Source of the DNA: an uncultured Lachnospiraceae bacterium | GTDB taxonomy: Bacteria > Bacillota > Clostridia > Lachnospirales > Lachnospiraceae | Assembly: GCA_900316855.1 (NCBI GenBank) | Contig: ONEK01000005.1 | Span: forward strand, 1 to 64,000 | Reading direction: 5' to 3' | Length of the DNA: 64,000 nt | Part shown: piece by piece, positions 1 to 64,000 of the stretch | How the letters are laid out: each line of letters starts with the position of its first letter | How positions within the stretch are numbered: position 1 is the stretch's first letter | Notes under the pieces: generated by a model | The model's input: only the letters and a program-made list of their open reading frames with translations | What the model was told of the DNA's origin: nothing | Database searches by the model: none | Made by a program: the position numbers and the translations under genes

Positions 1-152
1 AATTCCGCTTCCAAATCGCCCAGTGCCAAAAGAGGCTTTATCACAGGTGGCATAAAGCTTTGAACCGTTTTATAGGTTCACACCTATGCCAGAAGAGTCG
101 TAAAATTGTGCAATTCATAATGATGCCGGTTCTTTATCTTCTGACGTCTGCT

Positions 153-464
153 TCACGCCTCTGCTGCCGCCGCTGCCTGCTTCTTCTCCTCGGCGCGCTT
201 TAAAACCTCCTCGGCGTCGCGGATCTGACGTGCCTCTTCCTCCTTGGCGCGCTTTGCGTTGATCGCTTTGGCGTCTGCGACAATGTCTCCGCAGTTCTCC
301 TTCAGAACCGTCGCGTCCTTTACGACCTGATCGCGGCAGCGAAGCACGCCTGCGGTGATATGCGTATACGCGGACTTGGCATCCTTACTGGAGAGCAGCT
401 TCACACCCGCTGTCCCGAGAAGAAATCCATAGGTAATCATTCTGACTGTTTTCCATGCACTCAT
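153..464 (-). CDS. DUF6110-family small membrane-anchored protein
   Basis: This 103-residue protein has one hydrophobic stretch near residues 7-25 (a TYGFLLGTAG-like segment) followed by the conserved SSKDAKSAYTHITAG region. The C-terminal third is rich in Lys, Glu and Ala and is probably one long helix. This layout fits the DUF6110 family of anaerobic Firmicutes, whose function is unknown; in other genomes such genes often sit near metal P-type ATPases, but none is visible here. I chose the ATG at 464 because GAGGAGG lies nine bases upstream; an earlier in-frame ATG at 494 has no comparable site. An inverted repeat at 541-564 lies in its promoter region. Confidence 0.75.
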   Translation of the reverse strand: MSAWKTVRMITYGFLLGTAGVKLLSSKDAKSAYTHITAGVLRCRDQVVKDATVLKENCGDIVADAKAINAKRAKEEEARQIRDAEEVLKRAEEKKQAAAAAEA

Positions 465-540
465 GTTGTCTAACCTCCTCTTGTCCTGCGGCATGACGGG
501 GCATCCTGCTGCCGCAATGAAACAGCAGAACGCGGCACGC

Positions 541-564
541 CTATTAGTTTATGTTCACTAATAG
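541..564. promoter_or_regulatory. Perfect inverted repeat upstream of the DUF6110 gene
   Basis: CTATTAGT and ACTAATAG form a perfect 8-bp inverted repeat with an 8-base spacer, and a further ATTAGTTCA half-copy follows near 580. The position, about 80 bases upstream of the DUF6110 start, suits an operator. The rest of the gap 465-819 holds a GC-rich hairpin near 603-642 and the terminator at 690-739; I see no gene in it. Confidence 0.45.
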
Positions 565-689
565 AGTGTGGCACAAATGTATTAGTTCAGTGAAACGAAT
601 TTTGCGGTGCCGCGGTCCGCGTCCTCCAAGGCACCGCGGGGGCAGACGTCATTCGTCCGGCGCGGTAATGCCCGGATTCCGATGCCGCA

Positions 690-739
690 AAAGCCGGCAG
701 GTCACGGCTGATTGAATCAGCGCGCGGCCTGCCGGCTGC
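690..739 (-). terminator. Likely terminator of the chemoreceptor gene
   Basis: GCCGGCAGG (693-701) pairs with CCTGCCGGC (728-736), and inside it GCTGATT pairs with AATCAGC. Read on the minus strand the stem is followed by CTTTTGC. It lies 80 bases past the stop codon of the chemoreceptor. Confidence 0.6.
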
Positions 740-819
740 TGTATCTGCAGGATCTTTTGCGGAGGGGCTATGAAGCGCGTCCGGTCCTTTCTCCGGAAGC
801 TCCCTCCTGCGGTGCAGGA

Positions 820-2763
820 TTATTCCGTGAGCCGGAAATGTCCGACCTGCTGCTTCATCCGGGATGCCCTGGTGGCAAGCTCCTGCGAGGTTGCGGCGCT
901 CTGCTCGGACGTTGCGGAATTCGTCTGGATGACGGCGGAAATCTGATCGAGTCCGACGTTCACCTGGGAGACGCTCTCCGACTGCTCCCTGGAATCCGAG
1001 GAGATATCGGTGATGATGTTCTGTACGCCATAGGTATCCTGTGAAGCGGTCTTCATCGCGTCCATCGCCTGCTGCGTGATCTCAACGCCGCGGTCGACCG
1101 CGTCCTTGGACTCGTTGATGAGCTCTTCCGTATCCCTGGCGGCTTCCGCGGAGCGCTTCGCAAGATTCCCGACCTCGTCCGCGACGACGGCGAAGCCCTT
1201 GCCGGCGGTGCCGGCACGCGCCGCCTCAATGGAAGCGTTCAGGGACAGAATATTCGTCTGGAACGCAATGTCGTTGATGGTCTTGATGATGCTGCTGATC
1301 TTTTCCGAGCGCTCCTGGATCTGCCGCATTGCCTCCACGAGCTCCTCCATCCTGCTGTTAGAGACCTCCACCGCGGAGCCCGCGGACTTCGAAAGCTCCG
1401 TCGCCTTCTGGGAGCGGTCCGCGTTGTCCCGGATCTTGACGGTAATGTCATTCATATGCTTTGCGAGGTCATCGATGGTGCCCGCCTGCTCGGTTGTCCC
1501 CTGCGCCAGGTTCTGCGCCGCGCTGCTGACCTGATCCGCACCGCTGTCCACGCCGGAAGCGGATTCGTAGATATCCCTGAGCGTGAGACTGAGGTTCTTC
1601 ACCAGATTGTCATAGTTCACCTTCAGGTCGCGGAACTGGCCCGCGTATTCGCCCTGCAGGCGGTAGGTGAGATTCCCCTGCGCCACCTCGGACATGGCTC
1701 TCGAGAGCTCATCGATATAGCCCTGGTAGCCTTTGAGCTGGTCGATGGTCCTGCGGAACGCGTCGGCGAGGAAACCAACCTCGTTATTGCTCTTGAGATC
1801 CAGGCTGACATTAAACGAGCCGTTTGCAATGCCGTCCGCCGCGGTGGTCAGCTTATGAACGGGCCTCGTGATCAGGTTGTGCAGGATGAAGGCCAGTATG
1901 AGGGAAATCGCCGCTACCATGATCGCCATCAATATGTAGCAGATATTCCGGAAACGGTAGAAGTCCCTGAGAACCGTCGCCTTGTCCACAACGGAAATCA
2001 GTGTCCAGGTCAGACCCGGAATGGTCTGGCACGCGACGGTGTACGTCTTGCCGTCCGACCCCTTCACATCGACGGGATCCTGGCTGCCTGCCTTCGCCGC
2101 CTGCGCAATCTCGGTAAGGAATGCATCATCCGTATGGTCGCTGACATTCTGGCCGTTGAGACTTCCATCCTTATAGGAAAGAATGACGTCGCCGTCCAGC
2201 AGCATGCTGGAGCCGGTTTTTAAAGGCTGATAGCCGGAGACGTCCTTCACGATGCTGTCGAGTGTGAAGTCGCAGGAAGCCGCCCCCTGCCTGCCGTCTG
2301 AGAGCACGAGTCTTCGGGAGAATGAAACAACGAGATTTCCCGTCTCGGAATCCACATAGGGAGCACCGCTCACGAACTCATCTGAATCTTTACCTGCCTT
2401 GAACCAGTCACGCTCCGCGGGCACGTAATCCGCGTCCGGCTTCCAGTGTGTCCCGTCGAAATACGCTCCGTCCGAGGTGCCGCCGTAAATTCCAGTCGGA
2501 ATATAGGCCAGAATGTCATCCGTTCCTTCCATGGCTGTGGATATCTGTTCGTCGTCCGTGAACGTTTCCTTCGAGATCAGGTCGAGCCTGCCCGCCACCT
2601 TGGACAGCACCCTGTCGATTTCCATGCCGATCGCGCGGGCGTTGGAATCCGTTTCCTCCTGCAGCCCGTATTCCGCCTCCCGCTCAATGATCTTCTGCGC
2701 GTTCAGCGACAGAAACAGAATCGAGAAGATAATGGCAATCGCAATGATGGGTACGATCACCAT
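820..2763 (-). CDS. Methyl-accepting chemotaxis protein with dCache-type sensor
   Basis: This transmembrane chemoreceptor sends signals to CheA/CheW. The visible order is a membrane helix at residues 1-20, an extracellular Cache-type sensing region to about residue 265, a second membrane helix near 275-297, a HAMP domain to about 350 and a long cytoplasmic signalling domain. The conserved hairpin tip ([20 protein letters not shown]) is intact near residue 515. The ATG at 2763 starts directly in the first membrane helix without the usual charged N-terminus. A short frame that begins at 2867 behind a strong AGGAG site and is offset by one frame looks like the missing N-terminus (separate entry). 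No other chemotaxis gene is nearby. Confidence 0.92.
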
Positions 2764-2867
2764 CAGGACCTGATTGACGATGGACTTCTGTTTTCCAGTT
2801 CCTGCAGTCTTACTTTCATAGGTGTGCGTCGTGTTTCTTCTGTTTTGGTATTTTTACCCTTCTTCAT
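2763..2867 (-). other. 34-codon frame in front of the chemoreceptor: lost N-terminus or coupled leader
   Basis: An ATG at 2867 follows AGGAG with three spacer bases and opens a Lys/Arg-rich frame of 34 codons that ends in TGA at 2765-2763, overlapping the ATG used by the chemoreceptor (TGATG). The receptor frame itself stays open upstream of its ATG and reads [10 protein letters not shown] just before the membrane helix, as expected for a chemoreceptor N-terminus. The simplest reading is a one-base frameshift between about 2780 and 2850. A translationally coupled leader peptide is the alternative. Confidence 0.5.
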
Positions 2868-2983
2868 ATACTCCTGCCCTCTTTCCTGCTCCTGTCTCCG
2901 TCCTGCCTTTTAATGCCGGACAGCGGAAGAATTCCTGTGAATGAATTTCCCACAGCCTTCTTCCGCGGCCTTGTTTGCCGTAC

Positions 2984-3024
2984 AAAAAAAGACGCAGAAC
3001 CCCGTATGAGAGTCCCCCGTCTTT
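2984..3024 (-). terminator. Terminator or attenuator in the chemoreceptor leader
   Basis: On the minus strand AAAGACG pairs with CGTCTTT around a G-rich inner part and runs into seven Ts. It lies about 120 bases upstream of the first possible chemoreceptor start, so the transcript of that gene may pass through it. The preceding 150 bases (3025-3180) could hold a leader RNA, but I do not recognise a known riboswitch there and specifically do not see the c-di-GMP-I consensus. Confidence 0.5.
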
Positions 3025-3266
3025 GGAAGCTTTACTATTTTATGCGCAGAATATGTTTCTTCTGAGCAGTAAAATCATATCAGCTGGCGGTTTTTGCGTT
3101 AATAGATCTTTTTTATAATTTTTCATAAATCTTTATGCCCTTCTTTGTCACTATTTTTTGCGTCTGTTTGTGACTGCCGTGATTTTCAGTGCTGTATAAT
3201 GAGTGCATCAGGGTCGCAGGACCCGTGACACAGATCAACGCACATTGCGCCGGAAGGAGAACTGAC

Positions 3267-3428
3267 ATGGACAAGTATGTATGTAAGGTTTGCGGTTATG
3301 TTTACGATCCCGAGAAGGGCGACCCGGATAACGGCATCGCACCCGGAACCGCCTTCGCGGATCTGCCAGACGACTGGGTATGCCCGCTCTGCGGCGTTCC
3401 GAAGTCCGAGTTCGAGAAGCAGGCTTAA
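3267..3428 (+). CDS. Rubredoxin
   Basis: This is a 53-residue cytoplasmic electron carrier with one iron held by four cysteines. C6-x2-C9 and C39-x2-C42 are both present, with the typical CGYVYDP and DDWVCPLCG contexts and the usual family length. The ATG at 3267 has GGAAGGAGA nine bases upstream; the upstream in-frame extension has no such site. A TATAAT-like box lies at 3195-3200. In anaerobes rubredoxin commonly passes electrons to oxygen- or superoxide-reducing enzymes; the desulfoferrodoxin at 42.3 kb would be a natural partner, though it is far away. A terminator follows at 3494-3535. Confidence 0.97.
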
Positions 3429-3436
3429 AGCAGGAC

Positions 3437-3488
3437 ATGCCTCTAATGTCCGCTCGGGCAGGCACGGCGTGCATAGAAGCCCTGTTAC
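3437..3488 (+). repeat. Repeat B, short partial copy
   Basis: About 50 bases match the right end of the repeat at 14971-15098: both carry CCTCTAATGTCCGCTCG, then a GCACGGCGT block, then CCNGTTA. It sits directly behind the rubredoxin stop codon. Confidence 0.7.
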
Positions 3489-3493
3489 TACAA

Positions 3494-3535
3494 ACGGCCG
3501 GGCAGGAGAATGGTATCTCCTGTCCGGTCATTTTT
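3494..3535 (+). terminator. Rubredoxin terminator
   Basis: The arms GGCCGGGCAGGAGA and TCTCCTGTCCGGTC form a long stem with a short loop, followed by ATTTTTG. Confidence 0.85.
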
Positions 3536-3595
3536 GTTCGTGTATGCAGCATGGTCCGCAGCTAGAGACGAAATCATTCCGGCTTAGTAACAAAG

Positions 3596-4189
3596 TCAGG
3601 CAGAAGGAAATGTCCCGGCCTTCGTCTTCCTCCCTGCCGCAGGCACCGTCAGCCTGTCGATGCTGAAGCCGCATTCATAAGCCTTATCGTAGCAGCTCAT
3701 GCAGCGCCTGTACCTGGAAAACGTGCACTGCGCATACTGCGGATCGCCGTAAACCTGCCAGAAGCCGGACAGCTTCGGGTGCTTCCCGCGGTCACGGATA
3801 TACCCCTCCACATCCTCGGCGGGATACCCCAGGAACAGTCCGATCTCGTGCGGGAATTCTCCCGGCGCTTCCCTCAGTTTCCGGATCATCCGGATAACAC
3901 AGCTGCCCGCGTCCTCCGGATGATACCCCCGCTCCTTCAGGATTTCACGCGCCCGTTCATCCCGCAGGTCCTCCTGTAGGCGGTTCGGTCTATAAATATA
4001 GATCAGGGTGTGTGTCCCGGTCTGCCCGAGGGGGATTGCGCGCAGACCCTTGCGCACGAAGATTGCGTTCATCTCACGCAGATCCCTGCGGACCGCTTCC
4101 CGGTCGGTACAGCAGATGCTGAACAGATTGGCGGTTTTCAGCCCGGCAAGAACCGGCGAACAGTTTTCGATCAGTGCTTCTTCCGGCAT
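3596..4189 (-). CDS. DUF3793-family protein
   Basis: This 197-residue soluble protein of unknown function starts 12 bases after the flavodoxin stop, so the two are surely co-transcribed. It has the features I associate with DUF3793: an N-terminal APVLAGLKTANLF-like segment, a central IYIYRP strand, the PHEIGLFLGYPAEDV motif and a C-terminal CxxCYDKAYECG-like cysteine cluster (here CMSCYDKAYECG). The cysteines may bind metal, but that is inference. In many Clostridia this family is found beside flavodoxin and feo genes, which fits the iron-box-like sequences upstream of the pair. Confidence 0.82.
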   Translation of the reverse strand: MPEEALIENCSPVLAGLKTANLFSICCTDREAVRRDLREMNAIFVRKGLRAIPLGQTGTHTLIYIYRPNRLQEDLRDERAREILKERGYHPEDAGSCVIRMIRKLREAPGEFPHEIGLFLGYPAEDVEGYIRDRGKHPKLSGFWQVYGDPQYAQCTFSRYRRCMSCYDKAYECGFSIDRLTVPAAGRKTKAGTFPSA

Positions 4190-4201
4190 GGCTCAGGATT
4201 C

Positions 4202-4624
4202 CTACGCAAGGGCTTCCCCGAGTGCCTTACACTCCGCAAGTGCAGCATCGTCCGGTGTGTTCTGACACAGCACCGGCTCCAGGGCAAGCTTTGCCCCGTC
4301 ATCGACGCAGCGGCTTCTCCAGTCTGTCATGTAGGCGCCGTCGCCCCAGCCCCACGAGCCGAACAGACCGATCCTCTTGTCCTTCAGGAAGCCCTCCACG
4401 CTCGTGAACATCGGCTCAAACTCCGCATCCTCGAGGACCTCCGCCCCCATGGCGGGACAGCCGAACGCAATCGCGTCAAATTCCGCGACCTGGTCCGGCT
4501 TGAAATCAGCCTGCGGAAAGACAGATACCTCAGCTCCTTTGCCTTTGGCGCCTGCTGCCACGGAATCCGCCATCGCGGCGGTATTGCCCGTTCCACTCCA
4601 GTAAACGACTGCTACCTTGCTCAT
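4202..4624 (-). CDS. Short-chain flavodoxin
   Basis: This 140-residue FMN electron carrier replaces ferredoxin under iron limitation. The phosphate-binding loop WSGTGNTAAMAD is near residues 9-20, and GCPAMGAEVLEDAEFEP and GSWGWGDGAYM are the loops around the flavin ring. The ATG at 4624 has AAAGGAGA at a good distance. It is the first gene of an operon with the DUF3793 gene. Two inverted repeats with GTTAG/CTAAC half-sites lie upstream (4686-4701 and 4800-4815) and suggest iron control by a Fur- or DtxR-type repressor. Confidence 0.95.
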   Translation of the reverse strand: MSKVAVVYWSGTGNTAAMADSVAAGAKGKGAEVSVFPQADFKPDQVAEFDAIAFGCPAMGAEVLEDAEFEPMFTSVEGFLKDKRIGLFGSWGWGDGAYMTDWRSRCVDDGAKLALEPVLCQNTPDDAALAECKALGEALA

Positions 4625-4685
4625 GTTAGTTTCTCCTTTCGTTGTCACAGGCACCTGGTTTTCGAGCCGCCTGTTCTATCCTAAA

Positions 4686-4701
4686 GTTAGTTTAATCTAA
4701 C
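4686..4701. promoter_or_regulatory. Iron-box-like inverted repeat upstream of flavodoxin
   Basis: GTTAG-TTTAAT-CTAAC is a perfect 5-6-5 inverted repeat, with weaker symmetry reaching further out (AAA on the left, CTTAA on the right). It lies about 60 bases before the flavodoxin start. A similar site is at 4800-4815 and a looser one precedes feoAB at 56866-56881. The iron link is inferred from the genes served. Confidence 0.55.
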
Positions 4702-4799
4702 CTTAAGTCCTTTTTTATGGCGTCAGGTGTTTGCGCACATCCTGCCGCCAGCTTTGTCCGGAACAATCCCAATCGCCCGGAGCCTTTGAGGGGGTTACA

Positions 4800-4815
4800 A
4801 TTAGTTTTATCTAAC
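4800..4815. promoter_or_regulatory. Second iron-box-like inverted repeat
   Basis: ATTAG-TTTTAT-CTAAC repeats the 4686 site with one mismatch in the half-sites. It lies between the divergent flavodoxin and TVP38-like genes and could serve either. Confidence 0.5.
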
Positions 4816-4938
4816 TGCTCGCCAGTATAAACGCATTCCACGGATTATGCAAGCATTATTTACTTGCCGTCCGTCAGGCAGCATACTACAGTAAAACTGT
4901 AAAGGATTGTAAACGGAATTTCAGACTGTAAAGCTATT

Positions 4939-5616
4939 ATGGAAAACCAGAAGAAACAGCGGATTATCGGAATACTGATCCTGACGGGGCTTGTCGGAGT
5001 GATGGTGCTGATTGCAGGACTGATGGCACGGCCGCTCCTTGCCCTGTCGCGCAATCCGGAGGAGCTGAGGACGGCCCTCTCGCAGAGCTCCCATCAGCCT
5101 CTCATCGTGCTGGGGTTCCTGCTGCTCGTCATCCTGCAGGTGTTCGCCGCCATCGTTCCGGGAGGCCCGTTCGAGATCGCGGCGGGCTACGCGTTCGGTG
5201 TCCTGCCGGGCGCACTGCTGTGCGACGCGGCCATGACGTTTGCAAGTATCTGTGTGTTCCAGCTGTCACGAAAATTCGGCATGCGCTTCGTGAAGCTGTT
5301 CGTTACGGAGGAGAAGCTCCGGGAAGTAAAGATTCTTCATACGACGGACAATTCCCGGCTCATCATTTTCCTGCTGTTCCTCATTCCGGGAACGCCCAAG
5401 GATATCCTGTCCTACCTCGTGGGACTGACGGACCTCTCGCTCAGGGACTGGATCTTCATCACCGCGGTCGGACGCTTCCCCAGCATCCTTTTGTCCGCTC
5501 TCTCCGGGAGCGCTCTGCAGAGCGAGCGCTACGAGATCTTTCTCGTCGTCCTCGTCGTGATCGGCGCGCTCTCCGTCCTCGGAAGCCTCTGGTACCGGAA
5601 ACACAATCACGATTAA
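4939..5616 (+). CDS. TVP38/TMEM64-family (DedA-like) membrane protein
   Basis: This 225-residue integral membrane protein has about five or six hydrophobic segments. The family signatures are visible: GGPFEIAAGYAFG near residues 76-88, the FQLSRKFG segment and the FLIPGTPKDILSYLVGL motif near 150. Relatives are lipid scramblase-like or transport proteins; the substrate cannot be read from the sequence. The ATG at 4939 has no clear Shine-Dalgarno site. A strong terminator follows, so the gene is probably transcribed alone. Confidence 0.88.
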   Translation: MENQKKQRIIGILILTGLVGVMVLIAGLMARPLLALSRNPEELRTALSQSSHQPLIVLGFLLLVILQVFAAIVPGGPFEIAAGYAFGVLPGALLCDAAMTFASICVFQLSRKFGMRFVKLFVTEEKLREVKILHTTDNSRLIIFLLFLIPGTPKDILSYLVGLTDLSLRDWIFITAVGRFPSILLSALSGSALQSERYEIFLVVLVVIGALSVLGSLWYRKHNHD

Positions 5617-5643
5617 ATGAAGCATATGGCATTCAGACAGAAT

Positions 5644-5688
5644 ACTCCGGCGAAATGTTCGCAAAAAAGCGGGATTTCGCCGGAGTTT
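5644..5688 (+). terminator. Terminator of the TVP38-like gene
   Basis: ACTCCGGCGAAAT (5644-5656) and ATTTCGCCGGAGT (5674-5686) form a perfect 13-bp stem, followed by a short T run. Confidence 0.85.
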
Positions 5689-5769
5689 ACCAACGTTAGC
5701 CTGCAGGCAGCCTGACTGCAGATGTTCGCCGCCAGGAAGAACAAATCTCAGGCTTGAATTCTATAGCAG

Positions 5770-5823
5770 GTAAAAAAAGAGGGCCACGCCGGATCTACGG
5801 GGGAAACGAGACGGCATGGCCCG
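5770..5823 (-). terminator. Minus-strand terminator-like hairpin in a gene-free gap
   Basis: GGGCCA-c-GCCG (5781-5791) pairs with CGGC-a-TGGCCC (5812-5822); read on the minus strand it ends in CTCTTTTTTTA. No convincing gene lies in 5689-6030. A 24-codon minus-strand frame at about 5908-5837 has no ribosome-binding site. The terminator might end a small RNA read from the repeat at 6031-6177 or read-through from rpsU. Confidence 0.55.
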
Positions 5824-6030
5824 GACACTAAATAATTAGCATTCACTAGAAGATATTAAACGTGTTTCCACCTGTTGTCCACTATTTTTCTGTACTGAAT
5901 ATTGATACATTTTTCGTATTCCACAATGCGGCGTCCGGCAAGGGTTTTTTGACCTGTTCCACCTGCCCTGGATCCGGCCTGTCCGGGTGCTGCATAGTAT
6001 AATGCGGGGATAAAAGGCCCTGTCGGGATA

Positions 6031-6177
6031 AGTCAAAGGCCCCGCCGCAAGCAGCGGGGCATGACTTAACATCTATCTGATCTTGAACGCCCCAAGGGGC
6101 GGGGTATTTGACCCTCGCGGGCGTCGCCACATGAACATGCAAGCATGTTCGCGTGGCTCGTGCCTCGCGGGAATAAA
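6031..6177 (-). repeat. Repeat A, copy 1 (hairpin-rich, about 147 bp)
   Basis: This copy is the reverse complement of 42759-42904, with roughly 94% identity by eye. It contains GCCCC-aa-GGGGC, CCCCGC pairing with GCGGGG, and GAACATGC pairing with GCATGTTC, with a conserved unpaired linker (TTAACATCTATCTGATC) between two of the hairpins. It lies between the rpsU terminator and the TVP38 region. Confidence 0.85.
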
Positions 6178-6184
6178 GGTATGC

Positions 6185-6217
6185 AAAAATCCCGGATCGA
6201 TTCCGATCCGGGATTTC
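6185..6217 (-). terminator. rpsU terminator
   Basis: AAATCCCGGATCG (6187-6199) and CGATCCGGGATTT (6204-6216) form a perfect 13-bp stem with a four-base loop. On the minus strand ATTTTTGC follows. Confidence 0.9.
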
Positions 6218-6235
6218 ATGATCTGATGAATGAGA

Positions 6236-6412
6236 TTATTTGAACTTTCTCTTACGGGCAGCCTCAGACTTTAATTTGCGTCTTACGCTGGGCTTCTCGT
6301 AATGCTCTCTCTTGCGGATTTCTTCCTGAATGCCAGCCTTCTGATAAGCTCTCTTAAACCGGCGCAGGGCGCTATCCAGAGTCTCATTGTCCTTTACAAC
6401 AACACTTGCCAT
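6236..6412 (-). CDS. rpsU: 30S ribosomal protein S21
   Basis: This 58-residue basic protein of the small ribosomal subunit has the complete family pattern: [16 protein letters not shown] at the N-terminus, [12 protein letters not shown] in the middle and a Lys/Arg-rich end. The ATG at 6412 is preceded by GGGAGGG at about eight bases. The upstream in-frame extension has no such site and is not part of S21. Strong stem-loop terminator downstream. It is a single-gene unit here; it is not next to dnaG or gatB/yqeY genes as in some genomes. Confidence 0.97.
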
Positions 6413-6523
6413 ATCTTCTACCCTCCCTTCAGTCCCATCGTACTTCAGGGTTATTTTCGTTCTTAGCGCGAACGCAGATATATTAACACGGTCTGGCAAA
6501 AACTGCAATTAATTTTTGATAAC

Positions 6524-6587
6524 ATAAGGGTCAAAAGTACCAGGATGTTTGCAGAATTGCGGAAGCAGCCAGGCTGCGAAGCAATTC
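6524..6587. repeat. Shared 16-mer beside a nested hairpin
   Basis: ATAAGGGTCAAAAGTA (6524-6539) recurs as its reverse complement at 14907-14922. In both places, on the strand reading TACTTTTGACCCTTAT, a GC-rich hairpin precedes the 16-mer. Here the hairpin is GAATTGC (6554-6560) with GCAATTC (6581-6587), enclosing GCAGCC/GGCTGC, and it may also end the MATE transcript. Confidence 0.5.
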
Positions 6588-6592
6588 GTATG

Positions 6593-7960
6593 TCATTTTG
6601 TCCTGACAAATACTTTTGAATCCGGCCCGAGGATCGCGGAAACCTTCCTCAGCACGACCATGCAGATGATCGTGATGTAAACCGCCGCTGTCGCCCAGGC
6701 GGTCTGATCCGTCCAGCAGATCGCGTCATAGCCGAACTTCGGCACAAATACGGTCGCGACAATGCCCCGCGCGATCATCTCCACCACACCGGAGAAGATG
6801 GCAAGGCCCGGGAAGCCCAGGCTCTGGACAACCTGGCGCTGTGTCGAGAGCGGAGCGAGCAGCCAGAACAGGTATCCCATGCACCGCAGATACTCCGCGG
6901 AAGCATCCAGCACATCGCCCTGGCTTGCTGGTACAAAAACAGCGGACAGCAGCCTCCCGGTGAAGATGAGCACCATTCCGATTCCGATTCCATAGAGTAC
7001 GGAGATCGCAAGGCCGTCCTTCAGCCCTTCGCGGATGCGGTCCATCCTGCCTCCGCCGTAGTTCTGACCCGCAAAGGTCGCCGTTGCCGACGCAAACGCG
7101 TCGAACGGGCACAGCGCCAGCTGCTTGATCTTCATGCCTGCCGCGAACGCGGAGACATAGAGTGTTCCCAGCGAATTGTTGGCAGACTGCATGATCATGG
7201 AGCCGACGGCCGTGATGGAGTACTGAAGACCCGTCGGAATCCCCATCAGCGCGGTTTTCACGCCGGTATCGCGGTCCCAGCGCATATCCTCCCTGTCAAG
7301 GTGCAGAACCGGAAAACGCCGGAGAATCGTGACAAGGCACAGAACCCCCGCCAGCCCCTGCGAGAAAACCGTTGCCACTGCCGCTCCTGTGACACCCCAG
7401 TGGAGAACCACGATGGTGAAAACATCCAGAAAGATGTTCAGCACAGACGAGAACATCACGAACAGGAACGGTGTCCTGGAATCTCCGACCGAGCGGAGTA
7501 TGGAAGCCAGCAGGTTGTAGAGGATCGTAAACGGAATGCCCCGGAAGATCACAATGATGTACTGGTACGTCTCCCTGTAGATATCCTGCGGAACCTGCAG
7601 GATGTGCAGAATCGCGTTGCACCCCATAACGGTTGCGGCTGTCATGACGACGGCGATCGCGGCCGCCAGGACCCCGGAATGAAAGATGACGGAGCGCATG
7701 CCCTTTAAGTCCCCCGCACCGAACTTCTGCGCGATGGGAATGCCAAAGCCCACGCACGAGCCCGTGCAGAAGCCGAGGACCAGGAACTGGACCGAGGACG
7801 TCGCCCCGACCGCACCGAGCGATGCTGCCCCGAGTGTCCTTCCTACGATCGCGGCGTCTACCATGTTGTAAAACTGCTGAAACAGATTCGCCGCAAGAAG
7901 CGGCAGTGAAAATGAAAGGATCAGCCGAAGCGGAGATCCTGTTACCATATTGCGTGTCAT
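6593..7960 (-). CDS. MATE-family multidrug efflux transporter
   Basis: This 455-residue membrane protein has about 12 hydrophobic segments and exchanges drugs or other cations for Na+ or H+. Typical MATE features are LPLLAANLFQQFYNMVDAAIVGR in the first helix region and, in the second half, the repeated bundle with GMKIKQLALCPFDAFASATATFAGQN. The ATG at 7960 has AAAGGAT nine bases upstream; an in-frame start 114 bases earlier would add a poorly hydrophobic tail without a binding site. It stands alone between rpsU and the divergent stomatin-like gene. A second MATE protein is at 53515-54870. Confidence 0.93.
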   Translation of the reverse strand: MTRNMVTGSPLRLILSFSLPLLAANLFQQFYNMVDAAIVGRTLGAASLGAVGATSSVQFLVLGFCTGSCVGFGIPIAQKFGAGDLKGMRSVIFHSGVLAAAIAVVMTAATVMGCNAILHILQVPQDIYRETYQYIIVIFRGIPFTILYNLLASILRSVGDSRTPFLFVMFSSVLNIFLDVFTIVVLHWGVTGAAVATVFSQGLAGVLCLVTILRRFPVLHLDREDMRWDRDTGVKTALMGIPTGLQYSITAVGSMIMQSANNSLGTLYVSAFAAGMKIKQLALCPFDAFASATATFAGQNYGGGRMDRIREGLKDGLAISVLYGIGIGMVLIFTGRLLSAVFVPASQGDVLDASAEYLRCMGYLFWLLAPLSTQRQVVQSLGFPGLAIFSGVVEMIARGIVATVFVPKFGYDAICWTDQTAWATAAVYITIICMVVLRKVSAILGPDSKVFVRTK

Positions 7961-8166
7961 TTTGCTGTGATCCTTTACTGTGATTCTGCCGGTGTGTCCG
8001 CAGACAATGGTGAATTGTACACCATATTGTACGGAATATGTAATGTATTGTAAGAATCCGGTAAGGTCTGCCACAGGGCGAACGAATTCCTGTATAATAG
8101 GAACAGCGGCCGCAGTATCTGAAGCGGCGCTATCATCGGTATTCGTGAATAAGGAGGTTCCCGTTC

Positions 8167-9237
8167 ATGTCTGGTTTCAGTATTTTCCTGTTAATATTGC
8201 TCATTATTGTCCTGATCCTGATTTTCGCCAATATCCGGATCGTGCCCCAGGCACATGCCTACGTCATCGAGCGTCTGGGCAGGTACAAGACAACCTGGGA
8301 GGCAGGCCTTCACGTGAAGACGCCGTTCATCGAGCGCGTCATCAAGCAGGTGTCCTTAAAGGAGCAGGTGCTGGATTTCCCGCCGCAGCCCGTCATCACG
8401 AAGGATAACGTCACCATGCAGATCGATTCCGTCGTGTTCATGAAGGTTTTCGATCCCAAGCTGTTCACGTACGGTGTCGAGAATCCCCTCTCCGGCCTGC
8501 AGAACCTGTCCGCGACGACGCTGCGCAACATCATCGGCGACATGGAGCTCGACCAGACGCTCACCTCGCGTGAGTCCATCAACGCCAAGATGCAGACGAT
8601 CCTGGACGAGGCAACCGATGCCTGGGGAATCAAGGTGACCCGTGTCGAGATCAAGAACATCCAGCCTCCGAAGGAGATCGAGGAGGTCATGACCAAGCAG
8701 ATGCGCGCCGAGCGTGAACGCCGTCAGACCGTCCTCGAGGCACAGGCGCATCAGGAGGCGGTTGTCTCCCGTGCGGAAGGTGACAAGAAGGCGAAGATCC
8801 TCGCTGCCGAGGCAGAGCGTGACGCTCAGATCGCCCTTGCCGAAGGTAAGGCAAAATCCATTTCCCTCGTTTATGAAGCGGAGGCAGGCGGTATCCGCGC
8901 GCTGAACGAAGCCAATGCCAAGGAATCCGTATTGAAGCTCAAGGGCATCGAGGCCCTCAAGACCGTTGCGGACGGCCGCGCGACCAAGATCTATATGCCT
9001 TCCGACCTCTCCAGTATCGTGTCGAACCTGGGTGTAGCCGGTGAAGCGCTCGGTATCGGCGATGCAACACCCGTCGATCATTCCCCGAAGCCGGTTCCGG
9101 CTCCCAAGGCGGACCCCTGCGTCGATGAGGAGACCAGCGCGGGCGGCAAGGCTGCTGCCGCAGCAACCTCGGTCATCAACCGCAACATCGAGACGCAGGC
9201 CTGGAGCAGCGGCATTGATCCGACGAAGCAGAACTGA
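8167..9237 (+). CDS. SPFH/band-7 (stomatin-like, QmcA-type) membrane protein
   Basis: This 356-residue protein has one N-terminal membrane helix (residues 4-22), then a band-7 domain starting at IRIVPQAHAYVIERLGRY. A charged coiled coil follows (QMRAERERRQTVLEAQAHQEAVVSRAEG) and then an Ala/Gly-rich tail. Such proteins form oligomeric membrane platforms; the client is unknown, and no NfeD partner gene is adjacent. The start follows AATAAGGAGG. A TATAAT sequence is at 8093-8098, without a convincing -35 box. A terminator follows. Confidence 0.93.
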   Translation: MSGFSIFLLILLIIVLILIFANIRIVPQAHAYVIERLGRYKTTWEAGLHVKTPFIERVIKQVSLKEQVLDFPPQPVITKDNVTMQIDSVVFMKVFDPKLFTYGVENPLSGLQNLSATTLRNIIGDMELDQTLTSRESINAKMQTILDEATDAWGIKVTRVEIKNIQPPKEIEEVMTKQMRAERERRQTVLEAQAHQEAVVSRAEGDKKAKILAAEAERDAQIALAEGKAKSISLVYEAEAGGIRALNEANAKESVLKLKGIEALKTVADGRATKIYMPSDLSSIVSNLGVAGEALGIGDATPVDHSPKPVPAPKADPCVDEETSAGGKAAAAATSVINRNIETQAWSSGIDPTKQN

Positions 9238-9295
9238 ATCCTGCTGCCTGCTGATTCAGGACAGGTGCCGCAATCGTCAGGTTTTTATTACACAG

Positions 9296-9332
9296 AAAAC
9301 ACCGCTGCCGATTATCGGCGGCGGTGTTTTTT
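9296..9332 (+). terminator. Terminator of the stomatin-like gene
   Basis: AACACCGCTGCCGA pairs with TCGGCGGCGGTGTT around a three-base loop, followed by a T run. Confidence 0.9.
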
Positions 9333-9440
9333 GCATGCCATTCCTCCGTCTGCCCATCAGGTCATCTCTTCAATCCTCATCCTCCTTCACCGGGAAATGG
9401 CAGTATTCATATGCTTTAATTCTGCGGACGCAGCTGCCCT

Positions 9441-11771
9441 CTATGACTCGGGGGTAGTGGACAGCGTATTTTGCCAGCTCTGCACGGTGCTCCGCATGCC
9501 GTCCAGGTCCAGCACGCCGCACGCGAAGCCCTTCTTCACCAGCTCATCCGGCAGGTATTCGTCATATTTGTCGAAGACAGGAAGCTCCTTCGGGAACAGC
9601 AGGGTCATCGGATCGATCGGTTTCGCGGCCTCTTCCGCTGCCACCTGATAAAACGTCTCCTCATCGGCCTGCATCGTGAACTGCATATAGAACGGCCTTG
9701 CGCTGTCAAAGGCACGGATGCCGAGCCTGCTGCCGCATTTGATCCGGAGGAACCGCTCCAGAGCGTAGAATGTATAGGTTCCCACCCAGGGAACCAGGCA
9801 CCACATCCTGCCGCCGAGGTTGATGAGCGGCTTTTTCGTCACGCCGCAATAGCGTGCGGTTTCGCGGGCCAGTGAGAGCCTTGCGGCAGCGTTCTGCATG
9901 AGATAGGGGTAGGGCCGGTCCTCATCCAGGACGCCCCGCATCCGCTGCAGAACCTTCGTATGCAGGTCCCCGGGGCACTCGCCGAAATAGGCAGGCACCT
10001 TGCCGCGGATCATCTCGCAGTAGACAAGGTGCCGCCTGTGATCAATATCCAGAACGCGCCAGACATGGCCGGCGATGGCAATTTTCTCGCCGATGGGCGG
10101 CGGCGAGACGATCGTTCCGAGCTCCTCGGAATCGCTGCGCACCGTATATTCCTCGTTCTCCTGAAAAACACCGTAGAACCTGGAGGAGTTGACCACCCTC
10201 TCCCCCTTTACGCCGACAATAATACCGCCCTCGGGCGTCTGCTCGATGTGGTCCTCCTGCACCAGGTGCCGGAGCAGAAGCCGGAAATCCTCCTGGCTCA
10301 CGCGGTGGAAGAAATGGAGCTTCAGGACATGATCCGCCAGCGCGGAGGGCGACATTTCGCCGCCGGATGCGAGCGTGCTCATGGTCTGGTGATACAGAAG
10401 ACTGTAGGGAAGCCTGTCAAGGCGCGGAGGCTCCACAAAGCGCTCCTCAACATACAGCTGTACCAGCGCGATGCCCTGCAGCAGCTTCCAGGGAATCGTT
10501 TCCGGAAGCATGGCGCGCGCCTCCGGCTCATCCTCGCGCATCACAAACCACATCTCCGGGGGATTCCCCCGCCTTCCCGTGCGGCCCATTCGCTGCAGGA
10601 ACGAGCTGACCGTCCACGGCGCGTCAATCTGGAAGGCACGCTCAAGCCTTCCGATATCAATCCCGAGCTCCAGTGTCGAGGTTGTGACCGTCGTAAGGCT
10701 CCTGCTGTCGTCCTTCATCAGGGCTTCCGCCGTCTGGCGGTACGCAGCGGACAGATTGCCGTGATGAATCAGGAAGCGGTCCGGCTCATGCATGTGTTCG
10801 CAGTAGCTCCGGAGTGTCGTGGTGACCGCCTCGCACTCCTCACGGGAGTTTACGAAGACAAGACACTTCTTCCCCCGTGTATGCTCGAAAATATAGGCAA
10901 GGCCCGGATCCGCGTGTGCCGGTGCCTGATCTGTTGCGCCATCCAGGACAGCAAGCGGCGCGTTTGCTGCTGTGTCCTCCTGCTCCGTCTCCGGGATGGC
11001 AGGCACGGCGTCCCCGTCCGGCAGAGCCGGTCCGGCAAGAGAATCAAGGGAGGGATCCGCCGCTTCTCCTCCCTTCACATAGAAGTGCTCCATGGAGATG
11101 CGCCATTTGGCGCCCTTCGCCTCCATCTGCGGGATGATTGTGGTCCTTCCGGTTCCGAATGAGAGGAATTCACCGGTTGCCTCCGGATCGCCCATGGTCG
11201 CGGACAGACCGATCCTGCGCGGGTTACAGTCTGCGAGCCGGCTCAGCCGCTCGATCAGGCACAGAGTCTGACCGCCCCGGTCTCCGCGCAGCAGCGAGTG
11301 GACCTCGTCAATCACAACAAAGCGGAGGTCGTGAAACAGCTTCGGAATTGCGGAATGCTTGTGCAGCAGCAGCGCTTCCAGCGATTCCGGCGTGATCTGC
11401 AGGATACCGGAAGGGTGCTTCATGAGCTTCTGCTTATGGCTCGCGGCGACGTCGCCGTGCCAGTGCCAGACCGGAATATCGGCTTCCGCGCAAAGGTCCG
11501 TCAGCCGGTCAAACTGGTCGTTGATCAGTGCCTTAAGGGGGCCGATATAGATGCAGCCGACCGACGCGGGCGGGTCCTCGGAAAACAGGGTAATAATCGG
11601 GAAAAAGGCTGCCTCCGTCTTGCCGGAGGCCGTGGACGCGGTCAGCAGCAGATTCTCGTCCGTATTGAAAATGACATCGGCCGCGGCAACCTGTACCGCG
11701 CGAAGGTCTTCCCAGTGATGTCTATAAATATAGTCCTGTACAAACGGGGCATACCGGTCGAAAGCGTTCAT
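9441..11771 (-). CDS. Lhr-like DEAD/DEAH helicase, Shango SngC-like
   Basis: This 776-residue superfamily 2 helicase has motif I TASTASGKTEAAFF, a DEVH box (VVIDEVHSLLRGDRGGQ) and motif III SATMGD. In its second RecA-like domain it has LVFVNSREE, TSTLELGIDIG and motif VI QRMGRTGRRG. A long C-terminal region follows. This is the arrangement of the Lhr/BrxHI-type helicases used in several phage-defence systems. Its ATG overlaps the stop of the upstream ATPase gene by four bases (ATGA), so translation is coupled. With the two upstream genes it forms the order TerB protein, ATPase, helicase that is published as Shango. Confidence 0.85.
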   Translation of the reverse strand: MNAFDRYAPFVQDYIYRHHWEDLRAVQVAAADVIFNTDENLLLTASTASGKTEAAFFPIITLFSEDPPASVGCIYIGPLKALINDQFDRLTDLCAEADIPVWHWHGDVAASHKQKLMKHPSGILQITPESLEALLLHKHSAIPKLFHDLRFVVIDEVHSLLRGDRGGQTLCLIERLSRLADCNPRRIGLSATMGDPEATGEFLSFGTGRTTIIPQMEAKGAKWRISMEHFYVKGGEAADPSLDSLAGPALPDGDAVPAIPETEQEDTAANAPLAVLDGATDQAPAHADPGLAYIFEHTRGKKCLVFVNSREECEAVTTTLRSYCEHMHEPDRFLIHHGNLSAAYRQTAEALMKDDSRSLTTVTTSTLELGIDIGRLERAFQIDAPWTVSSFLQRMGRTGRRGNPPEMWFVMREDEPEARAMLPETIPWKLLQGIALVQLYVEERFVEPPRLDRLPYSLLYHQTMSTLASGGEMSPSALADHVLKLHFFHRVSQEDFRLLLRHLVQEDHIEQTPEGGIIVGVKGERVVNSSRFYGVFQENEEYTVRSDSEELGTIVSPPPIGEKIAIAGHVWRVLDIDHRRHLVYCEMIRGKVPAYFGECPGDLHTKVLQRMRGVLDEDRPYPYLMQNAAARLSLARETARYCGVTKKPLINLGGRMWCLVPWVGTYTFYALERFLRIKCGSRLGIRAFDSARPFYMQFTMQADEETFYQVAAEEAAKPIDPMTLLFPKELPVFDKYDEYLPDELVKKGFACGVLDLDGMRSTVQSWQNTLSTTPES

Positions 11772-13087
11772 AGCGTAAACTCCGCAAATTCCTCCCCTGC
11801 CTCCTGAGATTCGACTTCCGTCTTCGCGTAGCTGAACTGGTCGGAACCAAGGAGCTGTGTCACCTTCAGATCGGGATTCTGGTAAATGATATCAAGAACC
11901 TCGATGTAGTCCCGGATGATTTCACGCGGCGTGATATGGGAGTCCGCGCCAACCCGGTCAAATTCAACCTGCAGGAACGCGATCCGGTCCTCCTGTGTCA
12001 GGATGGGCGCATACCCGTAGAGGACAGCGTGGATCCCGGTCAGCTTCTCGGTCAGGACAAGAAGCTCCTCCCGCGTGAGCGGCTGGAGCCGGATCATGGG
12101 GGAGAGGAGGTCCTTATACTCGCCGGAGGAGGTGAAGTGTCCCTCGGTCAGCCGGGAGCGCAGTGCCTCGTAGCTGAATACACCCCTTCGCGGATCCTCC
12201 ATGCACTGGGGTGTGCCGCAGAAGATCATTCCCAGATAATGCGAACGGCCCTGCATGGCATCGTTGTACATGGTGAGCATCTTCTCATAATTGTTCTGCC
12301 GTGTGATGGCATTCGGGATCTTATAAATATTGACAAGTTCGTCAACGAGGACCAGCATGCCGGCATAACCGGCCTGCTGCAGGAAGCCCGCGAAGATTTT
12401 CAGATAGTCGAACCAGTCCTCATCCGTGATGCACAGGTTGATGCCAAGGTCCTGTCTGGCTTCCGTCTTCGTATTGTATTCGCCGCGAAACCACCGTACG
12501 ACCTTTGCCTTCGTCTCATCGTCAGCGTCCATACAGGCGTGGTAATACAGTGTCAGGAGGCGGGCAAAATCATAGCCGTGCACCAGCTCGTTGAGCGAGA
12601 GCACAACCTTCGCGATCCGACGCTGTGTCGCGGCGGGAAGTCCGGGGTCTCCTACGGGAAGTCCTGTCTCCTCCATCGCCTGCTGCTGCAGGGAGCTGAT
12701 CCATCGGTCGAGGATGAGGGTGAGGGCACCTCCCTCCGGACGGGTTTTTGTCGCCATGTTGCGCACAAGCTCCCGGTAGGTTGCAAGGCCCTGCCCGTGC
12801 GTGCCCGCAAGCCTCCGCTCGGGGGAGAGATCCGCATCCACTACGACGAAATTTTTCGCCATGACATAATTGCGGATCGTCTGCAGCAGGAAGCTCTTGC
12901 CGCTCCCGTAGTTGCCCACGATGAAACGGAACGAGGCGCCTCCGTCCGCCACAATGTCCACATCATGCAGCAGGGCGTCGATCTCATTTTTGCGTCCGAC
13001 CGCAATATAGGGGAGCCCGGTGCGCGGAACGACGCCGCCCTTCAGGGAATTGATCAGTGACTGTGCAATTCGCTTTGGTATATTCAT
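11768..13087 (-). CDS. BrxD-like ATP-binding protein (DUF2791), Shango SngB-like
   Basis: This 439-residue P-loop ATPase has Walker A GNYGSGKSFLLQ near residues 56-67 and Walker B MLVLVDELVNIYK near 255. A sensor region (YLGMIFCGTPQCMED) and the PMIRLQPLTREELL segment typical of BrxD/DUF2791 ATPases follow. It most likely powers or regulates the helicase encoded by the next gene, with which it overlaps by four bases. The upstream TerB-type gene ends 69 bases before it. No BREX methylase, PglZ or Lon gene is near, so this is a stand-alone module and not BREX. Confidence 0.85.
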   Translation of the reverse strand: MNIPKRIAQSLINSLKGGVVPRTGLPYIAVGRKNEIDALLHDVDIVADGGASFRFIVGNYGSGKSFLLQTIRNYVMAKNFVVVDADLSPERRLAGTHGQGLATYRELVRNMATKTRPEGGALTLILDRWISSLQQQAMEETGLPVGDPGLPAATQRRIAKVVLSLNELVHGYDFARLLTLYYHACMDADDETKAKVVRWFRGEYNTKTEARQDLGINLCITDEDWFDYLKIFAGFLQQAGYAGMLVLVDELVNIYKIPNAITRQNNYEKMLTMYNDAMQGRSHYLGMIFCGTPQCMEDPRRGVFSYEALRSRLTEGHFTSSGEYKDLLSPMIRLQPLTREELLVLTEKLTGIHAVLYGYAPILTQEDRIAFLQVEFDRVGADSHITPREIIRDYIEVLDIIYQNPDLKVTQLLGSDQFSYAKTEVESQEAGEEFAEFTL

Positions 13088-13156
13088 ATGATTCCTTTGC
13101 CGGAGCCGCAGGTCATTCTTTTTACGGGATCGCCGCGCTGCTTCACGGTTCCCGGG

Positions 13157-14809
13157 CTACTGCAGCAATGTACGCAGCTCCTGTGCGTAATCCTCTATGA
13201 CGCCGTCTTCGTCGAGGACGATATCGCCGAAATGATCATACAGCTTCTCATTGATCCCGTCCGCGAGGATGGAGGGCAGGAGGCCCTGTTCCCGCAGCCA
13301 CGACAGATCCAGATGATCCAGGAGGCAGTGCAGATAGTGCCGTTCGTCCTCCGAGAGCGGCGTTGAAGCTGCGTCAGACTCCGGAGCCGCTCTGTCCGGG
13401 CTGTTGGATTCCGGACCTAGATCCGACGTGTCGAAACTCCCGTTCGGGACTCCGGGGGATTCCACAAGAGCGTTCGCAAGGGTTCTTCCCTCCTGCCGGG
13501 CCGTCGGGAGCTCGTCCTGCGGCGGTCCCGCCGTTTCACCAGGCTGCGGGTCCGGAGCTGCCGGACGTACCGGTTCGTCCCGCTCCTCGTCCGTCATGAG
13601 GCGGCCCATGGTATAGTCGGCATCCGTGCGGATCCTGGACAGGGAGGACAGATCCGGGTGAAATTCGCGGTGCTTCCTCCTTAGCAGCTCCTGCTGCCAG
13701 GCGTCGGCCCGCAAAGAGATCAGCTCGTCCAGCCATCGCGGAACTGTACCGTCCTCCACCTTTAGCGGATGCGGATCATGAAAGATGCTGCGAAGCCTCG
13801 CGTCAATTGTGTGGAGGAGTGTCCCCAGACGGTTCCTGCGGACGCCCGCCGTGTCGAAATAGTTCCGGGTCCAGACTCCGTTCCGGCAATGATACTGACA
13901 CAGCTCATCCACGGTGTAGTCCAGGGTGCGGTCCCGCAGCCGGTCATAGAATACCGCGGCATAAAACAGCAGGGCCTGTGCATGTGCCGGCGCGCCGAAG
14001 TAGTCCTCCGTCCATGTGCGTTTTGTGTGCTTCCTGTAATGTTCCTCCACGCCCTTAAGTACACCGGCGAGCACAAAGGCAAACAGGTCCCTGTTCTGCC
14101 GCACGAAGACGGAGCGTTCTATCGTGGTGCCCGAAAGGCCGCAGACAGCCTCGAAAATCTCTTCATCGGTGTGCTCCGTCAGATGCAGGAGCGTCCACAG
14201 CGCATGATCCGTCACAGCCTCCCTCCTGCCAGCCAGCAGGGAGGGATCCATCTGATAATAGATGATATAGTCCCTGGTCCAGAGATCAAGATAGCTGCAG
14301 ATCCGGGGGTCGAGGGTGCCGTAGTCCCTCCGGAAGGACATCAGCTTCTGATAGCCGTCTTCGGTATCACTGCAGCCGAGCTGATTCAGCAGCTCGTAGA
14401 TGTAGAGGTAGGCATAGGAGAGTGATGTCTTCTCCTGCGTTCCCTGCCGCCAGCGGCTCCGCCATCCGAGGTAGCCGCGAAGCTCCGCGTTGCTTAAGGC
14501 ACGGTAGGTCGGATAGTAATGCCGCACCTCGCCGGAATAGCGGTAGTCATCCGTACAGTCCTCCAGGAGCTTTCCCTCCTCGTAAAACTGCTCCTCCGGG
14601 GACCGGGACCAGGCCTGTTCGCTGCGCTCATAGTCGCGCGCCCTCCGGATTGCGTCCGGAAGGGACGTATCGTCCGGCACGGGCAGGTCCGCAGGCCGGG
14701 ACTGCCCGCCGAACGGCAGGCGCTCACTGTGATAGATTTTCTGCCGATAACGAAGATCCGACCTTGTAAAATGTGGCACTGGTTTCTCCTGCAAATCACG
14801 GGATTTCAT
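13157..14809 (-). CDS. TerB N/C-domain protein, Shango SngA-like
   Basis: This protein of about 550 residues has the TerB_N signature YPTYRALSNAELRGYLGWRS and TSLSYAYLYIYELLNQLG, a long helical middle, an acidic Pro-rich linker near residues 415-490 and a C-terminal helical domain that would fit TerB_C. It probably senses or links the membrane or phage signal to the ATPase and helicase; that role is inferred. I prefer the ATG at 14809 (GGAAG upstream), but an ATG at 14860 is also possible. It is the first gene of the three-gene operon. A perfect 24-bp palindrome lies just upstream. Confidence 0.8.
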   Translation of the reverse strand: MKSRDLQEKPVPHFTRSDLRYRQKIYHSERLPFGGQSRPADLPVPDDTSLPDAIRRARDYERSEQAWSRSPEEQFYEEGKLLEDCTDDYRYSGEVRHYYPTYRALSNAELRGYLGWRSRWRQGTQEKTSLSYAYLYIYELLNQLGCSDTEDGYQKLMSFRRDYGTLDPRICSYLDLWTRDYIIYYQMDPSLLAGRREAVTDHALWTLLHLTEHTDEEIFEAVCGLSGTTIERSVFVRQNRDLFAFVLAGVLKGVEEHYRKHTKRTWTEDYFGAPAHAQALLFYAAVFYDRLRDRTLDYTVDELCQYHCRNGVWTRNYFDTAGVRRNRLGTLLHTIDARLRSIFHDPHPLKVEDGTVPRWLDELISLRADAWQQELLRRKHREFHPDLSSLSRIRTDADYTMGRLMTDEERDEPVRPAAPDPQPGETAGPPQDELPTARQEGRTLANALVESPGVPNGSFDTSDLGPESNSPDRAAPESDAASTPLSEDERHYLHCLLDHLDLSWLREQGLLPSILADGINEKLYDHFGDIVLDEDGVIEDYAQELRTLLQ

Positions 14810-14870
14810 CGGCTTCCGGACAGGTCCGGAACAGGGATGTTTGGCAGGTCCCGGATACAAACCGCCTTTC

Positions 14871-14922
14871 GGGCAGGCTCGTACGAGCCTGCCCGTTGCG
14901 ATTTGATACTTTTGACCCTTAT
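14871..14922. promoter_or_regulatory. Perfect 24-bp palindrome plus shared 16-mer upstream of the Shango-like operon
   Basis: GGGCAGGCTCGT (14871-14882) is followed immediately by its exact reverse complement (14883-14894). Twelve bases later comes TACTTTTGACCCTTAT (14907-14922), found again at 6524-6539 on the other strand. The element may be an operator for the defence operon, a repeat edge, or a terminator remnant. Confidence 0.5.
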
Positions 14923-14970
14923 ATCATTTTACATAGAACATACGTGCGAATCAATACTATCCTGTATTGT

Positions 14971-15098
14971 AATCGGGTAGGGGGATTTCATCCCCCACTC
15001 GATTTTCGCACCTGCGAACAGCTCGAAGCACAGCTTCTCGCTGTTCTTGCAGGCCTCTAATGTCCGCTCGTGCAAGCACGGCGTCCATTGAGGCCGTT
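14971..15098. repeat. Repeat B, full copy next to nhaC
   Basis: The element begins with GGGGGATTTCATCCCCC (a hairpin), continues with ACTCGATTTTCGCA and a TGCGAACAGC/GCTGTTC stem, and ends with the CCTCTAATGTCCGCTCG and CACGGCGTCCATTGAGGCC blocks. The same order occurs, reverse-complemented, at 36008-36125; partial copies are at 3437-3488 and 33434-33471. Its right end contains the stop codon of the NhaC gene. Confidence 0.75.
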
Positions 15099-16734
15099 AC
15101 TTCCTGCTGCCCGCGGCTTCCGGCTTATCCGGATCGAATTTCCGGATCGCCGTGAGAGTCATGACCATCAGCACAATCGCAAACGGAAGCGCGATATACG
15201 CCTTCGGCACGAAGCCTGCAAACACATAGCTGACCGCACTGACCGCTGCCGCGAGGATTGCGTACGGCAGCTGTGTCGACACATGTGTGACGTGCTCACA
15301 CTGCGCGCCGGCGCTGGCCATAATCGTAGTGTCCGAAATCGGGGAACAGTGATCTCCGCAGACGGCTCCCGCCATGCATGCGCTGACGCAGACGACACCA
15401 AGCGGATCCGTAAGGGGAAAGACGCCCAGTGTAATCGGAATCAGTATGCCGAACGTCCCCCACGACGTTCCCGTCGCGAAGGCGAGGAAGCAGGCAATCA
15501 GGAAGACAATCGCAGGCAGGAACGACCGGAAGCTTCCGGCGGAATTCTGCACTACCGTCTCCACGAACTGCTTCGCGCCCAGGCTGTCCGTCATCGCCTT
15601 CAGACTCCAGGCGAATACGAGGATCAGGATGGCAGGCACCATGGACTTGAAGCCGTCCGGGATGCATCCTGTGATTTCCCTGAACGTCAGCACCCTCCGC
15701 GCCAGGTAATAGATCATGGTAATGACAAGCGTGACCGCCGAGCCAAGCATCAGGCCTACCGAAGCATCGGCATTGGAGAACGAATTGATGAAGCTCTCCC
15801 CGTCGAAAAATCCTCCGGAATAGATCATGCCGATGACGCAGGCGACAATCAGAACCAGGATCGGGAAAACCAGATCCGCTACCTTTCCCTTGGGATTCAC
15901 CTCTTCCAGTCCGGCTCCCTGTTCATCCTTCTTCCCCGCAAAGACATCGCCGGTGTCTCTGGCGATATCCTCATATTTGCGCATGGGGCCGAAGTCATAA
16001 TTGGCAAATGCCAGATACAGCATGGTGACAATCGTCAAAATCGCGTAGAAGTTGAAGGGAATTGCCTGAATGAACAGGCGCAGTCCGTTTCCTTCGTCTA
16101 CATAGGAGGCAACTGCCGCGGCCCAGGAGGAAACGGGAGCAATAATGCAGACCGGTGCCGCCGTCGCGTCAATGAGGTAGGCAAGCTTTGCCCGTGAGAC
16201 ACGGCTCTTGTCCGTGACAGGCCGCATGACAGAGCCGACGGTCAGGCAGTTGAAATAATCATCAATGAAAATCATGATGCCGAGAGCAATCGTCGCAAGC
16301 TGTGCGCCGATTCGTGTCCGGATGTGTCCGGAAGCCCAGCGCCCGAACGCGGCGGAGCCTCCCGCGCGGTTCATCAGCATGACCATGATTCCCAGAACGA
16401 CAAGGAATACCAGGATGCCGACATTGTAGGGATCTGATATAACAGACACAATTCCATCAGAAAACACATGGAGCAGTGTCCCCTCGAAGTTGAAATTCGA
16501 ATACAGGAGACCGCCGGCCACAATTCCGACAAACAGGGACGAATACGCTTCTTTCGTGATGAGCGCCAATGCAATTGCAATGACAGGAGGAAGAAGAGAC
16601 CAGAATGTCTCGTAGAACGGTGTGTCCGGAATGGCTTCGCCGGCCTCCGCCGCGAATGTACACAGTCCCGGCAGGCAGGAAAACGCCACAATTCCCAGCC
16701 CTGCAGACAGCAGAAAAGTCCCCCGGTTTTTCAT
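15097..16734 (-). CDS. NhaC-family Na+/H+ antiporter
   Basis: This 545-residue membrane transporter has about 12 hydrophobic segments, beginning with a signal-like helix (LLSAGLGIVAFSCLPGLC). Family motifs are visible: GIMIFIDDYFNCLTVGSVMRPVTD in the first half and FATGTSWGTFGILIPI and GDHCSPISDTTIMASAGAQ in the second. It probably exchanges Na+ for H+; some relatives carry organic ions such as malate or lysine, so the substrate is open. The ATG at 16734 follows GGGGGA. The 3' end runs into repeat B, which supplies its stop codon. Confidence 0.9.
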   Translation of the reverse strand: MKNRGTFLLSAGLGIVAFSCLPGLCTFAAEAGEAIPDTPFYETFWSLLPPVIAIALALITKEAYSSLFVGIVAGGLLYSNFNFEGTLLHVFSDGIVSVISDPYNVGILVFLVVLGIMVMLMNRAGGSAAFGRWASGHIRTRIGAQLATIALGIMIFIDDYFNCLTVGSVMRPVTDKSRVSRAKLAYLIDATAAPVCIIAPVSSWAAAVASYVDEGNGLRLFIQAIPFNFYAILTIVTMLYLAFANYDFGPMRKYEDIARDTGDVFAGKKDEQGAGLEEVNPKGKVADLVFPILVLIVACVIGMIYSGGFFDGESFINSFSNADASVGLMLGSAVTLVITMIYYLARRVLTFREITGCIPDGFKSMVPAILILVFAWSLKAMTDSLGAKQFVETVVQNSAGSFRSFLPAIVFLIACFLAFATGTSWGTFGILIPITLGVFPLTDPLGVVCVSACMAGAVCGDHCSPISDTTIMASAGAQCEHVTHVSTQLPYAILAAAVSAVSYVFAGFVPKAYIALPFAIVLMVMTLTAIRKFDPDKPEAAGSRK

Positions 16735-16905
16735 GAATTTAGTCCCCCGTATCGGATTCCCGGTTCTGATTGCAGATTCTGCCGGAAACCGCTCCTTAAT
16801 GACTGATGACTTATTACAGAATGCGCTTATTTGATTTGGCACTGCGACGCTTTACTGCGTTCACGTGCGCGCGCCTATTTATTATGATAGCAAGCCGGTC
16901 ATTCG

Positions 16906-17187
16906 TCAACCGTCCCTGCCGGGATCAGACGTGTTGACAGGGCGTTCGGCGAAATAAGCCGTTTTAGACTGAACGCCGTTCAGCTGGCCGAGCTTCCCGG
17001 ATATTGAGCTGATGAGTGTCTGAGGAGCATCCACGGCGATGCTGATGATGTTGACCGACTTCTCCCGATAAGGAACGCCCAGTCTGCCGATGACATATTG
17101 AGCCGATTCGTGCAGGATTTCGTTCACTGCTTCCGCAGCATTGCTGTTTTCTATCAGTATGGAAATGACAGCGATCCTGGTTTCCAT
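16906..17187 (-). CDS. TM1266-family regulator (iron-only hydrogenase system regulator)
   Basis: This is a 93-residue ACT/CopG-like protein. The body (METRIAVISILIEN to SGKLGQLNGVQSKTAYF) fits the family called iron-only hydrogenase system putative regulator, which usually sits beside [FeFe]-hydrogenase maturation genes. Here it lies 107 bases downstream of hypF, a [NiFe]-hydrogenase gene. I chose the ATG at 17187 because AAAGGAT precedes it and the family starts there; the frame is open further back to 17265. Three TGACC-N5-GGTCA type repeats lie just upstream (17234-17294). It may bind them, but no DNA-binding motif can be proven by eye. Confidence 0.8.
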   Translation of the reverse strand: METRIAVISILIENSNAAEAVNEILHESAQYVIGRLGVPYREKSVNIISIAVDAPQTLISSISGKLGQLNGVQSKTAYFAERPVNTSDPGRDG

Positions 17188-17233
17188 TTGTATGATCCTT
17201 TCTGATCCATCCGATGACAGGCTGAGACAGTTT

Positions 17234-17294
17234 TGACCGAGTACGTCAATGACCATATCGGTCATTACTTTCTATATCTTGACCTATCTGGTCA
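17234..17294. promoter_or_regulatory. Three TGACC-N5-GGTCA inverted repeats between hypF and the TM1266 gene
   Basis: TGACC-GAGTA-CGTCA is at 17234-17248, TGACC-ATATC-GGTCA at 17250-17264 and TGACC-TATCT-GGTCA at 17280-17294, directly abutting the hypF stop codon. The last two are perfect in their 5-bp arms. More copies lie inside hypF and at the rep stop codon. An operator array for a dimeric regulator is the likeliest reading. Confidence 0.6.
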
Positions 17295-19745
17295 TTACTT
17301 ATCTTCTTTTAACTTTATGGCTGCAGCCAGTGCCTGGCCGAGGGCGATGCCGCCGTCGTTGGGCGGAATGAGGTGATGACGGATGACACGGAGGCCGTTC
17401 TGCTCCAGTTGTGTCTGTGTGAGCGCAAGGAGAAGACGGTTCTGATAGACGCCTCCGGTGAGTGCCGCAGTGGATATACCGGTCTCCCGGCTGATCTGCA
17501 GCACCTCCCGGCTGATGAGGTCCGCAAGCGCCGTATGGAAGAAATATGCCAGCCGGTCCCTCTCCCTGTCCCGGTCTGCTTTCGGTAACGTCAAGCTGCG
17601 GAGTCTGTATTTCGTAATAACTCTTACCAGGAGATCGGTCCGGACAAGGCGCGGTCTGTCGGATTCCCGATGATTCCATTCAGACGTATTCCGCTTCCCG
17701 GCTTCCTCCTGCAGGTCGCTGTAAAGATCCTCAGCGGATGCTCTCCGGGATCCGCAAAGTCCGGCAAAGCCATCTGCGCTGTCCTCTGCGATGCTGTTCT
17801 CCCCTAGAAAATGAACGGCCCGGTTCATCAGGGCAGACGCAGCCTCGCCCTCATAGGTTGACTCTTTCCGGATGCCGAGGATTGCGGAAACCGCATCGAA
17901 AAGACGGCCAGCACTGGTGGATTTCATTGTGTTGACCGAATTGGTTATTGATTTGATGACCATTTCGGTCACTTGACGATCTGCCAGTCCCAGGCGATCC
18001 ATTGTCTCTGCTGCCGTATCCGTGTCTGACTCCTGCAGCATGGCAGCCGCAATCCTCCAGCCCTGACGGGCTGCAAGGTCGCCTCCCTGCTGGATAAACG
18101 GATGAATGCAGGCCCGCCTTTCAAAGCCCGTCAGGCTGCTGACAAGAATCTCCCCGCCCCATACGGTTCCATCTGTTCCGTATCCGGTTCCATCCAGTGC
18201 AACGCCTATGACCGGATCAGTCAAATCATTTTCCGCCATACAGGAAAGGACATGCGCGTAATGATGCTGAATCCGCAGCAGCGGTATGTGCTCCCTGTCG
18301 GCAAGCTCCTGTGCGATTTCCGAAGAATGATAGCCGGGATGAAGGTCGCAGGCAATGATTTGCGGCTGCATTTCCAGCAGCGTCTGCATGCGTTCCACGG
18401 ATTCGCGCAGAACCATGCCGGCACGCGGGTCAGCAAGATCGCCGATATAGCTCGAGGGATAGAAATCCTGATCCTTTGTCAGGCAGAAGGTGTTTTTGAG
18501 TTCGCCGCCGATCGCCAGAACCCTGCCATGAAAGTTCTCACTCATTCTGACCGGCAGCGGCGCGTAGCCTCTCGAGCGCCGGATTATGTATGGCTCCCCG
18601 CGGTAGAAATCCGTTACGGAGTCATCCGCACGCACACGGATCGGCCGGTTGTTGGACAGAATCGCATCGCAGAGCGGAGCCAGATCCCGCTGCGCATCGC
18701 TGTCGTCTCTGGCAATTGGCGCTCCCCTGCGGTTGCCGCTTGTCATGACGAGAAGATCAGGGACAGCGATGTTATCGTCATACGTGAACAGGAGGAGCTG
18801 GATCGGCGCATAGGGAAGCATCATCCCGAGACAGGGCTGGCCGGGTGCCACGGCTTCCGAGACGCGTGTCCCTGTCCGCTTCCGCGGAAGCAGTATAATC
18901 GGCTTCTGATGACCGGTCAGGACTTCCTGCTGTGCAGGGCTGATTTCACATTCCCTTTCTGCTGTCTCCTGGTCCTTCGCCATGACGGCGAACGGCTTCA
19001 TCGGCCTTGTCTTCAGTGTCCTGAGTCTCTGAACCGCGCGGTCGTTAGCGGCATCGCAGGCAAGATGAAAGCCTCCGACTCCCTTCACCGCTACTATGCC
19101 GCCCTCCGCCAGGACCCTGCGCGCGAAGGTGATGGCATCCCTGCCTTTAATGCTGTTCCCGGATCCCAAAAGATACACCTCCGGCCCGCAGTCGTTGCAG
19201 CAGACAGGCTGCGCATCGTAGCGGCGGGATCGGGGATCCCGGTACTCCCTGGCGCACTGCCGGCACATCGGGAACATCTTCATGGAGGTGCGCTCCCTGT
19301 CATACGGCAGTCGGTCCAGGATTGTCAGCCTCGGTCCGCAGCACGTGCAGTTAATAAACGGATGGAGATACCTCCGGTCGGCGGGATCAAACAGTTCCCT
19401 CCTGCAGTCTTCACAGATGGCAATATCCGGAGAGATGAAGATCTCCCCGCCTGTGTGACTGCTTTCCGTAATCCGGAAATCCGTGTATTGTGTGTCCGTT
19501 CTGACATCACGGACTTCCATATTCAGGATCACGGAGCGCCTGGGCGGATCGTTTTTTAGCTGTTCCAGAAACAGATCCAGGCTCTTCCGGTCTCCCCTGG
19601 CAAATATCTCAACAAAAGAGCCGCGGTTGGACACTGTTCCCCTGATACCGAAGCGGTGGGCAATCCTGTCGACGGTCGGCCGGAATCCGACACCCTGCAC
19701 AATCCCGAAAACCCGAATCTGTTTTGTTATGATCTCCTCCGGCAT
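17295..19745 (-). CDS. hypF: Carbamoyltransferase HypF (hydrogenase maturation)
   Basis: HypF makes the thiocarbamate on HypE that becomes the cyanide ligands of [NiFe] hydrogenase. All domains are visible in this 816-residue protein. They are the acylphosphatase domain (residues 6-95, VQGVGFRPTVDR), paired zinc-finger cysteines (CEDC, CTCCGPR, CRQC, CCNDCG, about 112-190), the YrdC-like domain (GGIVAVKGVGGFHLACDA to about 390) and the Kae1-like domain with the metal-binding HHYAHV and GVALDGTGYGTDG. The other hyp genes and the hydrogenase are not in the window. It lies 55 bases downstream of the epimerase gene. Two TGACC-type repeats lie inside the coding region. Confidence 0.95.
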   Translation of the reverse strand: MPEEIITKQIRVFGIVQGVGFRPTVDRIAHRFGIRGTVSNRGSFVEIFARGDRKSLDLFLEQLKNDPPRRSVILNMEVRDVRTDTQYTDFRITESSHTGGEIFISPDIAICEDCRRELFDPADRRYLHPFINCTCCGPRLTILDRLPYDRERTSMKMFPMCRQCAREYRDPRSRRYDAQPVCCNDCGPEVYLLGSGNSIKGRDAITFARRVLAEGGIVAVKGVGGFHLACDAANDRAVQRLRTLKTRPMKPFAVMAKDQETAERECEISPAQQEVLTGHQKPIILLPRKRTGTRVSEAVAPGQPCLGMMLPYAPIQLLLFTYDDNIAVPDLLVMTSGNRRGAPIARDDSDAQRDLAPLCDAILSNNRPIRVRADDSVTDFYRGEPYIIRRSRGYAPLPVRMSENFHGRVLAIGGELKNTFCLTKDQDFYPSSYIGDLADPRAGMVLRESVERMQTLLEMQPQIIACDLHPGYHSSEIAQELADREHIPLLRIQHHYAHVLSCMAENDLTDPVIGVALDGTGYGTDGTVWGGEILVSSLTGFERRACIHPFIQQGGDLAARQGWRIAAAMLQESDTDTAAETMDRLGLADRQVTEMVIKSITNSVNTMKSTSAGRLFDAVSAILGIRKESTYEGEAASALMNRAVHFLGENSIAEDSADGFAGLCGSRRASAEDLYSDLQEEAGKRNTSEWNHRESDRPRLVRTDLLVRVITKYRLRSLTLPKADRDRERDRLAYFFHTALADLISREVLQISRETGISTAALTGGVYQNRLLLALTQTQLEQNGLRVIRHHLIPPNDGGIALGQALAAAIKLKEDK
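17933..17971. promoter_or_regulatory. Two TGACC-type inverted repeats inside hypF
   Basis: TGACC-GAATT-GGTTA (17933-17947, one mismatch) and TGACC-ATTTC-GGTCA (17957-17971, perfect arms) lie 24 bases apart within the Kae1-like coding part. The order and spelling resemble the array upstream of the TM1266 gene. Confidence 0.45.
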
Positions 19746-19800
19746 GTCATCATTTCTCCGGTACGCCGGACTGCCCGGCAGATTCCCTCATGCTGCAGGC

Positions 19801-21042
19801 TCAGGCTGTGATGGAATCGCGGACCGCCTTCGCTATGGAAACGCTGCAGTCTGAGGTCGGGATCAGCATTGCCTGGGTCGCGTGATACAGGTCGCTCTTG
19901 CCGGGCCATACAGTTTCCAGCAGCGCATTGTTCTGATCCAGCTGGTGGAACCATGAGCCATGTACGTGATCAATCACCTTGTCGTCGAGATAAGCAAGGA
20001 ACGCCGCGTAGTCCGCCGCGTATTCCTCCCTGCCGGTAACATGGTATAAAACCGAAGAGGTATTGATCGCCTCCGCCAGAGTCCAGTGCATACGGTCGTG
20101 TACTAAAGGTTGACCGTTCCAGTCAGTAGTATAAACGATGCCCGGCGCCCCATCCGCGTACCACCCGTCCTCAACAGCTCTCCTGTAAAGGTTCTGCGCC
20201 GCGCCAAGGTAAGGGGCGGCGCCTTCTCTGTCCCCGCAAAAGCTCGACAGCGCCCACTGGGTGATGAGCCTTGCCCATTCAATCCCGTGTCCCGGTGTTG
20301 CGCCATAAGGCTTGAACTGGTCATCCGGCCTGTCTTTGTTGCATTCGAGGTCCGCTTCCCAGTCACTCGTATAATGTTCCGGAATCCTCCACTCGTTAGC
20401 CGAAGCCCATGCGATGACATGGTCAATGATTCTGCCGGCCCGGATTCTGTAATATCCCTTGCCGGTAATATCCGCATCCGCAAGGAAGGCTTCCACGGAA
20501 TGCATGTTGGCATTCAGTCCGCGGTAGGAGTCCGGTTCCGTAAACTCCATATTCCAGGTGTCCCGGGATAGTCCGGTTTCCTCCTCCCAAAAATACCGGT
20601 CGTAAACCGCTTCCGCCTTTTCAAGAAGCTCCGCTGCCTCCGGAATTCCGGCAAGCATTGCACTGCAGCCAGCCAGAATCACAAACGCGTGGGCATAACA
20701 CTGCTTGGTGCCAAAAGGCGTCCCGTCGGCATGTACTCCCGCGTACCAGCCGTCGTGTTCATCATCGTGCAGCTCGGTCAGAAGTCCATGGATGGCTTTC
20801 GCTGCGAGCTCCCTGCTCCCCTCGATTCCAAGGAAGGTACCAAGGCTGTAAACATGGGCCATCCTTGCCGTGATCCATGTCTGCCGGTCGCGGTCCTTCC
20901 AGGCAGTTCCATCGTCTCCCAGCCAGTACGAGCTTCCTGCGGGCGAAGGAAAAGCCTTTCCGAAGCGGATGAGCTGTGCCGCCTGATCCCTCAGAAATTC
21001 TCTGTTCTCCGGTGTATCAATTTCGTATTTCCTGTTCCCCAT
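19801..21042 (-). CDS. AGE-family sugar epimerase/isomerase (YihS-like)
   Basis: This 413-residue protein has an (alpha/alpha)6-barrel type sequence. Recognisable parts are RQTWITARMAHVYSLG, the WYAGVHADGTPFGTKQCYAHAFV region, EYYT-like HYTSDWEAD, and TPGHGIEWARLI with a catalytic-type His. The family interconverts aldoses and ketoses or N-acylglucosamine and N-acylmannosamine. The closest feel is D-mannose or sulfoquinovose isomerase, but the substrate cannot be fixed by eye. The ATG at 21042 follows AAGGGAGAT. It is in the same direction as rep, the AbiEi-like gene and hypF, and 19 bases separate it from the AbiEi-like stop. Confidence 0.85.
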   Translation of the reverse strand: MGNRKYEIDTPENREFLRDQAAQLIRFGKAFPSPAGSSYWLGDDGTAWKDRDRQTWITARMAHVYSLGTFLGIEGSRELAAKAIHGLLTELHDDEHDGWYAGVHADGTPFGTKQCYAHAFVILAGCSAMLAGIPEAAELLEKAEAVYDRYFWEEETGLSRDTWNMEFTEPDSYRGLNANMHSVEAFLADADITGKGYYRIRAGRIIDHVIAWASANEWRIPEHYTSDWEADLECNKDRPDDQFKPYGATPGHGIEWARLITQWALSSFCGDREGAAPYLGAAQNLYRRAVEDGWYADGAPGIVYTTDWNGQPLVHDRMHWTLAEAINTSSVLYHVTGREEYAADYAAFLAYLDDKVIDHVHGSWFHQLDQNNALLETVWPGKSDLYHATQAMLIPTSDCSVSIAKAVRDSITA

Positions 21043-21061
21043 TTTCTGATCTCCCTTTCTG

Positions 21062-21661
21062 TCATCTAAGACTGTGTATGGCCTTCTCAACCTTCAGCCT
21101 GGCGTGCAGCATCTCCCCGTAGTATGACAGCTGCGCAAGGTCGCAGTCCGGGCCGTGAAAATACCGGTCCAGCACCGCCTGGTACTCGTCCTCCGTCAGG
21201 TCATCGTTCCTTCGGATGATCTCGGCCATCGTCCGGTGAATGTTGTATGCCCTCACTTCATTTCCGGAGGATGAGCGGACATTTTCGATGCCCGGATTCA
21301 GGACATCCCGCTGCACCTGGATCACCTGAATTCCCTTATCCAGGACCTCCCTGTGATAATACCCGCGCGGAACGGTGATGGTCATGAAATCCTCATGGTC
21401 AATATAGCTGTGCAGCAGAAGCGCCGACCGGTGTGAAAAGACCGATTCAGTCAATCTACACTGCAGTACAAACATCCAGTCCGTTTCGCACTCCTGCAGC
21501 GCAAACGTACCGCTTGCAACCTTTTTCATGCTGGTATTTGACAGCCAGATATAGGCCAGGTAACGCGGTATCTCCCTCTGCTCCACATCCTTGATCAGGA
21601 GATAACCATGGCGTCTGGCAATCAGATCCTTCAGAATCGGATCCAGCTCTTCCATTTTCAT
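21062..21661 (-). CDS. AbiEi-like antitoxin/transcriptional regulator without a partner toxin
   Basis: The 199 residues begin with a winged-helix type segment (LDPILKDLIARRHGYLLIKDVEQREIPRYLAYIWL). An AbiEi-like body follows: VASGTFALQECETDW, FSHRSALLLHSYID, ITVPRGYYH and the C-terminal EVRAYNIHRTMAEIIRR. In type IV AbiE systems the antitoxin AbiEi represses its promoter and counters the nucleotidyltransferase AbiEii encoded next to it. No AbiEii-like gene follows here; the next gene is the sugar epimerase. It starts 16 bases after rep and is probably co-transcribed, so it may now regulate the replication operon. The start has only a weak binding site; ATG at 21655 is an alternative. Confidence 0.75.
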   Translation of the reverse strand: MKMEELDPILKDLIARRHGYLLIKDVEQREIPRYLAYIWLSNTSMKKVASGTFALQECETDWMFVLQCRLTESVFSHRSALLLHSYIDHEDFMTITVPRGYYHREVLDKGIQVIQVQRDVLNPGIENVRSSSGNEVRAYNIHRTMAEIIRRNDDLTEDEYQAVLDRYFHGPDCDLAQLSYYGEMLHARLKVEKAIHSLR

Positions 21662-21665
21662 GTAT

Positions 21666-21680
21666 TAACCATCTCGGTCA
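21666..21680. promoter_or_regulatory. TGACC-type inverted repeat at the rep stop codon
   Basis: TAACC-ATCTC-GGTCA has the same one-mismatch form as the hypF site at 17933-17947 read on the opposite strand. It contains the rep stop codon and lies just ahead of the AbiEi-like start. Confidence 0.45.
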
Positions 21681-22937
21681 AGAGTTTATTAATCTCGACT
21701 CCAGATCATCAAAATCATACTGATTCTGCTGGAAGTTGTTGAACTCATTCCTGCTCCGGATCCTGGCGGATTTCTTTCCGGCAGAATTCTGTCCCGCCCC
21801 GGAATGTGCGGCTGGAACATCCGCAGAATCAGATGCCGCAGCGGATGAACCGGCTTTTCCGGAAGGTTTATAGTCGCCGCGGATGGCAGCAATCAGCCAG
21901 CCGGTCATGTTGTCAACATTCTTCGCAACGCACCCCAGCTCATAGGCGGATCTGAGCTTGTCCTCATTATATTCCGCAGCATCGCACACCGCCTTGATAT
22001 CGATGAGAGACAGTCCCAGCTTCATGAACATTCCGCTCACCCGGGAAATAACCGCAAATTTCTCGTCCGTCATTTCCCTGGACGAAGTATCAATTACCCT
22101 TTCTCCGGATTTATTCTGCTCCTGGGAATCTCTTCCGGAACCTTCCTGTCTCGTCAGAATAAATTTCAGTGCCGTCACCTTGGCGCCGCGCCCTGTACGG
22201 ATCGGTTCATACTCCATATGAACGGTCGAAATGGCATTCAGCTCTTTCTGAGCCTTATCCAGAACACCTCTGCGGAAATGCGTATAATCCGGAAACATTT
22301 CCTTCTTCCTGGTTTTGCGCGCCGAGCCCGTATCGACTGCCGGATTCAGCAGGCCAAGAAGCTGTTTGAAATCATCATACTGATAGGTCATGTAGTAGGG
22401 ACCCGGATTTTTCGTCACTGCCCTCTCCCTGTCCATGAAAGCCTTGAAGATTTCATAAAGCCGGATGGAATAGGGGGACTGCAGATCAATAGTAGTCTGC
22501 AGCGACAGTCTTGCATAATTGTCCCGCAGACCGTAGATATCATTTTCAATTTTGCGGTTGAATGTCAGGGAAAGCTCGCCGTTCTCGAATTTCGCGTCAT
22601 TGACAACGTTGATGCCTTCGATTTTTTCGGTTTCATCGTTCTGTATATAGATTCGCCAGTCCAGGATGGAAGGCTTTGCCTCATCCTCCGGCTTGATCAG
22701 ATCCTTGATCTGTGTATAGAACGAACCGTTATTGTTGCCGAACAGCTTGCGCAGCTGAGTGCCGGAAACGGTCGCTGTAATGGTCCCGTCCTTATTCTTT
22801 CTGGCTTCACGGATTCCGACGGCGAACAGTTTCAATCCCAATGCGGTGGATTTTCCTTTCGCGTTGATGATCCGGTTTGATTTGGAATAGGTTGACAGCT
22901 CAAATTCTTCACTGCCTGTCTGTTTGTTTCTGGCCAT
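21678..22937 (-). CDS. Rep_3-family plasmid replication initiator (RepB/RepA-like)
   Basis: This 419-residue protein has the double winged-helix layout of iteron-binding initiators: SNRIINAKGKSTALGLKLFAVG, a central FNRKIENDIYGLRDNYARLSL and the signature SPYSIRLYEIFK, then DYTHFRRGVLDKAQKELNAIS. A variable linker rich in Ser and Ala and a basic tail follow. It would open the origin by binding the iterons at 23090-23877 right upstream of the gene. The ATG at 22937 follows GGGAG at a slightly long distance. Such initiators serve plasmids, megaplasmids and chromids and are not the chromosomal DnaA type. Confidence 0.9.
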   Translation of the reverse strand: MARNKQTGSEEFELSTYSKSNRIINAKGKSTALGLKLFAVGIREARKNKDGTITATVSGTQLRKLFGNNNGSFYTQIKDLIKPEDEAKPSILDWRIYIQNDETEKIEGINVVNDAKFENGELSLTFNRKIENDIYGLRDNYARLSLQTTIDLQSPYSIRLYEIFKAFMDRERAVTKNPGPYYMTYQYDDFKQLLGLLNPAVDTGSARKTRKKEMFPDYTHFRRGVLDKAQKELNAISTVHMEYEPIRTGRGAKVTALKFILTRQEGSGRDSQEQNKSGERVIDTSSREMTDEKFAVISRVSGMFMKLGLSLIDIKAVCDAAEYNEDKLRSAYELGCVAKNVDNMTGWLIAAIRGDYKPSGKAGSSAAASDSADVPAAHSGAGQNSAGKKSARIRSRNEFNNFQQNQYDFDDLESRLINS

Positions 22938-22964
22938 TCTGGCGTCTCCCGAACTTACCTCTCA

Positions 22965-23022
22965 TGCCTGCGTCAGCAGGCACCCGACCGGGTTATGAAA
23001 GTTTCGCATCGGCGAAACTTTC
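22965..23022. promoter_or_regulatory. Two perfect hairpins in the rep leader
   Basis: TGCCTGC (22965-22971) pairs with GCAGGCA (22976-22982). GAAAGTTTCGC (22997-23007) pairs with GCGAAACTTTC (23012-23022) around a four-base loop. They lie 28-85 bases upstream of the rep start and could regulate rep translation or termination, or bind Rep dimers. Confidence 0.55.
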
Positions 23023-23089
23023 TGACTTGCTGACTTGTGCAAGCAACCCGTACCGAAATACTATATGGTGTATTCCGGATTGTAATGAA

Positions 23090-23877
23090 TTCCAATTTCC
23101 GGCAGAGCTTTGAATGTATCTTCCACTTTTTCGCAGATCTTCTGCCACACGACCCATTATACATGAATTCCAAAATGTCGCAACTCTATCTTCCAGTTTT
23201 TGGCAGAACTATATTTTCAGTTTCTCCCGTCCGTTCCGGATTCAGGCACACCTTTGTTCCATATTCAGGCAGATCTTTTTAATACTTCGATTACTGTCCC
23301 TCTCCTTTCATTGATGTTCATTTATCCTTGTTCTGCAGCTGTATCAAAGCGATGGCTGTTCCGGCGTTATTCCGATCACAGGCAGAGCTTCATTCCAACT
23401 TCGGGCAGTTCTTTGACAGAACCTTCCATTTTGCGGCAGATCTTTATTCCGGAAACAGGTGCTTCTTAATTGGCATTCCTCATTTTTTTCGCTTGATTCA
23501 GGCGCTTCGGCCGATGCTTTCCTTTGGAAATCTCTGCCGCGCTTCGTTCCGATTTCAGGCAGGTCTTTGTTCCAGATTAAGGCTGCTCTTCATTTGTTTC
23601 AATCGGATTTCATTCCAATTTTGAACCTTTCCTGTTCCATTTTCCGGCAGCTCTTCCGCCTTATTTCTGATTTTCTTCCTCCCGGATCCGGAATCCGGTT
23701 ACAGGCAGTGCTGCTTCCACAGATCGGCAGATCTTGCTCCATTGCGGGGAGTGATTTGCAAAAGAGCTGCGCGGAACTGGAATCTTTTCGTTCCAGTTTC
23801 CGGCAGCTCTTATTCCTTTCTCAGGTTTCAATTGTTCCAATTCCCGGCAGGGCCTGTTCCAGTTTGAAGCTGTTCTT
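23090..23877. repeat. Iteron array, candidate replication origin
   Basis: About 20 copies of a 21-bp repeat with core TTCC-N7-GGCAG-N-TCTT fill this gene-free space between rep and the partition genes. Clear copies start at 23090, 23121, 23168, 23191, 23234, 23257, 23370, 23393, 23424, 23447, 23547, 23570, 23635, 23715, 23791, 23835 and 23857; weaker ones are near 23613, 23692 and 23814. Many lie in pairs exactly 22-23 bp apart, about two helical turns, which suits cooperative Rep binding. Iterons beside a Rep_3 gene are the hallmark of an origin. Confidence 0.88.
23762..23811. repeat. Head-to-head inverted iteron pair
   Basis: One iteron on the minus strand (23762-23782) faces one on the plus strand (23791-23811) across eight bases, forming a large inverted repeat with arms that differ at only a few positions. 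In other iteron plasmids inverted iterons serve as the operator where Rep dimers repress transcription. Confidence 0.7.
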
Positions 23878-23973
23878 TCCGGTCCTTGACAGCGCAAACC
23901 CCTGTATATAAGGCATTTACGAATTTTCTAAACAATAAAAATTATGTTTTGTCAATAATTTATAACGTTGCTG

Positions 23974-24456
23974 TTACTGACGCATCAGAATTGTGAGTTT
24001 CTTATAAGCCTGAAAAGCCTCCTGATACTTGACATAATCATTGTCTATGAGACTGGTGATATATTTTGTCATAGTCATTTTCTTGGAGCGGGCCATAAAT
24101 TCGAGAAATTCCTTCTTATCAGGATCATGAAGGTCCAGCAGGATGGTTGTTTGCGCTCTCTCCCGCTTGGATACAGCTTTTACCGGATCCTCAGGCTTTT
24201 CATTCGTCTTTAGAAGCGGGTCTTTATGATCTGGTAAACTATTTAATTGGTGGACTGCATCTGTATTTCCAGCGTAGGTCTGCCCGGTTTCGGAAGAAGA
24301 GCTGCCGGAAACTGGAACATTATGCGGCGCATTCTCTTCTGCCTTTACATTCTCAACAAATTCGGTAACAAGAGAGACCTCTGCATTCTGTTCTTCTTCC
24401 TTCTTCTTTTCGTTCTGCAGCCTCATCATGGCCAGCTTTTCTCTTTTCGATGCCAT
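23974..24456 (-). CDS. Small ParB/RHH-like partition partner of ParA
   Basis: This 160-residue protein has a charged N-terminus, a low-complexity Ser/Glu-rich middle and a C-terminal part (RAQTTILLDLHDPDKKEFLEFMARSKKMTMTKYITSLID) that reads like a ribbon-helix-helix DNA-binding fold. Its ATG shares one base with the ParA stop (TAATG), as in type Ib plasmid partition operons, where a small RHH ParB/ParG-type protein binds the centromere. It is followed directly by the iteron array. An iteron-like sequence lies inside its coding region at 24297-24317. Confidence 0.75.
   Translation of the reverse strand: MASKREKLAMMRLQNEKKKEEEQNAEVSLVTEFVENVKAEENAPHNVPVSGSSSSETGQTYAGNTDAVHQLNSLPDHKDPLLKTNEKPEDPVKAVSKRERAQTTILLDLHDPDKKEFLEFMARSKKMTMTKYITSLIDNDYVKYQEAFQAYKKLTILMRQ
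24297..24317 (-). repeat. Iteron-like copy inside the small partition gene
   Basis: On the minus strand this 21-bp stretch matches the 23791 iteron at essentially every base (TTCC-AGTTTCC-GGCAG-CTCTT). It encodes the VSGSSSS part of the protein. Rep bound here could repress the par operon or connect it to the origin. Confidence 0.65.
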
Positions 24457-25217
24457 TATTTGGTCCTCTCTATTATTTCCTTTACAATTCTGCGATAATC
24501 CATCGCCGGATTGGAATATTTGTCGTACTGCTGAAGGGATTCGCGTGCCGTCTTGGCTTCGGATACCGTAATTGCCTTCCTTACCTTATCGATAAAGGGC
24601 TTTTCTTCTATATTATTCTGCAGCTGCTCGATCCGGTCCCAGGCATCCGCGTGCATATTGGTTTTTTCGTATGCGGTGAGGATAATTCCCAATATTCTTG
24701 CATGGGAGATCGTGTGTCTTGCAGATCGCATCTCCTGCAGATCGTTATATACCTCCTCAACACCATCTGTTCCGCCGTCATCACAGCTGCAGGGAACAAC
24801 AATATAATCGGAAGCTACATAGCTCATGGTAAGCAGTGTTGATCTTGAGGGGCCATTATCGATCAGCACGAAATCATATTTGTCCCTGACGGATTCCAAA
24901 ACGTCACTCAGCAGAAAGACGTCGTCATATTCTATAAATGTCTTGTCTGATTTGGACAATGCCTTTGAGCCGCATATGAAATCATATCCGTCAACATGCT
25001 TGATGGCATCTTCTACCGGAATATCAGCGTTCAGCACCCGGAAGATGTTGTTATCCGAGGTCTTATCTTCACCAAGATATGTAGTGAAATTCGCCTGAGA
25101 GTCGAAATCTATAGCAAGAACCCTATAGCCGTCTTCGGCCAGGATGTGAGCTATTTCGATTACCGTGGTTGTCTTACCGACACCACCCTTTTGATTTACG
25201 ATTGCAATAACTACCAT
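24456..25217 (-). CDS. parA: ParA-family partition ATPase
   Basis: This 253-residue Walker-type ATPase distributes plasmid copies to daughter cells. The deviant Walker A loop KGGVGKTTT (residues 10-18), the DFDSQANFT motif, and DFVLIDNGPSRS and VPCSCDD-type switch segments are all present. It lacks an N-terminal HTH, so control of its own promoter probably falls to the small partner. The ATG at 25217 follows AGGAG by five bases; an ATG six codons earlier is less well placed. It heads a two-gene operon read towards the iterons; the upstream AT-rich tract would hold its promoter and possibly the centromere. Confidence 0.95.
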   Translation of the reverse strand: MVVIAIVNQKGGVGKTTTVIEIAHILAEDGYRVLAIDFDSQANFTTYLGEDKTSDNNIFRVLNADIPVEDAIKHVDGYDFICGSKALSKSDKTFIEYDDVFLLSDVLESVRDKYDFVLIDNGPSRSTLLTMSYVASDYIVVPCSCDDGGTDGVEEVYNDLQEMRSARHTISHARILGIILTAYEKTNMHADAWDRIEQLQNNIEEKPFIDKVRKAITVSEAKTARESLQQYDKYSNPAMDYRRIVKEIIERTK

Positions 25218-25656
25218 ACACGCTCCTGATTGCATTTATTGACTTACAGTGTTTATATTAATATATAGTAATATAAATATCAAGGTATATATTACTGAAA
25301 TATTTATAGATATATTAAGCTATATCATCATAGACATATTTACATATATATTAATATATAACACTATAAATATATGAATATACAACTGAAACTAATCAAA
25401 CCATATTAATCTATCAGTATAGACATATATATTTAATGAAATATATTCATAATGACATATATCAAATCAGTAATAATATATATAGTAATATGTATATACA
25501 TAATACTATATATACATATATGAGAATATATAAATATAATTATAAATGGATATAATTATTACACTATAGATAATGAATGATATTATAGACAAATATAAAG
25601 AGATACATATATACAACAAGTTAAAACATAGACATTTAAATAAATATAAATATAGA
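25218..25656. promoter_or_regulatory. Extremely AT-rich tract with repeated TAGACATAT-like words
   Basis: Nearly all of these about 440 bases are A or T in a TATATA-type texture, in sharp contrast to the GC-rich neighbours. Words of the form ATAGACATAT occur near 25330 and 25420, with variants near 25586 and 25629. The tract lies between parA and a larger ParB-like gene. It could be the duplex-unwinding part of the origin, the centromere, or both. An open plus-strand frame at 25573-25848 is not a convincing gene. Confidence 0.7.
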
Positions 25657-26826
25657 TTAACTAGACTTATATATAGTATAAAGCGATTGGAGAATGATTT
25701 TCATGCAAGACTGATTCAAGGCCTTCTGTCCCTGCGTAAAATTCATGTGAGACAGGACATAAAGCCTGAATGCAGCGTCACGAAGGATAGAATCCGATAT
25801 TACGAATCCGTTGTGTGCAGCTACATAAAATACATCTTTGGGGTCTGATGCGGTTTCAGAGCGGCGGTTCATTTCAGCCTGGAAAAGCTGAGTCCATCGT
25901 GTATAATTGCTGTCATCTTCATATGACTCCATAAGTGAGATAAACCCGGAAAGGGCAGGATCAGTATTAGCTGACTTGTGAATTGCATCAGCGGAAATCG
26001 TAAAATTCCTGTCAGTCATCTCAGTCATCACGGATGAATCAGAAGCAGGAATATCTGTTAGAGTTTCATCAGAAAGGGAAATAGATTCATGGCCTGACTG
26101 ACTGTCTGTGTTATCGACATCAGCTTTAGCCATCTGAACAAGCTGATCCAGGTCGCCGGCAGGGATTACAATATTGCCGTGGTGCATGTCATAATCAAAT
26201 AACAGCTGCTCCAGGATATTCCATGCATTCTGATTTAAGCTTTTCACCGGAAGCAGACGCGTATAGGGAAACTGTTTCTCATTGCAGCGAAGCTGAATGG
26301 ATACCGGCATTTTCTGTATGGAAAAATACCGGGAAACCGCGGAAGGAGATATATTCAGCTGCCCGGCAATCCATTCACGCCTGCCGCCCATAGAGACCAT
26401 ATATTTCTCTTTAATTACGGTAAATATATTTGTCAATGTGTCTATATGTCTAGAATATACAAGAGGCGATAATTTGCTGTAGGATGCATTAAGACGTATA
26501 GAGATCAGGTGCTGGATGACGGGATCATCCCCCCTCCGAAGCGTGAACTTCATCTGATCAACCTTTAACTGTCTGGCGGCAAGGAAGGGAAGAAAAGGGC
26601 CGAGCAGTGAATACTCGGATCCATTCTTTTCAATAACCAGATTCTGGAGCTGCCCGAAGCGCTCGTACTTCAAAACTTCGTCATGTATATCCCGATCCGG
26701 TTGAAATGAATAATCCTTGAACAGTGAGGAATGGATCGTGATATCATGAATGGAAAGTGTTTCTTCGCCGAGGTTCCTCGCCAATATGGCATCAAGATTC
26801 CAGCGCCTGGTACCGGCAGCAAGCAT
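25657..26826 (-). CDS. ParB-like DNA-binding protein of the plasmid region
   Basis: This protein of 389 residues begins with TRRWNLDAILARNLGEETLSI and a ParB/Srx-like part. Near residues 164-183 it has a helix-turn-helix REWIAGQLNISPSAVSRYFS like the KorB/ParB DNA-binding unit. The C-terminal half is divergent and its last codons lie in the AT-rich tract. The ATG at 26826 has AGGAG eight bases upstream; the frame is open further back without a site. It may be the centromere-binding protein, a second partition system, or a plasmid regulator; the function is inferred from the fold and location. Confidence 0.65.
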   Translation of the reverse strand: MLAAGTRRWNLDAILARNLGEETLSIHDITIHSSLFKDYSFQPDRDIHDEVLKYERFGQLQNLVIEKNGSEYSLLGPFLPFLAARQLKVDQMKFTLRRGDDPVIQHLISIRLNASYSKLSPLVYSRHIDTLTNIFTVIKEKYMVSMGGRREWIAGQLNISPSAVSRYFSIQKMPVSIQLRCNEKQFPYTRLLPVKSLNQNAWNILEQLLFDYDMHHGNIVIPAGDLDQLVQMAKADVDNTDSQSGHESISLSDETLTDIPASDSSVMTEMTDRNFTISADAIHKSANTDPALSGFISLMESYEDDSNYTRWTQLFQAEMNRRSETASDPKDVFYVAAHNGFVISDSILRDAAFRLYVLSHMNFTQGQKALNQSCMKIILQSLYTIYKSS

Positions 26827-26888
26827 AGAATATCTCCTGAATCGAACGTAATGTTCTGGTCTGGCGATCAGATACTCATATTTATACC

Positions 26889-27209
26889 ATGGATCTGCAT
26901 GATGCGCAAAAAACAAAATATTGTAGTCTGCTGATTGCGAAGCTGCACAAAATGGGGTATCCCCCGGAATTTGGCGCCGCTATAGCTTCCGGTCTGGGTA
27001 CGGAGAAATCGATGTCACGAATGCTGGGGTATCTCAGCCAGGCACATCCTGGTTCCGCGGAAGAAATTGCGGACGAGATGCTGGCAATCTGCGATGATCG
27101 CGACCGATGGATCGGGAAGAAAAAGGCGGAATACTACAACGCTAAATATAATGAACTGCTCTGGCATGGTCTGGATGGCAATAATGATGACCGAAGCAGT
27201 CAACGCTAA
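26889..27209 (+). CDS. Small conserved-looking hypothetical protein
   Basis: This 106-residue soluble, mostly helical protein is read divergently from the ParB-like gene. It has a LAKLHKMGYPPEFGAAIASGLGTEKSMSRMLGYL block and an EEIADEMLAICDDRDRWIGKKKAEYYN block, which feel like a conserved family of Lachnospiraceae, but I can name no function. No strong ribosome-binding site precedes the ATG, and a later start is possible. The gene lies inside the replication and partition region, so a plasmid-maintenance role is possible. Confidence 0.6.
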   Translation: MDLHDAQKTKYCSLLIAKLHKMGYPPEFGAAIASGLGTEKSMSRMLGYLSQAHPGSAEEIADEMLAICDDRDRWIGKKKAEYYNAKYNELLWHGLDGNNDDRSSQR

Positions 27210-27252
27210 GCAAAACAAGCCATACATAGAAAGAACGGCTTAAAGGTACAGC

Positions 27253-27993
27253 TCAGCTAAGGTATAAGGCCCTGTACTCGCTCGGAGTTTTACCGAAATA
27301 AGCGCGGAAAACCTTGGAAAAATAGGCATTATCAGAATATCCGACACGAGAGGCAATATCACTGATTGTGATCTCTTGCCGAAGGATCAGCTCGGAGGCC
27401 CTTTCCATACGTACCTTTGTAAGATATTCGGATACCCCGATACCGTAGGTATTTTTGAACAGGCGCGACAGATATTCTTTTGAAAAGAAATATTCATCCG
27501 CGAAATCCTGCAGACGAATATTGTCTGTATAATTCCGTTCGATCGTATCATGAAGCAGGGCAACCACATCCTGTGCACTCATTTCACCTGCTGATTCCTC
27601 TTCCTTAAAGTCTTCTTCAGGGTAAAGGGTATGCATTGTCCTATCGATTGCCTCATTCAGGGCATCCTCAGCAACAGGCTTCAGCAGATAATCCATTGCC
27701 CCGCATCGGATTGCATTCTGAGCATACTGGAATTCATCATAGCCGCTGACAACAATAAAGCTGGTGCTTCTGGATAATCCGGAGGCCTCACGAAGGAATT
27801 CGCTCCCGTTCATGACAGGCATCTGCATATCAACGAAAACAACAGAGGGCTTCTCACGTCGCAGAATCTCCATGGCATCCCTGCCGTTTTCCGCATAGAG
27901 AGGCTTTTCCAGATGATAGGAAGACCAGTGGCCGAGCTTTGTTATTGCAATAAAAACGGGTTTTTCGTCATCAATAACGAGACACTTATGCAT
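27253..27993 (-). CDS. YesN-type response regulator with AraC DNA-binding domain
   Basis: The 246 residues hold a receiver domain (1-120; acidic DDE near 8-10, phospho-acceptor D55 in VFVDMQMP, conserved Lys in LLKPV) and a C-terminal AraC-type double helix-turn-helix (about 140-246: FADEYFFSKEYLSRLFKNTYGIGVSEYL and ISDIASRVGYSDNAYFSKVFRAYFG). It is downstream of the histidine kinase on the same strand. The pair is divergent from a sugar ABC transporter operon, which it very probably activates. Confidence 0.95.
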   Translation of the reverse strand: MHKCLVIDDEKPVFIAITKLGHWSSYHLEKPLYAENGRDAMEILRREKPSVVFVDMQMPVMNGSEFLREASGLSRSTSFIVVSGYDEFQYAQNAIRCGAMDYLLKPVAEDALNEAIDRTMHTLYPEEDFKEEESAGEMSAQDVVALLHDTIERNYTDNIRLQDFADEYFFSKEYLSRLFKNTYGIGVSEYLTKVRMERASELILRQEITISDIASRVGYSDNAYFSKVFRAYFGKTPSEYRALYLS

Positions 27994-28063
27994 GACGGAC
28001 CTCCTGCCATTCAGACATATTCCGGTAAAACATGATCCCCGTACGCAGAGTCAGCTGCGAAGA

Positions 28064-29845
28064 CTATGCCATATGTGACGGCGGCAGTACGAGCTTCAAT
28101 ATGATTTCAGTTCCGAGCTCAGGCTTACTGTCAATCAGCAGATCGCATTGACTGCCGTACATGAGCCGCAGCCGATGATAAAGGTTTGCGAGCCCGATGC
28201 TTTTGCCGGAAAGGCCGACAGGAGATTCCTGAATGGTCTGACGGATGCCAAGAAGCGTATCCGCGTCCATTCCCGCGCCATCATCCTTTACGTGAATACA
28301 CAGGAGATTATCGGACTGCTCTGCGAAAACATGGATGTGAATCGTGCTCCTGTCGCCCTTAATGCCGTGACTGATTGAATTCTCGACCAGGGGCTGGAGA
28401 CTGCATTTTGGAACCATAACATCGAGGAGAGAATCGTCTATATTAATAGACACATATAGCTTCTCGCCCATCCTGAGCTTCTGCAGGCGGACATAATTCT
28501 GAGTGAAAGTAAGCTCATCCCGGAGCGAATTGATATTCGGAGCCTTTATGGAATAATGAAGATTACCGGCAAGTGCGAGCAGCATTTCATAAATTTCGTT
28601 CTCATCATTCAGCAGTGCTTCGGAGCCAATCGCCTGCAGGGTATTGTACAGAAAATGCGGGTTCACCTGCGCCTCAAGTGCGGTAAGCTGAGCTGTTTTC
28701 TCGTTAATCTTTGAAACATAGTTCTCCTGAATAAGATTCTGAATCTGCTCGGACATCTCATTATAGCTGCTTGTCAGCTCGCTCACTTCCCTGCTGCGGC
28801 CAAGACTGATTTTGGAAAAGTTGCCCTTTCCGAAGCTGGCCTGGCTCCTTGCAAGTGCATCAAGCGGTTCGGTCAGAAAGCGCAGAATAAAGGAGACCAG
28901 CACGAGCGAAAGCACCAGGAACAGAATTCCCTGCCGGATGGAATTGCTGCGGATATTCTGCAGGGAATCTGTAACGGCGGAAACAGGAGTGTAGCTGACA
29001 AGACGGATACCGTACTTGCTGCCGCTGGAGGTGGCGTAGATATACCGCGCATCACCTGCTGAAATGATATGCTCCCTGTCAGGCTGTGCTGCGGCACCTG
29101 GTGTATTCAGGAAATCGGAGAGACTTCCTGCAGCGTTCGTATACAGAAGCGTCCCGTCATTACGGTACAGAGCGTAGGAGAGACCGGACATTCCGGATTT
29201 TATGAAGCTGTCATTTACTTCGATGCCAACGAGAGCAATCGGATGCCGGTCGCTGATCCGGATCATCGTGTGGTAAAAGGCAAAGAGAGCACCGTCCCCG
29301 GCAGGAAGAAGACAGGAGCCGGTCCGCGAATGGATACAGCCGATATAACCGTCGCTGCCTGTCACGCCTTTTGAGGCGAAAAGCTTCATGCGCTGATCAC
29401 TGGCAAACCTTCCGATTCCGATATCCTGCTGCAGCAGGTATAGCTGATAGGACACGAGGTCACTTCTCGTGTAGTAGTAAATAGAGACCGTCTGTCTCAT
29501 GCGCTGCAGGGCCTGCTCGGAAAGCGGCGCAGTCTGATGGAGCTCATAATAAAAATCCCTGTCATTTACCGGCAGTACGGCAAAATCGGAAAGATCATCC
29601 AGATATTGCTCCAGTGAGGCGGTCTTCAGATCCAGCGTCCGTTCCATGGAGGATGCGTAAGAAGCCAGAAGCCGATTCCGGTTCCACAGATAATTGGAAT
29701 AGGAGAGCACCAGCGTCAGCAGGAACAGAAAATTGCCGGCAATGATAACAAAGCTGAGCCACAGAGGGGTCTTATCGAGGAGCCTTTTGATTTTCAGCTG
29801 CAGATTGCACAACATACCGGTTTTCATATCAAAGCTATCATACAT
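28064..29845 (-). CDS. YesM-type sensor histidine kinase
   Basis: This 593-residue membrane kinase has a first membrane helix near residues 32-52, a large extracellular sensor to about 310, a second helix (ILFLVLSLVLVSFILRFL) and a HAMP region. The His_kinase domain follows with the phosphorylation site in ALEAQVNPHFLYNTLQAIG, then a HATPase domain with ENSISHGI and DDGAGMD. It probably senses a sugar or the sugar-bound binding protein and phosphorylates the adjacent response regulator. The start at 29845 has a weak site; ATGs at 29827 and 29815 are alternatives. It is divergent from the ABC operon at 29996. Confidence 0.95.
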   Translation of the reverse strand: MYDSFDMKTGMLCNLQLKIKRLLDKTPLWLSFVIIAGNFLFLLTLVLSYSNYLWNRNRLLASYASSMERTLDLKTASLEQYLDDLSDFAVLPVNDRDFYYELHQTAPLSEQALQRMRQTVSIYYYTRSDLVSYQLYLLQQDIGIGRFASDQRMKLFASKGVTGSDGYIGCIHSRTGSCLLPAGDGALFAFYHTMIRISDRHPIALVGIEVNDSFIKSGMSGLSYALYRNDGTLLYTNAAGSLSDFLNTPGAAAQPDREHIISAGDARYIYATSSGSKYGIRLVSYTPVSAVTDSLQNIRSNSIRQGILFLVLSLVLVSFILRFLTEPLDALARSQASFGKGNFSKISLGRSREVSELTSSYNEMSEQIQNLIQENYVSKINEKTAQLTALEAQVNPHFLYNTLQAIGSEALLNDENEIYEMLLALAGNLHYSIKAPNINSLRDELTFTQNYVRLQKLRMGEKLYVSINIDDSLLDVMVPKCSLQPLVENSISHGIKGDRSTIHIHVFAEQSDNLLCIHVKDDGAGMDADTLLGIRQTIQESPVGLSGKSIGLANLYHRLRLMYGSQCDLLIDSKPELGTEIILKLVLPPSHMA

Positions 29846-29995
29846 CTTATTGGTCCGGCTAAGAAATATCTGCCTGGACGAATGTCAATAATTTCCATTC
29901 TTCCGGTCAATTTATTCCATTCATTGTGCATCATGAACAAAATATACTGTGATTGTCCGATTGGGAAAGAGAGATTCCGCCCGAGGAGGCCGATT

Positions 29996-30883
29996 ATGGT
30001 TCATTCCAGGAGAAAAAGAAAAGAAAAGCTGGAAAATTTCCTGTTTACGATTCCTGCAGTCATCCTGGTCTGCATGATGATGTACATTCCCTTTGTTATG
30101 AGCGGCTATTACTCGCTGACACAATGGAATGGCATCGCCAAGGAACCTGTTTTTATCGGTTTGAAAAACTTTGCGGACATCTTCACCGGCAAGAGCAGCT
30201 TTCTCGCCGCATTGTGGTTCACGATCCGTTACACGTTCTTTTTCGTTATCGTGTCAAATGTTGCAGCGCTGGCGCTCGCGGTTGTTCTGACTAAAAAGTT
30301 CCGCCTTTCCAATTTCTATCGCGGTATCTTCTTCATTCCCTACATCATGAGCATGACGATTGTCGGCTTTATCTGGAAGTTTATTTTCACTTCGGGATTC
30401 AAGACCTTCTATGACGCGACGGGATGGGGCTTCTGGAACCTATCGTGGCTGGGTGATCCCGGCATGGCGTTCTGGAGTGTGACGCTGGTCGGGATCTGGC
30501 AGTCACTCGGGTTTTATATCGTCCTCTATATTGCGGGTCTGCAGGCGGTACCGGGAGATGTGATCGAGGCGGCTTATGTCGACGGAGCGTCAAGGAGACA
30601 GACCTTTTTCAAGGTAACGCTTCCTCTCCTGGGTCCCTCCATGACAACCTGTGTTTTCATGTCACTGACGAACGGCCTGAAGGTGTTTGATATTATCCTT
30701 GCTCTCACCAAAGGAGGCCCCGGGCAGTCAACGTACTCCGCAACCCTGGCTATATATAACGAAGCATTTACGCGAAATAATTACGGTCTCGGCTCTGCAC
30801 AGGCAATCCTGTATTTCCTTTTCGTACTGGCTGTTACGCAGATAACCCTGCGCGGTATGTCCAGAAGGGAGGTTGATCTGTGA
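29996..30883 (+). CDS. Sugar ABC transporter permease (MalF/UgpA type)
   Basis: This 295-residue protein has six membrane segments and the EAA loop VIEAAYVDGASRRQTFFKVTLP that docks with the ATPase. The ATG at 29996 follows AGGAGG by six bases; an earlier in-frame start is not supported. It is the first gene of a permease, permease, binding-protein operon, overlapping the next gene. The ATPase subunit is not encoded here, so a shared MsmK/UgpC-type ATPase elsewhere is expected. The divergent YesMN pair is the likely regulator. Confidence 0.94.
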   Translation: MVHSRRKRKEKLENFLFTIPAVILVCMMMYIPFVMSGYYSLTQWNGIAKEPVFIGLKNFADIFTGKSSFLAALWFTIRYTFFFVIVSNVAALALAVVLTKKFRLSNFYRGIFFIPYIMSMTIVGFIWKFIFTSGFKTFYDATGWGFWNLSWLGDPGMAFWSVTLVGIWQSLGFYIVLYIAGLQAVPGDVIEAAYVDGASRRQTFFKVTLPLLGPSMTTCVFMSLTNGLKVFDIILALTKGGPGQSTYSATLAIYNEAFTRNNYGLGSAQAILYFLFVLAVTQITLRGMSRREVDL

Positions 30884-31722
30884 TGACGAGAAAGCAGAAG
30901 AGGATTCTTGGAAAAGTAATCATGCTGGCCGTTCTGACGATTGCAGCGGTGTTTTATATCTATCCGGTCTATCTGATGTTCCTGGATTCCCTGAAACCGT
31001 TCGGGGAAGTCATCGCGACGCCGGTATCACTGCCCAAGGAGCCCACATTTGAGAACTACCGCTATGTTGCGGACAAGATCAGCTACTGGAAACTCCTTGG
31101 CAACAATGTACTGATTACAGCAATTGGTATTGTCGGAATTGTTTTCTTCTCCTCTGTCGCAGCCTACATCTGCGACAGGCGCAGAAATAAATATACGGGA
31201 TTCATTTATACTCTGCTGATCACACCCATGCTGATCCCGTTTCAGACCATTATGATCACCCTGCTGAAGGCGATGAATATCATTCATCTGAACAATTCCA
31301 GGGTGGGTCTGGGCATCCAGTACTGGGGCTTCGGAATCCCGATGGCGACGTTCATTTTCTATAACTTCATGAAAACGATCCCGAGGGAGCTGGATGAATC
31401 CGCGCACATTGACGGAGCTTCGACCTGGAGGACCTATATCTCGGTGATCTTTCCTCTGCTGAAGAGCGTTACGGTCACGGTCGTTGTCCTGGACGTCATG
31501 TGGATATGGAATGATTTCCTGCTTCCGCTTCTGATGGTTAATTCCAACACGAAGACGAGGACGCTGGTCCTGGCGGCATATACCTTTGTAGGCCAGATGA
31601 ACACGCAGTGGCAGTACGCCATGACCGGTATGGTGATGGCAGTCTTCCCGTCTATCATCGTGTTTATCTTCCTTCAGAAATATATCGTGGAAGGCGTTGT
31701 AGCCGGTGCTGTAAAAGGCTGA
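30883..31722 (+). CDS. Sugar ABC transporter permease (MalG/UgpE type)
   Basis: The 279 residues contain six hydrophobic segments and the EAA loop LDESAHIDGASTWRTYISVIFPLL. The ATG at 30883 overlaps the previous stop (TGATG). A GTG one codon earlier, seven bases from GGGAGG, is an equally good start. It works with the upstream permease as a heterodimer. The next gene is the binding protein. Confidence 0.94.
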   Translation: MTRKQKRILGKVIMLAVLTIAAVFYIYPVYLMFLDSLKPFGEVIATPVSLPKEPTFENYRYVADKISYWKLLGNNVLITAIGIVGIVFFSSVAAYICDRRRNKYTGFIYTLLITPMLIPFQTIMITLLKAMNIIHLNNSRVGLGIQYWGFGIPMATFIFYNFMKTIPRELDESAHIDGASTWRTYISVIFPLLKSVTVTVVVLDVMWIWNDFLLPLLMVNSNTKTRTLVLAAYTFVGQMNTQWQYAMTGMVMAVFPSIIVFIFLQKYIVEGVVAGAVKG

Positions 31723-31854
31723 CGCCTGCTGCGGATTTTCAAGGATTTCAATGACAGGCTCTGCACTGGCTTTGCACTGGCGCTGCCTGTCCTGAAATAA
31801 AAAACACCCAACATCATACAGCCATATGGGGAATGGCAAAGGAGGGAAATGCAA

Positions 31855-33240
31855 ATGAAGAGAAAACTGTTATCCATGGTTCTAGCTGCGGCAATGACCG
31901 GTACCATGCTCGCCGGATGCGGATCATCCGGTGACACATCAAGTGCCCCGGCATCCACGCAGGCACCTGCCGCCGCTACGGAGGCCGCAGAGCCGGCGGC
32001 TGAAGCCGCAACACAGGCAGCGGCGCCCGCGGAGGGCGATCCTTCCCAGGATTCCGGTGAAATCTACATGTTCATCGCATCACCCGAGTATGCGGATGCG
32101 ATCAATACCCTGATTGACCAGTATAAGAGTGTTGCACCGAATGTAACGATCAACTACGAGACAACACAGAATGATTATCCGACCATGCTGAAGGCCAAGA
32201 TCAACTCCGGAGATGTTCCGGACATCTTCTCCTCCACCTCCGGCAAGGAAATCGATACCTATATGGATTACTCGCTGGATCTGTCCGATCAGCCCCTGAT
32301 GGATGTGATCGATCCCGGTGTTGCTTCTGCCATGGCATCTCCTTCCACAGGCAAGGGAATGTATGGAATTGCCATCAAGGGCAATTATTTCGGTCTCATC
32401 TACAATAAGGACATCCTGGACAAGGCAGGAGTTGAGGCACCCAGAACCATGGACGAGCTCAAGGCAGCCTGCGAGAAGATTTCCGCAGCCGGCTATAAGC
32501 CCTTTACAACAGGATTCATGGAATGGTGGGTTTACAAGCATATAGGACAGCATTTCCTGGATGCCGCAGCCAAAGAAGCGGGCATCACGGCAGGAGAGCT
32601 GGTAACCTCCATCCAGAACGGCGAGAAGAAGCTGGAAGACTATCCGATTGCGTACAACAACTTCTTTGATTTCATTGACCTTGCCGTGAAGTACGGTGAT
32701 GACAAGCCGCTCGAGACCGATCTTGCAGGCGAGGAGCAGGCATTCGCAACCGGTCAGGCAGCATTCATGCTGGGACAGGGCGCCTGGGTGGAAGCGGACG
32801 TACTGAAAATCGATCCGAACATCCAGATCGGCTTCCAGGGCTATCCTGTAGATGACAAGGCTGAGGACTGCCAGGTTATTACCGGCTCCGATCAGGCCCT
32901 TCGTATCAACAAGGATTCTGAGAACCTTCAGGCAGTACTTGATTTCATCAACTGGTGGTATACTTCTGACTATGGCCAGAGCTGGTTCACGGATGTGGCA
33001 GGTGTTGTACCTCCGATTCAGTCGGATGCGAAGTCGGAGTTCACCATCATCGAGCAGGGCAAGGCAGAAGCATCTGCGAACGGCTCCGGTGAGCTTGCCA
33101 TTGTAGATTCCACAGATGCCTATAACCAGGTATTCGGTGAGGCAGTGCAGGCTTATATCGCCGGCACCGCAACCAGGGAAGAAACAGCGGCAGCACTTGA
33201 CGAGCAGTGGGCTTCCATTGACGGACCGCAGGCACAGTAA
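31855..33240 (+). CDS. Sugar-binding lipoprotein of the ABC transporter
   Basis: This 461-residue extracellular solute-binding protein (family 1) has a lipoprotein signal with the lipobox LAGC near residues 18-21 and a long Ala/Pro/Glu-rich tether (GSSGDTSSAPAST onward). The mature fold begins at IYMFIASPEYADAINTLIDQYK, and FMLGQGAWVEADVL lies in the second lobe. The second ATG at 31855 is nine bases from GGAGG and is preferred over the one at 31849. With a GH31 alpha-xylosidase as the next gene, the ligand may be a xylose-containing oligosaccharide. A terminator follows. Confidence 0.95.
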   Translation: MKRKLLSMVLAAAMTGTMLAGCGSSGDTSSAPASTQAPAAATEAAEPAAEAATQAAAPAEGDPSQDSGEIYMFIASPEYADAINTLIDQYKSVAPNVTINYETTQNDYPTMLKAKINSGDVPDIFSSTSGKEIDTYMDYSLDLSDQPLMDVIDPGVASAMASPSTGKGMYGIAIKGNYFGLIYNKDILDKAGVEAPRTMDELKAACEKISAAGYKPFTTGFMEWWVYKHIGQHFLDAAAKEAGITAGELVTSIQNGEKKLEDYPIAYNNFFDFIDLAVKYGDDKPLETDLAGEEQAFATGQAAFMLGQGAWVEADVLKIDPNIQIGFQGYPVDDKAEDCQVITGSDQALRINKDSENLQAVLDFINWWYTSDYGQSWFTDVAGVVPPIQSDAKSEFTIIEQGKAEASANGSGELAIVDSTDAYNQVFGEAVQAYIAGTATREETAAALDEQWASIDGPQAQ

Positions 33241-33282
33241 GCGGTACGGCAGCTGACCGCAGCATGCGGAACAGAGGAATTG

Positions 33283-33314
33283 AGGGCGGAGGGAGAAATT
33301 TCCTCCGCCCTTTT
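33283..33314 (+). terminator. Terminator after the binding-protein gene
   Basis: AGGGCGGAGG (33283-33292) pairs with CCTCCGCCCT (33302-33311) and is followed by TTT. It may lower read-through into the GH31 gene. Confidence 0.85.
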
Positions 33315-33320
33315 GTGAAG

Positions 33321-33416
33321 GCGACGAGCCACGAAGCCGCCTCTGCATGCTCGCATGCAGAGACGGCTCTGTGGTGACCGCTCATCATCGAGAGTCTGAA
33401 AGACTCGAGATGATAG
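33321..33416. repeat. Hairpin-rich intergenic element related to repeat A
   Basis: CTCTGCATGC (33341-33350) and GCATGCAGAG (33353-33362) make a perfect stem inside weaker GAGCCAC/GTGGT arms, like the GAGCCACG-GAACATGC hairpin of repeat A. A second hairpin is formed by GAGTCT and AGACTC (33392-33406) within ATCAT/ATGAT arms. The sequence differs from repeat A but the architecture is the same. Confidence 0.55.
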
Positions 33417-33433
33417 CGGCGTAGCCGAATCGA

Positions 33434-33471
33434 GTTGGGAGGATGAAATCCCCCTACTCGATTGAAACAGG
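33434..33471. repeat. Repeat B, partial inverted copy
   Basis: GGATGAAATCCCCCTACTCGATT is the reverse complement of the left end of the copy at 14971 (with GGGTAGGGGGATTTCATCC there), including the hairpin. It lies between the binding-protein and GH31 genes. The rest of the gap 33241-33534 is taken up by the terminator and hairpins listed separately. Confidence 0.65.
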
Positions 33472-33534
33472 CACAAACGGTTGTGCCTCAATAAGCAGTA
33501 CAGATTTCATTGACTTCAGGGAGGGAAATGCAGC

Positions 33535-35853
33535 ATGAAATTTACAGAGGGTTACTGGCTCCGCAAGGAGAATGTGCAGGCGTCCTATGCGACGCAGGCT
33601 TTTACGGTGGAGGAGATTCCGAACGGAATGCGTATCGCGGCGCCGGAGCGGCCGATCCTGACGAGGGCGGACGCACTGGACATGACGGTGCTGTACGTTG
33701 ACTTCGTCAGCTGCCGTCACAATGACATCGCTGTTACAGCGACGCACTTCGCGGGCTATGACACGAAGGAGCCGCGCTTCCCGCTGAATGAGGATCCGGA
33801 TCCGGTGACCGTGAAGGTGACGGACGAGGAAGCGGTCATGACCGCAGGGGATTTGACCGTGAGAGTCAACAGGAAGAGCTGGTGCTACCAGTTTGAGGCG
33901 GACGGAAGGGTCCTGACGACATCCGGTTTCCGCAATCTTGGCTACATGCGTGTCGACAAGGTTCCGACAAAGCTGAACATGGACCTGCATTATTTCGGGC
34001 AGGACTATCAGCCCTATATGGTGTCTGAGCTGTCCGTGAAGCCGGGAGAGACCATTTACGGACTCGGCGAGCGGTTTACGCCCTTTGTGAAAAACGGACA
34101 GGTCGTCGATCTGTGGAACGAGGACGGCGGTACTGCCAGCACCGTTTCCTATAAGAACATTCCCTTCTACATGTCCAGCGAAAGCTACGGCGTGTTCATT
34201 GACCACGCCGGGCAGGCTTCCGTGGAAATTTCCTCGGAGAAGGTCGAGTATGTCGGTGTCTCGGTTCCGGGCGAACAGCTTCGCTACCACCTGATTTACG
34301 GTAAGACACCGGCGGACATTCTTGACGTATATACTGCCCTGACGGGGCGCCCCGCGCTTCCGCCCGCCTGGAGCTTCGGCCTGTGGCTGTCCACGTCCTT
34401 CAAGCCCTCCTATGATGAGAAGACCACGGACCAGCTCGTCGAAGGCATGCAGTCGAGGAACATTCCCTTCCGCGTATTCCATTTCGACTGCTATTGGTTA
34501 AGAGGCCTTCACTGGTGTGATTTCACCTGGGACCCGGTGGCTTTCCCGGACCCGAAGAAGATTATTGACAAGTATCACGCGAAGGGCCTGAAGATCTGCT
34601 GCTGGATCAACCCTTATGTCGCACAGGACACGGAGATGTTCCGCGAAGGGAAGGAGAAGGGCTATTTCCTGATGCGTGCGGACGGAAAAGGTATCAAGCA
34701 GGTGGACAACTGGCAGCCGGGCCTGTCCGTCGTGGACTTCACAAATCCGGAGGCGGCAGCCTGGTACGCCGGCAAGGTAAAGGGCCTTCTGGAACTTGGC
34801 GTCGATGCCATCAAGACCGATTTCGGCGAGCGCATCCCGATTGACGTCCGGTACCATGACGGCAGCGATCCTGTCGCGATGCACAATTTTTACACCTATC
34901 TGTACAACCGGACCGTATTCCGCACGATCGAGCAGGAGAAGGGCACAAACAACGCCGTCCTGTTCGCGAGGAGCGCGACAGCGGGCTGTCAGCAGTTCCC
35001 GGTGCACTGGGGCGGCGACTGCTCCGCAACGTATGCGTCCATGGCGGAGACGCTGCACGCGGGGCTGTCGTTTGCAATGAGCGGCTTCGCGTTCTGGAGT
35101 CATGATATTTCCGGCTTCGAGTCGACGGCGACGCCGGACCTGTACAAGAGGTGGGTGCAGTTCGGTATCTTCTCCACGCATTCGCGCCTGCATGGCTCGG
35201 ATACCTACCGTGTTCCGTGGATCTTTGATGAAGAGTCCAACGATGTGGTGAGGTTCTTCTCGTCGTTAAAGTGCACGCTGATGCCGTACCTGTTCCGCAT
35301 GGCGGAGATTGCGCACGAGCACGGCACGCCGGTCATGCGGCCCATGCCGTTCGCGTTTCCCGGCGATCCTGCCTGCCAGTACCTGGACCTGCAGTACATG
35401 CTGGGCGATTCCATTCTGGTCGCTCCGATCTTCAACGACCGGTCGGAGGGAAGATTCTACCTGCCGGACGGAAAATGGATCGGACTCATTGATCACGAGA
35501 TCCTGGAGGGCGGACGCTGGTTTACGAAGAAGTACGACTACTTCGACCTGCCCGTCTTTGTGAAGGGCAACACCCTGCTGGCAGTCGGTTCAAACGGTGA
35601 AAAGCCGGATTACGACTATGCGGACGGCGTTACGATCCGCTATTACCTGCCGGAGGAGGATAAGCCGCAGGAGGTACAGGTTCCCGACCTCGACGGAAAG
35701 ACCGTCCTGAAAGTGTGTGCGGTCCGCAGGGGAAATGAAGTGTCGTTCACCGCGGACGGAAAACTGTCCGGCGCAAAGCTTGAGGTTTACACCGGGGACG
35801 GCAGGATCGTGAAGGCGGAATTCACGGAATCTGCCATGACAGTGGAAATCTGA
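33535..35853 (+). CDS. GH31 alpha-xylosidase (YicI-like)
   Basis: This 772-residue cytoplasmic glycosidase removes alpha-linked xylose, for example from isoprimeverose. It starts with the YicI-type MKFTEGYWLRKENV. The nucleophile is D429 in IKTDFGER and the acid/base is D495 in HWGGDCS, 66 residues apart as in YicI. FWSHDISGFES and SRLHGSDTYRVPW also match. No signal peptide is present. The gene follows the sugar transporter operon and likely acts on the imported oligosaccharide. GGAGGGAAATGCAGC before the ATG supplies the ribosome-binding site. Confidence 0.94.
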   Translation: MKFTEGYWLRKENVQASYATQAFTVEEIPNGMRIAAPERPILTRADALDMTVLYVDFVSCRHNDIAVTATHFAGYDTKEPRFPLNEDPDPVTVKVTDEEAVMTAGDLTVRVNRKSWCYQFEADGRVLTTSGFRNLGYMRVDKVPTKLNMDLHYFGQDYQPYMVSELSVKPGETIYGLGERFTPFVKNGQVVDLWNEDGGTASTVSYKNIPFYMSSESYGVFIDHAGQASVEISSEKVEYVGVSVPGEQLRYHLIYGKTPADILDVYTALTGRPALPPAWSFGLWLSTSFKPSYDEKTTDQLVEGMQSRNIPFRVFHFDCYWLRGLHWCDFTWDPVAFPDPKKIIDKYHAKGLKICCWINPYVAQDTEMFREGKEKGYFLMRADGKGIKQVDNWQPGLSVVDFTNPEAAAWYAGKVKGLLELGVDAIKTDFGERIPIDVRYHDGSDPVAMHNFYTYLYNRTVFRTIEQEKGTNNAVLFARSATAGCQQFPVHWGGDCSATYASMAETLHAGLSFAMSGFAFWSHDISGFESTATPDLYKRWVQFGIFSTHSRLHGSDTYRVPWIFDEESNDVVRFFSSLKCTLMPYLFRMAEIAHEHGTPVMRPMPFAFPGDPACQYLDLQYMLGDSILVAPIFNDRSEGRFYLPDGKWIGLIDHEILEGGRWFTKKYDYFDLPVFVKGNTLLAVGSNGEKPDYDYADGVTIRYYLPEEDKPQEVQVPDLDGKTVLKVCAVRRGNEVSFTADGKLSGAKLEVYTGDGRIVKAEFTESAMTVEI

Positions 35854-35972
35854 TGCCATGATTAAAGTGTCAAAGGTGCATACCGGGTCAGAATGACATA
35901 CATTCCCTGACGTTATCCTCTCGGGGAAACAGGTTGACTTGCAGATGCCAATTTCCTAAAATCTGTATATGC

Positions 35973-36005
35973 AAAGGCGCAGTGGAACTTCCACTGCGCC
36001 TTTTT
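35973..36005 (+). terminator. Terminator after the GH31 gene
   Basis: GGCGCAGTGG (35976-35985) and CCACTGCGCC (35991-36000) form a perfect stem followed by TTTTT. Confidence 0.9.
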
Positions 36006-36007
36006 GC

Positions 36008-36125
36008 AGCACCAGGGCCATAATGGACGCCGTGCCTTCACGGGGCGGCCATTAAGGCCCGCAGGAACAGCGGGAAGCTTTGCTTTGGGCTGTTCGCAGA
36101 TGCGAAAATCGAGCAGAGGGATGAC
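36008..36125. repeat. Repeat B, full copy (inverted) abutting the ATP-grasp gene
   Basis: Read on the minus strand the order of blocks matches 14971-15098: CTCGATTTTCGCA, TGCGAACAGC, GCTGTTC, then CACGGCGTCCATTA. On the plus strand its end reads AATCGAGCAGAGGGATGACA, so the repeat itself seems to provide the AGAGGG ribosome-binding site of the next gene. Confidence 0.7.
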
Positions 36126-36126
36126 A

Positions 36127-37455
36127 ATGATGGATCTTCATGAAATGGACCTGTTAAGGCATAAGGAGACGATGAACGAGCAGCTTGCCCGTTACGGTGT
36201 CCGCTTCGGTATTTACAGGAACAATGTTTTCCATGAGCAGCTGTTCCCCTATGATCCCATTCCGCGGGTCATCGACCGGCAAAACGCGGATTTTCTTGAG
36301 AAGGGACTTGCGCAGCGCGTCATGGCGCTGAACGCCTTCATCCTGGATATTTATGGGAAAAAACAGATCATTCACGACGGCGTGGTGCCGGAGGAGTTCG
36401 TCTTCGCAGGGAGCGGGTACCTTACGCAGTGTGAGGGCATGCAGCCGCCGAAGGGCGTGTGCAGCCATATATCAGGCATCGACCTGGTGCTCGGCAAGGA
36501 CGGGGAGTGGTACGTCCTCGAGGATAATCTCCGGATTCCGTCCGGCGCCTCCTATCCCATGATTGCCAGGGAGCTGGAGCGGCGGTGTTCCCCGAAGACG
36601 TTCCGGCAGTACCAGATTGAGGACAACCGGGATTATGCGGCGCTGCTTCGCGGGGTCATGGACTATGTGTCAACGGAGGGCGTACCCGTGATCCTGACGC
36701 CCGGCCGCTATAACGCCGCCTATTTCGAGCACTCGTATCTTGCGGAGAAAACGGGCGCCCGACTTGTCTCCGGCCAGGACCTGTTTGTGGAGGACAATAT
36801 TCTGTACAGGAGGACTTTTGACGGAGGGAAGGAACGGGTCGGTGCGGTTTACCGGAGGCTTGGCGATGATTTCCTGGATCCGCTGAATTTCCGCCCGGAT
36901 TCGCTCATCGGCGTGCCGCATATCTTCGATGCATTCCGCGCGGGCAATGTTGCTATCATGAATACGCCGGGCAACGGCGTCGCGGACGACAAGGGCATTT
37001 ATTATTTTGTTCCGAAGATGGTCCGCTATTACCTGAATGAGGAGCCGATCCTGCAGAACGCGCCGACGTTCCTGCCGTTCTACGGGGAGGATATGAAGTA
37101 TGTTCTGGAGCATTTCGACGAGCTGGTCCTGAAGGATGTGGCGGAGGCAGGTGGCTACGGCGTGCGGTTCGCCAACACCATGACCGCCGGGGAAAAGGAG
37201 GATTTCATCCGGCTTCTTAAAAAGGAGCCGCGGCGTTTCATCGCACAGAGGGTCGTGGACTTTCAGGAGATCGAGACCTGCAGCGGGGACGGGTATGTTC
37301 CCAGAAAAGCGGACCTGCGCGCGTTTGTCCTGTACGGGGAGAAGCCGGTTGTCTGGAAGAGCGGTCTCACAAGGTTCACGACCAATCCGGATTCCTACAT
37401 TGTCAATTCGTCCCAGGGAGGAGGTTTCAAGGATACATGGGTACTGTCTCAGTAG
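36127..37455 (+). CDS. Circularly permuted ATP-grasp ligase
   Basis: This 442-residue enzyme is of the circularly permuted ATP-grasp type (DUF404/DUF407). Visible parts are RVIDRQNADFLEKGLAQR, the SGIDLVLGKDGEWYVLEDNLRIPSGASY ATP/Mg region and the permuted segments DELVLKDVAEAGGYGVRF and RRFIAQRVVDFQ. Such enzymes are thought to join amino acids or peptides through acyl phosphates; the product is unknown. ATGs at 36121, 36127 and 36130 are possible; 36127 has the best spacing from AGAGGG. Its 3' end overlaps the alpha-E gene by 19 bases. The conserved trio with alpha-E and transglutaminase follows. Confidence 0.9.
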   Translation: MMDLHEMDLLRHKETMNEQLARYGVRFGIYRNNVFHEQLFPYDPIPRVIDRQNADFLEKGLAQRVMALNAFILDIYGKKQIIHDGVVPEEFVFAGSGYLTQCEGMQPPKGVCSHISGIDLVLGKDGEWYVLEDNLRIPSGASYPMIARELERRCSPKTFRQYQIEDNRDYAALLRGVMDYVSTEGVPVILTPGRYNAAYFEHSYLAEKTGARLVSGQDLFVEDNILYRRTFDGGKERVGAVYRRLGDDFLDPLNFRPDSLIGVPHIFDAFRAGNVAIMNTPGNGVADDKGIYYFVPKMVRYYLNEEPILQNAPTFLPFYGEDMKYVLEHFDELVLKDVAEAGGYGVRFANTMTAGEKEDFIRLLKKEPRRFIAQRVVDFQEIETCSGDGYVPRKADLRAFVLYGEKPVVWKSGLTRFTTNPDSYIVNSSQGGGFKDTWVLSQ

Positions 37456-38096
37456 CACAGATGGATGAGCTGTTCTGGCTCGGGCGTTACACGGAGCGGG
37501 TCTATACGACGATTCACCTCTATATCCGTTATTATGATGAAATGATTGAGCGTGCAAATCTCTTCGCGGACTTCTGCAGCCGAATGGAGATTCCGAATAT
37601 CTACGCGTCTCGGGAGGACTTCGTGAAGCGGTACGGCTATGACGAATCGAATCCGGACTCTCTGGCCAGCAACCTGCAGCGGGGGTATGACAACGCGATA
37701 ATTCTGCGCGAGGTGATCGGATCGGATTCCCTGGCCTATATCCAGCTTGCGGTCTACGCGATCCACAAGGCGGCGCGCTCCGACGCGCCGGTCATTGAGC
37801 TGCAGAAGGTCTGTGACAATATTCTGGCGTTCTGGGGCATCATCGATGACGGCAGCTCCCCGCAGGTGCGGGACCTGATCCGCCTTGGCAGACGGATCGA
37901 GCGGGTGGATCTGTATGCGAGGATGCATTACGAGAGCGGCAAAATGAAGGAGGCAATCGGCAGGCTTGTCCATGACAAGCTCGTCACCGGTTTCGGAAAC
38001 GGCAGCAGTGAAAAGGCTGCAGGACTGGAAAAATATCTTGACAACATTCCGCTGGATTATCACGATATAGTAGTTCGGGCAGAAAATCTTTTTTGA
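37437..38096 (+). CDS. Alpha-E domain protein (DUF403), short version
   Basis: This 219-residue all-helical protein starts with the family signature QMDELFWLGRYTERV. The next conserved segments are NLQRGYDNAIILREVIGSD and RDLIRLGRRIERVDLYARMHY. Alpha-E proteins are nearly always encoded next to the permuted ATP-grasp ligase and are assumed to be its partner, with unknown chemistry. Typical members are around 300 residues, so this one lacks part of the usual middle. It overlaps the ligase gene by 19 bases, which indicates tight coupling. Confidence 0.88.
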   Translation: MGTVSVAQMDELFWLGRYTERVYTTIHLYIRYYDEMIERANLFADFCSRMEIPNIYASREDFVKRYGYDESNPDSLASNLQRGYDNAIILREVIGSDSLAYIQLAVYAIHKAARSDAPVIELQKVCDNILAFWGIIDDGSSPQVRDLIRLGRRIERVDLYARMHYESGKMKEAIGRLVHDKLVTGFGNGSSEKAAGLEKYLDNIPLDYHDIVVRAENLF

Positions 38097-38135
38097 CATC
38101 TTCAGGAAACTACGGGGGAAGCCTGAAACTAAATC

Positions 38136-38945
38136 ATGATAAAGTTTGCTTACAGGATGAATCTTGCGTTTGACCGGCTGGTTCATGAGCACCACTTTAC
38201 CCTGAAATGCATACCGGCCTCCAGCACGAGACAGACGGTTACGGATATAAACTTTCAGGTGGACCCGCTTACACCGGTCTGGTACGGCGGGGACGGGTTT
38301 GGGAACCGTAAGGCCATGGGCTATATACGGGACGTCCATGACCATCTGAACATCGCGGTCAGCGGAAAAGCGCAGATTGCAGGCAGCCGCACTTCAGACC
38401 CGCGAAAGGACGCCACGGATGTCATCCTCATGAAATATCCGACGACGCTGACAAAGGCAGGACCTGCGGTCCGTGCACTCCTTGAGAGCGCGGCAAACGC
38501 CTGCCGGCTGACCGGGTCAGCCGGGGATGTACATGACTTTGCTTCCTGCGTGATGCGTGCGGTGCATGGCTATATGACCTACGCACCCGGGAGAACCTGG
38601 ATTGACACGGACGCAGAAGAAGCGGCGGCAGCAGGGCAGGGTGTCTGCCAGGATTACGCGCACATCATGCTGGCGATACTCCGGCTGCAGGGAATTCCCT
38701 GCCGCTATGTCTGCGGAATTCTTTCCGGAGAAGGTGCATCCCACGCCTGGGTTGAAGTATGGGAGGAGGACGGCTGGACAGGGTATGATCCGACGAACGA
38801 GATCCCGGCGGACCGCCGTCATCTGGTACTATCCTGCGGGAGGGACGCAGGCGACTGTGAGATCAACCGCGGGATTCTGTTCGCGGCAGACGGAGGTCTT
38901 CTTCACCAGACGCAGACCGTGACCTCCCTGCTGCAGGAATTATAA
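38136..38945 (+). CDS. Transglutaminase-like cysteine peptidase of the ATP-grasp cluster
   Basis: This 269-residue protein has an N-terminal beta-rich domain and a transglutaminase core. The catalytic Cys is C171 in GQGVCQDYAHIML, the His is in GASHAWVEVW and the Asp in TGYDPTNEI. No signal peptide is visible, so it acts in the cytoplasm. In the published cluster type it is thought to cut or exchange the peptide or amide bond made by the ATP-grasp/alpha-E pair. The gene follows the alpha-E gene by 39 bases. Confidence 0.92.
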   Translation: MIKFAYRMNLAFDRLVHEHHFTLKCIPASSTRQTVTDINFQVDPLTPVWYGGDGFGNRKAMGYIRDVHDHLNIAVSGKAQIAGSRTSDPRKDATDVILMKYPTTLTKAGPAVRALLESAANACRLTGSAGDVHDFASCVMRAVHGYMTYAPGRTWIDTDAEEAAAAGQGVCQDYAHIMLAILRLQGIPCRYVCGILSGEGASHAWVEVWEEDGWTGYDPTNEIPADRRHLVLSCGRDAGDCEINRGILFAADGGLLHQTQTVTSLLQEL

Positions 38946-38973
38946 GCCTGTAAACCAGCGGGAAGGGCATAAT

Positions 38974-39993
38974 ATGATTGAGACAATAGCATCCGTGGAA
39001 TTGCCGGCAGATGAAGCACTGCGCATTCGTAAGCAGAGGATTGTTCCGGTGTCCCTGACGGATCCGGACTGCGGGCAGGGGACGGAAGGATCCGCCGGTA
39101 AGGAAAAGCTCAAGAGGATCAGCATCGTGACGGGAATCCACGGCGATGAGCTCGAGGGGCAGTACGTCGCCTATGCTCTGCAGCAGCGGATCAGACGGCA
39201 GCCGGAGGCACTGCACGGGATTGTAGACATTTACCCTGCCATGAATCCGATGGGGATCGACACGATCACGCGGGGACTCCCGGATTTCGATCTGGACATG
39301 AACCGTATTTTTCCCGGGGATGAGGCGGGTGACATGTACGAGCATCTCGCGGACGCCATTGTCCGGGACGTCGAGGGATCGGATCTGGCCATCGATATCC
39401 ATGCGAGCAATATTTATCTGACAGAGGTCCCGCAGATCCGGATCAATATCCTGACGCAAAGGAGGCTCCTGCCGCTTGCATCGACCATGAATGTGGATTT
39501 CATCTGGATTCATGAGAACGCGACTGTTCTGGAATCCACGTTTGCATACACCATGAATTCGCGGAGGGTTCCGACGCTGGTCGTCGAGATGGGCGTCGGC
39601 ATGCGGATTACCCGCGGATACGGTGAACAGCTGATAGAAGGAATTCTGGAGACCATGAAGGGTCTGGGGATGTGGAGCGGCCGGACCTGCCCTGTCCGCA
39701 AGCCGATGATCTCGCGTGATCCGCAGGACGTCGTATTCCTGAATGCCCCGGCAAGCGGATTGTTCATCAAGAACCTGGAGGCAGGTGCAAACGTGCACCG
39801 GGGAGACCGGATCGGTGCACTCGTCAATCCGCTGTCCGGTGAGATAATTCAGGACATCACGGCTCCGTGCGACGGGTGGCTGTTTACAATCCGTGAGTAT
39901 CCTGTCGTACAGGAGGGGTCCCTCATGGGACGAATCCTGCGCGGTAAGGAATATCACGTCAGCATGCAGGACAGGCAGGAAGAGAATATCTGA
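38974..39993 (+). CDS. M14-type deacylase (AstE/AspA-like), zinc site intact
   Basis: This 339-residue member of the succinylglutamate desuccinylase/aspartoacylase family has zinc ligands H56 and E59 (GIHGDELEG) and H143 (DIHASN). LDMNRIFPG and the catalytic-type Glu in VVEMGVGMR are also present, and a beta-rich C-terminal domain begins near PASGLFI. It would cleave an amide between an acyl group and an amino acid. It follows the transglutaminase by 28 bases and precedes a homologue without zinc ligands, so it is probably part of the same pathway. The start has GGAAGG upstream. Confidence 0.88.
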   Translation: MIETIASVELPADEALRIRKQRIVPVSLTDPDCGQGTEGSAGKEKLKRISIVTGIHGDELEGQYVAYALQQRIRRQPEALHGIVDIYPAMNPMGIDTITRGLPDFDLDMNRIFPGDEAGDMYEHLADAIVRDVEGSDLAIDIHASNIYLTEVPQIRINILTQRRLLPLASTMNVDFIWIHENATVLESTFAYTMNSRRVPTLVVEMGVGMRITRGYGEQLIEGILETMKGLGMWSGRTCPVRKPMISRDPQDVVFLNAPASGLFIKNLEAGANVHRGDRIGALVNPLSGEIIQDITAPCDGWLFTIREYPVVQEGSLMGRILRGKEYHVSMQDRQEENI

Positions 39994-40008
39994 CAACCGG
40001 ATCATGCC

Positions 40009-40956
40009 ATGAAAGAATTTGATGTTTTTACCATAAAATCCATCTACCGGGATGACTTCCGGGTCCGCGGCTATCAGTTCGGCGAAGGAGAGAAAACGCT
40101 CTGCATTGTCGGAGCCATGCGGGGAAATGAGCAGCAGCAGCTGTATATCAGCTCGCGCATCGTAAAACGCCTCTCCGAGCTCGAGAGCCGGGGCATGCTG
40201 GACCCTGCAAAGGAGGTGCTCGTCATCCCCTGCTGCAACCCATATTCCGTCAATATCTCCAAGCGCTTCTGGACGATTGACAATACGGACATCAACCGGA
40301 TGTTCCCGGGATATAATGAGGGGGAAACCACGCAGCGGATTGCAGCCGGTATTTTCAGCAGCGCACAGCAGTATTCCTGCGGGATCCAGTTCGCTTCCTT
40401 CTATCTGAAGGGAACGTTTGCACCGCATGTGCGGATGATGGAAACCGGCTTCGAGGACGTCGGAATGGCCATGAAATTCGGCTTTCCCTATGTCGTCATC
40501 CGCAAGCCGCGCCCGTTTGATACCACAACACTGAACTACAACTGGCAGATCTGGAACACGAGTGCATTCTCGCTCTATACAACGACAACCGAGTCCATCG
40601 ATCCGGTGAGTGCAAGCCGGGCTGTGGAAGCGATCATCCGGTTCCTTGGCGTAATCGGGGTCGTCCGGGGCGGCAGTGCCAAGACGTCTGTACAGGAAGA
40701 TCAGGGAGCGGGGCCGCTCGTTGTGCACGACGAGAACCTGCTGAACCTGCGTGCAGACTGCGCAGGGTTTTTCGAAACCTATGTGAAGGCGGGGGATCCT
40801 GTCCGGAAGGGGCAGCTGCTGGCAATCCTCACAGACCCCTATGAGGGAACGGAGAAGAGCCGTATCACCGCCCCGGAGGACGGGGCGGTTCTGTTCATGC
40901 ATCTGCCGGGCCTCGCCTATGCGGACACCTCCCTGTTCCGGCTGATTGTCCGGTAA
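40009..40956 (+). CDS. M14-type deacylase homologue lacking zinc ligands
   Basis: These 315 residues follow the same fold as the preceding protein: AMRGNEQQQ stands where GIHGDELEG should be and IQFASFY where DIHASN should be. Thus the two zinc-binding His are replaced by R38 and F128, while E41 and the NRMFPG motif remain. It may be a catalytically dead partner or a subunit that binds the substrate. A C-terminal beta domain with KAGDPVRKGQLLAIL matches the biotinyl-like fold of the family. The gene is 15 bases from the previous stop. Confidence 0.85.
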   Translation: MKEFDVFTIKSIYRDDFRVRGYQFGEGEKTLCIVGAMRGNEQQQLYISSRIVKRLSELESRGMLDPAKEVLVIPCCNPYSVNISKRFWTIDNTDINRMFPGYNEGETTQRIAAGIFSSAQQYSCGIQFASFYLKGTFAPHVRMMETGFEDVGMAMKFGFPYVVIRKPRPFDTTTLNYNWQIWNTSAFSLYTTTTESIDPVSASRAVEAIIRFLGVIGVVRGGSAKTSVQEDQGAGPLVVHDENLLNLRADCAGFFETYVKAGDPVRKGQLLAILTDPYEGTEKSRITAPEDGAVLFMHLPGLAYADTSLFRLIVR

Positions 40957-41057
40957 GCCCGGAGCCCTGCTGATCCGGAGCTGACGCAGACGGGCGGCGT
41001 GCGGTATCGGGCCGGGGATCACAGGATGGCAAAGCTGCATGGAACACGGAGGGAAAC

Positions 41058-42137
41058 GTGACACAGGAACAGTTTGATGAAGCACTGCTGGAAGCGGAGA
41101 AGCTCCGCACCGGATGGAAGATTTCCGACGATCTTCGGGACGAGGGGCTTGAGCTTCCAGGGGATGTAAAGAGTATCCGCAGCCTTCTCTACGGCCCTTA
41201 CGGGCACTGGAACCTGTTCGACATCTATCTGCCGAAGGCGCAGGACGGGAAGGAAGCAATACTTCCTGTCATCGTCAGTATCCACGGAGGAGGCTGGCAG
41301 TACGGGGACAAGGAGCTGTACCGGCCGTACTGCATGAGCCTTGCACAGCGGGGCTTTGCTGTTGTCAGCTTTAATTACCGCCTCGCACCGGAGGACCCGT
41401 TCCCGGCAGCCTTCCTTGACGTGAACCGGATGTTTGCCTGGATTGCACGGAACGGGGAACGCTTCCATCTGGACCGGAATCGCGTTTTCATCGTCGGGGA
41501 TTCCGCGGGGGCGCAGATGGCATCGTGGTACGCGACCCTTCTGACCAGTGCGTCCTTCCGGGAGCTGTACGCCTCCTCGTTCCCGCTTGCGGGCGCGCGG
41601 CATCAGGCCGTTCCCTTTACGAAGGAGCAGTACGGGGAGGCCGGGATTGCCGAAAGACTGTGGAAGGACATTCCGGAGGACAGCATGGTGCCGGATGAGC
41701 GGACGGGCTTTACAGTCCCTGCGGATCGGCTCCATGTCAGAGGTGTCGCGCTGAACTGCGGCGTCTACGATGTGTTGACCAATATGGTAAACGAAGTGGA
41801 CTCGTATTTCCTGCATTTCCTCGGGGAACTTGCGGAAGAGTCGGATAGCCGCAAGCTTACGCTGAAACTGGTTGACTCATACGGTCATCAGACAAAGGAT
41901 TTCCCTCCCGCCTTCATCATGAGCGCGGCAAACGATTTCCTGCTCCCGTGTGCGGAGCCGATGGCGGACCACCTGAAGGCTCTCGGCGTGAAGACGTCGC
42001 TCCATATTTACGGGCAGAAGCATCAGCTGTTTATGGGACATGTCTTTCATGTGAACCTGAAGCTCAGGGAGGCCGCCGTCTGCAATGACGAGGAATGTGC
42101 CTTCTTCCGTTCGCTTGCGGCTGACAGCTCGTCGTGA
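41058..42137 (+). CDS. Alpha/beta-hydrolase esterase (HSL/BD-FAE-like)
   Basis: The oxyanion-hole motif HGGGWQYG and the nucleophile elbow GDSAGAQMA are clear in this 359-residue protein. The catalytic Asp is near SAANDF and the His in KHQLFMGH. No signal peptide is visible, so it is cytoplasmic. It starts at GTG 41058, eleven bases after GGAGGG. It may be the last gene of the ATP-grasp cluster (101 bases after the previous stop), acting on an ester or lactone product; this is inference. The substrate is unknown. Confidence 0.88.
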   Translation: MTQEQFDEALLEAEKLRTGWKISDDLRDEGLELPGDVKSIRSLLYGPYGHWNLFDIYLPKAQDGKEAILPVIVSIHGGGWQYGDKELYRPYCMSLAQRGFAVVSFNYRLAPEDPFPAAFLDVNRMFAWIARNGERFHLDRNRVFIVGDSAGAQMASWYATLLTSASFRELYASSFPLAGARHQAVPFTKEQYGEAGIAERLWKDIPEDSMVPDERTGFTVPADRLHVRGVALNCGVYDVLTNMVNEVDSYFLHFLGELAEESDSRKLTLKLVDSYGHQTKDFPPAFIMSAANDFLLPCAEPMADHLKALGVKTSLHIYGQKHQLFMGHVFHVNLKLREAAVCNDEECAFFRSLAADSSS

Positions 42138-42343
42138 CGCGTGTCCGGGAATCGTTCTCCGCGGGATCACGTTCCGGGGTATTTCAGGAAATGACCCTGC
42201 GGCGGATCTGATTTCGGGGCCTGCCTGTGTCATTTTTTATGTTCAGGGCGTATGATAGAGATGTAGTGAAATCCGTCCGCCTGTGCGGACGGACATCACC
42301 GCGGAGCGCCGCGGTGCAGATTTTTGTTCAAGGAGGTTACACT

Positions 42344-42721
42344 ATGCTGTTTTACAGGTGCCAGGGCTGTGGCAATTTCGTGACGTTCCTCACGGAGAAA
42401 ACCGCGTGCACACCCAAGTGCTGCGGCGAGACAATGACAGAGCTCGTTCCGAACACGTCGGACGGTGCGGGTGAGAAGCATGTACCGGTTGTGACCGTGG
42501 AGGGGAATAAGGTCACCGTGAAGATCGGTGCCGCGGAGCACCCGATGCTGGAGGCTCATTATATCCAGTTCGTCGTTCTGGAGACAGAACACGGTTATCA
42601 GAAAAAGGACTTAAAGCCCGGCGAGAAGCCGGAGGCGGTCTTCGCCCTTGCGGAGGGCGAGAAGCCGGTTGCTGCTTATGAATACTGCAACCTTCACGGA
42701 CTCTGGAAGGCGGAGATCTGA
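42344..42721 (+). CDS. Desulfoferrodoxin (superoxide reductase)
   Basis: This 125-residue protein reduces superoxide to peroxide without making oxygen. The N-terminal desulforedoxin iron site has C6, C9, C26 and C27. The catalytic iron centre has H46 (with E44 and K45), H66, H72, C115 and H118, so both centres are complete. The start follows AAGGAGG by seven bases; the open frame upstream is not part of the family. Rubredoxin (3.3 kb) is its usual electron donor. A copy of repeat A follows. Confidence 0.96.
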   Translation: MLFYRCQGCGNFVTFLTEKTACTPKCCGETMTELVPNTSDGAGEKHVPVVTVEGNKVTVKIGAAEHPMLEAHYIQFVVLETEHGYQKKDLKPGEKPEAVFALAEGEKPVAAYEYCNLHGLWKAEI

Positions 42722-42758
42722 ACCTGCTTTCCGGTTCCTGAAGGGAGCCCCGGCGGCT

Positions 42759-42904
42759 TTTATTCCCGCGAGGCACGAGCCACGCGAACATGCCTGCATG
42801 TTCATGCGGCGACGTCCGCGAGGGTCAAATGCCCCGCCCTTGGGGCGCTCAGGATCAGATAGATGTTAAGTCATGCCCCGCTGCTTGCGGCGGGGTATTT
42901 GACT
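42759..42904 (+). repeat. Repeat A, copy 2
   Basis: This 146-bp stretch matches the reverse complement of 6031-6177 with about eight substitutions and one missing base. The stems GAACATGC/GCATGTTC, GCCC-tt-GGGGC and CCCCGC/GCGGGG and the unpaired linker between them are kept. It lies between desulfoferrodoxin and the small protein at 42998. Confidence 0.85.
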
Positions 42905-42938
42905 CTGAAGCAGGAATGAACAGAATACCGGACTATGC

Positions 42939-42970
42939 AAAGAGGCACTGATGACCGGTGCCTCTTTGTT
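42939..42970 (+). terminator. Terminator after repeat A
   Basis: AAAGAGGCAC (42939-42948) pairs with GTGCCTCTTT (42958-42967), followed by GTTT. It may end the desulfoferrodoxin/repeat A transcript, or act as an attenuator of the next gene 28 bases on. Confidence 0.75.
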
Positions 42971-42997
42971 TCGTTTATAAGAGGAGGAAATTCGGAT

Positions 42998-43315
42998 ATG
43001 GCGATGGATGTAGCACAGACACTGGAACTGCTGCAGCAGAAGGCGCTGCAGGATGAGAAGCTTAAGGGGCAGCTCTTTGCGACCCGGCAGTCGCATACTC
43101 CCATCAGGGACTTCTGCGACATCAGCACGAAAGCGGGGCTTCCCTTATATGAAATGGATCTGATAGAATACGGAGAGTCGTCCTACGCGGCGATCCGCCG
43201 CAGTACGAACGGAGGCGGCGAGAACTCGCCGCTCCTCAATTACGAGGACGATGCGTACGAAATGTTTCTCTCTGCCCTGGCACAGCGGGAAGCAGCAGAG
43301 GGAAGCAGCCGATAA
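42998..43315 (+). CDS. Small conserved-looking protein, faintly Nif11-like
   Basis: These 105 residues start MAMDVAQTLELLQQKALQDE and continue with a helical segment LFATRQSHTPIRDFCDISTKAGLPLYEMDL. They end with SYAAIRRSTNGGGENSPLL and an acidic helix. The spacing of the first half resembles Nif11-type leader peptides, but there is no Cys-rich core and no lantibiotic or other maturase nearby, so I do not call it a RiPP precursor. GAGGAGG precedes the ATG by about ten bases. The next gene, a GGDEF protein, starts 47 bases later and may be co-transcribed. Confidence 0.6.
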   Translation: MAMDVAQTLELLQQKALQDEKLKGQLFATRQSHTPIRDFCDISTKAGLPLYEMDLIEYGESSYAAIRRSTNGGGENSPLLNYEDDAYEMFLSALAQREAAEGSSR

Positions 43316-43362
43316 GAAAGCCTCAGAAGTTCAGAAAATAAGAATGTCACGGGAGAGCCTGC

Positions 43363-45117
43363 ATGAAACGGAAATCCGGCAGAGCCTACAGCGTAAGTAA
43401 AAAACTCGATCTTCCGACGCTTGCCGTCTGCCTTGCCGGTGCGGCTGTCCTGACCGTGATGCTGGGGCTGAACCTGTTCCGCGGCTATGAGCTGAATGCG
43501 GCGACAGAGGGCGAGTCCAGGCTCATGGCACTGCGCCAGGCCATCACGATGTGTACGAATACGACCGGGTCGCTCGCCGAGGTCATCCGGCTGAACCAGG
43601 GCAGGCTCAAGGACCCGGACTGGCTCATCGAGAGTGTTTACAACTCCACCGACGCGCCGATCCGCAGTGTACAGCTCGCACCGCAGGGCAAAGTGACTTA
43701 CGTTTATCCCGAGGAGGGAAACGAAGCGGGCAAAATCGACCTGTTTGCGGACCCGCAGCGCAGGGAGGAAGCCATTGCGGCACGCGATTCCGGAAACCTG
43801 ATGCTGGCGGGCCCTTTCACGCTGAAGCAGGGCGGCTTCGGAGTTGCGATCCGGCAGCCGGTTTACCTCATTCCGGATGATATTTCCAGCTTCTGGGGCT
43901 TCTCGATCGTCGTTGCCGACATGGACCGGCTTCTGGACTACGCCGATTTCGACTCCATCGGGAAATTCAACTATTCCTACCGGCTGACGGCAGTTGTCAA
44001 CGGCGAGGAGGTCTATGTCGACGGCAGTCTGCCGGAAGGGCAGGGGGTGCTCTCGTCCATGGAATTCGAGGACAAGACGTGGAACCTCTACGTAAAGCCG
44101 GGTTTCCGCCGGCTCTCGAGGATGGTTTATTACGGCTTTGCGCTGTCCATGTTTGTCCTGAGCTTCCTCATTGCCGCGCTTCGCGCACGGAACCGTTCCC
44201 TCGTTGATTCCACGCTGACGGATGCCCTGACAGGGCTCCGGAACCGACGCGGCTTTGACAGAGCGATGCGTGATATGGCCGGGGATAAGCGGACCGAACG
44301 GGCGCTGATTGTCGCCATCGATATCAACAATTTCAAGACGTTCAACGACCTGTACGGGCACGACAACGGCGATGAGCTGCTGAAGGACTTCGCACAGGAG
44401 CTTCACAGTCTCGTCGGCCGGTCGGGCATCATCTCCCGCAACGGCGGCGACGAGTTCCAGATCCTGATTAAGAATCCGAAGGGAGACTGGGAGCGGAAGC
44501 TGAGGGAGTTTTTCAACCGGTCCCACACCTTCCTCTACCACGGGAAGGACTACCTCTACAATGTATCCGGCGGCTGCGCGGTCTACCCGGACCAGGACAC
44601 GGATTTCGCGGGTCTTTACCGCAAGGCGGACACCGCGCTCTATCATGCCAAAACCTCCCCGGAGAGCCGGTTCTGGCTCTACTCGGACCAGATGAGCAGG
44701 GAGCCGCGGGAACAGATCGGCTTTAATTTCAAGGACCTTTCTGCCGGCGCACCGGGTGCGGTGCTGATTTACAAGGCGGACCGCGGCGAAGAGATCCTGT
44801 TCGCAAACGAGATGTGCGTGCATCTGTTCGGGTGTGATTCGCTGGCGGACTTTATGTCCAACACAGGAGGGAGCTTCAGGACCCTCGTTGATCCGGAGGA
44901 TTCCGCCTGGGCGGAGGAGAGCATCCGCAGGCAGCAGGCCGACCCCGCCAATACGCTTCATAGCGACTATCTCGTCTACCGCGCGCGCAGAAAGGACGGA
45001 ACCATCATCAGCCTCATCGACGTCGGCAGGAAAATCCACCATGAATATTACGGGGATATTTTCTATGTGTTCCTGCTGAACGAGGACGATTCGGAGAAAT
45101 TTGACAGGCGCCCGTGA
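43363..45117 (+). CDS. Membrane diguanylate cyclase with C-terminal PAS-like domain
   Basis: This 584-residue protein has a membrane helix near residues 18-40, an extracellular sensor region, a second helix near 248-270 and a GGDEF domain with intact NGGDEF motif (SRNGGDEFQIL near 365). No RxxD inhibitory site is visible. A PAS-like domain (GAPGAVLIYKADRGEEILFANE onward) closes it. It probably makes cyclic di-GMP. The order GGDEF then PAS is reversed from usual. It is the first of three large signalling genes in a row. Start with GGGAG upstream. Confidence 0.92.
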   Translation: MKRKSGRAYSVSKKLDLPTLAVCLAGAAVLTVMLGLNLFRGYELNAATEGESRLMALRQAITMCTNTTGSLAEVIRLNQGRLKDPDWLIESVYNSTDAPIRSVQLAPQGKVTYVYPEEGNEAGKIDLFADPQRREEAIAARDSGNLMLAGPFTLKQGGFGVAIRQPVYLIPDDISSFWGFSIVVADMDRLLDYADFDSIGKFNYSYRLTAVVNGEEVYVDGSLPEGQGVLSSMEFEDKTWNLYVKPGFRRLSRMVYYGFALSMFVLSFLIAALRARNRSLVDSTLTDALTGLRNRRGFDRAMRDMAGDKRTERALIVAIDINNFKTFNDLYGHDNGDELLKDFAQELHSLVGRSGIISRNGGDEFQILIKNPKGDWERKLREFFNRSHTFLYHGKDYLYNVSGGCAVYPDQDTDFAGLYRKADTALYHAKTSPESRFWLYSDQMSREPREQIGFNFKDLSAGAPGAVLIYKADRGEEILFANEMCVHLFGCDSLADFMSNTGGSFRTLVDPEDSAWAEESIRRQQADPANTLHSDYLVYRARRKDGTIISLIDVGRKIHHEYYGDIFYVFLLNEDDSEKFDRRP

Positions 45118-45133
45118 CGCGCCGCCCTCCGGC

Positions 45134-45170
45134 TGCCGGCTTACGTAAATTTTACCGCCGGCATCTATCT
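45134..45170 (+). terminator. Likely terminator between two signalling genes
   Basis: TGCCGGC (45134-45140) and GCCGGCA (45157-45163) pair, with an inner GTAA/TTAC, followed by a T-rich stretch. Confidence 0.6.
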
Positions 45171-45239
45171 TTTATCCGGATTTTGGCCTAATATTGTTAA
45201 TGGATTTATGTCATCTTCTTGAGAAGGATACCTGCTGCC

Positions 45240-47897
45240 ATGCCGATGGATCGGGAGTTACGAAAAGAGAATACAACGCCGGAGAACAGCTTTTCCGCGG
45301 GCAATGAGCCTTCGCCGGAGAGCCGGCTGGATTCCCGCACAACGCTGGAGGCGGTTGCCCTGAAGGCGAAGGATCATCCTATGTCTGTTTTGGTGATGGA
45401 CGTGGATGATTTTTCTTATGGAAGGGAATATTACGGGGAAGAAGAGAGCCGGAAGGTGCTGGACTGTATTGCGGACGTTCTCCATTCCTTCATGAAGCAG
45501 GATTTCTATGCCTGCTTCGAGGGAGAAAGCCGGTTTCTGTGCATCCTGATGACAGGGGATGCGGATACGGCGGCAGGACTGGCCGAGAGAATCCGCCAGG
45601 AGCTGGAACTGCAGCGGGAGCTGCAGCGCGTTGCTGCGACGGTCAGCGGCGGCATTGCCTGCACAGCGGGTGAGGGTGAGACCTTCGGGAGTCTGGTTCA
45701 GAAGGCGGACAAGGCACTGTTTCATTCCAGACGCTTCGGCGGAAACCGCATCAGCGTCTATTCCGACCGCTTCGCAGACGAGGCGGACCAATCCGGCAGG
45801 CTCTACCATTTCTCTCCGGAGATCAAGCGCTTTGTGGAGCATTCCGGCTATCCGATGTTCTACTACCAGATCCTGGACGGACAGTATGAGGTGCTGCTGA
45901 TCTCGGACGGCTATTGCAAAATGATGGGACAGCCCAGGTCTGAGCTCATGACTTACCTGGGTACACATTCGATGTCCCGTGTTTATTCCGATGACGCCGA
46001 GCGGCTCCGCAAGGGTATGCTCAGCATGGCAGACCGGGAAGAAGCCAGCATGATCTACCGGCATTCCATCAACGGTGAATATCACAACATCCTCTGCCTT
46101 GGCAAGCAGCAGAGGATGGAGGACGGCTCCGTAATCGTCATGGCACATCTTCTGGATCTGACTGATACGGACGCCATTGCCAACGAGATGTACGGCGAGT
46201 ACATGGCCGGCAAGAACGAGGAATATCTGCGCGATTCCATTACGGGCCTTCCGAGCATCAGCTATTTCAATACGTTTGCGGATGCACGGATCGGTGAGAT
46301 TCAGGAGCACCGCGGCATTCCTGCGGTCATCTTCATGGACGTCTTCGGAATGCATGCCTATAATGAACGGTTCGGCTATGAAGAGGGAAATCACCTCCTG
46401 CGGACCGTCGGAGAGATTCTGCAGGAGTCGTTTCCGGGCGATCTGGTGGTCCGCTATTCGGAGGATCATTTTGTCGTCATTACGAAGAGGGACAGTGTCA
46501 ACGCCATTGATGACGTCCGCAGGATCAACCTTCAGATTCCCAGACGCCTGAACAAGGGCTCTGTCCGTGTGAAGGCGGGTGTCTACTACTGTACTAGCAG
46601 CGGCGATACCGCGATCTCTGCCATGGATAAGGCAAGACAGGCGCAGAATGCCATCGGAGATGACCGCACCGTCGACCTGAAGGTCTACGATGAGTCCGTG
46701 CAGAAATATTACAGTCAGAGGGACTATGTCCTGAGCCATTTCCGGGAGGCATTGGATAAGGGCTGGATCCAGACGTACTATCAGCCGCTCGTCCGGACAC
46801 TGACGGGGAGACTGTGCGGGAGCGAAGCACTCTCCCGCTGGATTGATCCCGTACAGGGGCTGCTCCCTCCCGCAGTGTTTATCAAGCCTCTGGAGGATGC
46901 CCATCTCATTCATCTGCTGGATCTGGAGATTATCCGGCAGGTGTGCAGGACGCTGCGCGGCTTTCTTGATCAGCATGTACTGACGCAGTCCATATCCGTC
47001 AACCTCTCGAGGGTGGATTTCACGGCATGCGATATTTTCGAGGAAATTGAGAAAATCCGCGCGGAATATGACATTCCGGCCTCTTACCTGCATATTGAGG
47101 TGACGGAGTCCATTCTCGCGTCGGAGCCCGCCATTCTGAAGTCTGCACTGAAGAAATTCCGCGATGCGGGCTACAGCATCTGGATGGATGATTTCGGCTC
47201 CGATTACTCGACTCTGAATGTACTGCAGAATTACCAGTTTGACTGGCTCAAGATCGACATGAGCTTCCTGCGGCAGTTCGATACGAATCCCGCTTCGAGG
47301 ACAATCATTGTTTCCGTTGTGGAGATGGCGAAGCGGCTCGGGATCCACACACTCTGCGAGGGCGTGGAGACGAAGGAGGAGTTCGAGTTTCTGCGGAAAA
47401 TCGGCTGCGAAATCGCACAGGGTTATTATTTCTCAAAACCGGTGCCGCTCAACGAAATGGTCCGGTATGCCCAGCAGCTCGGCCCCAAGGGCTATGAGCC
47501 GATCACGGAGCACACCTACTATGACAGCTTCGGCCTCATTAATTTCATGTCAGATCCCACGTCCGAGCATCCGGATCTCGGCGGGCGGCCGCTTGCGCTG
47601 CTGGAGAAAGATGAGAGAGATCAGATATCCTATGTCTTCATCAGCGATTCCTACAAGGAGCAGATCAGGAGGGCAAGCCTGAGCTTCTCGATGATGACTA
47701 AAGAAGTCAACAATGAGAGCAGCACATTCCGCGAGTGGGTGTGCGACAGCATGCAGCAGGCAAGGACCAGCAGCAACCGCATTTCGCAGCGGCAGAACCG
47801 GCTGGCGGGACATCAGTTCGATGTCAGGATGCGCTATCTGGGAGGAGACGGCAGGCGCGAAATGTACGCAGAGACGCCCGCCCTGCTGGATCGTTAG
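45240..47897 (+). CDS. Soluble GGDEF-PAS-GGDEF-EAL protein (probable c-di-GMP phosphodiesterase)
   Basis: The 885 residues hold a degenerate GGDEF-like domain (MDVDDFSYGREYY, then GESRF in place of GGDEF) and a PAS domain near 190-290. A second degenerate GGDEF (YSEDHF) and a complete EAL domain follow: SEALSRW, IEVTESI, MDDFGSDYSTLN, LKIDMSF and CEGVETKEEF all keep the metal and catalytic residues. It should therefore hydrolyse cyclic di-GMP, with the GGDEF parts acting as sensors. A unique C-terminal tail of about 130 residues follows. The ATG at 45240 is preceded by AAGGAT; ATG 45246 and an upstream TTG are alternatives. Confidence 0.92.
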   Translation: MPMDRELRKENTTPENSFSAGNEPSPESRLDSRTTLEAVALKAKDHPMSVLVMDVDDFSYGREYYGEEESRKVLDCIADVLHSFMKQDFYACFEGESRFLCILMTGDADTAAGLAERIRQELELQRELQRVAATVSGGIACTAGEGETFGSLVQKADKALFHSRRFGGNRISVYSDRFADEADQSGRLYHFSPEIKRFVEHSGYPMFYYQILDGQYEVLLISDGYCKMMGQPRSELMTYLGTHSMSRVYSDDAERLRKGMLSMADREEASMIYRHSINGEYHNILCLGKQQRMEDGSVIVMAHLLDLTDTDAIANEMYGEYMAGKNEEYLRDSITGLPSISYFNTFADARIGEIQEHRGIPAVIFMDVFGMHAYNERFGYEEGNHLLRTVGEILQESFPGDLVVRYSEDHFVVITKRDSVNAIDDVRRINLQIPRRLNKGSVRVKAGVYYCTSSGDTAISAMDKARQAQNAIGDDRTVDLKVYDESVQKYYSQRDYVLSHFREALDKGWIQTYYQPLVRTLTGRLCGSEALSRWIDPVQGLLPPAVFIKPLEDAHLIHLLDLEIIRQVCRTLRGFLDQHVLTQSISVNLSRVDFTACDIFEEIEKIRAEYDIPASYLHIEVTESILASEPAILKSALKKFRDAGYSIWMDDFGSDYSTLNVLQNYQFDWLKIDMSFLRQFDTNPASRTIIVSVVEMAKRLGIHTLCEGVETKEEFEFLRKIGCEIAQGYYFSKPVPLNEMVRYAQQLGPKGYEPITEHTYYDSFGLINFMSDPTSEHPDLGGRPLALLEKDERDQISYVFISDSYKEQIRRASLSFSMMTKEVNNESSTFREWVCDSMQQARTSSNRISQRQNRLAGHQFDVRMRYLGGDGRREMYAETPALLDR

Positions 47898-47972
47898 GAC
47901 GGGGGCTTTCATAATCACTTTCAGGGCCGGCTGACCGGGATGGGACTGCCGCTTACTGCGCGAGGTGTTTCC

Positions 47973-50900
47973 ATGCAACATAACGGGGATCAACTGAACA
48001 GGGACTGGCTTGCCGACGACGGGCAGTTCGATGCCCTCACGGGAGTTTATACCAACACCACATTTCTGGGAATGTTCGGCAGATTCGTGGAGGGTCTTGC
48101 CAGCGGCAGAATCGGGGGCGGATGGGCACTTGTCTATCTGAATATAGGCAATTTCAAGGTCTACAATAACAACTACGGATATGCGGCGGGAAACTCTCTG
48201 CTGAAAACGGTTGCGGGTATTATCCGGGACGCGGCACAGACAGAGCTGGTAGCCAGGATCAGCGGCGACCGGTTCTGTTTTGTTGTACAGGAGGACAGGG
48301 CGGAGGATACGATCCGGTCCATTCATGATACCCTGCGGGACAACGGGACGCAGAGCGCGCATATTTATGCAGGTATCTATTCCCTGACCGGCACGTCCGA
48401 GAACGGCCGGCACGCCATTGACCGGGCAAAGCTTGCCTGCGACCGGGTCAGGGATGATTATAACGACTATTACTGCAGGTTCACTCCGGAGATGGAGAAG
48501 AATCTGCAGATCGCGTCCTACCTGATCTCTCATGTGGATGAGGCACTGAAGAAGGGCTGGGTCCGTGTCTATTATCAGCCGGTGGTCGATACCCTGACGG
48601 GAAAGATCCTCGCTGCGGAAGCCCTGTCGCGCTGGATTGATCCGGTCTACGGGTTCTTAAGCCCGGATCAGTTCATCAGCACCCTGGAGCACGCGAGGAT
48701 TCTGTACAAGGTGGACCTCTTCGTCCTTGAACAGGTCTGCCGCATCATCGCGTCTGAACTGGAAGCGGGAAGGGACAGCTGCCAGTATTCCATCAACCTT
48801 TCCCGTCATGATCTGGAGCTGCCCGACCTCCACGAACGCATCGATGCCATCACACGGAAATATTATGTTCCGCATGAGCTGCTTCATTTTGAGATTACGG
48901 AATCTGCGCTGATTTCCAACGAGGGAATCGTACAGGAATATTTGCAGCAGTTTCATCAGGAGGGCTACGAGGTCTGGCTGGATGATTTCGGAAGCGGCTA
49001 CTCGTCCCTGAATACAATACAGAACTATGATTTTGACTGCATCAAAATGGACATGCTGTTCCTGCGCAAGCGGAACGCCCGCACACCGTTCATGATGCAG
49101 AGCATCGTCGATATGTCGAAGCATATCGGAATGAATACGCTTGCAGAGGGCGTCGAGACGCAGGAAGATTTCGATCTGCTGCGGGCGATCGGCTGCAACC
49201 TTGCGCAGGGGTACCTGTTCTCGAAGCCAAGGCCGTATGAGGAGCTCGTTTCGGATGAGGCAATTCAGAAACGAGGCGTCATGCCGGTTCGCGACCGTGC
49301 ATTCTATCATGCGATTGGCAGAGTCAATATCCTGAACTGGACCAATCCTGCCGACAGCGATGCGCATGAGGAGCTGCCTCTGTTTCTGTATGAGCTGGAT
49401 CCGGAGCGGGAGAAGGTGCTGTACGCCAACGATGCCTGCGTGCGATTTTTCACCGAAATGGTGGGCCGCCCCTGGCAGGAAATTCTTCAGGAGGGAAATC
49501 TCCGGAAGGTGTTCCTGTGGAAAACGGTTCTGGAGCTTTCGGATAAGGCGGAGCACACCGGCAAAACAGCAGCCTATGATTTTATCTGGAAGGAAGTCAG
49601 CGGCCGGCTCGTTGTTTCCTTTATTGTAAAGTCCGGGAAGAGGCGCGCATTCCTGGCACGGATGGTGCGGATCGAAAATGTCCGCGATACCGCGGAATTC
49701 CGCGGGCAGAGTGCGAAGGATATTTTTTCACTGTTTGACGGGATTGACGAAATCTATCCGGACAGGGGCAGGATGGTCCATCTGTACGGTGAGCTTCAGG
49801 ATTATGGCAATCCGGAGGAGCTGGGCCTTGCGGAAGTGGTACGCCGATACGCCGCGGAGTCGGTTTCCCCCACCGAACAGGAGTCCTATATCCGCTTCCT
49901 GGATGTTCCGACTCTCTCTTCGAGAATCCGGGAGACACCTAACGGAGCCATCAACGGCTTTTTCCACCTGAAGGCGTCCGATGGTTCGTACAAATGGAAG
50001 AGAATTGTAATCACTGCCATGCACGATGAGGAGGGGCAGGAATATTTCCTCCTGTGCATCTGCCGCAACGTGGCAGGCTGGGACAGCTTCCACATGCAGG
50101 AACTGCTGGAGCAGGTCGGCATTCCATCGGACATCTATACCGACCGGCACCTGGATGTGGGGATCCGCAAGGACGCGCTCTGGTCCGCCCTGACCCATCA
50201 GGAGAAGCTGGGAATTTTCTGGAAGGATAAGGACCGGCGGTTTATCGGGGCCAATGAAGCCTTCCTGCACTATTACGGAATGACCCTGAGCGATATCGTC
50301 GGCAAAAATGACGAGGACATGGGATGGCACCCGGACCCGATCCCGTTCAAGAAGGACGAGGAAAGCGTTCTGAGGGAAGGGAAAATTATCACCAACGCGG
50401 TCGGCGCCTGCGTCGTGGAAGGAGAGGTCCGTAAAATCCTGGCCTTTAAGGCTCCGGTTTACCGCAGGGGCAAAATTGTCGGACTCGTCGGCTACTTCGT
50501 GGATATCTCCAATGTCGCGCAGCTGGTGGATGTCTACGACCGCGAGCAGGACCACGATTTGTTGACCGGGCTGCTCAACGAAAATGAAATGAGAGACGCC
50601 CTGCTGCACCGCGAGAGGCTTTACCAGGCGGAGCAGCTGGATTTCGGCTTTATCTGTGTTCAGATTCTGGGACTGGCACCCGTCCGGAACATCTGGGGCA
50701 GGGACAAATATGCAGCCCTGCTGGAAAAAATCGGTATCCTGCTGCAGCAGACGGCAGGAATTCAGGCAGTTGTCGGGAGAGCGATGAGCGGCAGATTCGA
50801 AATCGCTGTGCCCTGTGCTTCGAGGGACGAGGTGGAGCAGCTGCGCCTGAGGGTGGAGGAAACGCTCTCTGCCATCCGCAGCATCGACGAACAAACGCCG

Positions 50901-51023
50901 TTTACCTGCTATTTTGCGACAGGAGAGGCAGTGTATTCGGATTACCTGGATATTCAGGAGATGATTACCGCCGCAGGACAGCGGATGCGTCGGCCCGGCG
51001 GCACGGATACTGCCGCGGATTAA
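47973..51023 (+). CDS. Soluble GGDEF-EAL-PAS-GGDEF protein (probable c-di-GMP phosphodiesterase)
   Basis: This 1016-residue protein has a GGDEF-like domain with SGDRF in the active site, so it is probably inactive. An EAL domain follows with EALSRWID, FEITESAL, LDDFGSGYSSLN, IKMDMLF and AEGVETQEDF (intact). Further on are two PAS-like stretches (near 490-700 and 745-870) and a degenerate last GGDEF-like part (SGRF). It resembles its neighbour closely in the EAL half, which suggests tandem duplication and domain shuffling. I chose ATG 47973 because GAGGTG precedes it; the ATG at 47940 has no site. Confidence 0.9.
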   Translation: MQHNGDQLNRDWLADDGQFDALTGVYTNTTFLGMFGRFVEGLASGRIGGGWALVYLNIGNFKVYNNNYGYAAGNSLLKTVAGIIRDAAQTELVARISGDRFCFVVQEDRAEDTIRSIHDTLRDNGTQSAHIYAGIYSLTGTSENGRHAIDRAKLACDRVRDDYNDYYCRFTPEMEKNLQIASYLISHVDEALKKGWVRVYYQPVVDTLTGKILAAEALSRWIDPVYGFLSPDQFISTLEHARILYKVDLFVLEQVCRIIASELEAGRDSCQYSINLSRHDLELPDLHERIDAITRKYYVPHELLHFEITESALISNEGIVQEYLQQFHQEGYEVWLDDFGSGYSSLNTIQNYDFDCIKMDMLFLRKRNARTPFMMQSIVDMSKHIGMNTLAEGVETQEDFDLLRAIGCNLAQGYLFSKPRPYEELVSDEAIQKRGVMPVRDRAFYHAIGRVNILNWTNPADSDAHEELPLFLYELDPEREKVLYANDACVRFFTEMVGRPWQEILQEGNLRKVFLWKTVLELSDKAEHTGKTAAYDFIWKEVSGRLVVSFIVKSGKRRAFLARMVRIENVRDTAEFRGQSAKDIFSLFDGIDEIYPDRGRMVHLYGELQDYGNPEELGLAEVVRRYAAESVSPTEQESYIRFLDVPTLSSRIRETPNGAINGFFHLKASDGSYKWKRIVITAMHDEEGQEYFLLCICRNVAGWDSFHMQELLEQVGIPSDIYTDRHLDVGIRKDALWSALTHQEKLGIFWKDKDRRFIGANEAFLHYYGMTLSDIVGKNDEDMGWHPDPIPFKKDEESVLREGKIITNAVGACVVEGEVRKILAFKAPVYRRGKIVGLVGYFVDISNVAQLVDVYDREQDHDLLTGLLNENEMRDALLHRERLYQAEQLDFGFICVQILGLAPVRNIWGRDKYAALLEKIGILLQQTAGIQAVVGRAMSGRFEIAVPCASRDEVEQLRLRVEETLSAIRSIDEQTPFTCYFATGEAVYSDYLDIQEMITAAGQRMRRPGGTDTAAD

Positions 51024-51787
51024 TTGTCCGGTGCGAAAAATTCAATGATCGTGTGGATCGCAAGGTCCATCTTCTTCGGGTCGCGGAACGTATGGTCCGC
51101 ACCCTCTACCGGAAGGAAGCTGATGACATTGTTTTCCGCGAAGGCCCGGGAATCCTCCATGGGAACAACCGTATCCGCGGTTCCGTGGAGGATTATCATC
51201 TGGTCCGCGTAGTCGAAATATTCGTATTTTGTAACATCGGAAGCCTTCAGGCCGTCGAGGAGCTTCTGGTCTGTTTTCATCTTGCGCTCATATCCCGCAA
51301 GAATCTCCTTCCCCTTCCGCAGCTTTTCGAGCTCGTCCGGGGTGAAATTCTTCCTCATCAGGTCGTACATATGGATGCCGGGGCAGCGCAGGGCGATCTT
51401 TTCGAACGGACAGCCTGTTTCCGCGATATACTTCAGCGTCAGGTACCCTCCGAAGCTGACGGAATAGATAAACACATGTCTGGCGTGGAAAACATCCTTC
51501 ACGTAATTGACTACAATGGTCAAATACTCCATGCACTCCGGCAGCTCCAGCTTCTTCCTCGCGTCCTTGCCGTGGGCAGGCCAGTCAAAGGCGACGACGG
51601 CGTCCCTCTTGTACTTGGCCGTTTCCTTCTCCGCAAATCTCGTGATGCTGGCGATGTCCTTATTGCTTCCGAAGCCGTGGGTACACAGCACCGCGCGGTC
51701 GTATTCCCTCAGATCCGTGTCGGCGATGATCCGGCACTGGATGCTGTAACCTTTTTCATTAATGGCAAACTGCTTCTCGCGTATCAT
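51020..51787 (-). CDS. Alpha/beta-hydrolase (serine aminopeptidase S33-like)
   Basis: This 255-residue protein has the elements of an alpha/beta-hydrolase: CTHGFGSNKD near the oxyanion hole, the elbow IYSVSFGGYL (nucleophile Ser in SVSFG), LHGTADTVVP before the catalytic Asp region and GADHTFRDP with the His. The start at 51787 has a weak site; an open frame reaches 51856. The gene is convergent with the big GGDEF-EAL gene, overlapping its last four bases. Substrate unknown. Confidence 0.85.
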   Translation of the reverse strand: MIREKQFAINEKGYSIQCRIIADTDLREYDRAVLCTHGFGSNKDIASITRFAEKETAKYKRDAVVAFDWPAHGKDARKKLELPECMEYLTIVVNYVKDVFHARHVFIYSVSFGGYLTLKYIAETGCPFEKIALRCPGIHMYDLMRKNFTPDELEKLRKGKEILAGYERKMKTDQKLLDGLKASDVTKYEYFDYADQMIILHGTADTVVPMEDSRAFAENNVISFLPVEGADHTFRDPKKMDLAIHTIIEFFAPDN

Positions 51788-52003
51788 GAAAGTCCACGCT
51801 TTCCATATTTTTCGTCCGGGGATTGGTTTCGAATCCACATCATAGCCCGAATCCACACCCGTGTCAAAATGAGTCCTGTGACCGGTGCCGGCGTGATTGG
51901 TGTAAGATAGAGAACGGCGGGCTTTAGGGAACGTCTGGCGCCGTCCGGATGCTGGCAGTCATTTCCGGCGTCCGGATCAAGATTAATGGAAGGAAGGCAG
52001 GTC

Positions 52004-52569
52004 ATGGAGCTTCAGGAACTGGAATCGGAATGTGAGCAGGCGGTGAAGGAGATTGTGGATGCCGCCCGTCTGAAGAAGGGGAGTCTTTTCGTAATCGATC
52101 GGCTGCTCGACGAGTGAGGTACAGGGAGACCGGATCGGCACACACACGAACATGGATGTCGCGGGCGCCCTGTTTAGCGGCGCCCGGAAGGTGCTGGAGC
52201 CGCTCGGCATTGACCTTGCAGCGCAGTGCTGCGAGCATCTGAACCGCGCCCTCGTTGTGGAGCGCAGGGTACAGGAGCAATATGACCTCGAGCAGGTGAA
52301 CGCCATCCCGCAGCCCAATCACGCGGGCGGCGCGTTCGGTACGGTGGCTTATCAGGAATTTCAGGATCCGGTCCTCGTGGAGTCGCTGAACCAGAGGGGT
52401 CGCGGGACTGGACATCGGTCAGACGCTCATCGGCATGCACATCCATCCGGTGGTGGTGCCGGTGCGGATCAGCCGGAAGACGATCGGAAACGCGGTGATC
52501 ACCTGCGCGAGGAGAAGGCCGAAGTATGTCGGCGGCTCCCGCGCCATTTATGACGAGAGGCTCCTGTGA
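52004..52569 (+). pseudogene. Broken DUF436 (TIGR01440) gene with two frameshifts
   Basis: Read with two corrections this is a complete DUF436 protein. It begins MELQELESECEQAVKEIV, continues into GCSTSEV and AQCCEHLNRALVVER in a second frame, and ends [19 protein letters not shown] and [17 protein letters not shown] in a third. The first break is a 4-bp duplication, ATCGATCG at 52094-52101; removing one ATCG restores VIGCS. The second lies near 52394, in CAGAGGGG. GGAAGG precedes the ATG. The reading frames otherwise stay well conserved, so decay is recent, or these are assembly errors. Confidence 0.85.
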
Positions 52570-52642
52570 AGGCGGTACGCGGATTCCGGACGTCCGCTAA
52601 ATTGTGAAAGTGGTCACGGGATTCGCGCAGGAGGAAGATACC

Positions 52643-53410
52643 ATGGATGATACAGCAGCGCCGCGGCTCATGGTCTGCATAGAGGATTCGCGCCGTCATG
52701 AGGAGGGACAGGCCCTTGCAGGGCATCTTGGCGTATCTGCGGTGGAAGCGCCGGACAAGCCGGCGGACGACGCTCTTGTCCTGAAGCTGACCCGGCAGGG
52801 GTTGTTCCTGTGCAGGGGTGACCTTGCCCTGAACGGTGATTTCACGCGGATGGTGCACCGGATTGACCAGAACCGCTGGCAGCACGAACTTCTCGTGAAG
52901 GCGGCAAGGCTGAAGGATCCGGATCACATCCCGACCGCCCTGGACTGTACGGCGGGCCTTGGGGAGGATTCGATGCTCCTTGCGGCAGCAGGCTTTGAAG
53001 TGACGCTGTATGAGCGAAACCCCGTTATCGCGGCCCTGTGCCGAGACGCGATCCGCAGGGCGAAGAAGGTTCCGGAGCTGAAGGAGGCCGCGGGACGCAT
53101 GACGCTTATCGAGGGCGAGAGTGTGGAGGCACTGCGGGCAATTCCGGAAGAGAAGGCACCGGATGTCATCTATCTGGATCCCATGTTTCCGGAACGGGAC
53201 AAGAGCGCACTGACCAGGAAGAAGTTCCAGCTGCTGCACCTGCTGGAAGGACCCGCCCTGGATGAAGAGGTGCTCCTTCACGCGGCACTGAATGCCCGCC
53301 CCGGCAAAATCGTGATCAAACGCCCTCCCAAAGGGCCCTATGCCGGCGGTGTCAGGCCCGCCTACTCCATTCAGGGCAAGGCGGTCCGCTTTGACTGCGT
53401 TCTTCCCTGA
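52643..53410 (+). CDS. rsmJ: 16S rRNA m2G1516-type methyltransferase RsmJ-like
   Basis: This 255-residue SAM-dependent methyltransferase has the SAM-binding motif DCTAGLGEDSMLLAAAG and an acidic loop at the end of beta 2 (LYERNPVIAAL). The catalytic-type DPMFPER and the RsmJ-typical KRPPKGPYAGG near the end are also present. It would methylate G1516 of 16S rRNA. The ATG at 52643 follows AGGAGG by eight bases. It lies just after the broken DUF436 gene and is convergent with the second MATE gene. Confidence 0.9.
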   Translation: MDDTAAPRLMVCIEDSRRHEEGQALAGHLGVSAVEAPDKPADDALVLKLTRQGLFLCRGDLALNGDFTRMVHRIDQNRWQHELLVKAARLKDPDHIPTALDCTAGLGEDSMLLAAAGFEVTLYERNPVIAALCRDAIRRAKKVPELKEAAGRMTLIEGESVEALRAIPEEKAPDVIYLDPMFPERDKSALTRKKFQLLHLLEGPALDEEVLLHAALNARPGKIVIKRPPKGPYAGGVRPAYSIQGKAVRFDCVLP

Positions 53411-53514
53411 GCCCCCTGCATCCGTATCATCCGGCAGATGTCTCTCTTCCCTGCGGAAGCCAAGGCCTGTGTGATACGAACAGGGCGGCGGCAGCAGCCC
53501 GATGCTTCCCGCCC

Positions 53515-54870
53515 TTATGCTTTCGCATCACTCTGCGAAGGTCCGAAATATTTCCGCCCGTGCCGGTACAGGACCACGCAGATCCCGATGGACAGCAGCG
53601 ACCCAAGCGGCGCTGCGAGCCCCAGCGGGTACAGGGTCTGCGGAAACAGCACGGTTGCCAGCCACGCGCCCGGGATACGGACGAGCAGGACGGAGATCAT
53701 GTTGTGAACGAAGGAGTACAGGGACCTGCCGTATGCGGAGAAATACCCGCTGAAGCAGAAGTGTACGCCGGCGAAGACACAGTCCAGGGAATAGGCGCGA
53801 AGGTACTGCGCACCCAGCAGGATGACCTCCGGATCCCCGTGCACGAACAGGCCGACGATGCCCTCCGGGATGATCTGGCACAGGATGAAGACGGCACCGC
53901 CGAAAATTACACAGATCCGGATACCCAGAAACAGGGCCTGACGGCTCCTTTCGTGGAAGCCGGCACCCATATTCTGGGCAGCGACAGCGGAGACCGTGGA
54001 CAGCATCGCCGAATGAACGAGGAAGAGGAAGCTGATGACCTTTTCCACGATGCCGACGGCGGCTGCGACCTGCACACCGCGGGTATTGGCGATGGCGGTG
54101 ATGATAAGGAAGGAAATCTGGATCAGGCCCTCCTGCACGGCAATCGGCACGCCGATCATCAGGATATTGTGAATCATGGAAGACTCCGGACGCAGATCCC
54201 GCCTTGTCAGGCGGATCGCGGACAGAGCCTTTTTCGGTGCAAAGAGCGAGGTGAGGACGGAGATGGCCTGGGACACCACGGTCGCGAGAGCGGCGCCGGC
54301 GGCTCCCATTCCGAAGGGACCGATGAGGAGGTAATCCAGCACGATGTTGATGACGCCCGCAATGGCGACGAAGATCATGGGGCTTTTCGTATCGCCCATT
54401 CCGCGGAAAATACTGCTGATGACGTTGTATGCGATGATGAAGGGAAGACCGGCGAGGCAGATCGAGAGGTACTGTCTTGTCTGCGCTACGGATTCCGCCG
54501 GCGCCTGCAGCGCCAGGATGATCGGATCCACGAGGACGAGGAGTACGGCGACGCTGACGGCGGAAACGGCAAGGAACAGCACAATGGAATTGCCGATGCT
54601 CCGCGCTGCCTCCGCGGGCTGCTTCGCACCCAGGCTCCTGCTCAGCATGACCATCGTTCCTGTCGCGAGGCCCACAATCATGACCGTCAGCATGTGCATG
54701 ACCTGCGACCCGATCGAGACGGCGGAAATTGCTGCCGCGCCGTTGAACTGCCCCGTGATGAACAGGTCTGCCAGCCCGTAGAATGTCTGCAGGAAGCTTG
54801 CGGCCAGGAACGGAACAGAGAAACGGATCATGATGGCGGAAAGCTTTCCGCTGGCCAGGTCATGCTGCAT
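53515..54870 (-). CDS. MATE-family efflux transporter
   Basis: This 451-residue transporter has about 12 hydrophobic segments. VPFLAASFLQTFYGLADLFI in the first helix pair and GVPIAVQEGLIQISFLIIT in the second half follow the MATE pattern. The ATG at 54870 has GGAGG eight bases upstream; a longer frame back to 54984 lacks a site and is hydrophobic like a shifted signal, but not needed. Only distantly similar to the MATE protein at 6593. It is divergent from citrate synthase. Confidence 0.93.
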   Translation of the reverse strand: MQHDLASGKLSAIMIRFSVPFLAASFLQTFYGLADLFITGQFNGAAAISAVSIGSQVMHMLTVMIVGLATGTMVMLSRSLGAKQPAEAARSIGNSIVLFLAVSAVSVAVLLVLVDPIILALQAPAESVAQTRQYLSICLAGLPFIIAYNVISSIFRGMGDTKSPMIFVAIAGVINIVLDYLLIGPFGMGAAGAALATVVSQAISVLTSLFAPKKALSAIRLTRRDLRPESSMIHNILMIGVPIAVQEGLIQISFLIITAIANTRGVQVAAAVGIVEKVISFLFLVHSAMLSTVSAVAAQNMGAGFHERSRQALFLGIRICVIFGGAVFILCQIIPEGIVGLFVHGDPEVILLGAQYLRAYSLDCVFAGVHFCFSGYFSAYGRSLYSFVHNMISVLLVRIPGAWLATVLFPQTLYPLGLAAPLGSLLSIGICVVLYRHGRKYFGPSQSDAKA

Positions 54871-55267
54871 GGGTATTTCCTCCAAATAAAGCTGCAGGTG
54901 TGTCAGCTTCCCTGCCGGATGGCAGGACTGCCCGAAGACCGTCAGAAGCTGTGACACGGAGATAAAACAAAGCAGGAACAACATACCGGGTTATTATCCT
55001 CCCGCGGTACCTCATTCCTGCTGTTAAGCCGTATTACCAGTATTGGGTTTTGCAGATTTCCGTCTTCCCGGCAGCATCCTGCACGGCCAGCGAAAACCCA
55101 GCTCGAAGAATAATGAAAAATCATTGAAAAGTCAAGAGGAATTTACCGGAATCGAGGGTGGGACATTCTCCTGTGACTGGGTAAACACCACTGTGCAATA
55201 TTTTGGTACAATAAAGCAATACAGAAGTAAAGTACACCTTGCAGAAGTGGTTTAAAGGAGGGCCCTC
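54871..55267. promoter_or_regulatory. Divergent promoter region between MATE and citrate synthase genes
   Basis: No gene is visible. An extended -10 (TGGTACAAT, 55204-55212) lies 56 bases ahead of the citrate synthase start, without a clear -35. A GC-rich inverted segment is near 55000, but I see no specific operator or riboswitch. Confidence 0.4.
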
Positions 55268-56650
55268 ATGCCAGCATTAAACAGCAGGGAGGAAAATGTT
55301 TATTCCCTCATCACACCGGAAATCCGGGCGGATGCGGAACAGGCAAAGCTGTCTGACCAGATCGATCCGCAGCTGTACATCGATTACAACGTAAAGCGGG
55401 GCCTTCGCGACGTCAACGGCAAAGGCGTCCTGGCAGGCCTGACGAACATTGCGGAAATCAGGGCAAGGAAGGTCGAAAACGGAGAGGAGGTGTCCGACGA
55501 CGGACGCCTGTATTACCGCGGCTATGAAATCCATGACCTGATCCGCGGCCTGAAGGAGGATCAGAGATTCGGCTTCGAGGAGACGGCCTACCTCCTGCTG
55601 TTCGGGAACCTGCCGACAAGGGATCAGCTGGACCGGTTCTCGAACCAGCTGCTGTTCTACCGGAGTCTTCCCAAGAATTTCGTGCGCGACGTCATCATGA
55701 AGGCGCCGGGCACCGACATGATGAACATCCTGATGAGGAGCGTCCTGACGCTCTACCCCTATGATGACCACGCGTCGGATATCTCGCTGCCCAACGTGCT
55801 GCGCCAGAGCATGCAGCTCATCAGCCTGTTCCCGATGCTCTCGATTTACGGCTACCAGGCGTTCCGGCATTATGAGGAAAATGACTCGCTCATCATCCAC
55901 AACCCGCTGGACCACGGCAGCATCGCGGAGAATATCCTCCACCTCCTCCGGCCGGACGGGAAGTACAACGACCTGGAAGCGAAGGCACTGGATATGGCCC
56001 TGATCCTGCACATGGATCACGGCGGAGGCAACAACTCCGCCTTCACGATGCATGTCGTGACCTCGACGCACACGGACACCTACTCGGCAGTTGCGGCCTC
56101 GCTGGCATCCCTCAAGGGCCCCCGTCACGGCGGAGCCAACATCAAGGTTGTCCAGATGTTTGACGACCTGGAGGTCAATGTGCGCGACTGGACGGACGAG
56201 GAGGAGATTGCAGACTACCTGAAAAAGCTCCTCGCCGGCGAGGCCTTTGACCACAAGGGCCTGATCTACGGCGTCGGTCACGCCGTTTATTCGAAGTCAG
56301 ATCCGCGTGCCGAGATCTTCCGCGGCTATGTACAGAAGCTCGCGGAATTCGAGGGAAGGCAGCAGGAATATGCCTTGTACGAGCGCGTGGCGCGTCTTGC
56401 TCCGAAGGTGATTGCGGAACAAAGACGCATGTACAAGGGCGTCTGTGTAAACGTCGACTTCTTCTCGGGCTTTGCCTATTCCATGCTGGGGCTGCCGAGG
56501 GAGCTGTTCACTCCGCTTTTCGCCATGGCGCGCATTGTCGGCTGGAGCGCCCACCGCATGGAGGAGCTTGCCAACAACGGCAAGATCATCCGCCCGGCCT
56601 ACAAGTCGATCGCGCCGCTGCGCGCGTATGTGCCGATCGACCGCCGGTAA
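55268..56650 (+). CDS. gltA: Citrate synthase
   Basis: This 460-residue enzyme condenses acetyl-CoA and oxaloacetate. The N-terminal extension and YYRGYEIHDLI segment match bacterial citrate synthase. The catalytic region is complete: MDHGGGNNSAFTMHVVTSTH, LKGPRHGGANIKV, GVGHAVYSKSDPR and VNVDFFSGFAYSMLGLP with the catalytic Asp. In anaerobes it feeds glutamate synthesis through the oxidative half of the cycle. It has its own promoter and terminator; aconitase and isocitrate dehydrogenase genes are not nearby. GGAGGGCCCTC precedes the ATG. Confidence 0.96.
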   Translation: MPALNSREENVYSLITPEIRADAEQAKLSDQIDPQLYIDYNVKRGLRDVNGKGVLAGLTNIAEIRARKVENGEEVSDDGRLYYRGYEIHDLIRGLKEDQRFGFEETAYLLLFGNLPTRDQLDRFSNQLLFYRSLPKNFVRDVIMKAPGTDMMNILMRSVLTLYPYDDHASDISLPNVLRQSMQLISLFPMLSIYGYQAFRHYEENDSLIIHNPLDHGSIAENILHLLRPDGKYNDLEAKALDMALILHMDHGGGNNSAFTMHVVTSTHTDTYSAVAASLASLKGPRHGGANIKVVQMFDDLEVNVRDWTDEEEIADYLKKLLAGEAFDHKGLIYGVGHAVYSKSDPRAEIFRGYVQKLAEFEGRQQEYALYERVARLAPKVIAEQRRMYKGVCVNVDFFSGFAYSMLGLPRELFTPLFAMARIVGWSAHRMEELANNGKIIRPAYKSIAPLRAYVPIDRR

Positions 56651-56688
56651 TTACTAGATTACAGTGTCAAAAATAGCCTCACAGCATT

Positions 56689-56731
56689 TCGGGAAGGAGC
56701 TTCCGTCACTTCGACGGGAGCCCCTTTTTTC
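56689..56731 (+). terminator. Citrate synthase terminator
   Basis: GGAGCTTCCGTC pairs, with a G-T pair and one mismatch, with GACGGGAGCCCC around ACTTC, followed by TTTTTT. Confidence 0.8.
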
Positions 56732-56865
56732 ATTCTGCCCGATTCTGCACTTTGCAAGTTGACACTGGTTAAGGGTGAGAGTACTTTTACTTAGGAATTG
56801 TGAGAACAAAGAGTCCGGTAAGACAGGATTGGCTTGCAACTCTTCGAAAACGCAGGAAGTTACAA

Positions 56866-56881
56866 GTTTATTTTAACTAAC
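56866..56881. promoter_or_regulatory. Candidate iron box upstream of feoAB
   Basis: GTTTA-TTTTAA-CTAAC resembles the GTTAG-N6-CTAAC sites before flavodoxin (4686 and 4800), with two changes in the left arm. It lies 74 bases before the feoAB start. The rest of 56732-56954 shows nothing else recognisable. Confidence 0.45.
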
Positions 56882-56954
56882 CGCGATGACAGGAAATCAT
56901 TTGCATGTTTCCTGTCGCATAGCATCCGGGATATTCAGGAGGGACACTGAGAAC

Positions 56955-59336
56955 ATGACATTACGCGATTTAAAGGCGGGCGAAAGCGCGAGGATTCTTG
57001 CAGTCGGGGGCGAGGGTGCCCTGCGGCAGCATTTCCTCGATATGGGACTGATTCCGGATGTGGAGGTCACGCTTGTCAAGTTCGCGCCCATGGGAGATCC
57101 CATGGAGCTGCGGGTTCATGATTACGAGCTGACGCTGCGCCTTGAGGAAGCGCAGCAGATTGACGCGGTGAAGCTGACCGCGCAGGAAATCGAACAGAAA
57201 AGGCAGCGGGAGCAGGAGCAGAACGAGGCAAAGCGAAAGCTTGCGGGCACCAGGGTTCAGGAGCACCCCGGCCTTGGCGAGGGCGGCCGCTTCCATGACA
57301 GGAAGACCGAGCATCCCGTGCCGGAGGGAACGGTTCTTACCTTTGCGCTTGCCGGCAACCAGAATTCCGGAAAGACGACCCTGTTCAACCAGCTGACCGG
57401 TGCAAACCAGCATGTCGGCAACTTCCCCGGGGTCACAGTTGACCGCAAGAGCGGTGTCATCCGCGGCCATAAGGAGACGGAGGTGACGGACCTGCCCGGC
57501 ATCTACTCCATGTCTCCCTACAGCAGCGAGGAAATTGTCTCCCGCCAGTTCATCCTCAATGAGAAGCCGCGCGGCATCATCAACATTGTGGATGCAACGA
57601 ACATTGAGCGGAACCTGTACCTTACGCTGCAGCTGCTGGAGCTGGACGTGCCGATGGTCGTTGCGCTCAACATGATGGATGAGGTGCAGGGCAACGGCGG
57701 CTCCATCCTGGTAAACCGCATGGAGCAGGAGCTCGGCGTTCCTGTCATCCCGATCTCCGCGGCGAAGAACGAGGGCATCAGCGAGCTTATCGACCACGCA
57801 ATCCATGTGGCAAAATATCAGGAGAGGCCCGGAAGGAACGACTTCTGCAGCGAGGACTACCGGAACGGTGCCGTGCACCGCGCAATCCATGGCGTCAGCT
57901 CCCTCATCCAGGACCACGCGAAGAAGGCGGGACTCCCCGTCCGCTTCGCCGCGACGAAGGTCATTGAAGGGGATTCGCGCGTCCTGAAGGCACTGGGCCT
58001 TGATCAGAACGAGCAGGAGATGCTGGAGCATATCGTGAAGCAGATGGAGGCGGAGGGCGGCCTCGACCGGTCTGCCGCCATCGCGGACATGCGCTTTTCG
58101 TTCATCAACCGGGTTGTGGCACAGACCGTCATCAAGCCCGGCGAGAGTAAGGAGCACGAGAGGAGCCGCAACATCGACCGGATCCTGACGGGCAGGTATA
58201 CGGCGATTCCTGCCTTTATCGGGATCATGGCGCTCATCTTCTACCTGACGTTCAATGTGGTCGGCGCCTTCCTGCAGGACCTGCTGGCGGCGGGAATCGA
58301 CACCCTGTCGCAGGCAGTGCGGACGCTTCTGCAAGCCGCTCATGTGAACCAGGTCGTCATCTCCCTTGTGATCGACGGAATCTTCAATGGTGTCGGCTCG
58401 GTGCTGAGCTTCCTGCCGATCATCGTCGTGCTGTTCTTCTTCCTCTCGCTTCTCGAGGATACCGGTTACATGGCACGCATCGCCTTTGTCATGGACAAGC
58501 TCCTCCGTAAGATCGGTCTGTCCGGACGCAGCATGGTGCCCATGCTGATCGGCTTCGGCTGCTCTGTGCCTGCTGTCATGTCGAGCCGCACCCTCCCCTC
58601 GGAGCGCGACCGCAAGATGACCGTCATGATGGTTCCGTTCATGAGCTGCTCCGCGAAGCTTCCGATCTACGCGTTCTTCACGGCGGCGTTTTTCCCGCAC
58701 CACGGCGGGCTTGTCATGGTTCTTCTGTACTTTATGGGGATTGCGGCTGGAATCCTGATGGCCCTGATCTCGAAGAATTCGGTTTTCAGGGGGGAGGCGG
58801 TGCCGTTTGTCATGGAGCTGCCGAATTACCGGCTCCCGAGTCCGAAGAGTGTGGGACAGCTCCTGTGGGAGAAGGCAAAGGACTTTATTACGAAGGCGTT
58901 CACGGTCATCTTCATCGCGACCATCATCATCTGGTTCCTGCAGACGTTTGACCCCTCGCTCCATATGGTAACGGATTCGTCGGAGAGCCTTCTTGCCCTG
59001 ATTGCGGGACTGATCTCTCCCATCTTCCGGCCGCTTGGCTTTGCGGACTGGAGAATCTCTTCCGCGCTCATCGCGGGCTTCATGGCCAAGGAGAGCGTCG
59101 TCTCGACGCTGACCGTCCTGTTCGGTTCAACAAAGGCACTTGAGGGTGTGCTGACACCGTTTACCGCCTTTGTCCTCCTGACGTTCTGCCTGCTGTACAC
59201 GCCCTGCGTCGCTGCCATCGCGGCCATCCGCAGGGAGCTGGGGCCGCGCGCCGCTCTGTTTACGGTCCTGTTCCAGTGCGCCGTTGCCTGGCTTGCTGCG
59301 TTTCTTGTACGGCTTATCGGGCTTGCATTTGTGTAA
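56955..59336 (+). CDS. feoB: FeoA-FeoB fusion ferrous iron transporter
   Basis: This 793-residue protein fuses FeoA (residues 1-75, SH3-like) to FeoB through a charged linker (LTAQEIEQKRQREQEQNEAKRKL). FeoB has a G domain with GNQNSGKTT, DLPG and NMMD, then a helical spacer and a membrane channel with about eight or more helices (LIGFGCSVPAVMSSRTL and the FMAKESVVSTL gate). It imports Fe2+. The ATG at 56955 follows AGGAGGG at a long distance. A candidate iron box precedes it and a strong terminator follows. The fusion is common in Firmicutes. Confidence 0.96.
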   Translation: MTLRDLKAGESARILAVGGEGALRQHFLDMGLIPDVEVTLVKFAPMGDPMELRVHDYELTLRLEEAQQIDAVKLTAQEIEQKRQREQEQNEAKRKLAGTRVQEHPGLGEGGRFHDRKTEHPVPEGTVLTFALAGNQNSGKTTLFNQLTGANQHVGNFPGVTVDRKSGVIRGHKETEVTDLPGIYSMSPYSSEEIVSRQFILNEKPRGIINIVDATNIERNLYLTLQLLELDVPMVVALNMMDEVQGNGGSILVNRMEQELGVPVIPISAAKNEGISELIDHAIHVAKYQERPGRNDFCSEDYRNGAVHRAIHGVSSLIQDHAKKAGLPVRFAATKVIEGDSRVLKALGLDQNEQEMLEHIVKQMEAEGGLDRSAAIADMRFSFINRVVAQTVIKPGESKEHERSRNIDRILTGRYTAIPAFIGIMALIFYLTFNVVGAFLQDLLAAGIDTLSQAVRTLLQAAHVNQVVISLVIDGIFNGVGSVLSFLPIIVVLFFFLSLLEDTGYMARIAFVMDKLLRKIGLSGRSMVPMLIGFGCSVPAVMSSRTLPSERDRKMTVMMVPFMSCSAKLPIYAFFTAAFFPHHGGLVMVLLYFMGIAAGILMALISKNSVFRGEAVPFVMELPNYRLPSPKSVGQLLWEKAKDFITKAFTVIFIATIIIWFLQTFDPSLHMVTDSSESLLALIAGLISPIFRPLGFADWRISSALIAGFMAKESVVSTLTVLFGSTKALEGVLTPFTAFVLLTFCLLYTPCVAAIAAIRRELGPRAALFTVLFQCAVAWLAAFLVRLIGLAFV

Positions 59337-59371
59337 GCAGCCTGCCTGGTCCGGTCACAGCTCAGAATATG

Positions 59372-59416
59372 AAAACCCCGCTCCTTCTGTCTGATCGCAG
59401 GAGCGGGGATTTTTTC
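59372..59416 (+). terminator. feoAB terminator
   Basis: CCCCGCTCCT (59376-59385) and AGGAGCGGGG (59399-59408) form a perfect stem, followed by ATTTTTT. Confidence 0.92.
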
Positions 59417-59446
59417 GCACGGGAACAAGTGTATGCGGACAATGTC

Positions 59447-61159
59447 TCAGGCTTCCCGCGCCTTATGGTGCAGCTGCTTCATGGCGTACATGTTCTGGTC
59501 GGCCGCGCGGATGATGTCGTCGAGCCCCGGAGCGTCCGGCCCCTTGTGTGCCGCCATGCCGGCTGACGCGGACAGGGGGAATTCCCTTTCGGCTTCATTG
59601 GCTTTGAGCAGCTCCGCCTGCATATGGTTTACCGCATGCTGTACAGAAGCGGCATCGGCGCCAACGATGAGGAACTCATCTCCGCCGTAGCGGTAGGCAC
59701 GGCACCCTGTTTTTCCGGCACCCGCGCGGATTGCCCGACTAACCTCCCTGAGGAGCTGATCGCCGGCACGGTGCCCGTAGGTGTCGTTCACATGTTTGAG
59801 GCCGTCCGCGTCGATGAAGGCCAGCGCGTATTCCTCATTCCGTTCCAGATTGTCCCTCTCATGTTCATCAAACGAAAACCGGTTGGACAATCCGGTCAGG
59901 CCGTCCGTGTAGGCAACAGCCTCCAGCCGGTCGATTTCCACCTTCTGCTGGTAGATGCGGTACCAGCGTACCATGTAATCGATGGCAAGGGATGCCTCCA
60001 GGATCAGCACAATATACGGCGCGAGAACCCGGCTGCAGAACGCACGCATGGCAGGGCTCGACGCTGCGACCCCCGTGCGGGAGATCATGGTGCGCACAAC
60101 TTCAAGGATGCCGACTGCAAACGTGCAGACGATCCCGACGCGCAGGATTTCACTTCCCTCCGTCCGGTCGTGGAACTGCGTGCTGATGAAGAAGACCGCG
60201 GCAACCATCAGGTCGGCATAGCACAGAGGCAGCAGGATGAGGTACCCGTTGTGGGACGGCAGGAAGAACTGCCAGAACGTGGCAATGAGGAAAATCGTCC
60301 CACAGAATGAGACAAGAATCTGGGACACCTTCCGGATCCAGCCTGCTGCCTCAACACCCAGATATCCGTAGAAGAAAACCGGCGCCAGGAAGATGGCGAC
60401 GTATTCGACGTAGGGAGCTATCCAGTCATCGTTCGAGAGGACGTAAAGGCCGCCGGTAAAGCCCATGCCCCAGAGCGTGATGCTGATGCAGAACAGGGTG
60501 AGATAGAAGCCGCGCAGCATTCTGCTGCCGCGCAGATTAATGATCATGAAAACCACAAACAGCAGGATGGAAATGAAAATAAATACCACAAACGCAGCGT
60601 TCGTCACCTGCCCGGAGAACGTGGTCGTCGGATAGAGCCACGCGACTTCCGCGGGCAGCAGGCAGACGTCGCTGATCCTCGTCTGGGTATGATCCTCCAG
60701 CTCCAGGTATTCGATAGTGACGGTGTCCGGAACAGGATCGGGCAGTGCACAGCGCACTACGACATGTCCTGTCGGCCAGCCGTCGTCCGCCAGGTGCTGC
60801 CCATAGGTGTACAGGACCTCGCCGCCGCACCGGACAGTAATCACCGCGTTGTAGCTGCTAAAACAAAGGACGGGATACCGGGGTATGCCGTCGGCTTCCT
60901 CAAGGCGGATGGTAAAGGTGAGACGGTCCCCCTCCAGGGGGGAATCGAATACATTCGAATCGAAATGGCGGGTTACACCCTCGTGTTCGAGATCAGTACT
61001 TATATAGGAGTCAAGCCGGCAGACCGGAATGTCCCTCACGCCGAAGACCATCCACAGGCTGTACAGCAGGAGCAGCATGCCGGCCATTAGCAGCAGCTGC
61101 CGGAGCCTTGTGGTGAAGCGCTTTATTTTTGCCTTTTTTTCCGTACCGGCTTCGACCAA
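59447..61159 (-). CDS. Membrane diguanylate cyclase with 7TM (DISM-type) module
   Basis: The protein of about 570 residues has an N-terminal membrane helix, an extracellular beta-rich domain (PLEGDRLTFTIRLEE to about 190), seven or so membrane segments and a GGDEF domain at the end. The motif RYGGDEFLIV is intact, and TDGLTGLSNRFSF and DADGLKHVNDTYGH mark the domain. No RxxD I-site is visible. The start is uncertain: a TTG at 61159 behind GGGGGA fits the membrane topology best, while the frame is open up to a TTG at 61318. Probably senses an external signal and makes c-di-GMP. Confidence 0.88.
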   Translation of the reverse strand: MVEAGTEKKAKIKRFTTRLRQLLLMAGMLLLLYSLWMVFGVRDIPVCRLDSYISTDLEHEGVTRHFDSNVFDSPLEGDRLTFTIRLEEADGIPRYPVLCFSSYNAVITVRCGGEVLYTYGQHLADDGWPTGHVVVRCALPDPVPDTVTIEYLELEDHTQTRISDVCLLPAEVAWLYPTTTFSGQVTNAAFVVFIFISILLFVVFMIINLRGSRMLRGFYLTLFCISITLWGMGFTGGLYVLSNDDWIAPYVEYVAIFLAPVFFYGYLGVEAAGWIRKVSQILVSFCGTIFLIATFWQFFLPSHNGYLILLPLCYADLMVAAVFFISTQFHDRTEGSEILRVGIVCTFAVGILEVVRTMISRTGVAASSPAMRAFCSRVLAPYIVLILEASLAIDYMVRWYRIYQQKVEIDRLEAVAYTDGLTGLSNRFSFDEHERDNLERNEEYALAFIDADGLKHVNDTYGHRAGDQLLREVSRAIRAGAGKTGCRAYRYGGDEFLIVGADAASVQHAVNHMQAELLKANEAEREFPLSASAGMAAHKGPDAPGLDDIIRAADQNMYAMKQLHHKAREA

Positions 61160-61409
61160 CGATTCATCCCCCGATTGAGTGCGGACCTTCTCTCCCGCAG
61201 GGGAGCAGCCTGCCGTGCTTCTTACGTCATGATTATAGTCCCTGTCCGGGACGTTTCCCACCCGCTGACGCGAAAGAATAATCATAATTATTATAATATC
61301 CGCTAATGCCAGATGCAATTATGATTGCAGAGCGGAGATTCGCAGGAAGATTCACACAGGCATGAGGAGGGAGTTATGCTACAATCAGTGCTGCGGGAGG
61401 TGGTCTGCG

Positions 61410-62372
61410 ATGGCGAAGAAGGAACAGTATACGTTTCAGTCAGCGGACGGGGTTACGGCAATCCATGGCGTCCGCTGGCTGCCGGATCACGGCAGTGTGA
61501 AGGCGGTTCTGAATATCACGCACGGCATGGTGGAATATATTGAGCGCTATGGGGAGTTTGCCGGGTGGCTGACAGACCGGGGCTATGCCGTGTACGGACA
61601 TGACCATATCGGGCATGGTGACTCCGTGCAGTCGCCAGAGGAATGGGGCATCATGCACGCGAAGCACCCGGCGGACGTCATGACGGCGGACATGCTGCAG
61701 GATGTGAGGCTGGGAAAGCAGCTCTGGCCGGATGTCCCGTTCTATATGCTTGGGCATTCCATGGGAAGCTACCTGCTCCGCATGTTCCTGGCAAGGTATG
61801 CCGCGGAATACGCAAGAGGAAACAGCAGTGACATTCAGGGCGCCGTCATCATGGGGACAGGCACGGTGCCGGACGGAACGATCCGGTTCGGGCTGTTCCT
61901 GCTGCAGGTCCTTGCGCTGTTTCACGGCTGGGAATATAAGAGCCCGTTTACGGCCGGCCTGATGTACGGCAAACCGTATAAAAAATACAACCTCGACGGA
62001 ACAGAGCCGGAGAACAGCTGGCTGTCGAAAAACGTGGAGAACGTCCGCCATTATTATCAGGATCCGAAGTGCACGTTTCAGTTCAGCCTCGGGGCTTACC
62101 GGGGCCTCCTCGAAGCCTGCCTCTATGACAATCAGGCGGAAAATGTGAACCGGACCCCGAAGGATCTTCCGGTTCTGTTCGTGTCCGGCATGGACGATCC
62201 GGTGGGTGATCTCGGGGAGGGCGTTAAGGCGGCGTACCTGAAATTTAAGAAAGCGGGCATGCAGGATGCCGCAATCCGCCTTTTCAACAACGACCGGCAC
62301 GAGATCCTGAACGAAACGGACCGCGAAAACGTCTATGAAGTTCTGCTCTCCTGGATGCAGGAGAGGGCGTAA
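61410..62372 (+). CDS. Alpha/beta-hydrolase (monoacylglycerol lipase/lysophospholipase-like)
   Basis: This 320-residue protein has NITHGMVEYIERYGEFA near the oxyanion hole, DHIGHGDS, the elbow LGHSMGSYLLRMF (nucleophile Ser), SGMDDPVGD with the catalytic Asp and NDRHEILNE with the His. The composition matches the serine hydrolases that cleave monoacylglycerol or lysophospholipids. The ATG at 61410 has GGGAGG nine bases upstream; an ATG at 61362 adds a Cys-rich stretch without support. The gene stands between two diguanylate cyclase genes. Confidence 0.9.
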   Translation: MAKKEQYTFQSADGVTAIHGVRWLPDHGSVKAVLNITHGMVEYIERYGEFAGWLTDRGYAVYGHDHIGHGDSVQSPEEWGIMHAKHPADVMTADMLQDVRLGKQLWPDVPFYMLGHSMGSYLLRMFLARYAAEYARGNSSDIQGAVIMGTGTVPDGTIRFGLFLLQVLALFHGWEYKSPFTAGLMYGKPYKKYNLDGTEPENSWLSKNVENVRHYYQDPKCTFQFSLGAYRGLLEACLYDNQAENVNRTPKDLPVLFVSGMDDPVGDLGEGVKAAYLKFKKAGMQDAAIRLFNNDRHEILNETDRENVYEVLLSWMQERA

Positions 62373-62388
62373 TATCGGTTCGCGGCGG

Positions 62389-63525
62389 CTACCGTGCGCT
62401 GGCGCCGTGATGGCGCTTCTTGTCCTCGTACATGGAGGCATCCATGCGCGCGAGGAAGGAAGAATAGTCCTCCCCGGAGGATGGATTCCAGAGCGCGGAG
62501 CCGACAGACAGGCTGAGCCTGTACGGCTCATCGCCGTTTTGCGCGTTAAAATCCGCGACTGCGTTTCCGAACTCCCGGATCTGTACCACCAGCTCGTTCA
62601 GCAGGACGGAATCCGTCAGAACGCAGAATTCATCACCGCCGTAGCGGGCAATGATCGACGCGTTCGGGAATGTCCGTCTCAGGATGGCGGATACATTGCG
62701 CAGCGCCTCGTCTCCCGCGGTATGGCCCCAGGTATCATTGATGGACTTGAAAAAGTCCACGTCGATCATAATGCCGGCAAAGGGCTTTCCCGCCGCGATC
62801 TTCTGCGCGAGCACCGTATCAAAATACCGGCGGTTGGACGTTCCCGTCAGGAAATCCTGGTTCACATCCTTCATCTGGACCTGCGTGTACAGCATGAGCA
62901 GGGCCATGACGGTTCCGGCGTATTCGAACTGATAGCCTTCCAGAGTGATCTGAAGGGCACCGCCCGCGAACACGAACAGCGGGAAGCACAGGAGCGCCGG
63001 CCGGTATGTCGCGTTGATCTGCCTGCGGCGCAGGAAAACATAAAACTCCACGGCAATGCAGAACATCAGGTTTGCGATTCCCCTCGGAATATAGAGCGGT
63101 CCGCGGATATATTCGCTTCCGTGATAGGCATAGAACCAGCCGCTCCCTGTCAGCTGGGCAATCGTGACGAGGACAATGTTCAGGACAGAGTAGAACATCA
63201 GGACGGAACGGACGATAGTTTCCCGGATACTCCGTTTTCCGTCGATCCAGGATTCAATGTAGCGGAGCGCGAAATAATATCCCAGCGGATCGAAGGCAAA
63301 GATGAAGTACGTTCCCAGAAGGGCGATTTCCCTCGTGCCGCCCTCGTGAGGGAGACGGCTGAACGTATCTCCGACAAGCAGGGCGAGGACCAGCAGAACA
63401 AGCCGCAGGTAAGTCAGTCTGTGATTATTGCGGTTCTGGTCCGGACCGCGGCTGACTGCCAGCAGCAGGCAGATCAGCGCAAATGTGAAGCCGTTTACCG
63501 CGGCCCAGCCGGGAATTTCGATCAT
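62389..63525 (-). CDS. Membrane diguanylate cyclase (multi-helix sensor plus GGDEF)
   Basis: The 378 residues contain about six to eight membrane helices in residues 1-215, similar to MASE-type sensors, and a GGDEF domain at the end with intact ARYGGDEFCVL, SNRRYFDTVL and DVDFFKSINDTWGH. It should make cyclic di-GMP. No I-site RxxD is visible. The gene is convergent with the lipase-like gene, with 16 bases between the stops, and divergent from the truncated sensor at 63725. Confidence 0.92.
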   Translation of the reverse strand: MIEIPGWAAVNGFTFALICLLLAVSRGPDQNRNNHRLTYLRLVLLVLALLVGDTFSRLPHEGGTREIALLGTYFIFAFDPLGYYFALRYIESWIDGKRSIRETIVRSVLMFYSVLNIVLVTIAQLTGSGWFYAYHGSEYIRGPLYIPRGIANLMFCIAVEFYVFLRRRQINATYRPALLCFPLFVFAGGALQITLEGYQFEYAGTVMALLMLYTQVQMKDVNQDFLTGTSNRRYFDTVLAQKIAAGKPFAGIMIDVDFFKSINDTWGHTAGDEALRNVSAILRRTFPNASIIARYGGDEFCVLTDSVLLNELVVQIREFGNAVADFNAQNGDEPYRLSLSVGSALWNPSSGEDYSSFLARMDASMYEDKKRHHGASAR

Positions 63526-63724
63526 AGGAAACCTCTTCTAATAACGTCATTCATGCAGGGATAAACATCGCCATTCTTAGAATACCAAAAACCGGGACGG
63601 CAGGGGGTAAAAAAAATATGAATTCCGAAAAAGAGCTTGTGCGAAGTTGACCGATGCATAAAAGGTCCAAAAAGAGTAAAATAAATCTGATTACGATTTC
63701 CAAGGGATGCGGGGGAGCCCTGGT

Positions 63725-64000
63725 GTGAAAAATCAGGCTGTAAAAAAGATATACTGGATCTTTGCCGTCATTTTTTTTTCGTAATGATGTTTGCGACGGA
63801 CGCCCTGGATTCGGAATCAAAGCGTCTCCGCGAGGAGAACAAGGCGGAAGCCTTTATGGAAGGCTGGACAGGCAGAGACGGGAAAGCGGCGGATCTGCGC
63901 AACCTGTTCCATGCGAAGAGCTGGTATTCGTCTGACGGCTCCGTCGTCATCAATAAAACACTCCCGAAACAGATCCGGCCGGAATCAACCATCAATTTCT
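63725..64000 (+). CDS. 5' end of a membrane sensor gene, broken at a T9 tract and cut by the window edge
   Basis: A GTG at 63725 follows GGGGGAG and opens VKNQAVKKIYWIFAVIFFS before a TAA right after nine Ts (63771-63779). With one extra T the membrane helix would continue FFFVMMFATDALDSESKRL and on in the frame that stays open to the window end. That part has an acidic and basic soluble region with SDGSVVINKTLP, like the N-terminal sensor domains of DISM-type receptors. It may be a true frame with a slippage site; the rest lies outside the window. Confidence 0.55.

Follow-up and report, generated by a model that had tools for sequence, protein, structure and literature searches.

Organization of the replication and partition module

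The window analysed here comprises bases 1–64,000 of contig C16 (134,162 bp) from an uncultured Lachnospiraceae bacterium, the genome of which (2.69 Mb, 44 contigs) is 99.9% complete. In the direction of transcription, the minus strand carries a gene for a 389-aa protein, an AT-rich gap, parA, a gene for a 160-aa protein, iterons and the gene for a replication initiator (Rep). The features of this module are as follows:

21678–22937, minus strand: Rep_3-family replication initiator, 419 aa, with WH1 and WH2 (Pfam PF01051/PF21205)
22997–23022, unstranded: 26-bp inverted repeat with 11-bp arms, 60 bp upstream of the rep start (palindrome scan)
23088–23882, minus strand: iteron array, 14 strong direct copies of about 22–23 bp and 2 weak ones (weight-matrix scan)
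23974–24456, minus strand: small partner of ParA, 160 aa, the C-terminal ~40 aa of which resemble small proteins of pCY360 and pCY186
24292–24319, plus strand: single strong inverted iteron copy inside the gene for the 160-aa protein (weight-matrix score 32.7, the top score in the contig)
24456–25217, minus strand: ParA partition ATPase, 253 aa (PF13614, AAA_31, E 9e-43)
25218–25656, unstranded: AT-rich tract upstream of parA, 439 bp, 82.7% AT (base composition)
25657–26826, minus strand: predicted divergent ParB-like DNA-binding protein, 389 aa (hhalign 93.7% to a ParB profile)

A sequence-only reading of the window had described a complete replication and partition region at 21,678–26,826, and its Rep_3 initiator, iterons, ParA, AT-rich tract and larger ParB-like protein were all found.

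Rep was assigned by the Pfam profiles Rep3_N (E 9.5e-19) and Rep3_C (E 6.3e-9), and it weakly matched the solved structure of R6K pi (2nra, E 8e-4). In the collections searched, in which BPc2 did not appear, its closest named relatives were encoded on complete circular plasmids, namely pCY186 (32% identity), pCY360 (27%), Butyrivibrio fibrisolvens pNP243 (26%) and a Roseburia plasmid (25%).

The iteron region spans 22938–23973, between the gene for the 160-aa protein and rep. The iteron consensus is about AAGAKCTGCCKGAAAMTGGAAC, with several pairs of copies spaced by 22–23 bp, and an 18-mer allowed up to 5 mismatches occurred 13 times in the 1036 bp, compared with a maximum of 4 in shuffled sequence. 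The shuffle test and the weight matrix thus bear out the predicted array, while the number of copies comes to 14–16 rather than the "about 20" first proposed. The palindrome at 22997–23022 is a candidate autoregulatory operator for Rep. Only one DnaA box with at most one mismatch was found in 2.8 kb at this origin (0.5 expected), as against eight around dnaA on another contig, C41. DnaA boxes are common, though not universal, at Rep_3 iteron theta origins, and their scarcity here is therefore no bar to membership of this family, the WH1 + WH2 initiator and the iteron array adjoining rep being those of a Rep_3 iteron theta replicon.

Partition genes and the AT-rich tract

ParA is a deviant Walker ATPase with a KGGVGKT motif, 41–42% identical to the ParA proteins of pCY360 and pCY186, and an alternative start of its gene is possible at 25235. 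The adjacent 160-aa protein gave no match in a family search that included Pfam, and its resemblance to the small pCY proteins is weak and confined to the C-terminal ~40 aa. The sequence-only reading had described a small RHH-like partner of ParA, and the 160-aa protein is a plausible candidate for a ribbon-helix-helix centromere binder. Among type I plasmid partition systems, a ribbon-helix-helix partner is characteristic of type Ib, and a ParB with ParB_N and HTH of type Ia.

The hhalign match of the 389-aa protein covers its HTH part, which also accounts for 30% identity over 118 aa with the ParB of pCY186; a weak match to Spo0J (6sdk, E 0.028) was obtained as well. No Pfam family, ParB_N included, matched this protein; it is an orphan among 299 family genomes, and the plasmid collection held no relative either. 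AlphaFold run without alignments gave no usable model of either protein, with a pLDDT of 32 for the one of 389 aa and 57 for the one of 160 aa. The tract between the ParB-like gene and parA, predicted as a 440-bp AT-rich stretch, holds the most AT-rich 400-bp windows of the whole contig and is a candidate centromere and/or unwinding element. No Spo0J-type parS was found on C16.

The skew switch and the separate dnaA origin

At 24–26 kb, GC skew rises from about −0.10 to positive values; the cumulative skew has its minimum there, close to the 23.5 kb at which a switch had been predicted, and the skew stays mostly positive on to the end of the contig. Gene orientation changes along with it: left of 23.5 kb, 15 called genes lie on the minus and 3 on the plus strand (5840 versus 634 aa of coding sequence), whereas between 23.5 and 64 kb the plus strand carries 22 and the minus strand 10 (9039 versus 3365 aa). 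Since the skew is still rising at the right end, C16 appears to contain no terminus and the replicon probably extends beyond these 134 kb.

A search for a separate dnaA/oriC located dnaA on C41 (48913–50280), in a region with its own skew switch, Soj/Spo0J and parS sites that is syntenic with contig G028:C47 of a relative. Rep_3 genes also occur in chromosomal settings of relatives (G020:C4, G028:C46 and G034:C171). As a control we examined the skew at two of these solitary loci, G020:C4 and G028:C46, which have iterons and no par genes, and neither showed a switch; on the 814-kb G020:C4, the Rep_3 gene lies 70 kb from dnaA and the skew minimum is near dnaA. A Rep_3 gene alone therefore does not make the skew pattern. 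An integrated dead plasmid was rejected as the best reading of C16, given that the module carries par genes and coincides with the change in skew and strand bias, whereas the Rep_3 loci lacking par genes show no switch.

The only rpsU of the genome is on C16

The sequence-only reading had placed the module among core-type genes, rpsU, hypF, citrate synthase and feoAB, and these identities were confirmed by TIGR00030 (S21p) and Pfam. Two of them are single copies:

6236–6412, minus strand: rpsU, ribosomal protein S21, only copy in the genome (TIGR00030)
55268–56650, plus strand: citrate synthase, only copy found in the genome (PF00285)

The description as core-type thus holds for rpsU and citrate synthase. 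FeoAB was rejected as core content, because it is an extra paralogue and the orthologue is the chromosomal FeoB on C32.

rpsU was detected in 12 of 12 genomes tested, and the sole match in the host genome is the one on C16. A match was also recognisable in 54 of 61 congeners, nearly all of them 77–86% identical to the C16 copy. We inspected the neighbourhood in eight relatives, naming the genes from their sequences. In all eight, a phosphoesterase gene and scp genes come after rpsU, and in six, glyS and alaS come before it. The host retains this cluster on C24 in the order glyS, alaS, two other genes, phosphoesterase and scpA. The two genes in the place of rpsU encode proteins of 505 aa (MBOAT-like) and 436 aa unrelated to rpsU, and no trace of an rpsU remnant was detected between alaS and the phosphoesterase gene. 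Because the scp cluster on C24 lacks rpsU and the only copy is on C16, we infer that rpsU either moved to the C16 replicon or was replaced by a copy there. We found no paper on chromid-borne ribosomal protein genes in Lachnospiraceae within the limited literature collection searched.

C16 as a probable part of a secondary replicon

Chromids combine replication and partition of the plasmid type with a composition like that of the host and with core genes that are chromosomal in other species (PMC12456017). On C16, the plasmid-type system consists of the Rep_3 initiator, iterons, ParA and the ParB-like protein. The GC content (0.51–0.57) lies inside the range of the remaining contigs, and segments of C16 correlate at 0.88–0.92 with the mean tetranucleotide pattern of the other contigs, which themselves range from 0.80 to 0.94, compared with 0.72–0.86 for sampled stretches of relatives; the composition is thus chromosome-like. 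The core gene is the sole rpsU, the scp cluster being chromosomal in relatives.

Taken together, the rep-iteron-par module, the switch in skew and orientation, the dnaA origin on C41 and the solitary Rep_3 loci without a switch argue that the module is a working origin and partition locus and that C16 is part of a separate, plasmid-derived secondary replicon, a megaplasmid or chromid (probability roughly 0.8), the physical separateness of which we infer from these features. The replicon looks like a chromid that the cell would not easily lose, and its loss would presumably be harmful.

The sequence-only reading had left the choice between such a replicon and a plasmid integrated into the chromosome, and the evidence favours the former. 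If a plasmid had integrated into the main chromosome with its origin active or recently active, the result would be a two-origin chromosome. This would fit the fact that rpsU, citrate synthase and an AmmeMemoRadiSam gene pair, all present on C16, are chromosomal in relatives, and that Rep_3 genes do occur in chromosomal contexts there. However, par genes are missing from the vicinity of those chromosomal Rep_3 genes, the ones tested show no skew switch, and around C16 we found no chromosomal synteny with relatives beyond single genes or small operons, whereas C24 and C41 keep theirs. We also looked for the pattern contrary to a secondary replicon, in which relatives keep chromosomal synteny across the site and the skew switches elsewhere, and did not see it. 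Given that natural bacterial chromosomes with two origins are also rare, we regard this arrangement as quite unlikely. It is likewise unlikely that C16 is an ordinary dispensable megaplasmid on which rpsU and the other core-type genes are accidental cargo. The contig does carry mostly genes for sugar transport, regulators and efflux, plus a Shango defence system, and a search for tRNA and rRNA genes on it found none; yet the only rpsU of a 99.9% complete genome is located here, the ancestral chromosomal site lacks the gene, and C16 matches the chromosome in composition.

A contaminating or misassembled contig is conceivable in a draft of 44 contigs. The two ends of C16 do not overlap each other, the left end overlaps no other contig, and the right end shares only a repeat-type overlap of 99 bp with the small contig C3. 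However, the tetranucleotide pattern of C16 fits the host better than the sampled relatives do, and setting C16 aside would leave the genome with no rpsU, which makes this explanation very improbable.

A DnaD-like tail on Rep and a proposed mechanism

The last ~24 residues of Rep (~396–419) resemble the end of the host's own DnaD, a protein with a DnaB_2 domain (E 5.9e-23) whose gene adjoins a gene for a DnaC/DnaI-type loader. Rep ends in NEFNNFQQNQYDFDDLESRLINS and DnaD in NSFNCFAQNRYDFSELEKQLLRN, with the common motif FNxFxQNxYDFxxLE. The DnaD tail is identical to that of the C43 Rep at 16 of 24 positions, and the agreement is similar for the C16 Rep. Among 735 called genes from a sampled part of the genome, only those for DnaD and the two Rep_3 proteins encoded the motif. 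Recognisable versions close most of the other Lachnospiraceae Rep_3 proteins examined, and the motif is absent from those examined from Priestia, Aureibacter and Acinetobacter. A scan of the genome-contig collection yielded nothing beyond one short stretch of a phage-like replication gene that matched the tail motif, and a scan of viral contigs found nothing.

The tail suggests that Rep draws in the helicase-loading machinery as DnaD does. Given that the origin has almost no DnaA boxes, a direct route from Rep to the helicase loader is an attractive prediction and may operate here. The tail common to Rep and DnaD thus suggests a straightforward and testable way in which large plasmids of Clostridia could enlist the host helicase.

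From established Rep_3 biology, in which Rep binds iterons and the origin opens, the C16 Rep would be expected to bind its iterons and open the origin. The DnaD-like tail would then bring the host replicative helicase to the origin, and forks proceeding both ways would account for the change in skew and for the genes pointing outward. The replicon would be segregated by ParA together with its small partner and the ParB-like protein, with the AT-rich tract upstream of parA probably serving as the centromere or part of it. A replicon of this kind would be hard to lose from a cell whose chromosome lacks rpsU. We put forward only tentatively, as a possibility with somewhat less than even chances, the joint proposal that these Rep_3 proteins took over the host DnaD tail and load the helicase independently of DnaA (perhaps also of DnaD) at an origin with almost no DnaA boxes, and that the chromosomal rpsU gave way to a plasmid-borne one, which fixed the replicon in the cell as a chromid.

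Comparison with known systems

The WH1/WH2 domains and direct iterons of the Rep_3 iteron initiators R6K pi, RepE and RepM are also present on C16, which differs from these systems in the long C-terminal extension of Rep with its DnaD-like tail and in the few DnaA boxes at the origin. The tail of Bacillus subtilis DnaD binds ssDNA, and contact with the co-loader DnaB is made by its end (PMC10201434). The likeness lies in the C16 Rep ending in a tail common to the DnaD of its own host; for the FNxFxQNxYDFxxLE version in these Clostridia, a part in helicase loading is a prediction.

Of the B. proteoclasticus megaplasmids pCY360 and pCY186 (PMC2914790), pCY360 has the order of C16, with an AT-rich stretch, ParA, a 167-aa protein, iterons and Rep, and pCY186, with ParA, a 146-aa protein, ParB, iterons and Rep, has the same gene set. 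Both share with C16 the iterons upstream of the Rep_3 gene, a small protein after ParA with a related C-terminus and the Rep tail motif. However, identity to C16 is only 27–32% for Rep and 41–42% for ParA, the iteron sequence differs, and, compared with pCY186, the ParB-like gene of C16 is very divergent and lies beyond the AT-rich tract. Judged by the module order and by its nearest Rep and ParA relatives, which are on pCY360 and pCY186, the C16 module belongs, as a divergent representative, to a known group of origins found on large plasmids of Lachnospiraceae. These two plasmids have been described as carrying mostly unknown genes, not core genes (PMC2914790).

Few chromids have been described in this part of Clostridia, and C16 is a likely addition to them. 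A core gene appears to have been caught here after its transfer, with the old chromosomal site still recognisable and the only copy on a plasmid-type replicon. This makes rpsU on C16 a specific case in which to test how a plasmid comes to be indispensable. The chromids BPc2 of B. proteoclasticus and pINBov266 of B. fibrisolvens likewise combine host-like composition with chromosomal-type genes on a secondary replicon (PMC2914790, PMC6249431). BPc2 carries rRNA operons and tRNAs (PMC2914790), whereas C16 has neither of these and holds the only rpsU of its genome. On pINBov266, as on C16, plasmid-type replication and partition genes are located at the GC-skew switch (PMC6249431).

A second replication module and an inverted iteron

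A second rep-iteron-ParA-ParB module was found in the window's own genome, on contig C43, and a single inverted iteron in the window itself:

G000:C43:14266-18906, second rep-iteron-ParA-ParB module
window 24292-24319, + strand, near-perfect single iteron in opposite orientation, within the ParA partner gene

The iteron of the C43 module, GGACAAATAAACAG, differs from that of C16, the contig of the window, and the GC skew changes at this module, indicating that it is probably a third replicon of the genome. The inverted iteron could have a role in copy-number control or in coupling par expression to Rep.

Other elements of the genome

Two genes, one MBOAT-like and one coding for a 436-aa protein, stand at the rpsU position on contig C24, and a short repeat of ~28-32 bp is present at over 30 genomic positions, frequently close to contig ends. 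The window also carries a complete Shango defence system.

G000:C24:8618-11745, the two genes in the rpsU place, between alaS and the phosphoesterase gene
C16:65756-65923 (L004:5756-5923), - strand, Clostridiales-1 RNA (RF01699)
C16:133941-133972, copy of the short repeat (further copies on many other contigs)
window 9441-14779, - strand, Shango system (SngC helicase, SngB BrxD-like ATPase, SngA TerB protein)

Solitary Rep_3 genes and the DnaD-like tail

Rep_3 genes lie at the following loci in genomes of relatives, each with its own iterons, and no par genes were seen near them:

G020:C4:813885-815117, listed with G034:C171 and G028:C46
G034:C171:5155-6359, interrupted by a frameshift
G028:C46:10924-12123
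G020:C2:929339-930625, listed with G034:C99
G034:C99:3726-5060
G030:C36:14063-15265
G046:C15 and G036:C83

Two groups of these Rep_3 genes each share one chromosomal site across two or three species. For the solitary genes, dN/dS between pairs was 0.05-0.26; therefore, they are maintained by selection.

The DnaD-like tail (FNxFxQNxYDFxxLE), common to the host DnaD and the window Rep, was also carried by a replication protein of a Lachnospiraceae MAG (L008:9180-10102), which indicates that this tail is not confined to Rep_3 and DnaD.
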